From the NCBI GenBank assembly GCA_007695195.1, contig REEG01000186.1:1-55891 (forward strand): DNA of 55,891 nucleotides, in the 5' to 3' direction. The DNA comes from Gemmatimonadales bacterium (GTDB lineage Bacteria; Gemmatimonadota; Gemmatimonadetes; Longimicrobiales; Gaopeijiaceae). Shown here piece after piece: positions 1 through 55,891 of this stretch (the first letter of the stretch is position 1; each line of letters starts with the position of its first letter). Under the pieces are notes generated by a model. That model was not told where the DNA came from and did no database searches. It saw only the letters and a program-made list of their open reading frames with translations. The translations under genes and the position numbers were made by a program.

Positions 1-1
1 T

Positions 2-49
2 GGCCTCGTTGGCCTTGAGGAGATCATCCGGGACCGTCCGGCGATGTAG
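2..49 (+). CDS. Possible C-terminal end of an upstream gene (partial)
   Basis: Frame 2 reads GLVGLEEIIRDRPAM and stops at TAG 47-49. It is followed at 67-86 by a hairpin (CCCCCGG, 6-nt loop, CCGGGGG) and a TCTTCAGTTCTCC stretch, as expected just after a gene. Only 15 codons are visible, so no function can be given and a chance open frame is quite possible. Confidence 0.25.
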   Translation, partial: GLVGLEEIIRDRPAM

Positions 50-75
50 TGAGCTGGCCGGTTCGTCCCCCGGCT

Positions 76-110
76 ATCTCCGGGGGTCTTCAGTTCTCCA
101 TAAAGAGAAG
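76..110 (+). repeat. Direct repeat copy A (pairs with 2020-2055)
   Basis: About 35 bp matching the stretch at 2020-2055 at roughly 31 of 36 aligned positions, by eye. Both copies share the core CCGGGGGTCTT, then GTTCTCCATAAA, then AGAAG. This copy overlaps the hairpin at 67-86. The two copies lie on either side of the AAA-ATPase/winged-helix gene in the same orientation. Confidence 0.55.
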
Positions 111-287
111 CCCGACAAGGCCAAGACCTTGCAGGACTTAACTTTACGGGGTAATTCTCGCACTGGAGAGCATCGACGCGAGGGCTGGGGGGCGGCTGGG
201 TCGAACCGGCCGTCACACGGAAGAGACAACGCCCCAAAGGCCTTCTCCCACGAGGGATGTCTTACCCTCCCCTCGTCTAACCAAAGT

Positions 288-330
288 CGGGACGGTCGGA
301 TTCGAACCGGTGGACATGGATGCGCCAACC
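288..330 (-). other. tRNA-like 3' fragment (T-arm motif)
   Basis: Read on the minus strand this contains GGTTCGAATCC, the classical T-loop motif with its G-C closing pairs, then a run resembling an acceptor strand (ACCGTCCCGAC). The rest of the T stem pairs poorly. No complementary 5' acceptor strand was found within 100 bp, so this is not an intact tRNA. It may be an integration remnant or chance. Confidence 0.25.
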
Positions 331-449
331 CATTGTGGTTCAATGGTATATCTCTTTCGCTGCGACGAGCTGTGTGACAAGATCAGATTGAGTTCCTGAG
401 ATATTGGGCTAGCCGGGTGTACAGGCGGCTTACCCCGCTCCTTTTCGGA

Positions 450-537
450 ATCAAGGGCCATTACACCGCACCCCTTGATCCACCAAATATCAAGAGGTGT
501 CCTATTGATCAAGGTCTTGGGGTTGTTGCCTCTTGAT
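450..537 (+). promoter_or_regulatory. Cluster of five ATCAAG/CTTGAT half-sites upstream of the AAA-ATPase gene
   Basis: ATCAAG occurs at 450-455, 489-494 and 508-513, and CTTGAT at 474-479 and 532-537. The middle pair forms an imperfect inverted repeat, CACCCCTTGAT (469-479) against ATCAAGAGGTG (489-499), 10 of 11 positions matching around a 9-nt spacer. The 505-513 site includes the palindrome TTGATCAA. The last site touches the possible TTG/ATG starts. Such spacing fits an operator bound by a dimeric HTH protein; autoregulation by the adjacent winged-helix product is an inference. Confidence 0.5.
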
Positions 538-547
538 GGAGTTCGGC

Positions 548-1828
548 ATGTACGACCTGTGGTCCCTCTTTGGCTTGCGGGAGAGCCCCTTCTTCCAGGA
601 CACCCTGGCACCCGGAAGTCCTTCCCCTACCGAGCTCTTCGTCGGGCGAAAGGCTGAGAGCGACCGGATCCTTCTGCACGTCGCCAGCTCGCCGTCAAGC
701 CGGCAGGTACTTCACGGCCCGCCGGGGATCGGCAAGACCACGTTGGCTCAGCATGCGAAGGGACTCCTGTGGAAGGAGAACTACATCGTCCGCTGGCGCT
801 CCATCGCGGTGGTGGCCGGACAGGGGGCGCCCGCGCTGCTGGTCGACATTCTCGCCTCGGTCCATGAGGCCGTTCTGGCGGCCCGGCCCGCGTTCTCAAA
901 GGAGGAGCCGATGGAGGCGGCTCGCGGCCTTGTCCGTTCTTTTCGGCAGACGTCCGGGGGCGGCGGGATCTCGGTCTTTGGCAGCGGGGCACAGGCCTCG
1001 ACCCAGACACAGTACATACGCCCCGTGGAGGCAGGCGTGCTCCAGGAGGCATGGCGTCTCCTGCTCGATATCGTAGGTCTCGTGTGCGGAAAACACGAGG
1101 CTGATGGGGTGGTGGTCCACCTCAATAACCTCGAGAACCTCACGTCGTCAGACAGCATGGAGGCGGCGGCCCGAACCTTCCGGGACCTCCGTGACCTGTT
1201 CCTGGTTCCGAACCTCCACTGGCTCGTGGTCGGCACATCCGACGAGACTCTCGGCATCCTGGGGTCGTACCCACAGGTACGGAGTGTTTTCCTGCCGTCT
1301 CATCCGCCGCTAGCTCCGTTGTCGACGGACGACTTTCTAGGCCTCCTTCATGCCCGCTACGAGTTCCTGGTGGAGAAGAAGAGCCGTGAGATTGTGTTGC
1401 CGGTAGAGGATGAGGCGGCGGCGGCCGTTTACTCGCTTTTCCGTGGCGATCTGCGAGGGGCCCTCCGCACCCTGGAGCAGGGCTGCCTGTCCCTCGCGGG
1501 CCTCACTGAGGGGGAGCCTGTGCGGCCCCTGCGATTCGAGGAGATCCTCGCGACACTTCGGCCGGTGTACGAAGCGGAAATGCTAGCCGACCTCTCCGCC
1601 ACGATGATCGGGCGGATGCGGGAGATCGCCGAGGCACATGGAGAGGGCGTGACCCAGGGCGATCTGAGGGAAGCGTGGGACGTAACCCCTCAAAGGGTCT
1701 CGCAGGTTGTCGGTCAGTTGGAGCAGCGCGGTTATCTGCGGCAGCTCGATGTGGAGGGGCGTGCGAAAGTGTATTCTCTCACCGGAACAGGTCGCATCGC
1801 CCTCGGTCTAACAGGGTCGGGCGGCTGA
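548..1828 (+). CDS. AAA-type P-loop ATPase with C-terminal winged-helix domain
   Basis: A 426-residue protein. The N-terminal ATPase has a clear Walker A (GPPGIGKTT, about residue 60) and a second nucleotide-site segment, VVVHLNNLENL, where the usual Walker B acidic pair is replaced by Asn-Asn-x-Glu. The last 75 residues look like a MarR/Orc1-type winged helix (VTQGDLREAWDVTPQRVSQV, then a wing ending in KVYSLT). The architecture recalls Orc1/Cdc6-like and ExeA-like regulators, but I cannot name the exact family. ATG 548 is preferred because GGAG lies six bases upstream; TTG 533 and ATG 536 are in frame and have no Shine-Dalgarno. It sits alone, flanked by direct repeats and behind an array of half-sites, suggesting a self-regulating accessory gene. 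The role, whether DNA binding, defence or plasmid-like maintenance, is unknown. Confidence 0.8.
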   Translation: MYDLWSLFGLRESPFFQDTLAPGSPSPTELFVGRKAESDRILLHVASSPSSRQVLHGPPGIGKTTLAQHAKGLLWKENYIVRWRSIAVVAGQGAPALLVDILASVHEAVLAARPAFSKEEPMEAARGLVRSFRQTSGGGGISVFGSGAQASTQTQYIRPVEAGVLQEAWRLLLDIVGLVCGKHEADGVVVHLNNLENLTSSDSMEAAARTFRDLRDLFLVPNLHWLVVGTSDETLGILGSYPQVRSVFLPSHPPLAPLSTDDFLGLLHARYEFLVEKKSREIVLPVEDEAAAAVYSLFRGDLRGALRTLEQGCLSLAGLTEGEPVRPLRFEEILATLRPVYEAEMLADLSATMIGRMREIAEAHGEGVTQGDLREAWDVTPQRVSQVVGQLEQRGYLRQLDVEGRAKVYSLTGTGRIALGLTGSGG

Positions 1829-2019
1829 GCGATCTGGGGCGTCCGAACGGTCGGGATCCTGGGACCGGACGCGGAGGTCGTGGAGGCCCCGGAATTGGCG
1901 GAAGTCGACGAGGTGTTGGGGATCCGGATCACGACGGGCGGCTACCACTGTTGTTCGCGGAAGGGGCCGCGGCCTTCCCCACTGTGACAGAGTGTGACAA
2001 GACCGCCCCTCAGGACGAT

Positions 2020-2055
2020 ATCCCCGGGGGTCTTTGGTTCTCCATAAAAAAGAAG
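2020..2055 (+). repeat. Direct repeat copy B (pairs with 76-110)
   Basis: The second copy of the roughly 35-bp repeat, same orientation as copy A and about 190 bp past the end of the AAA-ATPase gene. It keeps the core CCGGGGGTCTT and GTTCTCCATAAA, with one extra A in the A-run. The surrounding 1829-2555 interval holds no gene I can support. Confidence 0.55.
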
Positions 2056-2432
2056 ACAGTCAATACTAAATTCTTGCCGCTCCTGCGCGGCCGCTCCTCT
2101 CCGGACCCGGACGCGCGCTCCTGCAACCTTCGCGCACCTCGGAACCCGAGTCCTCCCAACGCGACAGGCGGTGACGAGGACATTTCGCTGCATGACATCT
2201 CAGGGAAGTGCGGTCCTGGGCGAAATGAAACCAGCCAAGGTAAGGGATCAGGCGGAATAAGCCGGCGAGTCACTCGACGGGAAGATGGTGTCTTGCGTAC
2301 CTGAGAGGGAGAACGTAAGGCGGAAAGCGGGTGGGGAACGGATCGGGCCGTTACAGGTGCCGCATGAACAAGGACGGTATCATATGGCAGGCCGAAGACT
2401 GAAAAGACTCGGCGATCCCGGTACCTTCAGTC

Positions 2433-2480
2433 CGGGAGCCGGGAGCCGGGAGCCGGGAGCCGGGAGCCGGGAGCCGGGAG
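2433..2480 (+). repeat. Minisatellite: six tandem CGGGAGC units plus a degenerate seventh
   Basis: Six exact 7-bp units run from 2433 to 2474, followed by CGGGGGA. The 7-bp period does not preserve a reading frame over one unit, and no recognisable protein spans it, so it is best seen as an intergenic slippage-prone repeat. Confidence 0.9.
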
Positions 2481-2555
2481 CCGGGGGACACAGCTGGCCT
2501 TCGAGCTCGGTGCCACCAGCCGCTTGGTGCCATCCGAAACGTTGTTTCCGCACCT

Positions 2556-2765
2556 GTGGGCGAGTCAGACTGCCTGCGCGACAAACACATCAGGGACGCG
2601 ATTCACGAACTTTCGCCTGCCCAGCGAGAGGTGGTGAGGTTGCGGTGCCATGGCTGGAGGTTGTGCGAGATTGCCGAGGCGACCGGGCGGTCACCCGATA
2701 CGGTCCGGCAACATTGGTATCGTGCGAAGGCAAAGCTCGACCAGGCACTCGGAACTCTGCGCTAG
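2556..2765 (+). CDS. Sigma-70 region 4-like HTH protein (stand-alone or remnant)
   Basis: A 69-codon frame from GTG 2556. Residues 20-65 match the region 4 helix-turn-helix of ECF-type sigma factors: SPAQREVVRLRCHGW, then EIAEATGRSPDTVRQH and an RAKAKLDQAL tail. This helix-turn-helix recognises the -35 element in intact sigma factors. No region 2 is visible upstream; instead there is a minisatellite and unrecognisable sequence, so this is most likely the 3' end of a deleted ECF sigma gene. A small genuine HTH protein remains possible. No strong ribosome binding site precedes the GTG. The next gene begins about 190 bp downstream. Confidence 0.5.
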   Translation: MGESDCLRDKHIRDAIHELSPAQREVVRLRCHGWRLCEIAEATGRSPDTVRQHWYRAKAKLDQALGTLR

Positions 2766-2956
2766 CCGCCCAAGCGGTTCCTTTCGGGGGCGCCGTTCTG
2801 GGGGGTGGGCGAGGTCATTCGCCATGCCCATGTAAACGAATCGTGCGTGCTGGTACCACTGGTATGGAGAGCCGGGAGTCCGAAGCATTGATCACGCCCG
2901 GCCGACTCCGGAAGGCCCGGGGTGAAACGACGACCTCATCACCAGGAGGTGGTTTC

Positions 2957-3436
2957 ATGAACCGTTTCAAGGTTGCACAGGCCTTTGTTGTGATCCTCGC
3001 GCTGTGTTCGCTCGGGTTCCTTGCCGCGCCTGTGGCGGCGCAGTCGTGCGAGGTGTGCTCGGAAGGGGACTACGGCGGGGTTACCGTCCATTGGTGGCAT
3101 GGGTCAGATGGCTGTCTTCCGGACAATTCCAACTGCTTTGCGTGCTCTAGTCAGCATTGTGGCGATCCGACCGTTCCCCACGCGGACCCCTGCCCTGACG
3201 TCGGGTGCAACGTGACGGTGTGGTCCGTGGTCGACCCCGTAGAGACGGAGGACGGATTCCCGACCTCCACACAGACGCCCGCTCCTGTCACAGGCTTCGT
3301 GTACGGATACCTGCTGGAGATCCATCCCGGTTCTTGTGGGACGGTTGAGGGCGCGCCCGAAGTGGCGGGACTTGAGGCTCGAAGTCGCACGATGGCGGAT
3401 GACCGCCAGCCCTCGAGCCTCGAAGTATCCGGATGA
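2957..3436 (+). CDS. Secreted cysteine-rich hypothetical protein
   Basis: A 159-residue protein with a clear Sec signal peptide: a short basic start (MNRFK), a hydrophobic core and cleavage near APVAAQS (about residue 30). The mature part is Cys-rich (CEVC, GC, NC, AC, HC, PC, GC, SC), mostly in the first 70 residues, suggesting disulfides or metal binding outside the cytoplasm. AGGAGGTGG at 2943-2951 is a near-perfect ribosome binding site and fixes ATG 2957. A longer open frame runs in from 2285 but crosses the minisatellite and non-coding-like sequence, so it is rejected. The TGA overlaps the next ATG (ATGA), implying coupled translation with the beta-propeller gene. I do not recognise the family. 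Confidence 0.75.
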   Translation: MNRFKVAQAFVVILALCSLGFLAAPVAAQSCEVCSEGDYGGVTVHWWHGSDGCLPDNSNCFACSSQHCGDPTVPHADPCPDVGCNVTVWSVVDPVETEDGFPTSTQTPAPVTGFVYGYLLEIHPGSCGTVEGAPEVAGLEARSRTMADDRQPSSLEVSG

Positions 3437-4497
3437 GGAGCCTCCTCTGGGTTGGCTTGTTCTGGGTAATGCCCGGTACCCTTGTCGGCCAGGAGCTGGG
3501 CCCGCCGGGGTGCGACGGATGTAGAATCCAGCTGGAGGGGGTTGTATCCACCGGAAGCAGAGAGGATCCGATGAGCTTTGCCCTTCCTGCGTGGGTTGCG
3601 AGCGTGGAGGATGGCCGATTGTTCATCGTCTCTCCGGGGCTGGGGTCGCCCGGCGTGCTCACCTACGACCCGGACGGCGCCTTCTCCGGTCTCTGGGGGT
3701 CCGGTCAGGGACCGGGAGAGTTTCAGGGTGCCGCGAGGATCCTGACGGCATCCGGCGACGTCCTCGTGCAAGACCTCACGACCCTGATCCATGTGCTCTC
3801 ACCCGACCGTGAGCTGCGGCGATACATCCGCGGCGTGCCAATCGCCTCCACCAGTCCGGTTGCCCTCTCGGACACTGTTCTCGCGGTGCCGAGGCGGGTT
3901 GAGGCTGGCGAGCGTCCTGTTCAGCTCTTCGACCTCCGATCCGGAGAGCGGATCGGTGCGGCCGGCCCGCTGCGGGGCCCGGATCAGGAACAGGTTCCGG
4001 TCCATGTGGCGTCATCACGAGGAGGTGGGCTCTGGGTCGGCACTCGGCCCGGCCGGTTCGAGCACTGGACCCTCGAGTCCGACGAGCCATCCATCCGCCT
4101 GCGGTTAGAGGACGCTTGGCTCCGTTCACTGGATCCGGCCCGCCGGCCCACGATGGACCTGGCCGATGCCGTCCGTGATGTTCACCTATGGGAGGACCCG
4201 GACACCGGTTGGCTCTGGGTCCTCGCTGTGGTGCTTGCGCCAGGCGAAACCGGGATGCCCGAGGTCGAGCCCGGCGCCCCACTCCCGGCCGATTTTTTCA
4301 GCCCCCGGCGGATGGAGCGGACGATGAACACCGTGTTGAGCGTCGTCGATCCCCTGGAACGGGTGGTCCTTGCCAACGTGGTCCTGAACCTGGTGGCCTG
4401 GCAGTTCGTCGAGGACGGTCAGGTGGTGGCCTTCCGGGAGGACGAAGATGGATTTCAGTGGGCCGAGGTCCTCACCTTCACACTCCACGGTCGGTGA
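3433..4497 (+). CDS. Secreted 6-bladed beta-propeller-like protein
   Basis: A 354-residue protein starting in an ATGA overlap with the preceding gene. It has an N-terminal signal sequence (RSLLWVGLFWVMPGTLVGQ). The segment around residue 95 contains GSGQGPGEFQ, the G-x-GPGEF motif typical of a large family of exported 6-bladed propellers. The propeller fold and extracytoplasmic location are inferred from this motif and the repeated short hydrophobic beta stretches (LWVGTRPGRF, WLWVLAVVLAP). No catalytic residues are recognisable. Coupling to the Cys-rich secreted protein suggests the two act together on the cell surface or in the periplasm. After it, 4498-4679 contains nothing I can support. 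Confidence 0.7.
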   Translation: MRSLLWVGLFWVMPGTLVGQELGPPGCDGCRIQLEGVVSTGSREDPMSFALPAWVASVEDGRLFIVSPGLGSPGVLTYDPDGAFSGLWGSGQGPGEFQGAARILTASGDVLVQDLTTLIHVLSPDRELRRYIRGVPIASTSPVALSDTVLAVPRRVEAGERPVQLFDLRSGERIGAAGPLRGPDQEQVPVHVASSRGGGLWVGTRPGRFEHWTLESDEPSIRLRLEDAWLRSLDPARRPTMDLADAVRDVHLWEDPDTGWLWVLAVVLAPGETGMPEVEPGAPLPADFFSPRRMERTMNTVLSVVDPLERVVLANVVLNLVAWQFVEDGQVVAFREDEDGFQWAEVLTFTLHGR

Positions 4498-4679
4498 TCG
4501 AGGGGCACGCACGAGATGTCCAGGAAAAGGACATCCAAACGCCCTCTCGGGGGCGGAGGCGAGGCAATACGCGGCATCTGGCCGAGCAACCGGCCGAGAA
4601 GTGGGTGATGGCGGGGGTGTCTACAGGCGAGGGAGGCGCGGCAGAGCAGCCGAAGGGGCGGTGGACGAGTCGCCATGGA

Positions 4680-5634
4680 AGCCGGGGTCCGGAAGGATGT
4701 TTGGATGCGCGGTTGGAGGCAGCCTGGTGCCGAGGACCGGGGGCCGGAGGAGGGGACGGAGCCGTAGCTCAGGCCTCCCAGTCTTCGGGAGTGGACTGAT
4801 CGAACTCGAACCCGTGTGGAGTTCGGCCTGGGGAGGGGCGGGAGCGTGGAGCCGCTCGAGGGCCCGAGGCCCCCGAGCACAGTAGCGAACGAGCCTCTCC
4901 AGACCCGCTCGGTCCTCGCCCTCGATGCGGACGGAGCCGTCCACGGAGAACCCGGGCGACTGGGCTCATCTCGCAGGCTGAGCAGGTATCCGCCCGGCTC
5001 GCGAGCCGAAGGCGAGTCAACCCGCCGGTCCCGCGCCCGACCCGCCTTCGGCGTGTGCCCTGCATGTCCGCCACCGTGGTGGGGTCCAGGAGGCCACGCC
5101 GGGTGAACCACCGCAGGGCGCGAAGCTGCACCGTGCGGGCCAGGGCTTCTGCATCGCGGGCCGCGAGGCCGGTGGCTTCATGGAAGTGGATCTGAGCGCC
5201 CTGAGGAAAATGCCGAGCACCCCACGCGCCACCTGGGGCGTCTGGTGTAGGAAGGGCCGAAGTCGCTTGGGTACGGACAGCACCCACTGCCGGACGAGGA
5301 GGTGCGGGACGACCTCGTCGGTCAGGTGCGCGGCCACATCCGCCATGCGCCGTGCGTTGCAGGAAGGGCAGACGCCCCGACCCTTGCAGGAGAACGCCAG
5401 AAGGCGGTTGTGCCCACAGTCTGAGCAGCGTATGCGCGCGAACCCGTGGGCCAAGATCCCGCACCGCAGATAGCTGCGGAAGTCACGCTCCACCCATGCG
5501 GGGACACCCCATCCCATGGAGTCGGCCTCCTGCGCCTCGGCAAGGAAGGTCTCCAGGTGATGCTGGACCACCAGGGGGGACCTCTCAGTTGGTCGACGGG
5601 CGCGGTAGACGGCGCCCGCGGGACGATACGTCGA
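4680..5634 (-). pseudogene. IS91-family transposase, degraded
   Basis: Read leftward, pieces in different frames reconstruct an IS91/IS801-type rolling-circle transposase. The N-terminal zinc-binding part is at about 5634-5250 (CGILAHGFARIRCSDCGHNR, then CKGRGVCPSCNARRM). A middle part lies at about 5230-5060 (ARTVQLRALRWFTRRGLLDP). The C-terminal piece is at about 4944-4700 (SVRIEGEDRAGLERLVRYCA). Moving between pieces needs at least two frameshifts, and the C-terminal piece fades out without a clean end. I see no intact ori/ter ends. The enzyme cannot be functional. Confidence 0.8.
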
Positions 5635-5718
5635 CGCTGCGCGGGAGGCCGAACATCGGCGGGCGGTATGAGAAGGGGCTGGGGCACGCGAGTCCATCTC
5701 CCAAGCCACCGGAGCCCC

Positions 5719-6356
5719 GCGTGCCGTGCGCTCTCGGTGTCCAGAGCCACGTTCTACCGTCGCCTCAGGCCCTCCACCGGGCATCAGCAGCCCCGTCCGA
5801 CCTCTGCCCGAGCTCTGAGCGAGGCCGAACGAGACCGGGTCTTCGACACCCTGTGTTCCGAGCGGTTCGCGGATCGGTCCCCCGGCGAGGTGGCGGCCAC
5901 GCTGCTCGACGAAGGCACCTACCTCTGCTCGGAGCGCACCATTATCGCGTCCTGGCCCCCCGAGTGGCTGTGCAGGAGCGCCGACCGCAGCGCAGTCACC
6001 CCGAGTACACGAAGCCGGAGCTGGTGGCCACGGCCCCGAACCAGGTCTGGTCCTGGGATATCACCCGGCTTCCGGGACCCACGAAGATGACCAGTCAGGG
6101 GACGGCTCAACTCCTGGCCGACCTCGGCGTGACCCGCTTCCTCTCCCGACCTCAGGTCTCCGATGACAACCCATTTTCGCAGGCCCAGTTCAAGACCCTC
6201 AAGTACCATTCGTCCTTTACTGGCCGCTTTGACCATCAGGACCACGCCAAGACGTTCTGCCGGTCCTTCTTCCCCTGGTATAACGCCGAGCACCGCCATG
6301 GGGGCATATCCATGCTGACCCCGGACGATCTCGGGGTGGGGAGGGACGTGCCGTGA
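5719..6356 (+). pseudogene. IS3-family transposase (OrfB), frameshifted with internal deletion
   Basis: The N-terminal part (LSVSRATFYRRL, then GEVAATLLDEGTYLCSERT) is in one frame up to about 5940. After a frameshift the catalytic part continues with KPELVATAPNQVWSWDITRL, which carries the first DDE Asp. The sequence then jumps directly from GPTK to MTSQGTAQLLADLGVTRF, so roughly 60 residues including the second catalytic Asp are missing. The C-terminal end (FFPWYNAEHRHGG, with the final Glu) is present and stops at 6354-6356. It lies next to the IS91 remnant and runs into the Fic pseudogene, whose 3' end it appears to have removed. Confidence 0.85.
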
Positions 6357-6985
6357 GTTCCGAATGTAGACGGGGGTCGTGCGACGCCCGGCGAGCTGGG
6401 CCTGGTCGAGAATCCCCACGGCCACCGCCGGCTGGAAGAGCTCGCGGTACCATGCCCGGTGCTGCTCCTCCGTCACCGCGGCGCCGTACGCGGCTGGATC
6501 TGGGGAATGGGCCGGTCCGTCTCGAGCGGGTCGCTTTCCCGGACGCGATGCCCTGCTTGAGCCATGGTGGCCGCGATCTCGTCGGCCATGGCCTGCCGAC
6601 CGGTTCGATGCAGGCCGCCTACCAGTCTCCCGGCTACGACGGTTCGATCCTCCTCAAGCAGATGGACGAGGAGTTCGGAGGGGTCCCGAATGCCGATCAG
6701 AGCGACCTGTGCCTCGACCGGGCGCTGCTGGAAGAAGCTGGGCTACGCCCGCACCAGCGCCGCTCCCGGGGTGAGCAGCCTGAGCCCATCCCCATCGGTC
6801 AGATGGACGGATGCGGGAAAGGAGCTCACCCGGTAGTCGAACAGACTCGTTCCGGAGGGGAGGTCGATGGTGTGGTTGGTCCCTTCGAGAGCGTGGACCA
6901 CGACCTGCCGTGGAACGTCCGTCGCACCCGAGTGGATGAGAAGCGAGACCTCGGGAGACAGATGCCAGGCCTCTCCGAAGCGCGA
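6340..6985 (-). pseudogene. Fic-family protein with AbiEi-like N-terminal region, broken
   Basis: Reading leftward from about 6985, the frame gives an AbiEi-like stretch (VPRQVVVHALEGTNHTIDL, then DGDGLRLLTPGAALVRA). An in-frame TAG interrupts it near 6745. The same frame resumes (PVEAQVALIGIRD, then GRQAMADEIAATMAQAGH). A frameshift plus a large deletion follow, after which the part just before a Fic core appears (EQHRAWYRELFQPAVAVGIL, then PVYIRNSRHVPP) and breaks at the IS3 remnant. The Fic catalytic motif (HPFxxGNGR) is absent. Fic enzymes AMPylate target proteins; this copy is dead. Family assignment comes from remembered family patterns and is fairly sure for the Fic half, less so for the N-terminal half. 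Confidence 0.65.
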
Positions 6986-6989
6986 AGAG

Positions 6990-7306
6990 CACGGAAGCTC
7001 CGAACGAAACGAGGCGCGCAGGCATACAAACAGCACAGCCAGGTGGAGGCGGTCTTCGGCCAGATGGAGATGCGAGGGCTGAACACCTTCCTGCTCCGCG
7101 GGAAGAAGGGTGCAGGTGGAGAGTGGGCACTCTTCAGCGCAACCCATAATCTCCTGAAGCTGTGGCGCTCCAACTGGCGCCGCCTGATCCCCTCGGTCCC
7201 CCTCAGCCGGCACCCGCCTGAGGGCCTGAGCCCTTTTGGGCCTCACATCCAGCGATCGGCCCAAGCCACGGGCCGCCCGTCCGCCTTCCCCCCTCCATCA
7301 GAATAG
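6990..7306 (+). pseudogene. IS1182-like transposase, C-terminal remnant
   Basis: About 100 residues. The recognisable part is YKQHSQVEAVFGQMEMRGLN, LLRGKKGAGGEWALFSATHN and LLKLWRSNWRR, the C-terminal end of IS1182/IS5-type DDE transposases including the last catalytic Glu (VEAVFGQ). Everything upstream is missing and replaced by the antisense Fic pseudogene. The tail overlaps the 3' end of the AAA/DUF234 pseudogene by a few bases. Confidence 0.7.
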
Positions 7307-8516
7307 GTCGTCAGCCTGCCACTGGATGATCGGATTGCCGAGGTCGGCGGCGGCCGCGGTGAACGATTCCTTGAAGCCCCAGGCCGAAGCGAAGAGCATC
7401 GGTGAACCGGGGCCAAGTGCCTCCCGGGCCCAGCCCCGTCCGCTGTCCGCCAGGCGTCGGAGGTCGGCAACGTGCTTCAGGAGGACCTTCGCGTCGGCCA
7501 ACTCGTTCCGGATCCTCGCCGAGCCGGTGAGGAGGCCCCCGTCGAGGAGGCGCGCCACGACATCAATTTCCGCGTCCTGCCGGTCCGTGTCCTTCCCGGC
7601 CCAGCGCCCCCACTCGGCTACGGGCGGAAGGCCCCTCTGCTCCCAGAACCGATGGTAGGCCTGCCGTATGACGTCCTCGAAGACATGTTGTCCCACATGG
7701 GTCGGGAACACTTGTGGTGCAAGGCGATCCCGCCACACCACGGACGCCTCCGCAGTCGCGATCGCCGACTGGTTGGGGAGGACGAGCCCGTAGTACATGC
7801 GCAACGCAGGATCGGCGATCCGATAGCGAAGCGCCTGGTTTCTCGGCTCGTTGAAATTGCGCTCACCCTCGATGAACCCGAGGGTGGCCATCAGGCTCGT
7901 CATGCGGCGAAAACCGCTGTCGACCTTGCTCCCCAGGGCGGCTGCGATCTCGCCATTGGTCCGTCTCTTCGTTCCGATCGACTGGAGAATGCCCTGATAC
8001 GTCCCGTAGTCCCTCCTCCTGCGCGAGGATTGTTTCGAGCTGGAGCCTTACGGCGCCATTGGGAGACAGCATGAGGTCGACGATGTTTTCTTCGAGCGAT
8101 CGGCCCGTGTCGATCAGGCTCAGGTATTTGGGCACGCCTCCGAACGCCGCATAGGTGCGTAGGCGATCCATGGGACCGTATGCGGAGACTATCTTTCCCG
8201 CATCGTGGTAATCGAAGGGGTCGAGCTGATGCGACCAGTCCAGCCGTCCGTAAAGCGGTGACCCACCGTGCTGGAGTGCCTCCAGCGTGCGGATCGCCGA
8301 GCCGGAAAGGACCAGCAGGACGCCGCCCGTGCGGTTGATCTCCGGGGTCGTGGCAGAAGCAGCGAAGTAGAAGGCACGCTACTGATCCCAGAGATGGGTC
8401 AGCAGATGTGTCTTGCCGACCCGTCTTCGTCCGTAGAGCAACGCGAGCCGGCGTTGACCGCTCTGGGCCAGCCCCTGAAGAGCGGCCTGTTCCTTTTCCC
8501 TGCCCATGATGCTCAT
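7298..8516 (-). pseudogene. AAA ATPase with DUF234 (ATPase_2 family), broken
   Basis: It begins at ATG 8516 (MSIMGREKEQAAL) with a Walker A-type loop (LYGRRRVGKTHLLTHL). A TAG follows directly after HLWDQ near 8380, then the same frame continues (RAFYFAASATTPEINR) and jumps to GGVLLVLSGSAIRTLEAL. The roughly 60 residues expected to hold Walker B are therefore missing. Another frameshift occurs near 8000. The C-terminal DUF234-like nuclease-fold half is intact as a frame of about 200 residues (7298-7903). Members are common in archaea and some bacteria and are often linked to mobile regions. It is not functional as read. Confidence 0.75.
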
Positions 8517-9179
8517 GGCCAAATGTCCTTGTAGCCATGTATGTATGGCAGCAATTATGTGCGGCAGCATGTGAGCCTGACAAGATGACTCCGCAGTCCG
8601 GCATGCCACTGGGCAGGGCCACCTCCATCTGGTTCGCAGGCGTTGGGACGATGTCCCGAACCCCCGCAGAGCATCCTGGAGTTCATCGGATTCAGTAGAC
8701 GCCCCAGCTTTGAGGCAAAGGAAGTGTCCAGAGGGCGAGAGGGAAGAAGACGTAGGGGGTTGAGTTCAAGCCGACGGCGAACGCGATTCGAAAGTAGGCG
8801 ATGCACGCGGACATCGATGAAGGACTGGAGGCTGAGAGGCGGAGCCCCGCCCAAAAACCGAACCCAGATTCTATTTTGGGCTCTCGTTGGATTCCCTGCA
8901 GGGTTGATGGCGCTGTCTGCACCGCTGGACGTTTGCTCTTGGTTGCTGTTGGCGGTGGGTGCAGCCCCGGGGGAACCAAGGATGTCTCTCCCAAGAACCG
9001 GACTCGACGACCAACAGCACCCAAGAACGAACGCTGAGGGGCGAAGAAATGGGTCTGCACCTCGAGAGGACCGGACCCGGCGCACACCTCGCTCTCACCT
9101 GATCCGGACCCAGGTGGCTCCCTCCCCAACCCATGGGGAGTCCAAGGACGTTCGCGGGCAGCAGGGAAGAGAAAGCGGC
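8517..9179. other. Gene-free interval
   Basis: About 660 bp separate the ATPase pseudogene from the histidine kinase. Open frames exist on both strands but carry no recognisable motif, signal peptide or convincing ribosome binding site, and they overlap each other heavily. I see no repeat or tRNA here. It may hold decayed sequence belonging to the neighbouring graveyard. Confidence 0.5.
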
Positions 9180-11942
9180 TCAGCCGGGCCGCTCCGGCGC
9201 GCCGGGGGGCGCCCCTGCTCCTTGCTGTAGGAGTCTTGCCAGCTCTTCGAGGAGGAGGTCGGCTTCGTAGGGCTTGGGCACGAAGGTGGAGAGGGCCGGA
9301 AGTCCTTCCTCCCTCAGCACCGGGTGATCTGCGAACCCGGAGATGAAGAGCACGGGGATGAAGCGGGTCTGCCGAATCTGAAGGGCCAACTCCACCCCGT
9401 TCATCCCGGGCATAACCACATCGGTGACCAGGGCGTCGGGGATAAACGCATCATCTCCCGCCAGGAGGTCCAGCGCCTCGTCGCCCCGGGAGGCGGTCCG
9501 TACCTCGTACCCGGCTCTTTCCAGAAGTCGTCGGGCCAACCGGAGGATCGCCGGTTCGTCGTCGACGAGCAGGATGCGCACGGGCGGAGCCTTGGGAGTG
9601 CCGGGCTCGCCGCCGGATTCCGCCGACGTTGGAGCCACCGAGGAGGAACCGTCGGCCGGCCGGAGCACTTCGACCGAGCGGGTCGCAGCCGAGGCGGGGG
9701 CGGAAGTGAAGGTGGATGTGGATCCGGAAGTGGAGGTGGAAGCGGAAGTGGAGTTGGAGTTGGAGTTGGAAGTGGGAGTGGAAGTGGAGGCGGAGGCGCT
9801 GGGAATCCAGAGGTGGAAGTGGCTGCCTTGCCCCGGTTCGCTCTCCACCGTCACATCGCCCCCCATCTGTCGGACGATCCCGTAGACGGTGGCAAGCCCC
9901 AGCCCACTTCCCCGGCCCCTGGCCTTGGTGGTAAAGAAGGGCTCGAAGACCCGTTCCCTTACCTCCGGCGGCATCCCGTGCCCCGAGTCCTCGAAGGAGA
10001 GCCGGACCCATGACTGGGCCGGATCAGGGCTTGGATGGCGCATTCCCTCCGGTCCCGCACCCCCCGAAACCGCCGCATTCCGTCCGACCGCTGCCTCGTC
10101 CATTCGAACCACCTCCCCCTCCACGCTCGTGCGAAGGATGAGGAGCCCTCCCGAGGGCATGGCATCGCGAGCGTTGGCGGCCAGGTTCAGGAAGATCTGC
10201 GAGAGCTGATTCCGGTCCGACCGGATCCACAGAGGGGTGGAAGAGAGTGCGGCGTAGACCTGGATGTCCGTGCCGATCATCCGGCGGATCAGCTCCAGGA
10301 ACTCCTGAACCAGCTGATTCAGTTCCAGGCGCTCGGGTCGGATCACCTGCTGCGAGCTCGTGTCCAGGAGCTGTTGGGTGAGGGCGGCTCCCCTCTCCGC
10401 CGAAGCACGAATCTGGGCCAGGTCTTCCTGGGCCGTGTGTTGGTCGGGCAGCTCTTGGGCTGCCATGTCGGCGGCACCGCGGATCACGGTGAGGAGATTG
10501 TTGAAGTCATGGGCGACCCCGCCCGCCAGGCGCCCCACGCTCTCCATCTTCTGGGCCTGGAGGTAGCGGGCCTCCGATTCCCTCAGAGCCTCGTCCGCCC
10601 TCCGCCGCGCCGTCACGTCCCGGGCTAGCACCATGTAGGTGGAGGCCCCTCTCCCATCGGCGGGCTTTCGAGCCACCGAGAGCTCGAACCAGCGCCGGCC
10701 CGAGGAGGGGATGTCCAGCGAATACTGGCGCCCCACGGACGATCCATTCAGCTCCGCCTCTCGGAGGGCTTCAAGGATGATGGCCACCGTCTCAGGCGGC
10801 ATCCAGTCCAGGATCCGGGTGCCGGGAAGGGCCTCCCGGGGAGCGAGGAGTAGGTCGGGCCTCCGGGCGTGGGCGCCGACGAAGCGGCCGTCCCTCTCCA
10901 CCTCGAAGAGGAGGTCAGGGATTGCCGCCAGGGTGGCTTCGAGCTGAGTCCGAGCATGGCGGATTTCCGCGGTTCTCTCCTCCACCTCGTCCTGGAGTCG
11001 GTGTCGATGGTTTCCAAGGGAGGTCAGAAGGTGGGCTACCCACCCGGTGAGGAGGGCGATGAGAAACGCGCCGGAACCGCGAAGGAGAAGGACTGACGTG
11101 GCCCCCCAACCCCCGCTGGGGACGGCGCTGAGAACCCAGGTGCCGTTGGGAAGGGAAACCTCCCGGGAGACGGCCTGCTCCAGCGGAACCGATCCCTCTC
11201 CGGCGATGACCTGGCGCTCCCCGGTATTCGGGTCGAAGCGCCACAGCTCGAAGGCAAGGTCCCAGTCCAGAAGCCCCCGGAGCCCGGACTCGTCAACGAT
11301 GCGGTCCACCGGAAGCACCACGTTCACGAGCCCCCAGAACTCCCCCTCAGGGGGCACGGAGGGGACGGGGGACTCGGGAGGCACGGGGGGCAAGGGGGAC
11401 CCAGGGGGCTCGGCCGTTGCCGGGGTTCCGGTCCCGTCGTCCCCTTGAAGGTAGACCGGAAGCCGACCCACCACGCCGAGCCCGCCCTGCACGAGCTCCA
11501 GCGGACCCGCCACCGTAAGTTGGCCGGAATCTCTGGCCCGGCGCGCCTCCTCTCCCTGCACCGGATCGGCGAACTGGTCGAAGCCGAGGGAAGCCTGATT
11601 GGCCTCGAAGGGGGCCGTTTGGCGAATGAACCCACCTGGAGACAGCGCCAGGACCGAGATGGAGGGGAAGTAGTCGAGCATCTCCCCGGCCACCGCCTCG
11701 AAATCGGCGATCTCGCCGTCGCCCTGTCGAACGAGGGCACCGAGCGCATAGGCCACGGTGAGGGAACGCTCCACCACGGCCCTCAGTGACCGAGCCTGAT
11801 ACCCGGTCATCGCCTCCACCCGCTCCTGCTCCCGCTCCCGGTCGGCTCCCTGGATCCAGACGACAATCGCCCCCGAGACCAGGAGGGCCCCGACGAAGGC
11901 CAGGACGGCGGCCCGGAGCGGAGAAGGTAGGCGCGAGGTCAC
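9180..11942 (-). CDS. Hybrid sensor histidine kinase (CHASE-PAS-HisKA-HATPase-REC)
   Basis: A 920-residue inner-membrane sensor. TM1 is at about 10-31 and TM2 at about 283-306. Between them a CHASE-like periplasmic domain is indicated by FPSISVLALSPGGFIRQTAP and GRLPVYLQ (about 92-165). A PAS domain spans 330-445. The phosphoacceptor is His478 (GGVAHDFNNLL), the N box NLAANARDAM is near 590, G1 EDSGHGM is near 652, and a C-terminal receiver has Asp841 (LVTDVVMPGMNG) and Lys890. Residues 715-752 are an almost pure Ser/Thr/Asn linker. The ligand is unknown; CHASE domains bind small extracellular molecules in other organisms. No cognate regulator gene is adjacent, so output may go through phosphotransfer or a distant partner. 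Confidence 0.92.
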   Translation of the reverse strand: MTSRLPSPLRAAVLAFVGALLVSGAIVVWIQGADREREQERVEAMTGYQARSLRAVVERSLTVAYALGALVRQGDGEIADFEAVAGEMLDYFPSISVLALSPGGFIRQTAPFEANQASLGFDQFADPVQGEEARRARDSGQLTVAGPLELVQGGLGVVGRLPVYLQGDDGTGTPATAEPPGSPLPPVPPESPVPSVPPEGEFWGLVNVVLPVDRIVDESGLRGLLDWDLAFELWRFDPNTGERQVIAGEGSVPLEQAVSREVSLPNGTWVLSAVPSGGWGATSVLLLRGSGAFLIALLTGWVAHLLTSLGNHRHRLQDEVEERTAEIRHARTQLEATLAAIPDLLFEVERDGRFVGAHARRPDLLLAPREALPGTRILDWMPPETVAIILEALREAELNGSSVGRQYSLDIPSSGRRWFELSVARKPADGRGASTYMVLARDVTARRRADEALRESEARYLQAQKMESVGRLAGGVAHDFNNLLTVIRGAADMAAQELPDQHTAQEDLAQIRASAERGAALTQQLLDTSSQQVIRPERLELNQLVQEFLELIRRMIGTDIQVYAALSSTPLWIRSDRNQLSQIFLNLAANARDAMPSGGLLILRTSVEGEVVRMDEAAVGRNAAVSGGAGPEGMRHPSPDPAQSWVRLSFEDSGHGMPPEVRERVFEPFFTTKARGRGSGLGLATVYGIVRQMGGDVTVESEPGQGSHFHLWIPSASASTSTPTSNSNSNSTSASTSTSGSTSTFTSAPASAATRSVEVLRPADGSSSVAPTSAESGGEPGTPKAPPVRILLVDDEPAILRLARRLLERAGYEVRTASRGDEALDLLAGDDAFIPDALVTDVVMPGMNGVELALQIRQTRFIPVLFISGFADHPVLREEGLPALSTFVPKPYEADLLLEELARLLQQGAGAPPGAPERPG
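9687..9800 (-). repeat. In-frame hexanucleotide-like repeat encoding a Ser/Thr-rich linker
   Basis: The plus strand shows many GGAAGTGGAGTT-like units (for example 9737-9790). On the coding strand they give alternating Ser with Thr, Asn or Ala between the kinase core and the receiver. Units are multiples of three, so length changes keep the frame. This could let linker length vary between strains. Confidence 0.85.
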
Positions 11943-12836
11943 TGGGAGAGACGGGGAAGTAGGCCGGTGGGCGCAAGGTGGGGGGTGTGGGGTCAGGCCA
12001 AAGGGACCCTTGGCGGGAAGAAGGTATGGAGTCGCCGCCCTGCTAACAATTCAGCCGCCATTGTCCACCTCTGTCCACCTCCCTGTCCGAGGTGATGGAC
12101 ACGATGATAGGAACGAACATAGGCGAACCCTCCGCCGGCTCCGTCCTGCCCGTCGGAGAGGCGTCCCTCGGAGGAGGTTGGACGGTGCGGAGCTGCTCCC
12201 GCTCGTGCGGGCAGGCGTCCAGTTCACCGATGGAGAGCAGGTCGAACGAGAGGATCAACACCACGAGGAGAGGGTCGCCGCTCGATCATCCCTATCCACA
12301 ACTTCTGACAACACATCGGCTTGCAGCCACCTGACAAAGATAGCGGATCCAACTGCCGCACCGCCAAGGAAGAGTAGGGTCGCGACTTCCGGCGTGGGGC
12401 CTCCCGTACGGTTCTGGAAGAAGCCAGGGCCAAGGGAACGGATAGGCCGGACAGGCTCCTGAGCGGTGAAAAATCTCAACCGCAGCACCTTCGCCGGTGC
12501 CGCGAGCCGAATTTTGACCGGTCGGATAGACCCGAACGGCGACCCGGTCATATTTCCCCGAGCCATGAACTGGCTGACCTCTCGGGAACTGGCTGCCCTC
12601 TTGGGAACTGGGTGCCTTCGTCGGGGCCGGACTCCTTGAGGGAGGTCTGTGCCCCGTCATCCATGGGCGATCCTATCCGCATCGAAGTAGAGAAACCCCT
12701 GCAATAACTGCATGAACTCCGCAGGTTTATTCGCCGGGACGTGGTGACTTCCGGGTTGAGGCTTGCTTATGAGCGTAGGATCCCCGGTGCGCACCTTCCG
12801 GCGAGGCCCCTCCAGGGTGAGTCCCCCCGCCCCCCC
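11943..12836. other. Gene-free interval
   Basis: About 890 bp between the histidine kinase (read leftward from 11942) and the end of the lytic transglycosylase. Several frames of 60-150 codons exist on both strands, none with a recognisable motif. A GTACGGTTCTGG stretch near 12410 resembles the end of group II intron domain V but lacks its 5' partner. The promoter of the kinase must lie at the left end. I cannot support a gene here. Confidence 0.45.
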
Positions 12837-15302
12837 CTACCGCGCCACCGCCGTTGAGGGGATCCCCCCGCCGTGGGGGCTTCGGGCCAGCGCCGCCTGG
12901 TACGAGAGCCCGAGACACGGCTCGAAGTCGCCGCACCCGTAGAGGGCGGTGTAGATGCGGGTGTACTGGTGCACCACCTTCACGTAGTGCCTGGTTTCCC
13001 GGAAGGGGATGTGCTCCCGGAAGACGTCCACATTCCGGTACTCGGGGCGCTCCCGCCACTGCCGGGCCCGGGTGGGGCCGGCGTTGTACGCCGCCAGCGC
13101 ATCCTCGGCCCGGCCGTCGAAACGGCGCACCATGGAGGCCAGGAAGGCGGTTCCCAGCCGGACGTTCATCTCCGGGTCTTCCAGGAGGGCAGGGGAGTAG
13201 CGGAGACCCTCGGCGGTGGCCACCTCCCGTCCGGTGCCGGGCATGAGCTGCATGAGCCCCACCGCGCCCGCCGAACTCCGGATGGTGGGGTGGAAGAGGG
13301 ACTCCTGCCGGATGAGCCCCGCCACGAAGAAGGGATCGAGCCCCCGGGACCGGGCCTCCCGGACGATGGTGTCCCGCCACGGGAAGGGGTGGACGATGCG
13401 GAGGAGCCGGAGGTCCCACTCCCCATTCCGGGTGTGGATGGCGCGCCCCAGCACCACCCCCTGGATGGGGAACCCCCCGTCCAGGAGCGCTTCCGCCAGC
13501 TCATACGCCTCGTCGTCGCGATCCAGGAAGGCCCGTTCCAGCCGGGCCAGCTCCCAGACGAAGGAGCCCGAGGTGGGGACCCGCTGATGCACCCGGAGCC
13601 GGAGGATGGCGTTCCGCACCGGAACGGGCCGCGCCGTCGCCGCCGCCGGACCCACCGCCAGGTCGCCGGGGAGCACCGGGGCCTCCAGGCGCTCTCCCGC
13701 CAGAGCGCCGTAGAAGGTAAGGGGATTCTCCTGGTACACCTGATGGAAGAACTCCCGGGCCCGCTCCCCGTCGCCGCGCCGCTCGTGGGAGAGCGCCGCC
13801 CAGTACGCCGCCTGCTGCCGGGTGGCGCTGCGCCTGGCCGACTCGGCGTAGGCTTCGAAGTGCCGCACCGCCGCGTCGTAGCGACCGGCCAGGTAGTAGG
13901 CCGTCCCATGCCGGACCGCCGCCAACTCCCCGGCGGGGCTGGCCACGCCGGCCCGGAAGAGGTCTTCCACGGCAGGAGCCCGGCTCGACGCACCGTCACT
14001 CCCACCGATCTGGCCCAGAAGAGCCAGCATCCCCTCCTCGCCAAGGGCCGGGCCCGCGTCGGGATCCCGGTCCAGGAGGGCGAGGAAGTGGTCGCGTGCC
14101 TCCCGGGTCCGCCCTTGAGCCAGCGCCCCCTGCCCCTTCAGGTAGAGGGCTTCCGCCGAGGCGAACCCGCCGTTCACATCTGCCGCCAGGGGGGCCAGCA
14201 CCGTCGCCGCCTCTCCGTTGCGACCCATCTCCACCAGCGCCCGGCCCAGCGCCAGCCGGAGGTGGGGAGGGCCGGCCTCTCCCAGTGGAGCCCCCTCGGT
14301 CCTGTGAAGGAGAAGGGTTTCCAGGTGGGAGCGGGCCTCGGCCCAGGCCCCGTCCGCCACCAGCGCCAGCGCCAACCGTTCCAGCACCTCCGGATCCCGG
14401 ATCTCGCCGGGGAGGCGGGCCAGTCGCCGCGCCGCGTCCCGGGCCGCCGGCCCCTGCGGTTCCCCGCCCATGAGGGCCCGGGTCAGATGCTCCCGCGCCG
14501 CCGCCGTGTCTCCCAGGGCCAGCGCCAATCGGCCCCCCCGCGCCCGGGCCAGCGCCGCCTGCTCGGGGTGGGCGGTGTCCAGGCCCGCTGCCTCGTCCAG
14601 CGCAACCCGGCGGGCCTTCACCGAATCCCCCGCCGACTCCAGCGCTTCGACCCGGAAGCTCCACCCCCACAGGGCCCGAAGCTCCCTGGCCCCGGCCTCG
14701 TCCACATCGTCCAGCGCCATGCGCACCCCCGCCGTGTCCCCGTCCGCCGCCAGGAGTTCGGCCCGGATGAGGGGCCGCCAGTCCGCCAGGGTGGGGAGGA
14801 GGGCCAGGGCCCGATCCACCTGGTCCGCTCCGGCGCGGCGCTCCCCGTCTCGCCAGAGCGAGAGGCCCTGGTCCAGTTCGTCCATGGCCAGGGCCTCGGT
14901 GGCGCTATCCGCCGCCGGGAGTTCAAGGAAGGGGACCACGGGGTGGACCGGCTCCGCTACCCCGGGGAGGGCCTGGGTCATGGTGGCCGCCAGGGCAGGG
15001 AAGGGCGCCCCCTCACCGCATCCGGCCAGGAGGATGGCAAGTAGGATGGGAAGCAGAACCGCCACGACCGGGGCCGGAAGGAGACTTCGCCGGCGCCCGG
15101 GTCCGGAGCGATCTACCAACCTGCCGGCCGCCCCCGGGGAGACAGGTCGCGGCCGAAGAGTCTGGGGCGTACGAGGCGGAACCATGGGGTGCCTGGGCGT
15201 GGGGCTCTGGGGCGCGCCGCACCAGTTGAGGCCGTGGGGTCCTGAAACGTTCACGGACCCGCTCCCGCGTCGGGGCCCGGAGGCGTCCGGCGGCCGGCTC
15301 AC
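12837..15302 (-). CDS. Slt-type lytic transglycosylase, lipoprotein
   Basis: An 821-residue protein that cleaves the MurNAc-GlcNAc bond of peptidoglycan to give 1,6-anhydro ends. The C-terminal SLT domain has the catalytic Glu667 (AGLIRQESLFHP), then GAVGLMQLMPGTG and the AAYNAGP motif. About 500 residues before it form an alpha-helical, TPR-like superhelix rich in Ala and Leu, as in Slt70. A lipobox (LLAILLAGC) near residue 92 suggests membrane anchoring. GTG 15302 overlaps the NUDIX stop (GTGA), which supports coupled translation, but ATG 15185 gives a more normal signal peptide length. It is the last gene of a coupled minus-strand trio with the NUDIX and M50 genes, an arrangement that suggests envelope maintenance. 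Confidence 0.88.
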   Translation of the reverse strand: MSRPPDASGPRRGSGSVNVSGPHGLNWCGAPQSPTPRHPMVPPRTPQTLRPRPVSPGAAGRLVDRSGPGRRRSLLPAPVVAVLLPILLAILLAGCGEGAPFPALAATMTQALPGVAEPVHPVVPFLELPAADSATEALAMDELDQGLSLWRDGERRAGADQVDRALALLPTLADWRPLIRAELLAADGDTAGVRMALDDVDEAGARELRALWGWSFRVEALESAGDSVKARRVALDEAAGLDTAHPEQAALARARGGRLALALGDTAAAREHLTRALMGGEPQGPAARDAARRLARLPGEIRDPEVLERLALALVADGAWAEARSHLETLLLHRTEGAPLGEAGPPHLRLALGRALVEMGRNGEAATVLAPLAADVNGGFASAEALYLKGQGALAQGRTREARDHFLALLDRDPDAGPALGEEGMLALLGQIGGSDGASSRAPAVEDLFRAGVASPAGELAAVRHGTAYYLAGRYDAAVRHFEAYAESARRSATRQQAAYWAALSHERRGDGERAREFFHQVYQENPLTFYGALAGERLEAPVLPGDLAVGPAAATARPVPVRNAILRLRVHQRVPTSGSFVWELARLERAFLDRDDEAYELAEALLDGGFPIQGVVLGRAIHTRNGEWDLRLLRIVHPFPWRDTIVREARSRGLDPFFVAGLIRQESLFHPTIRSSAGAVGLMQLMPGTGREVATAEGLRYSPALLEDPEMNVRLGTAFLASMVRRFDGRAEDALAAYNAGPTRARQWRERPEYRNVDVFREHIPFRETRHYVKVVHQYTRIYTALYGCGDFEPCLGLSYQAALARSPHGGGIPSTAVAR

Positions 15303-16309
15303 GGCGTGGCGATGGTCGCGGGGGTGGCGGTGGCGTCGACCACCATCCGTACCCCGCTCGAGGTGCGATGGAGTCGGGGTAGGATGCGGCGAACGGGGCG
15401 TCGGCGAAAGTGGGCGGCTACCTCGCCCGGTGTCCGGAACGGCGCCAGCGCCTTCAGCGTGGCCAGGGTGGGGAAGATCAGCGGGAACTCTCCGGCGTGG
15501 TGAAGGCGGAGGGCCTCGTCCGGCGTGATCCAGCGCAGCTCCACCCCTTCGCCGGGCTGCGGCGAGCCGTTGGGATCTCCGGTGTGGAGAACGGCGAAGA
15601 AGCGGGTGTCGTAGCGCCGCCCCTCCAGCTCCGGACTCACCCAGTGGGCCAGATGGAGGGGCTCGGCGCCGTCCAGGTGGATGCCGGCCCGGTGGAGGAG
15701 GGTCTGAAAGTCGGCCTCCCCGGCCAGGAGTCGTTGACGGAGCTCGACGGAGGTCCCCGGTCCGGCGTCTCCCCCCGCCCGCCCTCTCGCCGCCGGCAGG
15801 ACCCCCGTCTCTTCCAGCGTTTCCCGGTAGGCCGCAAGGAGGAAGGCGTGGGGCGGCGGGGCATCGGTCGGGACGCGCATGGATCGCTCCAGCTCCGTCA
15901 GATCCAGGGATCCCAGGATCTCGCGGGAGCCCGGCCCCGCATCCGCTCCCTCCAGGCCGCCCCCGGGGAAGACCCAGGCCCCGGGGACGAAGGAGAGGCC
16001 GGGGCTCCGGCGGAGGAGAAGGACCTGGAGCCCGGCCCCCTCCGGCGCAGGAGGGGGCGCACCCGACGAGGGCGCGCGCCCCGGCCTCAAAAGCACCAGG
16101 GTGGCGGCGGGTCGGGCGGGCTGGATTTCTAGAGTGGGTCGCGGGGGGGCGGCGCCCGGTCCGTCACCTCCAACCGAAGAGCCGCCTCCGCCGGATGAGG
16201 CGTCGTCGTCCGACGGGGCACCTTCCCCCGACCCAGCCGGCTCTTCCGGAACCAGCTCCGCGAACCCCGGGGGAAGGCTCCGGAAGGGGATCTCCACGTC
16301 CCCGGTCAC
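15299..16309 (-). CDS. NUDIX hydrolase, NUDT19-like
   Basis: About 336 residues. After an acidic, Gly/Ser-rich N-terminal 70 residues there is a NUDIX fold: FVPGAWVFPGGGLEGAD, then the helix AAYRETLEETGVLP, which carries the RExxEExG metal-binding core with a long insertion between the Gly and the helix. The inserted stretch and large size resemble the NUDT19/RP2 group, whose members hydrolyse acyl-CoA or CoA; the substrate here is unproven. GTG 16309 overlaps the M50 stop codon (GTGA), and its own TGA overlaps the Slt start, so the three genes are probably translated in series. An ATG at 16348 is also in frame but would overlap the M50 gene by 43 bp. Confidence 0.82.
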   Translation of the reverse strand: MTGDVEIPFRSLPPGFAELVPEEPAGSGEGAPSDDDASSGGGGSSVGGDGPGAAPPRPTLEIQPARPAATLVLLRPGRAPSSGAPPPAPEGAGLQVLLLRRSPGLSFVPGAWVFPGGGLEGADAGPGSREILGSLDLTELERSMRVPTDAPPPHAFLLAAYRETLEETGVLPAARGRAGGDAGPGTSVELRQRLLAGEADFQTLLHRAGIHLDGAEPLHLAHWVSPELEGRRYDTRFFAVLHTGDPNGSPQPGEGVELRWITPDEALRLHHAGEFPLIFPTLATLKALAPFRTPGEVAAHFRRRPVRRILPRLHRTSSGVRMVVDATATPATIATP

Positions 16310-17526
16310 GCCCGGTCCTCTTCCACCAGCGTCATGCGCTCGATCCACCGGGCCAGGTCGGTATTGGAGATGATCCCCAGGAGCTCCCAGTCCCGCGCCA
16401 CCAGCGCCCGGCGCACCTCGGCGCGCTGCATCTTCCGGATGACGTCGATCATGGGGGTATCGGGATCCACCACCACCACCCGCTCCATGGGGGTCATGAC
16501 GTCGGCGGTGACCTTACCTGCCCATTCGCTCCGGGGCATGGCCTTGATCTGCCCCAGCGTCACCATCCCAAGGGGGACGCCGTCTTCCGTCACCGGGAAG
16601 GAGTTGAAGGGCCGCTGCAGGAAGTAGCTCTGCACCAGCTCTTCCAGGGGCAGGTCGGGGGGAACGGTCTCGGGGTTGGGCGTCATGGTGCGCCCTGCCG
16701 TGAGGGGGGCCAGCATCTCCTGCAAAAGGACCTGCTGATACGAAGCCCGGGCGGCGTGACCCAGGAACCACCCGATGAAGACAAGCCAGAGCCCCCCGAT
16801 GAGGGCGCCGCCCACCAGGAGGGAGAAGAGCCCCAGCCCGATGAGCCCCCACCCCAGCCCCCGCCCGATCCCGGTGGCGATCCCCGTTCCCTTGCGCATG
16901 GATCCGGTGGCCTTCCAGAGTCCGGCCCGGAGGATCCGCCCCCCATCCAGGGGGAAGCCCGGGAGCATGTTGAAGATGACCAGGAGGAGGTTCAGGAAGC
17001 CCAGGTACTCGGCCACCACCGTCACCGCCAGGGGCGCTCCCCCTGCCGAGCCTGCCCAGGCGATCCCGTAGAAGAGGGCCGCCAGCGCCAGGGAGGCCAG
17101 GGGACCCACCACGGCGATGATGAACTCATCTCCGGGCGTGGAGGCATCCCTCTCGGTCCGAGCCATCCCGCCGAAGATGAAGAGGGTGATCCCTTCCACC
17201 CCGATGCCCCGCCGGATGGCCATGAAGGCGTGGGCCAGCTCGTGGAGGAGGAGCGAGATGAAGAAGAGCGCCGCCCCGATGAACCCCATGAGGAGGTAGC
17301 CGAACCGGTCCACCCCTGGCGCCTGGGCCGGGAAGACCACCCCGGCAAAGGTCCCCAGGATCAGGAAGAAGATGATGAACCAGGAGTAGTCCAGGGAGAT
17401 CTCCACCCCCCCGATGGATCCCACCCGGATGCCGGCGAAGACGCCGGTGGAGGTTCGCCGGCCCCGAGCGGGGGGGCGGGAGCGGGATCCGGGGTCGGGG
17501 CGCACGGTCTGGGATGACTGGGACAT
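16306..17526 (-). CDS. M50-family site-2 protease with C-terminal CBS pair
   Basis: A 406-residue integral membrane zinc metalloprotease. The zinc site is HELAH (95-99) in a membrane segment, and the third ligand is in MLPGFPLDGGRILR (Asp194). About six hydrophobic segments span residues 45-250. Residues 265-400 form two CBS repeats (MTPNPETVPPDLPLEELVQS, later VMTPMERVVVVDPDTP), which in relatives bind adenine nucleotides and adjust protease activity. Site-2 proteases cut transmembrane anchors such as anti-sigma factors; the substrate is not identifiable here. It is the first gene of the minus-strand trio and is divergent from lon across about 260 bp. Confidence 0.9.
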   Translation of the reverse strand: MSQSSQTVRPDPGSRSRPPARGRRTSTGVFAGIRVGSIGGVEISLDYSWFIIFFLILGTFAGVVFPAQAPGVDRFGYLLMGFIGAALFFISLLLHELAHAFMAIRRGIGVEGITLFIFGGMARTERDASTPGDEFIIAVVGPLASLALAALFYGIAWAGSAGGAPLAVTVVAEYLGFLNLLLVIFNMLPGFPLDGGRILRAGLWKATGSMRKGTGIATGIGRGLGWGLIGLGLFSLLVGGALIGGLWLVFIGWFLGHAARASYQQVLLQEMLAPLTAGRTMTPNPETVPPDLPLEELVQSYFLQRPFNSFPVTEDGVPLGMVTLGQIKAMPRSEWAGKVTADVMTPMERVVVVDPDTPMIDVIRKMQRAEVRRALVARDWELLGIISNTDLARWIERMTLVEEDRA

Positions 17527-17785
17527 GACTTCTCGGGATGGGACGGGCGGATAGCGGGATCGGTGCTCTACACTCCCTGACCCCCGTCATTTTGACAGGT
17601 CGGCCCGGCCGGAGCGGCACGTTCCCGCCCGGACGGGGCTGGCAGGCTTCCTGCATTCCTAACTTCTACCGATCTTCCGGATCAGCCCATGGTCGGGTCC
17701 GGAGTTCCCCTGTCCGGGGTCCCACGGGGGGCATTGGCCGTCGGGCCGAGCCCAATCCGGGATCCCCTATCGAAACGAGGCGCAC

Positions 17786-20512
17786 GTGGGCGAGAGATTC
17801 ACCCTGCCGGTTCTTCCTCTCAGGGACACAGTCGTCTACCCCGGTGTGGCGGTGCCGATCTCGGCCGGCCGCGCCGGAACGGTAGAGGCCGTCCAGGCCG
17901 CGCTGGACTCGGATCGGCGACTCTTCGCCGTGGCCCAGCGTGAAAATGTGGACGACGCCACTCCCGAGGTCCTCTACACAGTGGGCACTGTCGTCCGGAT
18001 CATCCAGACCCACCGCGTCCGCGGCGGGGTGCAGCTTCTGGTTCAGGGCGACAGCCGGGCCGAGGCCGTCCACATCAAATCCGCAGGCGAGGAGATGCTG
18101 GAGGCCAGCGTCATCCCCCTGGACCGGTTCCCTCCCCGAAGCCCCGAGGACCCGGGCTTCCAGGCGCTGGACAAGGAACTGCGCGATCGGGCGGCGGAGC
18201 TGGGAACCCGCCGGGGCGTCCCCGCCGAGGCCATGAACCAGCTCCTCCAGGGGGTCGATGACGCCGGGTCGTTCGCCGACCTGGTGGCCTTCTACCTGGA
18301 TCTGCCCACCGGAGACAAGCAGAAGCTCCTGGAGGTCCTGGACGACGAGGAGCGGATGCGCCGCGCCCTGGTGGCGGTGGAGCGGGAGTTGGCCCGCCTC
18401 GATGCCCAGGAAGAGATCCAGGCCAAGGTCCAGGAAGAGCTGGGCGAGCGTCAGCGCGAGATGCTCCTCCGGGAGCAGATGAAGCAGATCCAGCGGGAAC
18501 TCGGCGACGAGGACGACAAGAAGGAGTTGGAAGACCTCCGCAAGCGCATCGAGGCGCTGGAGCTGGACGAGGATGCCCGCACCGAGGTGGAGCGGGAGCT
18601 GAAGCGCCTGGAGCGAACCAGCCCCCAGTCCGCCGAATACCAGGTGATCCGCACCTTCCTGGAGTGGATCACCGAGCTCCCCTGGGCCGATCGCACCGAG
18701 GACAAGATCGATCTGAAGATGGCCCACCACATCCTCCAGGAAGACCACTACGGCCTGGAAGATGTGAAGGACCGGATCCTTGAGTTCCTGGCCGTGCGAA
18801 AGCTCCAGATGGAGCGAAGCAAGCGGGACGGGGAACGGGAGGCTTCCGGAAGCATCCCGGCGTCCGGGTCCGGGAATGGAGCCGGAACCGGACCCGAAGC
18901 GGATGTTGGTGACCCGGCCGGGGCCAATGGGACCAACGGCGCCAACGGCCACAACGGACATGGTGTCCGGGATGCCCTGGTCACGGCCGCGCTGGAGCGG
19001 GGCGGGGTCTCCGTTGCCGATGCCGGAACAGGCTCCGCCGACGGGGGAGATGCCCATGTCGACGACGACGCCCATGTCGACGACACCGCCGACGGCGCCG
19101 ACGAGCCCGGTGACTCCGAGGACGACGCCGACATCCCGCCCCCCCGGGAAGATGGTCCCCGGGCCGGACGCGGGCCCATCCTCCTCTTCACCGGTCCTCC
19201 CGGTGTGGGGAAGACCTCCATTGCCCAGTCCATTGCCCGTTCCCTGGGCCGGAAGTATGTGCGCATCTCCCTGGGCGGCGCCCGGGACGAGGCCGACATC
19301 CGCGGACACCGGCGCACCTACGTGGGAGCCATGCCGGGGCGGATCATCCAGGGGATGCGGCAGGTGGGGTCCAAGAATCCGGTCTTCCTCCTGGACGAGG
19401 TGGACAAGCTGGGCGTCTCCTTCCAGGGTGATCCCTCCTCGGCCCTCCTGGAGGTGCTGGATCCGGCCCAGAACTTCGCCTTCACCGACCACTACCTGGG
19501 GATCCCCTTCGATCTGTCGGAGGTGCTCTTCATCGCCACCGCCAACTACGTGGACCGGATCCCGGCGCCCCTCCTGGACCGGATGGAGCGGGTGGAATTC
19601 TCGGGCTACACCGAGCGGGAGAAGCTGGAGATCGCCCGGCGCTACCTCATCCCCCGGCAGACCCGCGACGCGGGCCTGGACGAGGAGGAGTTGGACATTG
19701 CCGACGACGCCATCCGGGCCGTCATCTCCCAGTACACCCGCGAGGCGGGAGTCCGGCAGCTCGAGCGGGAGCTGGGCAAGGTGGCCCGGAAGGTGGCTCG
19801 GCGCATCGCCGCCGACGAGGTGACGGAGATGCAGGTGGACGAGGCGGCAGTGCGGGAGTTCCTGGGGCGTCCCAGAGTCCATCCGGAAAAGATGCGTACC
19901 GAAGACACTGTGGGCGTCTCTACCGGGATGTTCTACACCCCCATGGGCGGCGACATCATGTTCGTGGAGGCCAGCGTCATGCAGGGCGAGGGCGCCCTGG
20001 TCCTCACCGGGCAGCTCGGCGACGTCATGAAGGAGTCGGGGCGGGCGGCGTGGACCTACGCCAAGTCACGACGGGCCGACTACGGCATCCCCGAAACCCT
20101 CATGAAGGGCACGGAAGTGCACATCCACGTGCCTGCCGGCGCCATTCCCAAGGATGGTCCCTCGGCGGGCATCACCATGGCCACCTCCCTGGTGTCGGCC
20201 CTTTCGGGGCGGAAGGTTCGCCGCGATGTGGCCATGACCGGAGAACTCACCCTCACCGGCCGCGTCCTTCCCATCGGGGGAGTGAAGGAGAAGGTGCTGG
20301 GCGCCGTTCGCGCCGGCATCCACGAGATCGTGATCCCCGCCGAGAACGAGGCGGACCTGGAAGATCTGCCGGAGGCGGTGCGGGAACTCCTCACCATCCA
20401 CCTGGTGGAGACGCTGGACGAGGTGCTGGAGCAGGCGCTGGCCCCGGGAGAGCCCTCGCCCCCGAAGGTGGATCATGCCACCAGCGGGGGCGCCGACACC
20501 GTGGAGCTCTGA
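17786..20512 (+). CDS. lon: Lon ATP-dependent protease with a large acidic insertion
   Basis: A 908-residue cytosolic AAA+ serine protease for damaged and regulatory proteins; typical Lon is about 780-820 residues. The N-terminal LAN domain starts at once (FTLPVLPLRDTVVYPG), followed by coiled-coil helices (200-290). Walker A is GPPGVGKTS (470-478) and Walker B is VFLLDEVDK. The catalytic dyad is Ser793 (KDGPSAG) and Lys834 (GGVKEK). Residues about 344-461 are extra: a Gly/Asn/Asp-rich low-complexity stretch placed exactly between the three-helix segment and Walker A. GTG 17786 gives the standard Lon N-terminus. TTGACA at 17592-17597 lies upstream, but I see no clear -10. An inverted repeat at 20559-20586 follows the gene. 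Confidence 0.95.
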   Translation: MGERFTLPVLPLRDTVVYPGVAVPISAGRAGTVEAVQAALDSDRRLFAVAQRENVDDATPEVLYTVGTVVRIIQTHRVRGGVQLLVQGDSRAEAVHIKSAGEEMLEASVIPLDRFPPRSPEDPGFQALDKELRDRAAELGTRRGVPAEAMNQLLQGVDDAGSFADLVAFYLDLPTGDKQKLLEVLDDEERMRRALVAVERELARLDAQEEIQAKVQEELGERQREMLLREQMKQIQRELGDEDDKKELEDLRKRIEALELDEDARTEVERELKRLERTSPQSAEYQVIRTFLEWITELPWADRTEDKIDLKMAHHILQEDHYGLEDVKDRILEFLAVRKLQMERSKRDGEREASGSIPASGSGNGAGTGPEADVGDPAGANGTNGANGHNGHGVRDALVTAALERGGVSVADAGTGSADGGDAHVDDDAHVDDTADGADEPGDSEDDADIPPPREDGPRAGRGPILLFTGPPGVGKTSIAQSIARSLGRKYVRISLGGARDEADIRGHRRTYVGAMPGRIIQGMRQVGSKNPVFLLDEVDKLGVSFQGDPSSALLEVLDPAQNFAFTDHYLGIPFDLSEVLFIATANYVDRIPAPLLDRMERVEFSGYTEREKLEIARRYLIPRQTRDAGLDEEELDIADDAIRAVISQYTREAGVRQLERELGKVARKVARRIAADEVTEMQVDEAAVREFLGRPRVHPEKMRTEDTVGVSTGMFYTPMGGDIMFVEASVMQGEGALVLTGQLGDVMKESGRAAWTYAKSRRADYGIPETLMKGTEVHIHVPAGAIPKDGPSAGITMATSLVSALSGRKVRRDVAMTGELTLTGRVLPIGGVKEKVLGAVRAGIHEIVIPAENEADLEDLPEAVRELLTIHLVETLDEVLEQALAPGEPSPPKVDHATSGGADTVEL

Positions 20513-20558
20513 CCCCTTCCTTCGGGGCCCTTGGTCCCGGAGGAGGGTTCGTCCGGGA

Positions 20559-20586
20559 GGCGGTGGAGCCCTAGAGCTCCACCGCC
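20559..20586. terminator. Inverted repeat between convergent lon and lipoprotein genes
   Basis: GGCGGTGGAGC (20559-20569) and GCTCCACCGCC (20576-20586) are perfect 11-bp arms around a 6-nt loop. A pyrimidine-rich run (CCTTCTTCCTCC) follows on the plus strand. It sits at the meeting point of two convergent genes and contains the stop codon of the minus-strand gene. The T-run is poor, so termination is likely but not certain. Confidence 0.5.
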
Positions 20587-21407
20587 CCTTCTTCCTCCTC
20601 CGCCTCCGGCGGGGCGAAGGCGCCGTCGGGGACCTCGGTCTCCACCCGCAGGTGGGGGAAGAAGATCCGTGGATTCCCGTCGACGCGACGGTTCACCGCC
20701 AGCTCGATGGGGCCGAACCGCTCCCACTCCGTCCAGTCCGAGGGCGACGGGGTGGCGTCGGGGGTCGAGAGGAAGTGCCAGCGCTCCATCCGGCCCGATT
20801 CCGGGTTGATGAAGGCCCGGTACATGTTCTGGGGCGTGAGGCCCACCGCGTCGAAGGTGAGTTCCACCACCTCCCACTCCAGTCCCTCCTCGTCGGTCTG
20901 GTGCCCGGCGTACCGGAGGGTCACTCCCGGGTCTTCCCACTTGTACGGCATGATGAGCCAGTAGGCATCGTTGATGTGGGCCCGGTAGGCCGACTGCAGG
21001 CGCTCCTCGGCCTCCGATCCCGACAACTCCTCGCCGTTCATCCACACCTGCCCCGCCGTGGGGTCGTCGGTGTCGAAGATGGCCACCATCCGTCCGCCGT
21101 CGGCGGGGGCCTCGACCCGGGCGCGCCCGTCCCACCGGTCCCAGGCGTGCTCCCGAACCAGGGGATCGCCTTCGTCCCGGGCCACCGCCCAATGGAACTC
21201 CAGGTATCGGGCCCGTGTCCACCCGTCATCGGGGGCGATGGTCTCCATCATCCGGGTCCAGATCCGGGCTACCTCCGGGTCGTCGAAGGCCTGCGCCCGT
21301 TCTTCCAGCGTCGGGGGCGGGGTCCCGGGATCTTCGGCGGGAGCGTCTCCGCACCCGGCCACCACCATGAGGGAAACCAGCGCCGCCAGACGTGTACGCA
21401 CCTTCAT
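20571..21407 (-). CDS. Hypothetical lipoprotein
   Basis: A 278-residue protein with a type II signal peptide (KVRTRLAALVSLMVVAGC), lipidated Cys at about residue 19. ATG 21407 has GGGAGGAAGTG just upstream, so the longer frame from 21536 is discarded. The mature part has a modest MARTR/DUF-like beta content: YRAHINDAYWLIMPYKWEDP and MYRAFINPESGRMERWHF resemble outer-membrane-lipoprotein-sorting (LolA/LolB-fold) style proteins, but I do not recognise a named family. The C-terminus is acidic (PEAEEEEGAVEL). It is divergent from the SirB1-like gene. Likely location is the periplasmic face of a membrane. Confidence 0.65.
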   Translation of the reverse strand: MKVRTRLAALVSLMVVAGCGDAPAEDPGTPPPTLEERAQAFDDPEVARIWTRMMETIAPDDGWTRARYLEFHWAVARDEGDPLVREHAWDRWDGRARVEAPADGGRMVAIFDTDDPTAGQVWMNGEELSGSEAEERLQSAYRAHINDAYWLIMPYKWEDPGVTLRYAGHQTDEEGLEWEVVELTFDAVGLTPQNMYRAFINPESGRMERWHFLSTPDATPSPSDWTEWERFGPIELAVNRRVDGNPRIFFPHLRVETEVPDGAFAPPEAEEEEGAVEL

Positions 21408-21529
21408 CACTTCCTCCCGGTTCGACGATTGACCTCGAGCAAGATCCGAATCTACGGGACGGGGCGCCGGTGGGAAACGGTGACCTCCCCACAACCCATT
21501 GCGACCCCGAGATCCACCAACTCCGACCC

Positions 21530-22366
21530 ATGACACCCTCCACCCCCTCCCCCCGTTCGCAGTTCGCCCACGAGGTGGACCGCGCCGACGACCAGTTGAA
21601 TCTGGCGCGGGCGGCCCTCCTGGTGGCCAGGGAGGAGTACCCGCAGCTTCCGGTGGAGCCCTACCTGGCCCGCCTGGACCAGTTGGCGGAGGAGGTGAAG
21701 GACCGCCTGAACGACGAGACGAATCCCCTCATCGTTCTCCGCGAAGTGATCCACACCCTCTACGAGCGCCACGACTTCAGGGGGAACCGGGAGGCCTACT
21801 ACGACCCCCGGAATTCCTTCCTCTCCGACGTCCTGGATCGGGAGTTGGGGATCCCCCTCACCCTGGGCATCGTGGTCCTGGAGGTGGGGTGGCGTCTTGA
21901 CCTGCCCCTGGAAGCGGTGAACTTCCCCGGGCACTTCCTGGTGCGGTTCCGGGGAGAGGCCGTCTCGCTCTTGGTGGATCCCTTCGAGAAGGGGAAGATC
22001 CGCTTCGAGGACCAGGCGCAGGAGCTCCTGGATCGGGTCTACGGCGGCATGGTGCGGGTTCGCCCGGTCTTTCTCCGAGCGGCCAAGCGCCGGGATGTCC
22101 TGGTCCGCCTCCTTACGAACCTGAAGGGCGTCTACTCCAACGTGGGCGATCACCAGCGGGCGCTGGCGGCGGTGGACCGGATCCTCCTCATCCATCCCAC
22201 CTCCGCCGGGGAGATCCGGGACCGGGGTACGCTTCTGGCCCGCATGGGGCGCATCGACGAGGCGCTGGAGCAGTTGGAATGGTACCTGGACACCGCCCCG
22301 GAGGCGGCGGACGCCGGCCGGATCCGGCAGCTTGTGGATCAGCTCAAATGGAAGGACGAATCATGA
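21530..22366 (+). CDS. SirB1-family transglutaminase-like / TPR protein
   Basis: A 278-residue cytosolic protein. The central part (RNSFLSDVLDRELGIPLTL, then VNFPGHFLVRF) is the hallmark of the SirB1 N-terminal domain, a transglutaminase-like fold. The catalytic Cys of true transglutaminases is replaced by Ser in RNSFLSDVL, so enzyme activity is doubtful. Residues 200-270 form TPR-like helices (NVGDHQRALAAVDRILLIHP, then GRIDEALEQLEWYL). ATG 21530 is preferred over upstream starts that run into the divergent promoter region. The stop overlaps the YgfZ start (ATGA), so the pair is coupled. Function is unknown in the family. Confidence 0.8.
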   Translation: MTPSTPSPRSQFAHEVDRADDQLNLARAALLVAREEYPQLPVEPYLARLDQLAEEVKDRLNDETNPLIVLREVIHTLYERHDFRGNREAYYDPRNSFLSDVLDRELGIPLTLGIVVLEVGWRLDLPLEAVNFPGHFLVRFRGEAVSLLVDPFEKGKIRFEDQAQELLDRVYGGMVRVRPVFLRAAKRRDVLVRLLTNLKGVYSNVGDHQRALAAVDRILLIHPTSAGEIRDRGTLLARMGRIDEALEQLEWYLDTAPEAADAGRIRQLVDQLKWKDES

Positions 22367-23610
22367 CTGGACTCGCCGACACCGACGCGTTCCCCCTCAC
22401 CGCCATTCCCGCCCCCCTTCAGGACGTCCATCGGGAAGAGGGCGCCCGCATGGCCGAGACTCCGTGGGGCACGGTTCCGCGCCACTACGGCGATACCACC
22501 GCCGAGTACCGCGCCGCCACCGGCGAGGCCGCGCTGGTGGATCGTTCCAACCGGGTCCTGGTTCGTCTGGAGGGGCGCGCGCCGGGGCGGATGCTCACGG
22601 GGGTGGTCTCGGGTCGCATGCCTCCGGCACCCACCCCGGGAGACGACGGTGTGGGCCGGGGCCGGGCCTTCTACTCCACCATCCTGACGCCCAAGGGCCG
22701 GATCGTGACCGACCTGCGCCTCTTCCGTCTGGAGGGCGGAGACGAGGGGGCCCATCTCCTGGATGTGCCGGCGGCGGGGTGGGAGCCTCTCCAGGAGCAT
22801 TTCCAGCGCTACCTTCCGCCCCGCTTCGCCCGGGTGGTGGAGCCGTCTCCGGCAACGGGGATGATCACGGTGGTGGGGTCGGCGGCCGCTCACCTCCTGG
22901 CCGGGGCGTTCCCGGAGTTTTCGGGACTTGTCGGGGAGCTGGAGGCGCTGGAGGAAGGGGAGGAGCGGGTTCTTTCCCCCGGCGGCTTGGCATCTCGCGG
23001 CGGCTCAGGAGCCCCCGACGACGGAATGTCCCTCGGAGCGATCCATATTGTTCGCTCGGGAGAGGTGCAGCCGCTGGCCCTGGATGTGGTGGGCCCCGCC
23101 GACGCGCTGGCCGACATCTGGCGGCGGCTCCGGGAGCGGGGTGTCCCACCGGCGGGACACGCGGTCTGGGAGACGCTCCGGATCGAGCACGGACGTCCCG
23201 CCTTCGGGGTGGAGCTCCTTCCCGAAACGCTCCTCCCCGAGGCGGGCGTGGTGGCCCGGGCGGTGGATCAGACCAAGGGGTGCTATACCGGCCAGGAGGT
23301 CATCGTCCGGATCCGGGACCGGGGGAAGGTGAACCGCCACCTGCGTGGATTTCTCCTGGGTGACGCGCCGGCGCCGGCGGCAGGCACCCCCCTCTTCATC
23401 GAGGGCCGGAGTCGCGACGCCGGCGAGATCCGGAGCGCCGTGGAGTCACCGCGCTTCGGACAGGGGATCGCTCTGGGATACCTTCGACGGGAGGCCGAGC
23501 CTCCCGGTACGGCCCGGCTCGGGGCTCCCGACGGCCCCGAGATCGCGGTTCGGGCGCTGAGCGACGACGGGTGGATCCTGGCGGAAGACGACCCGGACCA
23601 CCACGACTGA
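22363..23610 (+). CDS. ygfZ: YgfZ/CAF17-like folate-binding protein
   Basis: A 415-residue GcvT-fold protein. The signature KGCYTGQEVIVRIRDRGKVN near residue 305 is the K-G-C-Y-x-G-Q-E motif that separates YgfZ/CAF17 from true GcvT aminomethyltransferases. YgfZ helps maturation or repair of some Fe-S enzymes and needs tetrahydrofolate. The start is set by an ATGA overlap with the SirB1-like gene. It is longer than E. coli YgfZ (326) because of inserted Gly/Asp-rich loops. The window has gcvH and gcvP but no gcvT, and this is the only GcvT-fold protein; the Cys motif argues against it supplying GcvT activity. Confidence 0.88.
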   Translation: MTGLADTDAFPLTAIPAPLQDVHREEGARMAETPWGTVPRHYGDTTAEYRAATGEAALVDRSNRVLVRLEGRAPGRMLTGVVSGRMPPAPTPGDDGVGRGRAFYSTILTPKGRIVTDLRLFRLEGGDEGAHLLDVPAAGWEPLQEHFQRYLPPRFARVVEPSPATGMITVVGSAAAHLLAGAFPEFSGLVGELEALEEGEERVLSPGGLASRGGSGAPDDGMSLGAIHIVRSGEVQPLALDVVGPADALADIWRRLRERGVPPAGHAVWETLRIEHGRPAFGVELLPETLLPEAGVVARAVDQTKGCYTGQEVIVRIRDRGKVNRHLRGFLLGDAPAPAAGTPLFIEGRSRDAGEIRSAVESPRFGQGIALGYLRREAEPPGTARLGAPDGPEIAVRALSDDGWILAEDDPDHHD

Positions 23611-23706
23611 CCCATGCCCATGCCCCGGTTGGGGCCTCGCGCTCGGCGGGTCCACACCGGGGAGTAGGGCGGTGGCCTGCGGCCGCCTGGAGGTGGCTAC
23701 GGGCCC

Positions 23707-24843
23707 TTACGACGCCCCGCGGCTCTCCGGGCTCCCTGCCAGGACGGCCTCCACGATGAGCCGGCCGTGCTCCCGTCCGTTCTCGATGAAGATGCGGTTC
23801 GCGTCGTGCCCCGCCGCCAGGACCCCGGCGATGAAGACTCCGTCCACCGGCGTTTCCATGGTGTGTGGGTTGTGGGCGGGGATTCCCGTGACATCATCCA
23901 CAGGAACCCCCAGCGAGCCCAGGATGGTGGGATTCGCCTTCCACCCGGTGAGGGCCAGCACCCAGTCGTTCCGGAGCTCGGTGGTTTCCCCCGATGCCTC
24001 CGAGCGAAGGACCACGGCATCGGGGCGGATCTCATGGACCCGGTGGGCCCACGCCATGCCGATCTCTCCATTCCGGATGCGGTTCTGGATGTCCGGGAGG
24101 ATCCAGGGCTTCACGCCCCGGTCGAACTCGTTGCCGAAGTGGACCATGTGAACCCGGGCTCCGGCCCGAAAGAGCTCCAGCGAAGCTTCCACGGCGCTGT
24201 TGGAACCGCCCACCACCAGCACGTCCTGACGCCAGTAGGGGTGGGCTTCCCGGTAGTGGTGCGAGACCTTGGGAAGGTCCTCTCCGGGGACGCCCAGGAG
24301 GTTGGGCTCGTGGAAGCCGCCGGTGGCCACCGCCACCCGCCGCGCCCGGTGCCTCGCCTCGCGACCGGCACCGTCCCGGGTGGTGATGAGGAAGACGTCG
24401 CTGTCTCGCTTCACCTCTACCACGCGGTGATACTGGTACACCGGAAGCTGGAAGTAGTCGGCCACCTTCCGGTAATAGGTGAGGGCCTCCTTCCGGGTGG
24501 CGGTCTTCTCGGAGGTCACGAAGGGAAGGCCCTCGATCTCCAGCTTCTCGGGGGTCGAGAAGAAGGTCATATACGTGGGGTAGCGGAGGATGGAGTCGCA
24601 GAGCGGGCCCTGGTCGAAGAGCGCCGTGGAAAGGCCCATTCGCCGGGCGGCGGCCCCCACGGCGATGCCGCACGGACCGGCGCCGATCACCGCCAACTCC
24701 ACTGGAGCACCGTCGGGCTCGACGTTGCCGGGCGAGGGTTCGTGGGACGATGGCTCGTCGGAAATGGGCTCGTCGGAAGGGGAGGCAGGGGACGGGGTGC
24801 GGCGCAGGGTGTCCATACGATCCATGACGGGGCGAGAGGGCAT
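23707..24843 (-). CDS. ypdA: YpdA-like NAD(P)H-dependent flavoprotein (bacillithiol disulfide reductase family)
   Basis: A 378-residue FAD/NAD(P)-binding oxidoreductase. The first dinucleotide fold is VIGAGPCGIAVGAAARRMGL and the second VLVVGGSNSAVEASLELF. TYMTFFSTPEKLEIEGLPFV between them is characteristic of the YpdA group. In Firmicutes YpdA/Bdr reduces bacillithiol disulfide with NADPH; whether this organism makes bacillithiol cannot be judged from the window. The N-terminal 40 residues are a Ser/Glu/Pro repeat (SDEPISDEPSSHEP) not usual for the family. ATG 24843 is used, but 24825 and 24816 are also possible and none has a strong Shine-Dalgarno. It is divergent from the LuxE/LuxC operon. 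Confidence 0.82.
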   Translation of the reverse strand: MPSRPVMDRMDTLRRTPSPASPSDEPISDEPSSHEPSPGNVEPDGAPVELAVIGAGPCGIAVGAAARRMGLSTALFDQGPLCDSILRYPTYMTFFSTPEKLEIEGLPFVTSEKTATRKEALTYYRKVADYFQLPVYQYHRVVEVKRDSDVFLITTRDGAGREARHRARRVAVATGGFHEPNLLGVPGEDLPKVSHHYREAHPYWRQDVLVVGGSNSAVEASLELFRAGARVHMVHFGNEFDRGVKPWILPDIQNRIRNGEIGMAWAHRVHEIRPDAVVLRSEASGETTELRNDWVLALTGWKANPTILGSLGVPVDDVTGIPAHNPHTMETPVDGVFIAGVLAAGHDANRIFIENGREHGRLIVEAVLAGSPESRGAS

Positions 24844-25000
24844 GGCGAGCTGGGGGGTGAGGCGAGGAGTCGGGTCGGCGGACGCCCGTGTCCACGTGGA
24901 GAATGCGAAGATACGTTCTGATTTCACCCTCCCCCCTTCCCGCCGTTCCGGAAGAGGAGCTCCGGCAGGGGGAGTCCAGATCGATGGAGTCCAAGAATCG

Positions 25001-25022
25001 AGTCCCATACAAGTCCCATACA
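25001..25022 (+). repeat. Tandem 11-bp duplication in the leader of the LuxE/LuxC operon
   Basis: AGTCCCATACA occurs twice with no gap, 25001-25011 and 25012-25022, just before AGAGGGAGG. Eleven base pairs is about one helical turn, so it could be a paired protein-binding site or a slippage product. Confidence 0.85.
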
Positions 25023-25040
25023 AGAGGGAGGTCAGGACGC

Positions 25041-25307
25041 ATGACCACGGTGGAATCGGAGGCTCGTCGGGCCCTGAATCGCCTGAACCGGGCGCTGGAG
25101 AAGAGCCGCCGCGAGCTGACGGCGGTACGGGGAGCGCTGGAGCGCGCCGAGGGAGAGGACTTTCCGGTGGATGCCTACCATGAGGCGGAGGACGCCATCG
25201 CCCGGCTCCACGAGTTCGTGGCCGACGAGGGCCGACGCCTCCAGGATAAGATCCTCCATGCCGGCGGTCTGGAGCCGGGCCGGGTCCGGAGGTCGTCGGG
25301 AGGATGA
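25041..25307 (+). CDS. Small coiled-coil protein, unknown function
   Basis: 88 residues. Residues 5-45 (ARRALNRLNRALEKSRREL, then VRGALERAE) and 50-72 (AYHEAEDAIARLHEFVADE) are amphipathic helices with coiled-coil heptads, and there is no signal peptide or membrane segment. AGAGGGAGGTCAGG gives a ribosome binding site before ATG 25041. Its TGA overlaps the start of the LuxE-like gene (ATGA), so it is the first gene of a three-gene translationally coupled operon. It may hold the two enzymes together or regulate them, but this is only inferred from position. I know no family for it. Confidence 0.65.
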   Translation: MTTVESEARRALNRLNRALEKSRRELTAVRGALERAEGEDFPVDAYHEAEDAIARLHEFVADEGRRLQDKILHAGGLEPGRVRRSSGG

Positions 25308-26527
25308 GCCGCTCCGGTGAGGTGAAGGCCCTGGGAGATGAACTGAGGGCCGCGGTGGGAGCCTTCATGGCCCGGGCGTCCTGGGACGCGGCCGGTCGGG
25401 AGGCCGACGACGCCCGCTTCAACGAGCTGGCGCTGCGGGTCTTCCGCTATCAGACCGTGGCGGTCCCGGTCTACGGGCAGTTTGTGGCGAACCGGGGAAT
25501 TGATCCCCACTCCGTGCATGACTGGCACCACATCCCGCCCGTCCCGGCCCGGGCATTCCGGCGCTTCCCTCTGGTGGCGGGAGGCGAGGGGGAGCCGGTG
25601 GAGGCGGTATTCCGGACCAGCGGCACCAGCGGGGGCGAGGCGACCCGAGGGGTGCACCGGGTACTGGATCTCTCCCTCTACCGGGCCTCTCTTCTTCCCA
25701 CTGCCACGCGCCACCTCAATCCCCAGGGAGAATCCCTCCGGGTCCTGGCGCTGGCCCCTGCGCCCAGGGACCGACCCGATTCGTCGCTGGTCCACATGGT
25801 GGGGGTCTTTCACGAGGTCTGGGACGACGGCGGCGGTGGGTTCTTCGCCGATGGCCAGTGGCAGCTCCGGACCCTGGAACTCCTGTCGGCCCTGGAAGAT
25901 GCCGAGGCGTCGGGGGTGCCGGTCCTCATGGCCGGGACCGCCTTCGGATACGTGCACCTTCTGGATCTCCTGGCCCAGGAAGGTCGTACGGTGTGCCTTC
26001 CTCCGGGATCGCGCCTCATGGAGACGGGCGGCTTCAAGGGGCGGAGTCGGGAGGTGGCCCGGGAGACACTCTACGGCGACCTGGAACGTCGCCTGGGGAT
26101 TCCCATCCGGCGCATGGTGAACGAATACGGGATGACCGAACTCCTCTCCCAGTTCTGGGAGACCCCACTGGCGGATCCCCCTGGCCCGGACCACGACGAC
26201 CTGTCCCGGCGGTCTCTGGTGGGGCCGCCGTGGATCCGCACCCGCATCCTGGACCCCCATCGTCTCACGCCGGTGCCCCCAGGGGAGGTCGGGCTGCTCC
26301 AGCACCTGGATCTGGCGAACCTCCACGCCGTCTCGGCCCTTCTCACGGAGGACCAGGGCGTGGCGGTGACCCGCCGGCGATTCCGGGTGCTGGGTCGGCG
26401 GCCGGGGGCGGAACCCCGAGGCTGCTCCCTCTCCATGGAGGAGCTGGCGCTGGCGCGGTCCCAGGGTGCAGGCGGGGTCCGGGATGGAGCCCCGGTGCGG
26501 ACGGGCGGGGAGGCAGGGAATGCCTGA
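25304..26527 (+). CDS. LuxE-like acyl-protein synthetase
   Basis: A 407-residue ANL-fold, ATP-dependent enzyme. It has the phosphate loop FRTSGTSGGEATRG and the A5 motif MVNEYGMTELLSQFW, with the LuxE-type entry HIPPVPARAFRRFPL. LuxE activates a fatty acid as acyl-AMP, carries it on a Cys and passes it to LuxC for reduction to aldehyde. The A8-like end (REVARETLYGDLERRLGIP) also fits. It starts in an ATGA overlap with the coiled-coil gene and overlaps the LuxC-like gene by 8 bp. In LuxE the acyl Cys is near the C-terminus; here I see GCSLSMEEL near residue 377 as a candidate. The true substrate is unknown since no luciferase genes are near. Confidence 0.85.
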   Translation: MSRSGEVKALGDELRAAVGAFMARASWDAAGREADDARFNELALRVFRYQTVAVPVYGQFVANRGIDPHSVHDWHHIPPVPARAFRRFPLVAGGEGEPVEAVFRTSGTSGGEATRGVHRVLDLSLYRASLLPTATRHLNPQGESLRVLALAPAPRDRPDSSLVHMVGVFHEVWDDGGGGFFADGQWQLRTLELLSALEDAEASGVPVLMAGTAFGYVHLLDLLAQEGRTVCLPPGSRLMETGGFKGRSREVARETLYGDLERRLGIPIRRMVNEYGMTELLSQFWETPLADPPGPDHDDLSRRSLVGPPWIRTRILDPHRLTPVPPGEVGLLQHLDLANLHAVSALLTEDQGVAVTRRRFRVLGRRPGAEPRGCSLSMEELALARSQGAGGVRDGAPVRTGGEAGNA

Positions 26528-27935
26528 CCGTTTCCCGAGCTGGCACTTCCCTCCCGGAGCGGTGCCGACCCCCGGGTACGAGCCCCTGGATGACCTGGAC
26601 GTGGCGATCCTGGACCCGGACCAGGTGGACCACCTCCTGGACATTCTGGAGGCCTCGGCGGTGGAGCTACGGAAGATCCCGGCGCTGGAGCGGGCACGGC
26701 GCCTGGGGGCGGTGGGTCGGCGCCTTGGGGACCGGGGCGATCCCCTCCGGCGGGAGGCCGAGGAGCGACTGCCCCATCAGGCCGGCCTGTCTCCCGCCGT
26801 GGCACGTCAGCTTCTGGACCGGATGAGCGGACAGTGGACCCCGGAGGCGCTGGAGCGCCTGGTCCATGTGGAGTTTTCCGACCCGGCGGTGCTGGACGGC
26901 TTTCGTCTCCGCCCCGGAGCCGGAGATCGGGTCTGTGCCGTGGGAGACCGCCTGGCCCTCCACGTGGGGTCGGGAAACGTGCCCGGAGTGGGGGTGACTT
27001 CCGTCCTGCGGTCGCTTCTGGTGGGCACGCCGGTGCTCCTGAAGCCGGGGCGTGGGGATGTGGTCCTCCCGGTCCTGGCCGCCCGTGCCCTGGCCGGCGC
27101 GTTCCCGGAAGGGGCCGGTGCCCTGGCGGTGGCGTACTGGCCGGGGCGGGCGATTCCGGAGCTGGAGACCCGGGCCTTCGAGCGAGCCCGGCGCGTGGTG
27201 GTCTACGGCGGGATGGAGGTGGTCCGGAGCATCCGGGAACGTCTCCCGGCCCACACGCCCCTGGTGGCCTACCACCACCGGGTGTCGGCCGCCGCCGTGG
27301 CGCGGGAGATCCTGGCCGGGGAAGGGGAAGCCGAGGAGGTGGCCCGGGCCGCCGCCTCGGCGGTGGCGGCCTACGACCAGCAGGGGTGCGTGTCGCCCCA
27401 CATCTTCTGGGTCGAGCGGGGAGGGTCGGTGTCTCCGGAGGCGTGGGCCCGGCTGCTGGCGCGGGAGTTGGAGGCGCTGCAGAGGACGCTGCCGGCGCGG
27501 CCTACCGCCGAGCTGTCGGCCCGGATCCAGACCGTTCGTGGAGAGGCGGAGATGGATCGGGCTCTGGGTGCGGACACCCTGGTGCTGGCCCCGGGCGGCA
27601 CCGACTGGACGGTGATATGCGAATCGGGGTTCGCATTTGGCGGCGCCTGCGGAGGTCGGACGGCCAGGGTTCAGGCCATGGACCGTCTCGACGCCCTCGC
27701 CGGGTCCCTGACCCCCTGGGAGGGGATCCTCCAATCGGTGGCGCTGGAGTGCCCGGAGCCCAGGCGAACGGAGCTGGCCCGATCCCTGGCCCAGGTCGGT
27801 GTGAGCCGGATCACCACGTTGGAGCACCAGCCCTGGCCCGCCCCCTGGTGGCTACACGACGGCTCCGGCCCCTTGCGGGCGCTGGTGGGTTGGGTGTCGC
27901 TGGAGATGCCGGAGCCGTCGCCCCCTTCCTGCTGA
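26520..27935 (+). CDS. LuxC-like acyl-CoA/acyl-protein reductase
   Basis: A 471-residue NADPH-dependent reductase of the aldehyde dehydrogenase superfamily. LHVGSGNVPGVGVTSVLRSL and VLLKPGRGD match the nucleotide-binding part of LuxC, and AYDQQGCVSPHIFWVE carries the active-site Cys. The enzyme reduces activated fatty acid to long-chain aldehyde. ATG 26520 lies inside the end of the LuxE-like gene, so translation is coupled. No luxA, luxB or luxD is present, so light emission is not expected; aldehyde for wax, plasmalogen-like lipid or a special metabolite is an inference. Confidence 0.85.
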   Translation: MPDRFPSWHFPPGAVPTPGYEPLDDLDVAILDPDQVDHLLDILEASAVELRKIPALERARRLGAVGRRLGDRGDPLRREAEERLPHQAGLSPAVARQLLDRMSGQWTPEALERLVHVEFSDPAVLDGFRLRPGAGDRVCAVGDRLALHVGSGNVPGVGVTSVLRSLLVGTPVLLKPGRGDVVLPVLAARALAGAFPEGAGALAVAYWPGRAIPELETRAFERARRVVVYGGMEVVRSIRERLPAHTPLVAYHHRVSAAAVAREILAGEGEAEEVARAAASAVAAYDQQGCVSPHIFWVERGGSVSPEAWARLLARELEALQRTLPARPTAELSARIQTVRGEAEMDRALGADTLVLAPGGTDWTVICESGFAFGGACGGRTARVQAMDRLDALAGSLTPWEGILQSVALECPEPRRTELARSLAQVGVSRITTLEHQPWPAPWWLHDGSGPLRALVGWVSLEMPEPSPPSC

Positions 27936-27980
27936 GGCGGAAAAGCGGTGACCGGAGGGTCGTGGCGCCGGCTCGCCGGC

Positions 27981-28172
27981 TCAGTCCTCGCCCTGCTGCT
28001 CCGCTCGCCAGACCACGAGCTGACGGGTCCCCTTCGAGTTCTCCTCCACCCGGACGGTGAGGACGTCGCCTTCCTCGATTCCCAGGTCATCCCGCATCTC
28101 CTGGGGGATCGTGATCCTGCCGCCGACGCCGACGGTGACTTCTCCGAAGTAGCGGGTCCGGTAGATGGCCAT
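27981..28172 (-). CDS. AbrB/SpoVT-type DNA-binding protein
   Basis: A 63-residue swapped-hairpin protein: GEVTVGVGGRITIPQEMRDD, then LGIEEGDVLTVRVE is the standard AbrB/MazE fold. Such proteins are transition-state regulators or antitoxins of toxin-antitoxin pairs. AGGAGA precedes ATG 28172. A longer frame from 28280 has no ribosome binding site. No toxin-like gene (PIN or MazF) is adjacent; the nearest same-strand gene is the 94-residue unknown protein 220 bp upstream. It may be an orphan regulator. Confidence 0.75.
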   Translation of the reverse strand: MAIYRTRYFGEVTVGVGGRITIPQEMRDDLGIEEGDVLTVRVEENSKGTRQLVVWRAEQQGED

Positions 28173-28393
28173 CCGGTCTCCTATGAGGTTGGACTGATGC
28201 TGCGTGGGGGGTGTGCTCGATGGGGCGTGTCCGCCCGGGCTTTGAGCAGGGCGTACCTGCGGCCGTAGTGCTACTCCCAAGATCTCTCAAGAGATCCGCC
28301 ACCGCCAGGGTTCGACACTGATGGGGCGTCACTGGGGGATCCCATGGTGCGATGCGCCGGGAATGAATGGGCCATCACCGAGGAAGCGGACCA

Positions 28394-28678
28394 TCACTCC
28401 GGGAGTAGAGAGCGAAGGAATGCCACCAGCTGATGGTCCTCCAACTGTCGGGCCCGGCGGATCGCCTCTTCATAGGACGGCTCGAGGATCACGGCGATGG
28501 TCCGGAGCGTCTCCTCGCCCTCATTCCGGTCGGCTGGGGAGTAGGCCAGGAGCGCCCTGTACGAATCCGGACGCCGGGGGTCGTCCTCGAACTCCAGGTA
28601 CACGTCCCAGAACCTGCCGTCGTGGCTGACGGTGGCCAGATGCTGGCCGTGGGAGGGGGGATCGGCATCGGCTGCCAT
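28394..28678 (-). CDS. Small hypothetical protein
   Basis: 94 residues, soluble, no signal peptide. It contains HDGRFWDVYLEFEDDPRRPD, then ETLRTIAVILEPSYEEAIRR and a helix ending in LVAFLRSLLP. GAGGG lies about eight bases before ATG 28678, a reasonable start. I do not recognise a family. It lies between the AbrB-like gene and the MscS gene on the same strand, with gaps of about 220 and 40 bp, so it may share a transcript with mscS upstream. Confidence 0.6.
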   Translation of the reverse strand: MAADADPPSHGQHLATVSHDGRFWDVYLEFEDDPRRPDSYRALLAYSPADRNEGEETLRTIAVILEPSYEEAIRRARQLEDHQLVAFLRSLLPE

Positions 28679-28719
28679 GGCGCCCTCGGGGCTTCGAGTG
28701 AAGGAGTGAAAGGGGGTGC

Positions 28720-29661
28720 TCAGCGAGGCTCGCTTCTCCGGGAATCGGACCCGTCCGGTTCCGACCCCTGGGGGTCAGGGACGGGTTCAGCCTGGATGGA
28801 GCCTATGGACTTTTCGCGTTCCAGGCGAACAGGGAACGGGTCCGACTCGGAGCCAACATACAGGGTGCGATGGGGGAAGGGGATCTCGATGCCATCGGAG
28901 TCGAAGCGCTCCTTGATCTCCTGGAGGAGCGACGACTTCAGAGCAAGGAAGTTCTCCCGAACGGTCCACACCGCTAGCCGCAGGTCCACCGAAGACTCGC
29001 CGTAGCCGTCCACGAAGAGGTCCGGAGCCGGCTCCATGAGGGCACGGGGGTTGGCCCGGGCCACCTCCAGGAGGATCTCCCTCACCCGGCCCACATCTTC
29101 ACGGTAGGCGATGCCCACGTTCAGATCCAGACGCCGGATGGGGAACCGGGTGATGGTGGTCACCTGACTCTTCACGATGGTCTCGTTGGGGATCCGGACG
29201 AAGCGGTTGTCGGGCGTCCGGAGCTTCACCGAGAGGGTGTCGATGGACATGACCCGCCCGATGGTGTCGCCCACCTGGATCAGGTCGTCCACCTCGAAGG
29301 GGCGCTCGCCGATGAGGAAGAAGCCGGAGATCACATTGGATACGGACGTCTGGGAGGCGAAGCCCACGGCGATTCCCACGATCCCGGCGGCGCCCAGGAG
29401 AGGGGCCAGGGAGAAGCCGAGCTGCTGCAGCACCGAGATGAGGAGGAGGACGAGTCCCGGGTAGAGGATCACCTTGCCGGCCACCATCCCCTGCTGGGCC
29501 GAATATTTCCGGGTGACCCACCCCCGAATGGCCCGGGACGCTGCCATGAGCGCAGGAACCGCCACGAAGAGCAGGAGGACCGCCCGGAGAAGGGCGCCCG
29601 GATCTTCGGTGCGCACCAGGCGCTGCCAGAAGCCCAGGATCGGATCTTCGAGCCCGGTCAT
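28720..29661 (-). CDS. MscS-family mechanosensitive channel
   Basis: 313 residues. Three hydrophobic segments lie in the first 105 residues, the last of which is the pore helix LLGAAGIVGIAVGFASQTSV. The MscS beta domain follows (SGFFLIGERPFEVDDLIQVG, RVMSIDTLSVKLRTPDNRFV). The protein releases solutes when the membrane is stretched. ATG 29661 overlaps the stop of the DUF432 gene (ATGA), so both are coupled. The C-terminus is a Pro/Asp/Ser-rich tail not usual for MscS. Longer starts reach into the DUF432 gene and are discarded. Confidence 0.9.
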   Translation of the reverse strand: MTGLEDPILGFWQRLVRTEDPGALLRAVLLLFVAVPALMAASRAIRGWVTRKYSAQQGMVAGKVILYPGLVLLLISVLQQLGFSLAPLLGAAGIVGIAVGFASQTSVSNVISGFFLIGERPFEVDDLIQVGDTIGRVMSIDTLSVKLRTPDNRFVRIPNETIVKSQVTTITRFPIRRLDLNVGIAYREDVGRVREILLEVARANPRALMEPAPDLFVDGYGESSVDLRLAVWTVRENFLALKSSLLQEIKERFDSDGIEIPFPHRTLYVGSESDPFPVRLEREKSIGSIQAEPVPDPQGSEPDGSDSRRSEPR

Positions 29662-30476
29662 CCCTGCCCCGCCATGGTGAGGAACCGCTGGAAGGTACGG
29701 GCCCGGAGACCCCGCTGGACCGGAACCCTGGGCGACGCCACCAACTCGGCATCTTCCGCCTCCCCAGGAGGGGTCCCGGACAGTTCGATCTGACTCCCTT
29801 CCACCGAGCCCTGATAGACCACCCTGGCCTCGTCGGACCAGAGGACGTCCCCCTTCAGGAAGAGCGAGAGGTGGACGCCTCGGATGGCCAGTCGATCCAC
29901 CGGAAGGGGCGCGGCGCTGCGGTTCAGGAGGTGGAGGGAGCAGATGGCCATGTGCGGTCGATGGCGGGCCGGGTCCACCTCCCTCCGGGCGCTGGTGGGC
30001 AACCAGTAGGCCAGCTCCCCCTCGGTGACCGAACCCCACCATGTATCGGAGAGAGTCACCGACGGCATCTCCAGCGCCATCCCACCCGCGGCAGCCGTCT
30101 TCCCTTCCGGCTCAATCCGAATCTGGATCCAGATGGGAACCCGGGCGAAGACCCGCGCCGAAGCTCCGGGAAGGAGGTGGAATGCCTGCTCGGGGGTGAC
30201 CACGAGAGTCCGGTCGGGGAGAGCCGGCGTCACGCGGAGGGTCGCCGTCTTTCCCGGGAGGGCCCAGCGCGACCAGGTCTCGGGTGCCGGAGGGGTGGCA
30301 TGGGCCTGTCCGTCGGAGGCCTCCCCGGTGTCGGCCGGTGCGATCCTCACCTCTCCCGGGTGTCCCTGTACCCAGATCCGGCGGGGTCCCACGTCCAGAA
30401 GGAAACGGCCGGCGGGCTCCAGGGGGTGAAGGCCCCAGAGGGCCCCGGGCGCGGGAGGGTGGGCAGGACTGACCAT
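29658..30476 (-). CDS. DUF432-domain protein
   Basis: 272 residues, cytosolic, with a beta-rich pattern: LPGASARVFARVPIWIQIRI, TLSDTWWGSVTEGELAYWLP, then HMAICSLHLLNRSAAPLPVD. These agree with DUF432, a family often found beside MscS-type channels. It starts at ATG 30476 and ends in an ATGA overlap with the MscS gene, so both are made together. Function is unknown; the pairing suggests a soluble partner or regulator of the channel. Confidence 0.72.
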   Translation of the reverse strand: MVSPAHPPAPGALWGLHPLEPAGRFLLDVGPRRIWVQGHPGEVRIAPADTGEASDGQAHATPPAPETWSRWALPGKTATLRVTPALPDRTLVVTPEQAFHLLPGASARVFARVPIWIQIRIEPEGKTAAAGGMALEMPSVTLSDTWWGSVTEGELAYWLPTSARREVDPARHRPHMAICSLHLLNRSAAPLPVDRLAIRGVHLSLFLKGDVLWSDEARVVYQGSVEGSQIELSGTPPGEAEDAELVASPRVPVQRGLRARTFQRFLTMAGQG

Positions 30477-30677
30477 GCCGGAATGTGGCCTGGCACCGGC
30501 CGCGGAGGCAACCGGACGGGAGCAACCGGGTGCGGGCGGCCCAAGGCCCGAGTGCCTGAAACGAGGGAACCCGTGGAACCTGCCCGATACGGGCGGGTTT
30601 GCCGACTGGACCGTGACCGGACAGGCCCTCTGGGCAGCCCTTCTCGCAGGGAAGGGAACCCATGTTTCCCTGCGCCG

Positions 30678-30706
30678 TTGACAGGCGTTCGGGGGGGGGC
30701 CTAACT
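30678..30706 (+). promoter_or_regulatory. Sigma70-like promoter of the alternative complex III operon
   Basis: TTGACA (30678-30683), 17-bp spacer, CTAACT (30701-30706). The -35 is perfect; the -10 keeps T, A and the final T of the consensus. It ends 58 bp before the actA start and lies after the divergent DUF432 gene, which is where the operon promoter should be. Confidence 0.6.
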
Positions 30707-30763
30707 TGCGGCCCTGTTTACGGCAGGAGGGCCCCTTCCTGCCCGTCTTCCGACCAGGACATC

Positions 30764-31312
30764 ATGGTGATGAAGAAGCAGTTGCTGATCGCGCTGGCAG
30801 CCTTTGTGGCTGTCCTGGGTTCCCTGGCCTTCGTTCAGGCTCAGTCCAACGGCGGTTCGGCCGACGTTCAAGAACAGGCCGGCCCGCCCCATGTGAACCC
30901 CTTCGAGTTCCCCCACGAACCCCACGTGGCGGTGAACAACATGGATTGCATGTACTGCCACTTCTCGGCGGAACGCTCCAAGAGCGCTGGGCATCCCTCC
31001 ATGGCCAGCTGCATGGGCTGCCACGCCTACGTCCAGGGCGATGCCCAGGCTGGAGACATCAACCAGCTCCGGGAGTTCTGGGACGCCCGGGAGCCCATTG
31101 CCTGGGAACGGATCTACCGCGTGGCCGACCACGTCTATTTCCCCCACATGCGGCACGTGGCCGCCGGTGTGGAGTGCGCCGACTGTCACGGCGACGTGGG
31201 CTACGAGATCAATGTGGTGGAGCGGGTGGAGCAGCCCCTCACCATGGGGTGGTGCCTGAACTGCCACATCGAGCAGGGCGCCTCCCTGGACTGCACGATC
31301 TGCCACTACTGA
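30764..31312 (+). CDS. actA: Alternative complex III, multiheme cytochrome c subunit ActA
   Basis: 182 residues with an N-terminal signal anchor (KKQLLIALAAFVAVLGSLAF). Five CxxCH heme sites are visible: CMYCH, CMGCH, CADCH, CLNCH and CTICH, so it is a pentaheme c-type cytochrome on the periplasmic side. In alternative complex III ActA relays electrons from ActB. It is first in the act operon, behind a well-placed promoter. ATG 30764 or 30770 are both possible starts. A short hairpin separates it from actB. Confidence 0.93.
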   Translation: MVMKKQLLIALAAFVAVLGSLAFVQAQSNGGSADVQEQAGPPHVNPFEFPHEPHVAVNNMDCMYCHFSAERSKSAGHPSMASCMGCHAYVQGDAQAGDINQLREFWDAREPIAWERIYRVADHVYFPHMRHVAAGVECADCHGDVGYEINVVERVEQPLTMGWCLNCHIEQGASLDCTICHY

Positions 31313-31336
31313 CATGACACCGCCAAGCCAGGACCG

Positions 31337-31374
31337 GCCCGGTGCCCCTCCGTCCTCGGGGGGCTCGACCGGGC
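31337..31374 (+). other. Intercistronic hairpin between actA and actB
   Basis: GCCCGGT (31337-31343) pairs with ACCGGGC (31368-31374). Inside, GCCCCTCC can pair in part with GGGGGGC, leaving a small loop. There is no T-run. It could stabilise the actA message or lower read-through so that actA is made in excess. Confidence 0.4.
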
Positions 31375-31402
31375 TGTTGCCATCGCACATTGAGGGAGTT
31401 TC

Positions 31403-34400
31403 ATGAGTGACGGGATGAAGCGGCGTGACTTTCTGAAGGTGCTGGGCGTCTCCGGCGCCGGGGCCGGCCTGGTGGGTTGTTCCACCGATCAGGTGGAGAA
31501 GCTCATGCCCTACGTGGTGCCGCCGGAAGACATCACCCCCGGGGTGGCCACCTGGTACTCCTCGGTCTGCGGCGAGTGCTCAGCCGGGTGTGGAACCTGG
31601 GTGAAGACCCGGGAGGGGCGGGCCATCAAGGTCGAAGGCAACCCCAACCACCCGGTTTCCGGCGGTGCCCTCTGTGCCCGTGGGCACGCCTCCCTCCAGG
31701 GGCTCTATAACCCGGACCGGCTCCGTCAGCCCATGCGACGGAACGGAGATGGTTTCGAAGCCATTTCCTGGGAGGAGGCCGAGTCCCTCCTTCTGGACGG
31801 TGTCGGCAACGCAGGAAATCGCATGGCGCTGGTGACCGGGAAGGAGGGGCCGACCCTCACCGCCCTCCTGGACGGAATCGTGGAGACGGCCGGTGGGCGT
31901 CGCGTCGAGTACGAGCCGCTCTCGGAGGCCCCCCTCCGGGAAGCGGCTCGACTGGCGTTCGGCCGGGATGTGATTCCCACCTACCGCCTCGAAGAAGCCG
32001 ACCTCATCGTCTCCTTCGGCGCCGATTTCCTCGAGACGTGGCTCTCGCCGGTGGAGTATGGCCGCTCCTTCACCCGCGCCCACTCCGTGGACGCCGACGA
32101 CAACAAGGGACGCTTCGTCTTCCTCTCGCCGCGCCTGTCCCTGACCGGCCAGAACGCCGACGAGTGGGTGCCGCTTCAGCCGGGGTCCGAGGCGGTGGTG
32201 GCGCTGGCCATGGCCAACGTCCTCATGCGGAACGGCGCTGACGCCGGCCCCTACGCCGACCTCCTTCAGGCCTACACGCCGGACTCGGCAGCCCAGGAGG
32301 CCGGGATTCCAGCCGACACCATCGAGGAGCTGGCGCTGGCCTTCGGCGAGGCCGACTCGCTGGCTCTCGGGCCGGGTGTGGCGGCGCAGGGCGCCAACGC
32401 CACGGCTGCCAACCTGGCTGTGCTGGTCCTGAACGCGGTGGCCGGCAACGTGGGCTCCACCCTCCACGTGGGTGTGGAGAATCGGGCCGCCCCCGCCGCT
32501 CCCCACCGGGACCTCATGGACGTGGTGGAGGCCATGGGTCGCGGCGGTCTGGATGCGGTGATCTTCTACGGGACGAATCCGGCCTACGCCCTTCCTCCTG
32601 GCGCCGGCTTCGCCGACGCCCTTGGCTCTGTGGGCTTCAAGGTGGCCGTGACCCAGCAGATGGATGAGACCGCCGCTCTCTGCGATCTGGTCCTCCCCGT
32701 CCGCCATTCCCTGGAGGACTGGGGAGACGCCAACCCGCGACCCGGCCTCTGGTCCGTTCGCCAGCCCACCATGGTCCCGGTTCCGCACTTCGACTCGCGG
32801 CCGGTGGGGGATGTGTTCCTGACCCTGGCCCGTGGGCTGGGACAGGATGTGGACTCGGGGAGCTTCCACGAGTACCTGCAGGCCCGGTGGGAAGAGCGTC
32901 ACGCCGACCTCGGTTCACCCGGCGGCTCCTTCGAGGAGTTCTGGCGGGAAGCGCTGCGGACCGGCGTCATCACCGTGGATGAGGGCGCGACCTCCGAGCC
33001 GTCGCTTCAGGCCCCGGACCGAGCCCTCTCCTTCGACCGGCCCTCGCTGGAAGGCGAAGGGATGGCCCTGGTGGTTTATCCTTCGTCCCGTCTCGCCGAC
33101 GGCCGCGGTGCCAACAAGCCGTGGCTGCAGGAGCTTCCCGACCCGGTGACCAAGCTGGCTTGGCACTCCTGGGTCGAGATGCACCCCGATACCGTGGAGG
33201 AGATGGGACTCCGCCGGGGCGACATGGTCCGGGTCCGGTCGCCCCACGGCGAGGTGGAGGTTCCGGTCTATCCCTACCCAGGGGTGCGCACCGATACCGT
33301 GGCCATCTCCATGGGAGCCGGTCACGAGAACTACGGCCGGTACGCCGACGGGAAGGGGGTGAACCCCATGGCACTCCTCCCGGGCACCGCCGAGGACGTT
33401 GTGGGCTCCCTGAATCATCTGGCGGTCCGGGTCCAGATCGAGCCTACGGGGCAGTGGCGCCGGCTGGCCACCATCGAGGGCTCCAGCGATCAGTACGACC
33501 GGCCCATCGCCCCTGCGGTGCAGATCGACGATCTCCGTGAAGGCATCCAGGACGCTGAGCGCTATCCGCTCTACGAGCTTCAGGGTGGTGGCGGCTTCCT
33601 GCCGGTTCCCGTCCCCGGCGGTGGCGCGCCGGAGGATTACCCCCTGGCGGGCGCCCAGTACGGGGACTACGACCCGGAGGAGAACCCCCGCTGGGCCATG
33701 GCCATCGACCTGGACAAGTGCACCGGGTGTTCCGCCTGCGTGGTGGCCTGTCAGTCCGAGAACAATGTGGCATCGGTGGGTGAGGACCAGCTCATGATGG
33801 GCCGGGACCTCCACTGGATCCGCATGGACCGGTATTTCGAAGAGGTGGATGCCACGCAGCCGGGGCCGGTGGACGTGCGCTTCCTCCCCATGATCTGCCA
33901 GCACTGCGGAAACGCGCCGTGCGAGCCGGTGTGCCCGGTATACGCGGCCTACCACACACCGGACGGCCTCAACGGTCAGATCTACAACCGGTGTGTGGGA
34001 ACTCGTTACTGCGCCAACAACTGCCCCTACAAGATCCGGGTCTTCAACTGGCACCGCTTCTCCGACGTCCCCGAGCCCCTCAACTGGCAGTACAATCCCG
34101 ATGTCACGGTTCGGGATGAGGGCGTCATGGAGAAGTGCTCGTTCTGCGTGCAGCGGATCCGTGAGCGTCAGAATCGCGCCACGGTGGAGGGTCGGATTCT
34201 GGGGGCGGACGAGGTGGTTCCGGCGTGTCAGCAGAGCTGCCCTGCCGAGGCCATCGTCTTCGGGAACATCCGGGATCCCGAGTCCCGGGTGGCGCAGGTC
34301 TCGCAGGACCAGCGGACGTACCGCATCTACGATATCCTGATCAATACGCAACCGGCGGTGAACTACCTCCGGAAGGTGACCTTCCACCCGGTGACGTCGA

Positions 34401-34411
34401 TCGAGGTCTGA
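31403..34411 (+). CDS. actB: Alternative complex III, iron-sulfur and molybdopterin-like subunit ActB
   Basis: 1002 residues. A twin-arginine type start (KRRDFLKVLGVSG) and a Cys at GLVGC allow export with lipid attachment. Residues 50-750 form a molybdopterin oxidoreductase-like domain (CGECSAGCGTWVK, then ALCARGHASLQGLYNPDRL); in known complexes the cofactor is missing. The C-terminal third is a ferredoxin-like module with Cys clusters CTGCSACVVACQ, CQHCGNAPCEPVCPVYAA, RYCANNCPYK and KCSFCVQR with ACQQSCP, fitting [4Fe-4S] and [3Fe-4S] centres. It passes electrons from quinol to ActA and ActE. Fusion of the two modules is normal for ActB. Confidence 0.95.
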   Translation: MSDGMKRRDFLKVLGVSGAGAGLVGCSTDQVEKLMPYVVPPEDITPGVATWYSSVCGECSAGCGTWVKTREGRAIKVEGNPNHPVSGGALCARGHASLQGLYNPDRLRQPMRRNGDGFEAISWEEAESLLLDGVGNAGNRMALVTGKEGPTLTALLDGIVETAGGRRVEYEPLSEAPLREAARLAFGRDVIPTYRLEEADLIVSFGADFLETWLSPVEYGRSFTRAHSVDADDNKGRFVFLSPRLSLTGQNADEWVPLQPGSEAVVALAMANVLMRNGADAGPYADLLQAYTPDSAAQEAGIPADTIEELALAFGEADSLALGPGVAAQGANATAANLAVLVLNAVAGNVGSTLHVGVENRAAPAAPHRDLMDVVEAMGRGGLDAVIFYGTNPAYALPPGAGFADALGSVGFKVAVTQQMDETAALCDLVLPVRHSLEDWGDANPRPGLWSVRQPTMVPVPHFDSRPVGDVFLTLARGLGQDVDSGSFHEYLQARWEERHADLGSPGGSFEEFWREALRTGVITVDEGATSEPSLQAPDRALSFDRPSLEGEGMALVVYPSSRLADGRGANKPWLQELPDPVTKLAWHSWVEMHPDTVEEMGLRRGDMVRVRSPHGEVEVPVYPYPGVRTDTVAISMGAGHENYGRYADGKGVNPMALLPGTAEDVVGSLNHLAVRVQIEPTGQWRRLATIEGSSDQYDRPIAPAVQIDDLREGIQDAERYPLYELQGGGGFLPVPVPGGGAPEDYPLAGAQYGDYDPEENPRWAMAIDLDKCTGCSACVVACQSENNVASVGEDQLMMGRDLHWIRMDRYFEEVDATQPGPVDVRFLPMICQHCGNAPCEPVCPVYAAYHTPDGLNGQIYNRCVGTRYCANNCPYKIRVFNWHRFSDVPEPLNWQYNPDVTVRDEGVMEKCSFCVQRIRERQNRATVEGRILGADEVVPACQQSCPAEAIVFGNIRDPESRVAQVSQDQRTYRIYDILINTQPAVNYLRKVTFHPVTSIEV

Positions 34412-34457
34412 TCCACCGAGGCTCGGCATCGACTCCAGCGGGGACGAGAGGCAACGA

Positions 34458-35833
<1,376 letters not shown>

Positions 35834-35837
<4 letters not shown>

Positions 35838-36382
35838 GCGCCGCCAAGGCCGCAGATACGGCTCGGGAAGGCCTGCTGGCTTCCTACGAATACCTGGACT
35901 CCACGGTGGACACCATCACCGAACTCCGGGAAAAGGGCTTTGAGGAGATCACCGCCTTCGCTCCCTTCCCGGAGCACCACATCGAGCACGCTCTGGGCTA
36001 CCATCACAGCCCTGTGCGGTTGTTCACCCTGGTGGGAGGCCTCACCGGCGCCGCCGCGGGCTTCGCCTTCACGGTCTTCACCAGTATGGACTGGCCGTTG
36101 GTCACCGGCGGGAAGCCCATCGTGGCCATCCCGGCCTACGTGATCCCGGCCTTCGAAATGACGATTCTCTTCGGCGCCCTGGCCACCGTCATCGGCGTCC
36201 TGTACAACATGCGGATCCCGGATCTCAAGGGTGACGTGGTCTACGACCCCGAGTTCAGTGCGGGGAAGTTCGGGATCTACGTCACCGCTCCGCCTGAGCA
36301 GATGGCTACGGTGCGGAGCATCCTGGAGACCAACGAACCCACCCAGATCCAGACGGATCCCAAGGGAAGGTCCCATGGCTGA
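35834..36382 (+). CDS. actD: Alternative complex III, subunit ActD (DUF3341)
   Basis: 182 residues. An N-terminal soluble part has YEYLDSTVDTITELREKGFE and FAPFPEHHIEHALG; two transmembrane helices follow (RLFTLVGGLTGAAAGFAFTV; YVIPAFEMTILFGALATVIG). This is the DUF3341 layout of ActD, a small structural subunit of alternative complex III. Overlaps actC by 4 bp and actE by 8 bp. Confidence 0.93.
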
Positions 36383-37025
36383 TTCAAGAACGCCTCGCCT
36401 CCGGGGGGTCCGCTCCCTGGCCGCCTTTCTCGCCCTGCTCATGGTTGCCGGATGCAACCCTGTGGACGACCTCATGGTCTCCATCTTCGGGCGCAGTATG
36501 CGGGATCAGCCTTCGTTCAACCCGTATGAGAACCCGCAGCTGGCTCCTGAGGGGTCGGTTTCCTTCTCGTCGGGCAACTTCCCCGGTGAGCCCCACACCG
36601 TGAATCTGGGCTCGCCTGAGGGCCAGGCTCCGCCTCCGCCCATCACGCCCCTCATGCTCCTCCAGGGCGATCCCCGTGCGGTGGGGCTGGAGAACCCTGT
36701 GGCGCCGGACGCCGCGTCGCTGGCTCGGGGGCAGGAGATGTACCTGCGGTCCTGCGCACCCTGCCACGGCGACGCCGGAGCCGGTGGGGGCCCTGTGACG
36801 GCCTTCGGCGTGCCCAACTGGAGCCTCCAGGAAGACACGGCTCTTGAGTTCTCGGATGGCTACATCTACTCCATCATCCGTGTCGGGCGCGGCGCCATGC
36901 CGGCCTATGGTCACCAGATCACGCACTACGATCGGTGGCATATCGTGAACTACGTTCGGCAGCTTCAGGGAGAGCTTCCCGGTCAGGAAGAGCCCGAAGT
37001 CCAAGCCCAGTCTTCGGACAACTGA
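36375..37025 (+). CDS. actE: Alternative complex III, cytochrome c subunit ActE
   Basis: 216 residues. A lipobox (LALLMVAGC) gives a lipid-anchored protein. One heme c site, CAPCH near residue 131, with a Met ligand candidate in GRGAMPAYGHQ. It is the monoheme electron exit of alternative complex III. ATG 36375 lies inside the end of actD. The acidic tail (EEPEVQAQSSDN) is ordinary. Confidence 0.93.
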   Translation: MADSRTPRLRGVRSLAAFLALLMVAGCNPVDDLMVSIFGRSMRDQPSFNPYENPQLAPEGSVSFSSGNFPGEPHTVNLGSPEGQAPPPPITPLMLLQGDPRAVGLENPVAPDAASLARGQEMYLRSCAPCHGDAGAGGGPVTAFGVPNWSLQEDTALEFSDGYIYSIIRVGRGAMPAYGHQITHYDRWHIVNYVRQLQGELPGQEEPEVQAQSSDN

Positions 37026-37037
37026 GGAAGATCCGCG

Positions 37038-38366
37038 ATGCACGACATCCATATCCCCTCGGACATCCAGGCCCGGTACCTGTCCAAGAAATCCCCGCTC
37101 ACGCTGGTGTTTCTCGGTCTCGCGGTCCTGGGTTTCGGAGCCTTCGCCTTCCTCCTGACCTCCGACCCGGACCGGGCCTGGCAGGCCTACGCCTCCAACT
37201 GGCTCTTCTGGACCAGTATGGCCCAGGGCGCTCTGATGTTGGCGGTGGTCACCGTCATCGTGAAAGCAAAGTGGAACTGGTCGGTGCGGAGGATCTCGCT
37301 TGCATTCGGGGCCTTCCTTCCCATCGCCTTCCTCCTTGTCATCCCCATGCTCCTGGGGCTACGGGAAGACTACTTCCCCTGGCTGGGGGAATTGGCCACC
37401 GACACCACGGTGGCCAAGAAGTTGGCGTACCTGAACCTGCCGTTCCTCCTTTCCCGCACGGTGATCGGACTTCTGGTGCTCTTCACCATGAGTCTCATCT
37501 TCATGTATTTCGCGCTGCGCCCGGACCTGGGTCCGGATCGGGCCGCGGATGAGGAAGGGGACGGAGGACGCGCCCGGTGGCGTGAGCGCCTCGCCGGGGG
37601 ATGGCAGGGCCAGGCGCAGGAGGAGGCCCGGAGCTGGGCACGCCTGAAGGTCCTGGCGCCTGCCATGGCGCTGATCTTCGCCGTGGTCATGAGCATGATC
37701 TCGGTGGACTGGGCCATGTCGGTGGCGCCTGGGTGGTATTCCATGCTCTTCCCGGCCTGGTTCTTCATGGGCGGCTTCTGGGGCGGGATCCTCCTCACCG
37801 CTCTGGTGGCGGTGCTCCTGAAGCGCGCCTCCCCGGCCTTCGACGAGGCCATGGGTTCTCAGCAGCTCCACGACCTGGGGAAGCTGGCGTTCGCCTTCTC
37901 CATCTTCTGGGCCTACCTGGTCTTCTCCCAGTACATCGTCATCTGGTACGGGAAGCAGCCCTGGGAGCAGAGCTGGGTCATCGCGCGGTCCGGTTCGGAG
38001 TGGGGCGGGCTCTCACTGGCCATGATCACCCTCTGTTTCTTCGTGCCCTTCATCGGCCTCCTGGGCCGGGCGCCCAAGATGATTCCCGCCTGGTTGGGCA
38101 GCATCGCCGCGCTGGGGCTGGCGGGACTCTGGCTCGAGCGGTTCATCCTCATCGCCCCCAGCCTCCACGAGCCCGGTACCGCGACTCTGACCCTCTGGGA
38201 GCCGGTCATCGCCCTGGGGTTCTTCGGTCTGTTCGCCGGGAGCACGCGGTGGTTCCTGTCCACCTTCCCGGTGATCCAGAAGTGGCAGCATCCCATCGAG
38301 CCCGAGTCCATCGAGGCGGAGCTTCCGCCTGAGGAAGCGCGGTTGGTGGGGTCCCGCGGGAGGTAG
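37038..38366 (+). CDS. actF: Alternative complex III, NrfD-like membrane subunit ActF
   Basis: 442 residues with about ten transmembrane helices, a paralogue of ActC. Visible landmarks are ISVDWAMSVAPGWYSMLFPA, WFFMGGFWGGILL and YIVIWYGKQPWEQSWV. With ActC it builds the membrane part of alternative complex III. A charged loop (ADEEGDGGRARWRERLAG) lies around 175-195. The operon ends here: no actG and no cytochrome oxidase genes follow. Confidence 0.93.
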   Translation: MHDIHIPSDIQARYLSKKSPLTLVFLGLAVLGFGAFAFLLTSDPDRAWQAYASNWLFWTSMAQGALMLAVVTVIVKAKWNWSVRRISLAFGAFLPIAFLLVIPMLLGLREDYFPWLGELATDTTVAKKLAYLNLPFLLSRTVIGLLVLFTMSLIFMYFALRPDLGPDRAADEEGDGGRARWRERLAGGWQGQAQEEARSWARLKVLAPAMALIFAVVMSMISVDWAMSVAPGWYSMLFPAWFFMGGFWGGILLTALVAVLLKRASPAFDEAMGSQQLHDLGKLAFAFSIFWAYLVFSQYIVIWYGKQPWEQSWVIARSGSEWGGLSLAMITLCFFVPFIGLLGRAPKMIPAWLGSIAALGLAGLWLERFILIAPSLHEPGTATLTLWEPVIALGFFGLFAGSTRWFLSTFPVIQKWQHPIEPESIEAELPPEEARLVGSRGR

Positions 38367-38415
38367 GAGCTCAGCCGAAACAAGCCCAGAGCTTCGCCGG
38401 GATGGGACAGAAACG

Positions 38416-38460
38416 AAAGGGCTCGCCTCGACGGTTGGATCGAGAGGCGGGCCCCTTTCT
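38416..38460. terminator. Bidirectional terminator between actF and hisN-like gene
   Basis: AAAGGG-CTCGCCTC pairs with GAGGCGGGCCCCTTT across a loop of about 14 nt, giving a GC-rich stem with A-run on the left and T-run on the right. That layout can stop transcripts from both sides, and the two genes converge here. Confidence 0.7.
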
Positions 38461-38484
38461 GTCATGAGGCCTCTGGTGAGGAGC

Positions 38485-39294
38485 TCAAGCGCCGTCAGGG
38501 CACAGGGTGTCCATGACGGCGGAGTGGAGGAGCCCATTGGTGGACAGCCCCGATCCCCCGTGGACGGTCTCGTTTCCCGCCAGGTCGGTGAAACGCCCTC
38601 CGGCCTCCCGCAGGATGGGAAGGAGGGGCGCTGCGTCCCACGGAGCCAGCTCCGCTGGGTCCAGCATGATTTCGGCCCGACCCGTGGCCACCATGCAGTG
38701 CCCGTAGGCATCGCCCCAGCTCCGGGTATAGCTGACCTGAGCGGTGAGACGTGACCAGCCCGGGCCCACCGGACTCACTGCGGTGAAACCGGGGTCCGAC
38801 GTGAGCGCCACGGCGTCCTGGAGATGCCGCACCTGGTTCACGCGGCACCGAATCCCGTCACGGTAGCACCCCTGACCCTCGGCCGCCGCGACGGTCTCGC
38901 CCAGGGCCGGGAAGTGGGCCACACCCAGAACGGGCACACCGCCCCGCTCCAGCGCCACAAGCACGGCGTACAGTGGCACCCCTCGCATGAAGGCCCTGGT
39001 TCCGTCGATGGGATCGACGATCCACCGGCGGCCTGAGCGTCCCGGCGAGCCGTGGCCCCCCTCCTCCCCCAGGATCCCGTCATGGGGAAAGCGGGCCAGG
39101 ATCTGCTCCCGGAGAATCCGTTCCGCCTCCTGGTCCGCCGTCGTCACGGGTGTTCCGTCGGCCTTCGCCTGGTCTGCGACCCGGCCTCCGAAGTGCCGAA
39201 GTGTCAGGGCACCCGCCGCTTGTGCCGCCTGCACGGCGAATTCAAGGAGGACCGAAAGGTCCTCGCCGCCCCCGCTATCCACGAGTACCCTCAC
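38485..39294 (-). CDS. Inositol monophosphatase-family protein, histidinol-phosphatase-like
   Basis: 269 residues. The metal-binding motifs are GILGEEGG (Glu), RWIVDPIDGTRAFMRGVP (the DPIDGT loop) and LAPWDAAPLLPILREAGG (WDAA). These mark the IMPase superfamily; DGTRAF and the short second motif resemble HisN-type histidinol phosphatases, but substrate is not fixed by motif alone. GTG 39294 overlaps the TGA of the GGDEF gene, giving translational coupling. It converges with actF. Confidence 0.8.
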   Translation of the reverse strand: MRVLVDSGGGEDLSVLLEFAVQAAQAAGALTLRHFGGRVADQAKADGTPVTTADQEAERILREQILARFPHDGILGEEGGHGSPGRSGRRWIVDPIDGTRAFMRGVPLYAVLVALERGGVPVLGVAHFPALGETVAAAEGQGCYRDGIRCRVNQVRHLQDAVALTSDPGFTAVSPVGPGWSRLTAQVSYTRSWGDAYGHCMVATGRAEIMLDPAELAPWDAAPLLPILREAGGRFTDLAGNETVHGGSGLSTNGLLHSAVMDTLCPDGA

Positions 39295-40772
39295 CCATCG
39301 GTAGTTGCAGTGCCGTCCACGGGGCCAGCCTTATTCCGATAGAGGTCACGGTCGGCAGAGGCAATGAGGTCCTCCGGACGTTCCATCTCTGGAGTGAAGG
39401 TGGCACAACCGGCGGTCAGACCCAGCCCCGTCTCGCGGAACTCCGGGTCTCGGGCAAGACGGCGCATCACCCGCTCGACGTGATGGGCGGCACCCTCCGG
39501 ACCCGTGTCCGACAGCACGACAATGAACTCATCACCGCCATACCGGGCAGCCAGATTCATGGCTCGGGTTTCATCGGCAAGTAGGCGACCCACGGCGGCG
39601 AGGGCCGCATCCCCTGCCAGGTGACCCTCTCGATCATTGAAGGCCTTGAAGCCGTCCACGTCCATTAGAACCACGGAGAGCGGCCGACCCCGTTTCGCGG
39701 CCGCAACTTCCTGGCCAAGGTGGAGGTCGAGCTGGCGCCGATTGTAGAGACCCGTAAGGGGATCGGTGACGGAGAGCGCCCGCAAGGCGTCATGGAGTAG
39801 GGCATTCTCGTAGGCCACAGCTGCGTGATCGGCAACCCGGGCCAGAAGACGTTGCCGCTCCATCACGCCGACGCCCTCCCGTGGGAGTCGCACCTGCAGC
39901 GCCCCCAGCACCCGGTCTCCTCCCTTGAGCGGCACGGTGGCCTGGGGCCCGCCACTGGAGTCTTCGGGAAGGATGACGCTGCCACCCTCCCGGAAGACCG
40001 GGGCCAGCCCCTCCTCTTCCAGCGCGCGTACCGTTCCCACCTCCGGGGCCCCTGGACCCCGAGCGGCGGCGCAGCGAACGCCTGCGCGATCTACGACCCA
40101 TACGGTTGCGTCCTGTGCCCCGAGAAGGTCCAGAGAGGCCTCGAGGGTCCGGTCAAGGACGCGATCTGCATCGAGGGATGACGACAGGGCTCGGCTGATC
40201 CGCTCCACGCTCCGTGACTCGGACCGCACCCGTACCAACTCTTCTCGCTCTGTCCGCATCTGCCGGTCCAGGGCCATCAGATCTGCGATCCCCTCGGCCC
40301 ATCTCAACTCTTCCGGGGCGAAACCCGGCCCGCGAGAGCGAAAGATGAGGAGGGATCCGTCCGGGCGTGGGCCCCGCCCCACCGGTAGGTGGAGCAGCCA
40401 GCCCACCGGACTCTCCGGCGTGGCCCGGCACAATTCGAGGGCCCAGGCGGGCGCCTCGCCCATGGGGCTCACCCGAGCCGGAAGGGCCGAACCGTCCCAC
40501 CGCAGTCTGCCCGCCGCAGACCCCACCGGGATGTCCCGCTGGTGGAGGCCGTCTCCATCACAGCCCACAACCAGATGGGGATGGCCGGTCATCGGATCAA
40601 CCAGCACAAGGTGAACCGAGTCGGCTTGAAGGGTTCCCAGGAGGGTGGGAAGGGCCACGGGAAGGAGTCCGGAGGCCCCGTCACCAGAGTCGCCGACACG
40701 CCGAAGAAGACCCAGGAAGACGGAGAGTCTGCCCTGTGGGTCGGCCAGAAGGGGTGGGTCACCCTCGCTCAT
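39291..40772 (-). CDS. GAF-GGDEF diguanylate cyclase
   Basis: 493 residues, no membrane segment. Residues 20-155 and 185-320 look like two GAF-type sensor domains (the second around ISRALSSSLDADRVLDRTLE). The GGDEF domain follows with DPLTGLYNRRQLDLHL and the active site ARYGGDEFIVVLSD, which makes cyclic di-GMP from GTP. The inhibitory I-site RxxD before it reads RAMN, so product inhibition is probably lost. ATG 40772 has a purine-rich leader; longer frames run into the next gene and are discarded. Coupled to the HisN-like gene. Confidence 0.88.
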   Translation of the reverse strand: MSEGDPPLLADPQGRLSVFLGLLRRVGDSGDGASGLLPVALPTLLGTLQADSVHLVLVDPMTGHPHLVVGCDGDGLHQRDIPVGSAAGRLRWDGSALPARVSPMGEAPAWALELCRATPESPVGWLLHLPVGRGPRPDGSLLIFRSRGPGFAPEELRWAEGIADLMALDRQMRTEREELVRVRSESRSVERISRALSSSLDADRVLDRTLEASLDLLGAQDATVWVVDRAGVRCAAARGPGAPEVGTVRALEEEGLAPVFREGGSVILPEDSSGGPQATVPLKGGDRVLGALQVRLPREGVGVMERQRLLARVADHAAVAYENALLHDALRALSVTDPLTGLYNRRQLDLHLGQEVAAAKRGRPLSVVLMDVDGFKAFNDREGHLAGDAALAAVGRLLADETRAMNLAARYGGDEFIVVLSDTGPEGAAHHVERVMRRLARDPEFRETGLGLTAGCATFTPEMERPEDLIASADRDLYRNKAGPVDGTATTDG

Positions 40773-40890
40773 CTTCCGCTCCCCCGAGAAAGGACTTGCT
40801 TTCACCAGTGCGGGCCACCGGGGACCGGATCGGCGCCGGTGCCGATCCGCCCCGGGGGCGGCGGGAAAGAATCCCCGGCCTGAACCCCTC

Positions 40891-41688
40891 TCACTGTTGC
40901 AAAGCACGGGCCAGGTACTTCTGGATCTCGAATCCCACCGCCGCCACCAGCCCAGCCTCCTGCCGATCAGGCCCAGCGCGGGCGAGAAGGGTGCGGAAGG
41001 TCCGCATGACAGCCTCGGGCGAACGGGCGTTGAAGAAGTCGATTCGAGCCAATCCGCCTTCCAGGGCCTGAAACATCTGCTCCATTTCGTCACGGGTGGC
41101 ATTCCCGGCCCACCGCTTCCCCCGGGGCAACTCGTCGGGATCTCCCTCCCCGCTGGAAAGGAAGAGTTCGTAACACAGGATGAGGCACGCCTGCGCCAGG
41201 TTGAGGCTCGAGTAGTCCGGGTCCGTGGGGATGATGGCCACGCCGTCGCAGAGGTCCAGAGCTTCATTGGACAGACCCCGGTCTTCACGTCCGAAGAGAA
41301 TGGCCGCCGGTCCGGTTCGGGCCGCATCCAGGAGTCTGGGTGCCCACTCCCTTGCCCAGCCGTAGTTCCGTTGGGCCGCCCGGGGCCGGGCCGATGTGCC
41401 CACCACCATCACGCAGTCCGAGAGGGCCTCCTGCAGCGACGTGAAATGCCGGGCCGACTCCACCACGTCGTCGCTTCGATGGGCAATTCCCGTGATCCGC
41501 CAGGCGTCCCACTCAGCCGGGTTGACCACTCGAAGTGAGCGGAGCCCCATGTTCTTCATGGCCCGGATGACCCCGGCGATATTCACCAGATTCTGGGGCT
41601 CGTCCAGAACCACCACCAGGTTGCCGGTGTCGGGAGACCCCGCCATCTCGTCCATTCCGTCCCGTGTCTCCCCTTCAGCTTCATTCAT
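40891..41688 (-). CDS. trmJ: tRNA (cytidine/uridine-2'-O-)-methyltransferase TrmJ-like
   Basis: 265 residues, a SPOUT/TrmH-fold enzyme. Landmarks are VVVLDEPQNLVNIAGVIRAM, then the knot motifs ILFGREDRGLSNEALDLCD and IPTDPDYSSLNLAQACLI, which are typical of TrmJ. The known enzyme methylates the 2'-O of nucleotide 32 in the anticodon loop using S-adenosylmethionine. The first motif reads NIAGVIRAM where many members have NIGAAARAM. Only three bases separate it from the MFS gene upstream. Confidence 0.88.
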   Translation of the reverse strand: MNEAEGETRDGMDEMAGSPDTGNLVVVLDEPQNLVNIAGVIRAMKNMGLRSLRVVNPAEWDAWRITGIAHRSDDVVESARHFTSLQEALSDCVMVVGTSARPRAAQRNYGWAREWAPRLLDAARTGPAAILFGREDRGLSNEALDLCDGVAIIPTDPDYSSLNLAQACLILCYELFLSSGEGDPDELPRGKRWAGNATRDEMEQMFQALEGGLARIDFFNARSPEAVMRTFRTLLARAGPDRQEAGLVAAVGFEIQKYLARALQQ

Positions 41689-41691
41689 GAA

Positions 41692-43044
41692 TCAGTCTCC
41701 AGTGCCTGCGTCTGCCGCGATGGAAGGGTCCACGCCTCGTCCTGTAGCGGCCCGCACGTCAGCAGATGGGGCGTCCGATGAGGCCTCGTCACCTATGGGG
41801 GGAAGGAAGAACACCCCCAGTGCCGCCAGTCCGGCCAGGACGCTCCCGGCAACAAAGGGGCTGGTGGGGCCCGCCAAATCCCACATGACGCCACCGAGAA
41901 AGGGGCCGAAGATCCTGGCCGAGGCGGTGACGCTCTGTCCGATCCCCAGCGATCCGCCCTGTACATCATCGGGTACTGCCCGGGAAAGGAGGCTCACCAG
42001 CGACGGTAGCGTGCCGCCGAATCCCACCGCCAGCAAGGTCAGGCCGAGCAGGAGGATGGCCAGGTTCTGGGACAGACCAATGAGGAGGAGTCCGGCGGCG
42101 AAGGGGATGGCGCACAGCCGGACCAGCCCCCGCTCCCCGATGCGTGGAGCCAGCGCCCGGACTACCCCGCCCTGCATGATGGCCGACACTGTCCCGAGGA
42201 AGGTGAAGAGCCACCCGACACCTCGTTCGCCCAACCCCAGACGCCCATCCACAAAGAGGGGAAAGACCGGGTGCATGGATGAGAATGCCGCCGTGAACAG
42301 GAACGAGAGAAGCAGAATCTGTACGAAGCGGGGATCCCGGAAGAGGATCCGGATCTCTTCCATCCGCGACGGCGCATCCGCTGCGGCGATGGCCCGACGC
42401 ACGAAGCGCCGCCCACGTTCCGCCACCGAGAGGGACTCAGGGAGGAAGAAGATGGCCAACCCCGCGTTGAGGGCACAGAGGGCGGCGGCAGCGAGCCCCG
42501 GTGCCTCCGGCGCCACCGGTGCCAGTAGACCTCCAATGGCCGGGCCGAAGATGAAACCCAGACCGAAGGCGGCTCCGATGAGCCCCATTCCCCCCGCTCG
42601 CTTCTCCGGAGGCGTGATGTCGGCGATGTAGGCCTGGGCCACCGGGATATTGGCTCCACCCACTCCCGCCATGATCCGCGAGAGGAGGAGTGCCAGGATC
42701 GATCCGGCGTAGGCGAAGATCACATACGACACCGCCGACCCCAGGAGGCCGATGATGAGGATGGGGCGCCGGCCATACCGATCGGAGAGCCGCCCCCAGA
42801 TGGGGGCAAATAGGAGCTGGGCGGCGGAATATGAAAAGACCAGGACTCCGATCTGGAGTCCCGAGGCCCCGAACCGGTCGGCGTAGAAGGGAAGGAGGGG
42901 GAGGACGATGCCGAACCCCACCAGGTCCACGAAGACGGTGAGGAAGAGGATAGCCAGGCGCAGCTTGGGGGTCTTCTCCACCCGGTCCGTCCCCGCCACC
43001 CCCTCACCGCCCGTGACGGTTGCCCTCGTCGTCTTCCGTTTCAC
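41692..43044 (-). CDS. MFS exporter, TetA-like (DHA1 family)
   Basis: 450 residues, 12 predicted transmembrane helices. The first helix has LFLTVFVDLVGFGIVLPLLP; the family signature GRLSDRYGRRPILIIGLLG is in the first cytoplasmic loop; LSRIMAGVGGANIPVAQAYI and ADITPPEKRAGGMGL follow. This resembles tetracycline/multidrug proton antiporters, but substrate is open. The start is uncertain: ATG 43044 overlaps tatA by 41 bp, and GTG 42999 lies 5 bp after the tatA stop. Confidence 0.85.
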   Translation of the reverse strand: MKRKTTRATVTGGEGVAGTDRVEKTPKLRLAILFLTVFVDLVGFGIVLPLLPFYADRFGASGLQIGVLVFSYSAAQLLFAPIWGRLSDRYGRRPILIIGLLGSAVSYVIFAYAGSILALLLSRIMAGVGGANIPVAQAYIADITPPEKRAGGMGLIGAAFGLGFIFGPAIGGLLAPVAPEAPGLAAAALCALNAGLAIFFLPESLSVAERGRRFVRRAIAAADAPSRMEEIRILFRDPRFVQILLLSFLFTAAFSSMHPVFPLFVDGRLGLGERGVGWLFTFLGTVSAIMQGGVVRALAPRIGERGLVRLCAIPFAAGLLLIGLSQNLAILLLGLTLLAVGFGGTLPSLVSLLSRAVPDDVQGGSLGIGQSVTASARIFGPFLGGVMWDLAGPTSPFVAGSVLAGLAALGVFFLPPIGDEASSDAPSADVRAATGRGVDPSIAADAGTGD

Positions 43045-43255
43045 CCTTCAGCCGGTCCGGATCCTTGACGCCGGATTTGAAGTTCCGGATTCCTTCCCCC
43101 AACCCTCGAGCGATCCGGGGGATCCTCTTGGCGCCGAAAAGGAGGATCAGAAGGAGGACGATAAGGAGCAGTTCACCCACTCCCAGGCCCCCGATGACCG
43201 CCAGGAGCGACGGGTCGGCTCCCCAAGGCACGACCGCACCGGCAAGGGCTTTCAT
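43004..43255 (-). CDS. tatA: Twin-arginine translocase subunit TatA
   Basis: 83 residues. One transmembrane helix (GVGELLLIVLLLILLFGAKR) is followed by the hinge RIPRIARGLGEGIRNFKSG and an acidic tail (ETEDDEGNRHGR), the standard TatA/E form. TatA builds the pore of the Tat pathway that exports folded proteins. No tatB or tatC is near. ATG 43255 overlaps the stop of the acyl-CoA dehydrogenase gene. ActB in this window has a twin-arginine start and could be a substrate. Confidence 0.92.
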   Translation of the reverse strand: MKALAGAVVPWGADPSLLAVIGGLGVGELLLIVLLLILLFGAKRIPRIARGLGEGIRNFKSGVKDPDRLKGETEDDEGNRHGR

Positions 43256-44421
43256 CGCAGGAGCAGCTTGGCGATGGTCTGGAGCTGCATGTTCGTCGTG
43301 CCCTCGTAGATGGTACCGATCTTGGCATCACGGTAGAACTTCTCCACCGGGTACTCCTTGGTGAATCCGTACCCACCGTAGAGATCGATGCAGTCCGACG
43401 CCACACGCTGGGCCATCCGGGACGAATGGAGTTTGGCCATGGCCGCCGCCACCAGGAAATCCTCGCCCGCGTCCTTGAGCCTGGCGGCGTTGTAGACGAG
43501 CAGTCGGGAGGCTTCGATCTCCGTGGCCAGATCGGCGAGCTGGAACTGGACCCCCTGGAAGCGAGAGATGGGCCGGCCGAATTGCTCGCGCTCCTGGACG
43601 TACTTGAGGGTGTGGTCCAGCGCACCCTGGGCCAACCCCACCATCTGAGCGCCAATCCCGATCCGTCCCTCGTTCAGCGTCTCGATGGCCACCTTGTAGC
43701 CCTTGCCCACTTCGCCCAGGACGTTGGCGGCGGGAACGGGGCACTGGTCGAGGATGAGCTCGGTGGTGGAGGAGGCCCGGATCCCCAGCTTGTCCTCCTT
43801 CTTCCCCACCGTGAATCCCTCCGTATCCCTTTCCACCAGGAAGGCAGTGATCCCCTTGTAGCCGGCTTCCGGGTCGACGGTGGCGAAGACGATGAAGAGT
43901 CCGGCCTCGGCGCCGTTGGTGATCCAGAGCTTCTGCCCCTCCAGGATCCAGTCGTCACCTTCCTGCCGGGCCCGACACCCCAGAGCGAAGGCGTCGGATC
44001 CCGATCCGGCCTCGGAGAGTGCGTAAGCGCCCACCGTATCCCGGGCCAACGCCGGAAAGAACCGTCCCTGCTGGTCCGGCGACCCCCAACGGCGCAGGGC
44101 GTTGATGACCAGGGTGTTCTGGACATCCACCAGCACCGCCACCGCCGGATCGATACGGGACAGCTCTTCCACCACCAGAACGGAGGTGAAGAAGGAGCTC
44201 TGGGCTCCTCCGAACCTCTCAGGGATCTCAATGCCCATGAGGCCCAACTCGAAGAGTTGCGGGATGAGGTCCGGATCCATCCGCTGTTCGGCGTCCATGC
44301 GGGAGACCCGCGGTGCCACCTCGGCCAGGGCGAAGTCCCGCACGGCCTCCCGGAACATGGACTCTTCCTCGGTGAGCTGCGTCAGGGCCGGTCGGGCCGG
44401 GTCGGAGAGAACGGTGGACAT
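43252..44421 (-). CDS. Acyl-CoA dehydrogenase (short/branched-chain type)
   Basis: 389-residue FAD enzyme for alpha,beta-desaturation of acyl-CoA. Landmarks: YALSEAGSGSDAF, WITNGAEAGLFIVFATVD, GGYGFTKEYPVEKFYRDAKI and the catalytic-base stretch GTIYEGTTNMQLQTIAK, where the Glu sits at the short-chain/2-methyl type position. Beta-oxidation or branched amino acid breakdown is likely. ATG 44421 gives the usual N-terminus (MSTVLSDPARPALTQLTEEE). First gene of the minus-strand cluster; divergent from gcvH. Confidence 0.92.
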   Translation of the reverse strand: MSTVLSDPARPALTQLTEEESMFREAVRDFALAEVAPRVSRMDAEQRMDPDLIPQLFELGLMGIEIPERFGGAQSSFFTSVLVVEELSRIDPAVAVLVDVQNTLVINALRRWGSPDQQGRFFPALARDTVGAYALSEAGSGSDAFALGCRARQEGDDWILEGQKLWITNGAEAGLFIVFATVDPEAGYKGITAFLVERDTEGFTVGKKEDKLGIRASSTTELILDQCPVPAANVLGEVGKGYKVAIETLNEGRIGIGAQMVGLAQGALDHTLKYVQEREQFGRPISRFQGVQFQLADLATEIEASRLLVYNAARLKDAGEDFLVAAAMAKLHSSRMAQRVASDCIDLYGGYGFTKEYPVEKFYRDAKIGTIYEGTTNMQLQTIAKLLLR

Positions 44422-44561
44422 GCGAAGGCCTCGCGAATCGGGTATCGGGTCACCGGCGGCAAGCGCCGGACGGAGCACTGACGGACCCTGAATCTCTCAA
44501 AAAGTCCCCGCTCGTTGTAGGGGCGGGAAGCGGGCGGCTCCCGCCGAGGGGGGAGGTGACC

Positions 44562-44590
44562 TTGACGGCCCTTCGGGGAAAATCTCTATT
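44562..44590 (+). promoter_or_regulatory. Sigma70-like promoter of gcvH
   Basis: TTGACG (44562-44567), 17-bp spacer, TCTATT (44585-44590): 5 of 6 and 4 of 6 matches to consensus. It lies 76 bp before the gcvH start. I looked for glycine riboswitch aptamers in 44480-44665 and did not find the conserved segments convincingly. Confidence 0.5.
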
Positions 44591-44665
44591 CGGGGGGCTC
44601 CGGGCTCGGACAGACCGGTGACCGGGGCCCGGATCGCGCTTTGCCATCACCCTCCCGGAGGAATC

Positions 44666-45058
44666 ATGTCGGACATCCCCAGCGGTCTTCGCTACACCGA
44701 GGAGCACGAATATCTGAAGCCCACCGATGAGGACAGCGTCTTCCTGGTGGGTGTCACCGACTACGCCCAGGGTGAGTTGGGAGACGTGGTGTTCCTGGAA
44801 CTCCCGGCGGCCGGTGACAGCTTCGCCAAGGGCGATGTCTTCGGCACCATCGAGGCGGTGAAGGCGGTGAGTGACCTCTACGCCCCGGTCACCGGTGAGG
44901 TGGTGGAAGTAAACACTGCTCTGGACGACGATCCGTCGTTGGTCAACTCCGATCCGTATGGCGAGGGTTGGATGCTCCGGATACGGGTGTCCGATGACGC
45001 CGGAATGGAGGATCTTCTGGACAGTGAGGGGTACACCAAGCTCATCGGCGAGGACTGA
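44666..45058 (+). CDS. gcvH: Glycine cleavage system H protein
   Basis: 130 residues. The lipoyl-lysine is Lys66 in GTIEAVKAVSDLYAPVTGEV; the N-terminal RYTEEHEYLKP is typical. GcvH carries the aminomethyl group between the P, T and L proteins. CGGAGG precedes ATG 44666. A strong terminator hairpin separates it from gcvP. A LipM-like transferase four genes downstream may supply its lipoyl/octanoyl group. Confidence 0.97.
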   Translation: MSDIPSGLRYTEEHEYLKPTDEDSVFLVGVTDYAQGELGDVVFLELPAAGDSFAKGDVFGTIEAVKAVSDLYAPVTGEVVEVNTALDDDPSLVNSDPYGEGWMLRIRVSDDAGMEDLLDSEGYTKLIGED

Positions 45059-45190
45059 CCCTGGAAGGCCACCGTTACGGCACACGCCGTAGTTGGACCG
45101 CTCCGGAATTGCCGGGGTAAGCGCCCGCCGAATCCGAGGCATGGCCCCTTTCGCGGGGTTTCGCTCCGGAAGCGACCGGATTGCGCTTCC

Positions 45191-45235
45191 ATCGCCGGAC
45201 GCCCCGAGAACGGGCGTCCGGCGATTTCCCTTTTC
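45191..45235 (+). terminator. Intrinsic terminator between gcvH and gcvP
   Basis: ATCGCCGGACGCCC (45191-45204), 7-nt loop, GGGCGTCCGGCGAT (45212-45225): a perfect 14-bp stem, followed by TTCCCTTTT. It is well formed and lies about 130 bp after gcvH and 72 bp before gcvP, so gcvP probably has some separate transcription or is attenuated. Confidence 0.8.
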
Positions 45236-45306
45236 GGTCGCCTGGCCGGGCGATTTCCGCTCCGGCCCGTGGTCACTCCGACAACCTGCGAGGGATGGAT
45301 CCCCAC

Positions 45307-48195
45307 ATGAGCCTGATCGATCGCACCGACCGTTTCGCCGACCGCCACCTGGGTCCAAACACCCGGGAAATCCAGGAGATGCTCGAGGCTCTGGGCTACG
45401 ACAGCCTGGAAGCGCTGGTGGAGGACGCCGTTCCGGCCGGGATTCGTTCTGACGAGCTTCCCGGTCTGCCGGAAGAGGCCATGTCCGAGCCCCAGTTGTT
45501 GGCTCGGCTCCAGGCCATCGCTGGTGAAAACCAGGTCTGGCGCTCGTACCTGGGGCTTGGGTATCACGATACGGTGGTCCCGCCGGTCATCCTCCGGAAC
45601 ATCCTGGAGAACCCGGGCTGGTACACCCAGTACACGCCGTATCAGGCCGAGATTGCCCAGGGCCGCCTGGAGGCACTCCTGAATTTCCAGACGACCGTCA
45701 TCGATCTGACGGGTCTGGAAATCGCCAACGCCTCCCTTCTGGACGAAGGAACCGCCGCGGCGGAGGCCATGGGGCTCTTCCTGGATGTGGCGAAGGGAGA
45801 TCGGACGGTCTTCCTGGCGGATGAGGGGTGCCATCCTCAGACCATCGAAGTCCTCCGCACCCGCGCTGAGCCGCTCGGGGTCACCGTTCGGACGGTGGAT
45901 CCCGAGACCATGGAGCCGGGAGACGATGTTCTGGGTGTCCTGCTCGCCTATCCCGCCACCGACGGCCGGATCCGGAATCTGGAGCCGGCCATCGAGCGGG
46001 CCCACGGCGCCGGTGCCCGGGTGGCGGTTGTAGCCGATCTCCTCTCGCTGACTCTCCTCAAGCCCCCGGGGGAGATGGGCGCCGATGTGGTGGTGGGGAA
46101 CAGCCAGCGTTTCGGCGTCCCCCTGGGCTTCGGAGGTCCCCACGCCGCCTTCATGGCGGCCCGGGACGAGTTCAAGCGGCGGATGCCGGGCCGGATCATC
46201 GGAGTCTCGGTGGACGCGGACGGCAACCCTGCGCTCCGCATGGCGCTCCAGACCCGGGAGCAGCACATCCGCCGGGAGCGGGCCACCTCCAACATCTGCA
46301 CCGCCCAGGTGCTCCTGGCGGTGATGGCTTCCATGTATGCGGTATACCACGGGCCGGAGGGGCTGCGGCGCATTGCCCGGCGGATCCACGACATGACCCG
46401 CATCCTGGCGCACGGGTTGGAGGAGTTCGGGCATGAGGTGGTGCACGGAAGCTATTTCGATACCCTCCGCATCCGTGCGGGGGCGCCGGACCGGGAGGCC
46501 ATCCTCCATCGTGCCCGGGCGGCGCGCATCAACCTGCGCACCTTCGCCGACGGCACCCTGGGGGTGACGCTGGACGAGGCCGTGGAGGTGGAGGATCTCC
46601 AGGATCTTCTGGGCTTGTTCGCCCCCGAAGGTGCCCCGGTTCCATGGGCCCGGGAGGTGGCGGAGAGGCTCCCCAAGACCCCGTCGTTCCCGTCCGACCT
46701 GGTGCGGGAGACACCGTATCTGGAGCACCCGGTGTTCAACCGGTACCACTCCGAGACGGAGATGCTCCGGTACATGCACGGCCTCGAGTCCCGGGATCTG
46801 TCGCTGAACACCAGCATGATCCCGCTGGGCTCGTGCACCATGAAGCTCAATGCCACCGCCGAGATGATGGCCCTCTCATGGCCGGGCTTCTCCCGCATCC
46901 ATCCCTTCGCTCCGGCGGAGCAGACCGTGGGGTACCGGCGGATCACCGACGACCTGGAACGGTGGCTGGCTGGGATCACGGCCCTTCCCGCCGTGTCGCT
47001 CCAGCCCAACTCGGGGGCTCAGGGCGAGTACACCGGCCTGCTGGTGATCCGGGCCTACCATCAGGACCGCGGTGAGGGACACCGCACCGTATGCCTCATC
47101 CCCTCGTCGGCTCACGGTACGAACCCCGCCTCGGCGGTCATGGCCGGAATGGATGTGGTGGTGGTGAAGTGCGACCAGGACGGGAACATCGATCTGGCCG
47201 ATCTGGAGGCGAAGGCCGAGGCCAATGCCCACCGCCTGGCGGCCCTCATGATCACGTATCCCTCCACCCACGGCGTCTTCGAGAGCCATGTGCGAGAGGT
47301 GTGCCGGGTGGTGCATGAGCGCGGAGGGCAGGTCTATCTGGACGGGGCGAATCTGAATGCCCAGGTGGGGCTCTGCCGTCCGGGGGAGTACGGCGCCGAC
47401 GTCTGCCACATCAATCTCCACAAGACCTTCGCCATCCCCCACGGCGGAGGGGGTCCGGGGATGGGGCCCATCTGCGCGGCGGAGCACCTCCGGCCCTTCC
47501 TTCCCGGTCATCCCCTGGTTGAGGTGGGGGGTGAGCGACCCATCGGACCCGTCTCGGCGGCGCCCTGGGGGAGCACGTCCATCCTCCTCATCTCGTGGGC
47601 CTACATGGCCCTTCTGGGGAAGGTGGGGCTGCGGCGATCCACCCAGGTGGCTATTCTCAATGCGAACTACATGGCGCACCGGTTGGAGGAGCACTTCGAT
47701 GTTCTCTTCCGGGGCCGGAACGGTCGAGTGGCCCACGAATTCATTCTGGACGTCCGGCCCTTCCGGAAGGCGGCTGGGATCACGGAAGAGGACGTGGCAA
47801 AGCGACTCATGGACTACGGCTATCACGCGCCCACCATGTCGTGGCCGGTGGCGGGCACCATCATGGTGGAGCCCACCGAGTCCGAGGGGAAGCGGGAACT
47901 GGACCGCTTCTGTGACGCGCTCATCTCCATCCGGGCCGAGATCCAGCAGGTGGAGATGGGGGTGATGGACGCTCGGGACAATCCCCTTCGCAATGCCCCC
48001 CACACCGCGCGCTGCGTCACCGCCGAGGCGTGGGATCATCCCTATACCCGGGAGCAGGCCGCCTTCCCGGCTCCCTGGACCCGGGAGCGGAAGTTCTGGC
48101 CCACGGTGCGGCGGGTGGACAACGCCCACGGAGACCGGAATCTGGTGTGCGCCTGCCCTCCCATGGAGGCCTACGCCGAAGCCGGAAGCGCCTGA
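45307..48195 (+). CDS. gcvP: Glycine dehydrogenase (decarboxylating), fused P protein
   Basis: 962 residues: both halves of the P protein are joined, as in E. coli and unlike the GcvPA/GcvPB split. It decarboxylates glycine with PLP and loads GcvH. The PLP lysine is Lys706 in [16 protein letters not shown]. The N-terminal half starts [19 protein letters not shown] before 45295 supports a start at ATG 45295 or 45307; the longer frame from 45181 contains the terminator hairpin and is rejected. Confidence 0.96.
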
Positions 48196-48233
48196 TCCGG
48201 CGAACCCGAACCCACTCGGAACAAGGAGCAGTG

Positions 48234-48923
48234 ATGGCGACCCTCACCTACCACGGCCACTCCACCTTCACCATCCGGACCGACGACGATGTCCACATCG
48301 TCATCGATCCCTGGTTCGAGGGAAATCCCCATACCGAGCTCACCGTGGACGACCTGGAGGATGTGGACTACATCTTCTGCACCCACGGGCACGAGGATCA
48401 CTTCGCCGATGCCCTTCCCCTGGCGCGAAAGAGCGGCGCCACCCTGGTCTCCACCTTCGAGATCGTCATGTTCGCCGGGGAACAGGGAATCGAGAATGTG
48501 CACCCCATGCACATCGGCGGGGCATTCCGGTTCCCCTTCGGCCGGGTGAAGATGACGCCGGCCCTGCACGGAGGGCAGGTCCACGGCGACGAGTCGGGAC
48601 GGTGGACCACGGTTCCGGCCGGGTTCGTCTTCCAGTTGGGTCGCACCCGGCTCTACCACGCCGGGGACACGGCCCTCATCAATGACATGCGCCTTCTGGA
48701 CGGAAAGGTGGACATCGCCCTTCTCCCCATCGGGGACAACTTCACCATGGGGCCCGACGACGCGGTGCGGGCGCTGGAGTTCATCAACCCGCGGGTGGTG
48801 GTGCCCATCCACTACAACACCTTCCCCCTCATCGAGCAGGATACGGAGGAGTTCCGTCTCAAGGTGGGGAACCGGGCCCGAGTCAAGGTCATGGCACCCG
48901 GCGCCGAGATGGAGCTGGGCTGA
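48234..48923 (+). CDS. UPF0173-type metallo-beta-lactamase-fold hydrolase
   Basis: 229 residues. Starts with the family pattern LTYHGHSTFTI; the metal-site motif is CTHGHEDHFADA (HxHxDH), with later ligands in MTPALHGG, LYHAGDTALI and VVPIHYNTFP. UPF0173 members are zinc hydrolases of unknown physiological substrate. AAGGAG precedes ATG 48234. It follows gcvP by 38 bp and may be co-transcribed with it. Confidence 0.9.
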   Translation: MATLTYHGHSTFTIRTDDDVHIVIDPWFEGNPHTELTVDDLEDVDYIFCTHGHEDHFADALPLARKSGATLVSTFEIVMFAGEQGIENVHPMHIGGAFRFPFGRVKMTPALHGGQVHGDESGRWTTVPAGFVFQLGRTRLYHAGDTALINDMRLLDGKVDIALLPIGDNFTMGPDDAVRALEFINPRVVVPIHYNTFPLIEQDTEEFRLKVGNRARVKVMAPGAEMELG

Positions 48924-48943
48924 GGGGTTCCGAACCCTCCATC

Positions 48944-49759
48944 ATGGCGGAATCCCGCGGACGCGAATCTCTCCCCCTTCGGTGGCGCCTTCTCCGGGAT
49001 CCACCGGCGGGGGCGGCGCGCAACATGGCCGTGGACGAGGCCCTGGCGCGCTGCCGGGCCGAGGGGGTGGGTGTTCTCCGTATCTATCGGTGGGCACGCC
49101 CCTCCGTTTCCTTCGGGCGTAATCAGAGCGCCCGACGCATCTACGATCCGGACGCCTTCGGGCCCCTGGGCGCCGACGTGGTCCGGCGGCCCACAGGGGG
49201 GCGGGAGGTGCTTCACGATCGGGAGCTCACCTACTCGCTCGTTCTCCCCTTGCGGACTCCGGGGGGGCTGCGGGAGGTCTACCGCCTTGTGAATGCCGCC
49301 CTGGTGGAGGCGCTGGCCAGCCTGGGAATCGGCGGGGCGACGCTGGCCGTTCCCCAGGGGCGGACGCCTTCTCCCGACGCCGGCGCCTGCTTCCGGCAGC
49401 CGGCGGCCGGTGAGGTGGTGGTGGCCGGGCGGAAGGTAGCCGGAAGCGCGCAGGTCCGAATGGGCGATACCCTTCTGCAGCACGGCTCCCTCCTACTGGC
49501 CCCTTCGACCCTGTCCCTGGCCGCACTGGTCCGGGATGCCCTGCCGGCGGAGTTGGCGCCGGAGCAGGAAGGGATCACGGTGGAGGAACTCTCTGGAGGC
49601 CCGGTTTCCTTCCCACGGGTGGCGGCGGCGGTGGCGGCGGCGCTGGCGGGATCCCTGGGTGGGCGGTGGGCCCGGGACGGGTTGACCTCGGAAGAGTCGG
49701 ATCGGGGGCGGGAGTTGGAAGAGCGGTACCGGTCCCCGGAGTGGATCTGGCGACGATGA
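48944..49759 (+). CDS. LipM-like octanoyl/lipoyl transferase (BPL/LPL fold)
   Basis: 271 residues of the biotin/lipoate ligase fold. RRPTGGREVLHDRELTYSLV is the lipoate-site motif, GRKVAGSAQVR holds the conserved Lys, and ACFRQPAAGEVVVAGRK has a Cys in the place of the acyl Cys of LipM octanoyltransferases. That Cys favours LipM over LplA. The enzyme would attach octanoyl or lipoyl to GcvH and other carriers, which agrees with its place downstream of gcvH-gcvP. It begins 20 bp after the hydrolase gene. Confidence 0.82.
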   Translation: MAESRGRESLPLRWRLLRDPPAGAARNMAVDEALARCRAEGVGVLRIYRWARPSVSFGRNQSARRIYDPDAFGPLGADVVRRPTGGREVLHDRELTYSLVLPLRTPGGLREVYRLVNAALVEALASLGIGGATLAVPQGRTPSPDAGACFRQPAAGEVVVAGRKVAGSAQVRMGDTLLQHGSLLLAPSTLSLAALVRDALPAELAPEQEGITVEELSGGPVSFPRVAAAVAAALAGSLGGRWARDGLTSEESDRGRELEERYRSPEWIWRR

Positions 49760-49822
49760 CATCGTTGGCCCATGTTGCCCAGAGGTGCACCCCACACTTT
49801 CCTCTGATTTTTGCGAGTCGAC

Positions 49823-51607
49823 ATGACGGAGACACCGTACCGCAAACCCGGGTGTCGGGCCGCCGGGCCGGGGCGCACCTGCCGAATGGCCATGCTTCTC
49901 CTCTTCCCGGTCCTGCTCCTGGGTGGATGTGGGGACGGCGGTGACCCGGCCGTCCGGGCCCTCCAGGGACTGCCGGAATTCTGCCGGGAGGTGCTGCCCC
50001 GGGTTCAGGCCCACCAGGCAACCCTGACCCAGCCCAGCGGTGAGCGCTTCGGCGGGACGGCGGTGGTGGGGGCCGTGGGTGAGATGGCGGACGGGATCAA
50101 TGCCTTCTCCCTGGCCGACTACACCTCGGCCCAACACCAGACCTTCCTGAACCTCATGACCCTGGTCCGACTGGATGAATCGCTGGGTTTCCAGCCGTAC
50201 CTGGCCCGGAGTTGGGAGTTCTCGCCCGATGGATCCGAGGTCACCTTCCACCTTCGGGACGACGTGCGGTGGCATGACGGCGAACCCACCACAGCCCACG
50301 ATGTAGCCTTCACCTTCCTGCGGGCGACGGATCCCGGGACGGCCTTCCCCAACGCTGCCTTCTGGTCCCGCTACCGGGAGGGGGACGAGGGGGTGGAGGT
50401 GCTGGATGACCACACCATCCGCTTCCGATTCCAGCCCCACGCCGAGGTCCTGGATACCTGGCGAGCCATGCCCATCATGCCCCGCCACCTCCTGGAGGAT
50501 GTGGCTCCGGCGGATCTCCGGTCGCACCCCTTCGGCATCCGCTGTCCGGTGGGGAATGGGCCGTTCGTCTTCCAGGAGCGGCGACCGGGCCAGTCGTGGA
50601 GCTTCGTTCGGAATCCAGAGTTTCCCGAAGCGCTGGGGGGACCGCCCTACCTGGACCGCTACATCTTCCGGGTGATTCCCGAGCAGTCCACCCTGTTGGC
50701 GGAGCTTCTCACCGGGGGTGTGGACCTCTACGTAGCCCCCACGCCGGACCAGGCTCTCCGGATCCAGGAGGAAGAGGGGCTGCGCCTCCTGGACTTCGAC
50801 TTCCGTAGCTATGTCTTTGTGGCCTGGAACTCCCGTCGCCCTCAGCTTGCCGACCCCAGGGTGCGGCGAGCCCTCACCATGGGCATCAACCGGCAGGAAA
50901 TCCTGGATGGACTCCTCATGGGCTTCGGCACCGTGGCCGACGCCGGGGTCCCGCCCTTCCACTGGGCCCACGACCCGGAGGCGGGGGGGCGGGTGGCCTA
51001 CGATCCGGAGGGCGCCGCAGCGCTTCTGGATGAGGCGGGGTGGCGACTGGAAGACGGCGGCTCAGTCCGGACGGACGCACAGGGGAATCGGCTGGAGATC
51101 TCCGTCAAGTACAATACCGGGAACCAGCAGCGGCAGGATGTGGCCGAGGTGATGCAGGCCCAGCTTTCCCGGATTGGCGTGGCCATCCGGCCCGAGGTGC
51201 TGGAGTGGGCAACCCTGGTGGAGCAGATCAATGATCCGGTCCGACGGGACTTCGATGGTGTGGTGCTGGGGTGGGTCACGGAGTTCAGGGTGGATGACCG
51301 CGACCTCTTCCATTCGTCCGGTGTGGATCAGCCTTTCCACTGGTCCGGGATCCAGGATCCTGAGCTGGACCTCCTCCTGGACAGCCTGCAGGTGGTGATG
51401 GACCGGGAAGCGGCCCGTCCCCTCTGGCAGCGATATCAGGAGCGGGCGGTGGAGCTTCAGCCCTTGACCTACTTCTTCTATCCGCGTCGGTTGGCGGGAG
51501 TGAACGAGCGGGTGGAAGGGGTCCGGATGGACGTTCGGGGAGAGTGGGTGACGGTGGCGGAGTGGTGGATTCCCGAGGCGGCCCGGGGGAGCCCGGGAGA
51601 GGGCTGA
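49823..51607 (+). CDS. ABC transporter substrate-binding lipoprotein (family 5, peptide/nickel type)
   Basis: 594 residues. Signal with lipobox LLLFPVLLLGGC at about residue 30-40. SBP family 5 landmarks: LARSWEFSPDGSEVTFHLRD, DDVRWHDGEPTTAHDVAFTF, PVGNGPFVFQ and LADPRVRRALTMGINRQEIL. It would capture peptides or similar ligands outside the cell membrane and deliver them to the two permeases that follow. Start ATG 49823; a TTG at 49811 is in frame. A 15-bp gap separates it from the first permease. Confidence 0.93.
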   Translation: MTETPYRKPGCRAAGPGRTCRMAMLLLFPVLLLGGCGDGGDPAVRALQGLPEFCREVLPRVQAHQATLTQPSGERFGGTAVVGAVGEMADGINAFSLADYTSAQHQTFLNLMTLVRLDESLGFQPYLARSWEFSPDGSEVTFHLRDDVRWHDGEPTTAHDVAFTFLRATDPGTAFPNAAFWSRYREGDEGVEVLDDHTIRFRFQPHAEVLDTWRAMPIMPRHLLEDVAPADLRSHPFGIRCPVGNGPFVFQERRPGQSWSFVRNPEFPEALGGPPYLDRYIFRVIPEQSTLLAELLTGGVDLYVAPTPDQALRIQEEEGLRLLDFDFRSYVFVAWNSRRPQLADPRVRRALTMGINRQEILDGLLMGFGTVADAGVPPFHWAHDPEAGGRVAYDPEGAAALLDEAGWRLEDGGSVRTDAQGNRLEISVKYNTGNQQRQDVAEVMQAQLSRIGVAIRPEVLEWATLVEQINDPVRRDFDGVVLGWVTEFRVDDRDLFHSSGVDQPFHWSGIQDPELDLLLDSLQVVMDREAARPLWQRYQERAVELQPLTYFFYPRRLAGVNERVEGVRMDVRGEWVTVAEWWIPEAARGSPGEG

Positions 51608-51622
51608 CCCGGGACCGGCGCC

Positions 51623-52621
51623 GTGGCCGTATTCCTCCTCCGACGCCTTCTCCTGGCCATCCCCATGGTTCTGGGGGTGGCCACCCTTGTCTTTCTGGTG
51701 TTGGAAGTCGCCCCCGGCGACGCCACCGCCCGCTACGCCGCCCCCGGGGTCGCCCCCGAGGCGCTGGAGCAGATGCGTCGGAACATGGGGCTCGACCGTC
51801 CCGCCGGGGAGCGCTATCTGCGCTGGATGGGGGCCATGCTCCGCGGGGACTTCGGTGTTTCCCTGTCCCGCAACGAGCCGGTTCGGGAGGTCCTGGCCCA
51901 GACCCTTCCCAACACGCTCCTCCTCTCGGCCACAGCCCTGATCCTTGCCTTCGGCGGCGGGATCCTGCTGGGGACGTTGCAGGCGGTGCGCGCCGGGGGG
52001 GTGGTGGATCGCGGGATCAGCATCACCACCCTCCTTTTCTACAGCATGCCTTCGTTCTGGCTGGCACTGATGTTGATCCTGGTGTTCAGCGTGCAGGCGC
52101 GCAACGTCTGGGATTGGCCCTTCTGGTTCCCGGCCTCGGGGATGGTCTCGTTGGATCACGGGTTTTTGGGGTCCAGGGAGCAGATCCTGGACCGGATTCG
52201 CCACCTGACGCTCCCTTCGGTGTCCCTGGCGCTGGTTCTGGCTGCGGGGATTGCCCGCTACATGCGGGCGAGCCTCCTGGAGGTCCTCTCCCTGGACTGG
52301 GTCCGGACGGCGCGGGCCAAGGGCATTCCCGAGTGGAGAGTGGTGGTGGAGCATGCCATGAGGAATGCGCTGGGCCCGGTGGCGACCCTCTTCGGGCTCT
52401 ACCTACCGGTGCTCTTCAGTGGCACCGTGGTCATTGAAACCGTGTTTGCCTGGCCTGGGATGGGGAAGCTGATGGTGGACTCCATCTTCCAGCGGGATAC
52501 ACCGGTAGTCCTGGCTGCGGCCTTCCTCTTCGCCCTCCTGGTCATTGTGGGGAACCTGGTGGCCGACCTCCTCCACGCCCTTCTGGATCCCAGGATCCGA
52601 CCGGCGGCGAGGGCCCGGTGA
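51623..52621 (+). CDS. ABC transporter permease, DppB/OppB type
   Basis: 332 residues, six transmembrane helices (first LLLAIPMVLGVATLVFLVLE). The ATPase-contact EAA loop is VRTARAKGIPEWRVVVEHAM, and FSGTVVIETVFAWPGMGKLM is typical of OppB. GTG 51623 gives the usual family start AVFLLRRLLLAI. GTGA overlap with the next permease. Confidence 0.94.
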   Translation: MAVFLLRRLLLAIPMVLGVATLVFLVLEVAPGDATARYAAPGVAPEALEQMRRNMGLDRPAGERYLRWMGAMLRGDFGVSLSRNEPVREVLAQTLPNTLLLSATALILAFGGGILLGTLQAVRAGGVVDRGISITTLLFYSMPSFWLALMLILVFSVQARNVWDWPFWFPASGMVSLDHGFLGSREQILDRIRHLTLPSVSLALVLAAGIARYMRASLLEVLSLDWVRTARAKGIPEWRVVVEHAMRNALGPVATLFGLYLPVLFSGTVVIETVFAWPGMGKLMVDSIFQRDTPVVLAAAFLFALLVIVGNLVADLLHALLDPRIRPAARAR

Positions 52622-53775
52622 GGGAGGATCGACGCAGACTCGCCGGGCCCGGTGGGGCGCTGGGACGGGCCGCCGTTCGGTTGGTGCCGGCTCTGGCGCT
52701 CCTTCGGGAGGGGAGGGTGTGGAGCGGCCTACTCCTCCTGGCCGTCCCTGCCGGACTCCTGGCCGTCGCCGTCCTGCGTTTCGATCGTCTCGTGCCCTTC
52801 GTCGTGTCCGGAGCCATGGACCAACGCCTGGCCGTCCTGACGCTGGTGGTGGGGTTGGTGTCCAGTTGGTGGATGGCCGAGCGAGGTCGTAGGAGGCTCC
52901 CGTTGGAGGGGGGGGCGGGTCCGGTAGGCCCCCGACCCAGGGACCCCCTCCTCAGGGCCTTCCTGGGGATGCCTACGGGTGTTGCAGCGCTGGTGGTCAT
53001 CGTCCTCTTCTACCTGACTGCGCTCCTGACGCCACTTCTGGCCCCCTTCGATCCGGCCATGCAGGGCGATCTGGTGACAGGGCGTCTCCTTCCACCTTCC
53101 CGGGATCATCTCCTGGGGACGGATCAGTTCGGCCGGGATCAGCTTTCGCGCCTCCTCTACGGCGCTCGGATTTCCCTGGTCATCGGACTGGTGGCGGTGA
53201 CGGTGGCCGTCACCCTCGGCACGGTGGTGGGCGCTGTGGCCGGATACGCCGGCGGATGGATCGACGCCGTCCTCATGCGCGTGGTGGACATGGTGATCTC
53301 CTTTCCGCGCCTGGTCCTCCTCATCGCCATCGTGGCCCTCTTCCAGCCTTCCATCCTTCTCATCATGGTCATCCTGGGGCTCACCCAGTGGCCCCACATC
53401 GCCAGAATCGTCCGGGGTGAGGTCATGAGTGTGCGGGAGCGGGAGTTCGTGGTGGCGGGTCGGGTGCTGGGCTTCCGTCCATCGAGGGTGCTGGTTCGCC
53501 ATGTCCTGCCCAACTCCCTGGCTCCCGTGGTGGTGGCTGCTACCCTGGGGGTGGGCGACGCCATTGTGGTGGAGGCCATCCTATCGTTTCTGGGGCTCGG
53601 GGTCCGGCCCCCCACGCCCTCATGGGGTGTGATGGTGGCGGAGGGGAGGGCCCACATGCTCGGCGCATGGTGGCTGGCCGCCGTCCCCGGGATGGCCATT
53701 GTCGCCGTGGTCCTGGCCTTCAACCTGGCCGGCGACGCGCTCCGCGACGCCATGGACCCGCGGAGGCGGACATGA
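52618..53775 (+). CDS. ABC transporter permease, DppC/OppC type
   Basis: 385 residues, longer than a usual OppC (about 300) because of about 90 extra N-terminal residues with two additional hydrophobic segments (LLLLAVPAGLLAVAVLRFDR; LAVLTLVVGLVSSWWMAERG). The OppC core begins near 120 (FLGMPTGVAALVVIVLFYLT), has DHLLGTDQFGRDQLSRLLYG and the EAA loop GRVLGFRPSRVLVRHVLPNS. GTG 52618 and stop 53775 overlap both neighbours by 4 bp. Confidence 0.93.
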   Translation: MREDRRRLAGPGGALGRAAVRLVPALALLREGRVWSGLLLLAVPAGLLAVAVLRFDRLVPFVVSGAMDQRLAVLTLVVGLVSSWWMAERGRRRLPLEGGAGPVGPRPRDPLLRAFLGMPTGVAALVVIVLFYLTALLTPLLAPFDPAMQGDLVTGRLLPPSRDHLLGTDQFGRDQLSRLLYGARISLVIGLVAVTVAVTLGTVVGAVAGYAGGWIDAVLMRVVDMVISFPRLVLLIAIVALFQPSILLIMVILGLTQWPHIARIVRGEVMSVREREFVVAGRVLGFRPSRVLVRHVLPNSLAPVVVAATLGVGDAIVVEAILSFLGLGVRPPTPSWGVMVAEGRAHMLGAWWLAAVPGMAIVAVVLAFNLAGDALRDAMDPRRRT

Positions 53776-55556
53776 CGCTCCTGGAGGTGCAGGGTCTCAG
53801 GGTGGCATTCGGCAAGGGGCCCGATGCGGTGGAGGTGGTGCGGGGCGTGGACTTTTGCGTGGGCGAGGGAGAGGCGGTGGGGATGGTGGGTGCATCGGGA
53901 TGCGGAAAGAGCGTGACGGCCCTCTCCCTCATGGGGCTCCTGCCGCCTCGGGTGTCCCGGGTGAGTTCGGGTAGCTCCATCCGTTTTCAGGGGAGGGAGT
54001 TGGTGGGGATGCCGGCGCGCCGCCTCCGTCGCTACCGGGGACGTGGGATCGCCATGGTGTTCCAGGAACCCATGACCTCACTGAACCCGGTCCACTCCGT
54101 GGGCCGACAGGTGGCCGAGGCGGTCCGCGCCGGGGGTCAGGTCCGGTCGCGACGAGAGGCGTGGGCCCGAGCCGTGGAGCTTCTGGCAGAGGTGGGGATT
54201 CCGGATCCAGGGCGTCGGGCCCGGGATCTTCCCCATCAGTTTTCCGGTGGGATGCGTCAGCGGGTGGGGATCGCCATGGCGCTGGCGCCGGATCCGAACC
54301 TCCTGGTGGCCGACGAGCCCACCACCGCCCTGGATGTGACCATCCAGGCCCGCATCCTGGAGCTCCTGGAGGCCCTTCTGGCTTCGCGGGACATGTCGCT
54401 TCTCCTCATCAGTCACGACCTGGCCGTGGTGGCCCGAAGCTGTGGGCGGGTTCTGGTGATGGATGGGGGACGGCTGGTGGAGGAAGGGCCGGTGGAGGCC
54501 CTCTTCTCCGCACCCCGTCACCCGGTGACCCGGACACTGGTGGAGGCGGTTCCGGGCTCACCGGCATCGGTGGCGGACGCTGCGGCCTCGCCCTTCCGCA
54601 CTGCTTCCGCTTCGTTTCCCAGGGGCCTCCCGTCCGGTGGCGAGGGAGACGGTGGTGACGGTGGTGGAGATGGTGAAGGTGGCGACGGTGCCGGAGGGTT
54701 GCCGATCCTGGAGGCCGTCGATCTGGTGAAGCACTTTCCGCGGTCGCGCTCGCCCTGGTTCACACCCCGCCGGGCCGAGGCGTCGGATAGTCCGGGGCCG
54801 GGCACGGCGCCGTCCGGTAGTGACGCCCTTCGGGCCGTGGACGGCGTTTCCCTGGCTCTCCACCCGGGGCGGACGCTGGCGCTGGTGGGGGAGTCCGGGG
54901 CCGGGAAGACCACTGTGGCCCGGTGTCTCCTTCGTCTGGTGGAAGCGGACGGGGGACAGATCCTTTTCCGGGGCCGCCCGGTGGGCGCGATGGCTCCACC
55001 CGAACTCCGGGCCTTCCGTCGACAGGTGCAGCTGGTCTTCCAGGATCCCTCAGGCTCCTTGAATCCCCGTCTCAGCGTGGGCAGCGCCCTGGATGAAGTC
55101 CTTCGGGTGCATGGGCTCGCCGGTGACGCCCGGGGGCGAGCCCACCGGGTCGGTGACCTCCTGGAGCGGGTGGGCCTGCCGGGCGGGTATCGGAGCCGCC
55201 TCCCCCATCAACTCTCCGGCGGTGAGCGTCAGCGCGTGGGCATTGCCCGAGCCCTGGCGGTGGAGCCCCGAATCCTCATCTGTGATGAACCCGTTTCGTC
55301 GCTGGATGTCCATGTTCGGCGCCGAATTCTCGACCTTTTGATGGATCTTCGGCGGGAGTTGGACCTGGCCTGTCTTCTCATCGCCCACGACCTGGGCGTG
55401 GTGGCCGAACTTGCGGATCGCGTCGCGGTGATGTATCTGGGTCGGGTGCTTGAAGAGGGGCCCGTTGAAAGGGTTCTGGGCGATCCCCGGCACCCCTACA
55501 CACGGGCGCTCCTGGCGGCGGTTCCCCGGTGGGAACCTCGAAGGCCTGAGGGGTGA
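53772..55556 (+). CDS. Fused DppD-DppF-type ABC transporter ATPase
   Basis: 594 residues with two complete nucleotide-binding domains. NBD1: Walker [10 protein letters not shown] (about 42), signature [15 protein letters not shown], Walker [16 protein letters not shown]2: Walker [10 protein letters not shown] (about 373), signature [15 protein letters not shown], Walker [13 protein letters not shown]. They are joined by a Gly/Asp-rich low-complexity linker at about 265-315. In most Dpp/Opp systems these are two proteins. ATGA overlap with the permease fixes the start. Both sites look catalytically competent. Confidence 0.95.
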
Positions 55557-55618
55557 GCGGTATGTATCAGGCTTGAAACGATGGGGCCGCTGCCTCAGGG
55601 GAAAAGACAAAGTCACTC

Positions 55619-55647
55619 TTGACAGGTGGTGAGCCCCCCCTCATTAT
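55619..55647 (+). promoter_or_regulatory. Sigma70-like promoter upstream of the ExbB/MotA-like gene
   Basis: TTGACA (55619-55624), 17-bp spacer, CATTAT (55642-55647). The -35 is perfect and the -10 keeps A, A/T and final T. It lies about 107 bp before the next start, after the ABC operon end. Confidence 0.55.
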
Positions 55648-55754
55648 GGCACCTTCCATCCCAGCGCATCAGGTTGTCAAACCCTGAAGGCGTACCGGCG
55701 TGAGCCGGTCAACAACATTCATCTGGTCGCCACACATCCAGGCGGGAGGTCCCT

Positions 55755-55891
55755 TTGGTCGGCATCATGTATCTCTACAGCGCCCTGCTCCAGATCCCCG
55801 GAGTCGATTCTCCGGATATGACTTTCGGAGAGCAGCTGTTCTTCGTCTGGGACGAGATGGGCTTCATGCGCTGGCCGCTCGGAGCCTGCCT
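55755..55891 (+). CDS. Probable MotA/TolQ/ExbB proton-channel family protein (partial, N-terminus)
   Basis: The frame from TTG 55755 (GGGAGGT six bases upstream) runs off the right edge. About 45 residues are visible, ending FVWDEMGFMRWPLGACL. A short amphipathic N-terminus followed by a MxWPLxAC-type beginning of a membrane helix is usual for ExbB/TolQ proteins, which use the proton gradient to drive TonB or TolA. ATG 55767 is an alternative start. Too little is visible for certainty. Confidence 0.45.
   Translation, partial: MVGIMYLYSALLQIPGVDSPDMTFGEQLFFVWDEMGFMRWPLGAC

Follow-up and report, generated by a model that had tools for sequence, protein, structure and literature searches.

The luxE and luxC genes of the window (the whole stretch of 55,891 nucleotides that was analysed) probably encode a two-enzyme fatty-acid reductase adjoined by an 88-aa protein that belongs to an unrelated, lineage-specific helical-hairpin family. 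The genome that contains the window (3.92 Mb, 96% complete) was compared with 97 related genomes, in which the families of one Gemmatimonadota order are coded f1 (the family of the window), f2 and f3; a distant family, f5, was also used for the comparison of luxE/luxC gene order. Gene maps of the relatives were drawn with a home-made gene caller, so that gene starts outside the window are approximate, and two loci, L186 and L098, were judged from search matches only, without gene calls. The locus and its immediate surroundings comprise the following features:

21530 to 22366, plus strand: SirB1-like transglutaminase-core/TPR protein (PF13369, PF13371)
22348 to 23610, plus strand: YgfZ (CAF17-like) protein (TIGR03317, 66.3 bits against a cut-off of 49)
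23707 to 24825, minus strand: YpdA-type bacillithiol-disulfide reductase (TIGR04018, 394.5 bits against a cut-off of 339.9)
25041 to 25307, plus strand: gene of the 88-aa protein (homologues in 59 of 97 relatives, AlphaFold2 model, no family over threshold)
25304 to 25307, plus strand: ATGA, holding the stop codon of the small gene and the start codon of luxE (read from the sequence)
25304 to 26527, plus strand: luxE, LuxE-family acyl-protein synthetase of 407 aa (PF04443, E-value 3.3e-16)
26520 to 27935, plus strand: luxC, LuxC-family acyl reductase of 471 aa (PF05893, E-value 6.9e-57)
27981 to 28172, minus strand: AbrB/MazE-type protein of 63 aa (TIGR01439, 36.8 bits)
28394 to 28678, minus strand: 94-aa protein without a Pfam match, convergent with luxC

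The initial annotation described three translationally coupled genes at this position, and all three open reading frames are present, with the start of luxE overlapping the stop of the small gene by 4 nt and the start of luxC at 26520 overlapping the 3′ end of luxE (26527) by 8 nt. Downstream in the window, a cytochrome/molybdopterin-type operon (30764 to 38366) resembles, by eye, alternative complex III.

In luminous bacteria, LuxE and LuxC together convert fatty acids to aldehydes. The assignment of the two larger proteins as an acyl-protein synthetase and an acyl reductase is borne out by scores above the Pfam gathering cut-offs, at 59.6 bits against 24.9 for LuxE (PF04443) and 193.6 bits against 21 for LuxC (PF05893), and by catalytic cysteines that are intact in both. 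Significant PDB relatives come from 7xc6 alone, the matching chains being annotated as LuxE and as a long-chain acyl-protein thioester reductase. Cys290 of LuxC (codon 27387 to 27389), found in the sequence YDQQGC, aligns to YDQQAC of 7xc6 chain A and is invariant across 40 LuxC homologues of the lineage, with the DQ-x-x-C motif present. Cys374 of LuxE (codon 26423 to 26425), found in RGCSLS, aligns to the cysteine of KGCSLS in 7xc6 chain E, and the AMP-binding motif TSGT and the motif YGMTE lie at residues 105–108 and 275–279, respectively; Cys374 is invariant in 44 LuxE homologues of the lineage, in which SGT and YGMTE are each at least 98% conserved. Both enzymes fall far below the cut-offs of the NCBIfam luminescence equivalogs (NF052244/NF052251 pair of models), with LuxE at 41.1 of 550 bits and LuxC at 51.2 of 750 bits, so that the pair may use a substrate other than long-chain fatty acids.

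The pair probably makes a fatty aldehyde, by analogy with the luminous homologues, from which the reaction, the acyl substrate and the use of NADPH are inferred. LuxE would use ATP to adenylate a fatty acid, forming an acyl-AMP, and would then load the acyl group onto its own Cys374. From there the acyl group would move to Cys290 of LuxC, where reduction by NADPH would yield the aldehyde.

Within this Gemmatimonadota order, LuxE and LuxC have been passed on vertically as a pair. Each protein occurs in 84 of the 97 relatives, with both present in 83 genomes, neither in 12 and a mismatch in two, one of these holding LuxC only (61% complete) and the other LuxE only (Fisher p 2e-13 for co-occurrence in the 97 genomes). 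The LuxE and LuxC gene trees match the host families with the minimum possible number of changes. The two genes adjoin in f1, f2 and f5; in several f3 genomes they co-occur despite being a few genes apart or on separate contigs. The gene preceding luxE is the 88-aa gene, an amidohydrolase or a DAO oxidase in f1, a DUF255/thioredoxin-domain protein or a sensor kinase in f2, a PBP4 carboxypeptidase in f3 and QueE in f5. The f3 arrangement, as seen for example in L176, L178 and L181, runs luxC, zinc-ribbon membrane protein, PBP4 carboxypeptidase and luxE. In the f5 loci L183 (genome G094) and L182 (genome G091), the order is QueE, LuxE and LuxC, such that a deazaguanine gene leads the pair, and the genes overlap in L183.

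No luxA, luxB or luxD gene was seen in the window, consistent with the initial description of a LuxE-LuxC pair without luciferase. Luciferase-like monooxygenases (PF00296) are encoded at three places in the genome, two of them full-length; these two were rejected as candidate luciferases because they are members of other subfamilies, TIGR03858 and TIGR04020, and score about 60 bits against a luciferase-alpha cut-off of 600. The TIGR04020 (MupA/Atu3671-type) monooxygenase, located at 1459 to 3051 of L193 on contig C265, carries a C-terminal carrier-protein-like domain that matches NRPS models. The search for PF02273, the luxD family, returned no match, but it returned none for the control sequences either.

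With a reductase pair and no luciferase, the aldehyde must go elsewhere, which supports the earlier proposal that it has another fate. The plasmalogen desaturase CarF (PF10520) was found in one of the 97 relatives and a wax-ester synthase (WS/DGAT, PF03007) over cut-off in two, and plasmalogens and wax esters were therefore rejected as general sinks for the aldehyde. It may be speculated that the aldehyde is reduced to a fatty alcohol or put into a lipid or envelope component.

The small gene upstream of luxE encodes a genuine, undescribed protein family that is limited to f1 and f2 of the order. Homologues occur in 59 of the 97 relatives, mostly with 50–72% identity, and the protein is often better conserved among the relatives than LuxC. 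Across 33 homologues, nucleotide identity is 0.70, 0.75 and 0.41 at the three successive codon positions, which together with the presence of homologues in the relatives indicates that the small open reading frame is a real gene. In a count across the phylum, the family was found in 91 of 395 genomes, all of f1 or f2, and a wider scan of 84,980 species genomes recovered 54 loci, the titles of which are mostly Gemmatimonadota or its groups, with four or five titled as Gammaproteobacteria MAGs. AlphaFold2 predicts a two-helix antiparallel hairpin (helices at residues 3–40 and 43–73) with a mean pLDDT of 87.8, followed by a tail, AGGLEPGRVRR, that is conserved in sequence and flexible in the model. 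Searches of the protein against Pfam, NCBIfam and PDB sequences gave sub-threshold matches only, and a fold search returned generic antiparallel coiled coils only, with no E-value under 0.001. There is no invariant serine (36 homologues) or invariant cysteine in the family, which argues against an acyl carrier; a role as an acyl carrier protein was rejected on the lack of an invariant phosphopantetheine serine, the two-helix hairpin and the lack of a match to an ACP family.

The genomic surroundings of the small gene vary between loci. Among the 54 public loci, the next gene downstream encodes an amidohydrolase in 24, LuxE in 19 and GGCT in two, the rest having another gene or a contig end. 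The small gene overlaps luxE by 4 nt in 11 of the 19 directly adjacent loci, and the same 4-nt overlap joins it to the amidohydrolase gene in four loci and to the GGCT gene in one. The three-gene cassette that had been proposed, with the small gene immediately before luxE, exists in part of f1 and is not found outside it. Upstream, a divergent ypdA lies immediately next to the small gene in 28 of the 48 public loci with room for it, and the small gene in f1 sits between this divergent gene and a variable downstream gene. The syntenic stretch that separates ypdA from luxEC in f1 holds the small gene, which is probably co-translated with whichever gene comes next. The divergent arrangement of ypdA and the small gene is kept in most f1 genomes, and it is possible that the two share a control region of about 215 bp; the YpdA-type reductase itself is a neighbour of LuxEC and not a part of it. 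Most f1 genomes retain the 63-aa AbrB/MazE-type gene, which is convergent with luxC, and so does one of the mapped f2 genomes; the 94-aa gene on the same strand likewise stays near luxC in the majority of f1 genomes and in a single f2 genome.

A SirB1-like protein is a neighbour of the small gene common to f1 and f2, with YgfZ directly upstream of the small gene in f2. In three f2 loci with long mapped flanks (L089, L091 and L093), the small gene lies by SirB1, YgfZ and GGCT genes with no luxEC near, and in L093 it overlaps both the YgfZ and GGCT genes. The small gene and luxEC are on different contigs in all nine f2 genomes holding both, a count that is to be read with the possibility that draft assemblies separate true neighbours onto different contigs.

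The 88-aa protein is probably not a component of LuxEC, as indicated by the f2 contigs, the other coupling partners and the distribution of the two across genomes. Presence of the small gene shows no association with LuxC in f1 (47 genomes with both, three with the small gene only, six with LuxC only and one with neither; p 0.42), and the gene is absent from 21 of 21 f3 genomes, 17 of which have LuxC. Three f2 genomes and several f1 genomes also have LuxEC without the small gene, and the catalytic cysteines are intact wherever they were read; the genomes G007 and G047, for example, lack the small gene and have LuxE and LuxC with both cysteines. Conversely, luxE and luxC are both missing from genome G012 (96% complete), in which a long contig carries the small gene beside an amidohydrolase gene; two genomes of lower completeness likewise have the small gene without LuxEC. 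The protein had been proposed as a scaffold or acyl-carrier adaptor of the pair, a proposal that is not supported, given this two-way independence, the similar coupling to amidohydrolase and GGCT genes and the lack of an invariant serine or cysteine.

If the small protein served a LuxE-LuxC complex as a subunit, scaffold or regulator, at least within the f1 subclade with overlapping genes, this would account for the three overlapping genes of the window and for the direct adjacency in 19 of the 54 public loci (4-nt overlap in 11), and the predicted helical hairpin with its conserved tail has the kind of shape suited to binding a partner. However, such a role is very unlikely in light of the separate contigs in f2, the small gene without LuxEC in G012, the lack of the gene from every f3 genome and from several f1 genomes whose LuxEC retains both cysteines, and the identical coupling to amidohydrolase and GGCT. 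On the LuxE tree, two changes suffice to explain the direct adjacency of the small gene and luxE, leaving room for a local recruitment at low probability; it is very doubtful that, in the f1 subclade including this genome, the protein was recruited as a dedicated third component of LuxE-LuxC, acting as an assembly factor or regulator with a non-luminescent aldehyde product. The small protein is better taken as an example of gene overlap in a single genome suggesting a complex that comparison does not support.

Two further readings concern the acyl group on which LuxE-LuxC acts. In many f1 genomes, the order of small gene, Amidohydro_3 gene, in some cases a DAO oxidase gene, luxE and luxC could represent one pathway, in which the amidohydrolase, which we take to be D-aminoacylase-like with an N-acyl amino acid substrate, would free a fatty acid for LuxE-LuxC. 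In 24 of the 54 loci the gene after the small one encodes the amidohydrolase, often with LuxE further downstream, and a DAO-family FAD oxidase lies beside luxE in some loci. This pathway is nevertheless highly improbable, as the genome of the window has no close copy of the amidohydrolase (best match 42%, against about 56–68% for close copies elsewhere), close copies in f2 and f3 lie away from luxEC, and the N-acyl amino acid substrate is a putative one, expected from the family. The lack of a close copy in the genome of the window also led to the rejection of the amidohydrolase as an obligate partner of LuxEC. Alternatively, the acyl group handled by LuxE-LuxC may be short or unusual rather than that of a long-chain fatty acid, as may hold for LuxE-domain proteins encoded in O-antigen (tetronate) and flagellin-glycan clusters. 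The low scores against the luminescence equivalogs are consistent with such a substrate, as are the LuxE/LuxC genes already described from glycan clusters (PMC7874193, PMC4875605, PMC4772473). The short-acyl substrate is rather unlikely, however, as the mapped genomes, in which many neighbours are unnamed, showed no recognisable glycan island around the pair, and the pair has a core-gene distribution in the order. A fatty-acid reductase with an independent small neighbour is therefore the preferred reading of the locus.

The locus had also been put forward as a candidate new system; however, LuxE and LuxC genes in non-luminous bacteria have already been published (PMC7874193, PMC4875605, PMC4772473), and the present pair is another case of luciferase-free LuxE/LuxC as known elsewhere. 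A literature search of limited coverage found no publications on LuxC in Gemmatimonadota. The 88-aa protein represents an undescribed, strongly conserved family, and the near-universal presence of LuxE-LuxC in one order makes the use of aldehydes by non-luminous bacteria testable there.

Compared with the luminous LuxE-LuxC reductase (PDB 7xc6), the pair belongs to the same Pfam families, the catalytic cysteines of both enzymes align and the genes adjoin in f1, f2 and f5, but there are no adjacent luxA/B genes, the equivalog cut-offs are missed and the gene order is luxE-luxC. The Mycobacterium marinum mel2 locus includes a LuxC-like gene and has a proposed aldehyde role outside luminescence (PMC1793995); it differs from the present pair in its luciferase-like gene and in the lack of a clear LuxE. 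Riemerella anatipestifer AS87_03730 is a LuxE homologue of a non-luminous bacterium, as here, although it is from the Bacteroidota and the available portion of its report (PMC4772473), which also cites a LuxE domain in RfbN of V. cholerae, makes no mention of LuxC. LuxE and LuxC genes have been described in the flagellin glycosylation islands of Aeromonas (PMC7874193) and Enterobacteriaceae (PMC4875605), which share with the present locus the presence of both enzymes without a luciferase. These islands are accessory and contain acyl carrier protein, reductase and glycosyltransferase genes, whereas the LuxE-LuxC of this Gemmatimonadota order is a core-gene pair located among housekeeping genes.
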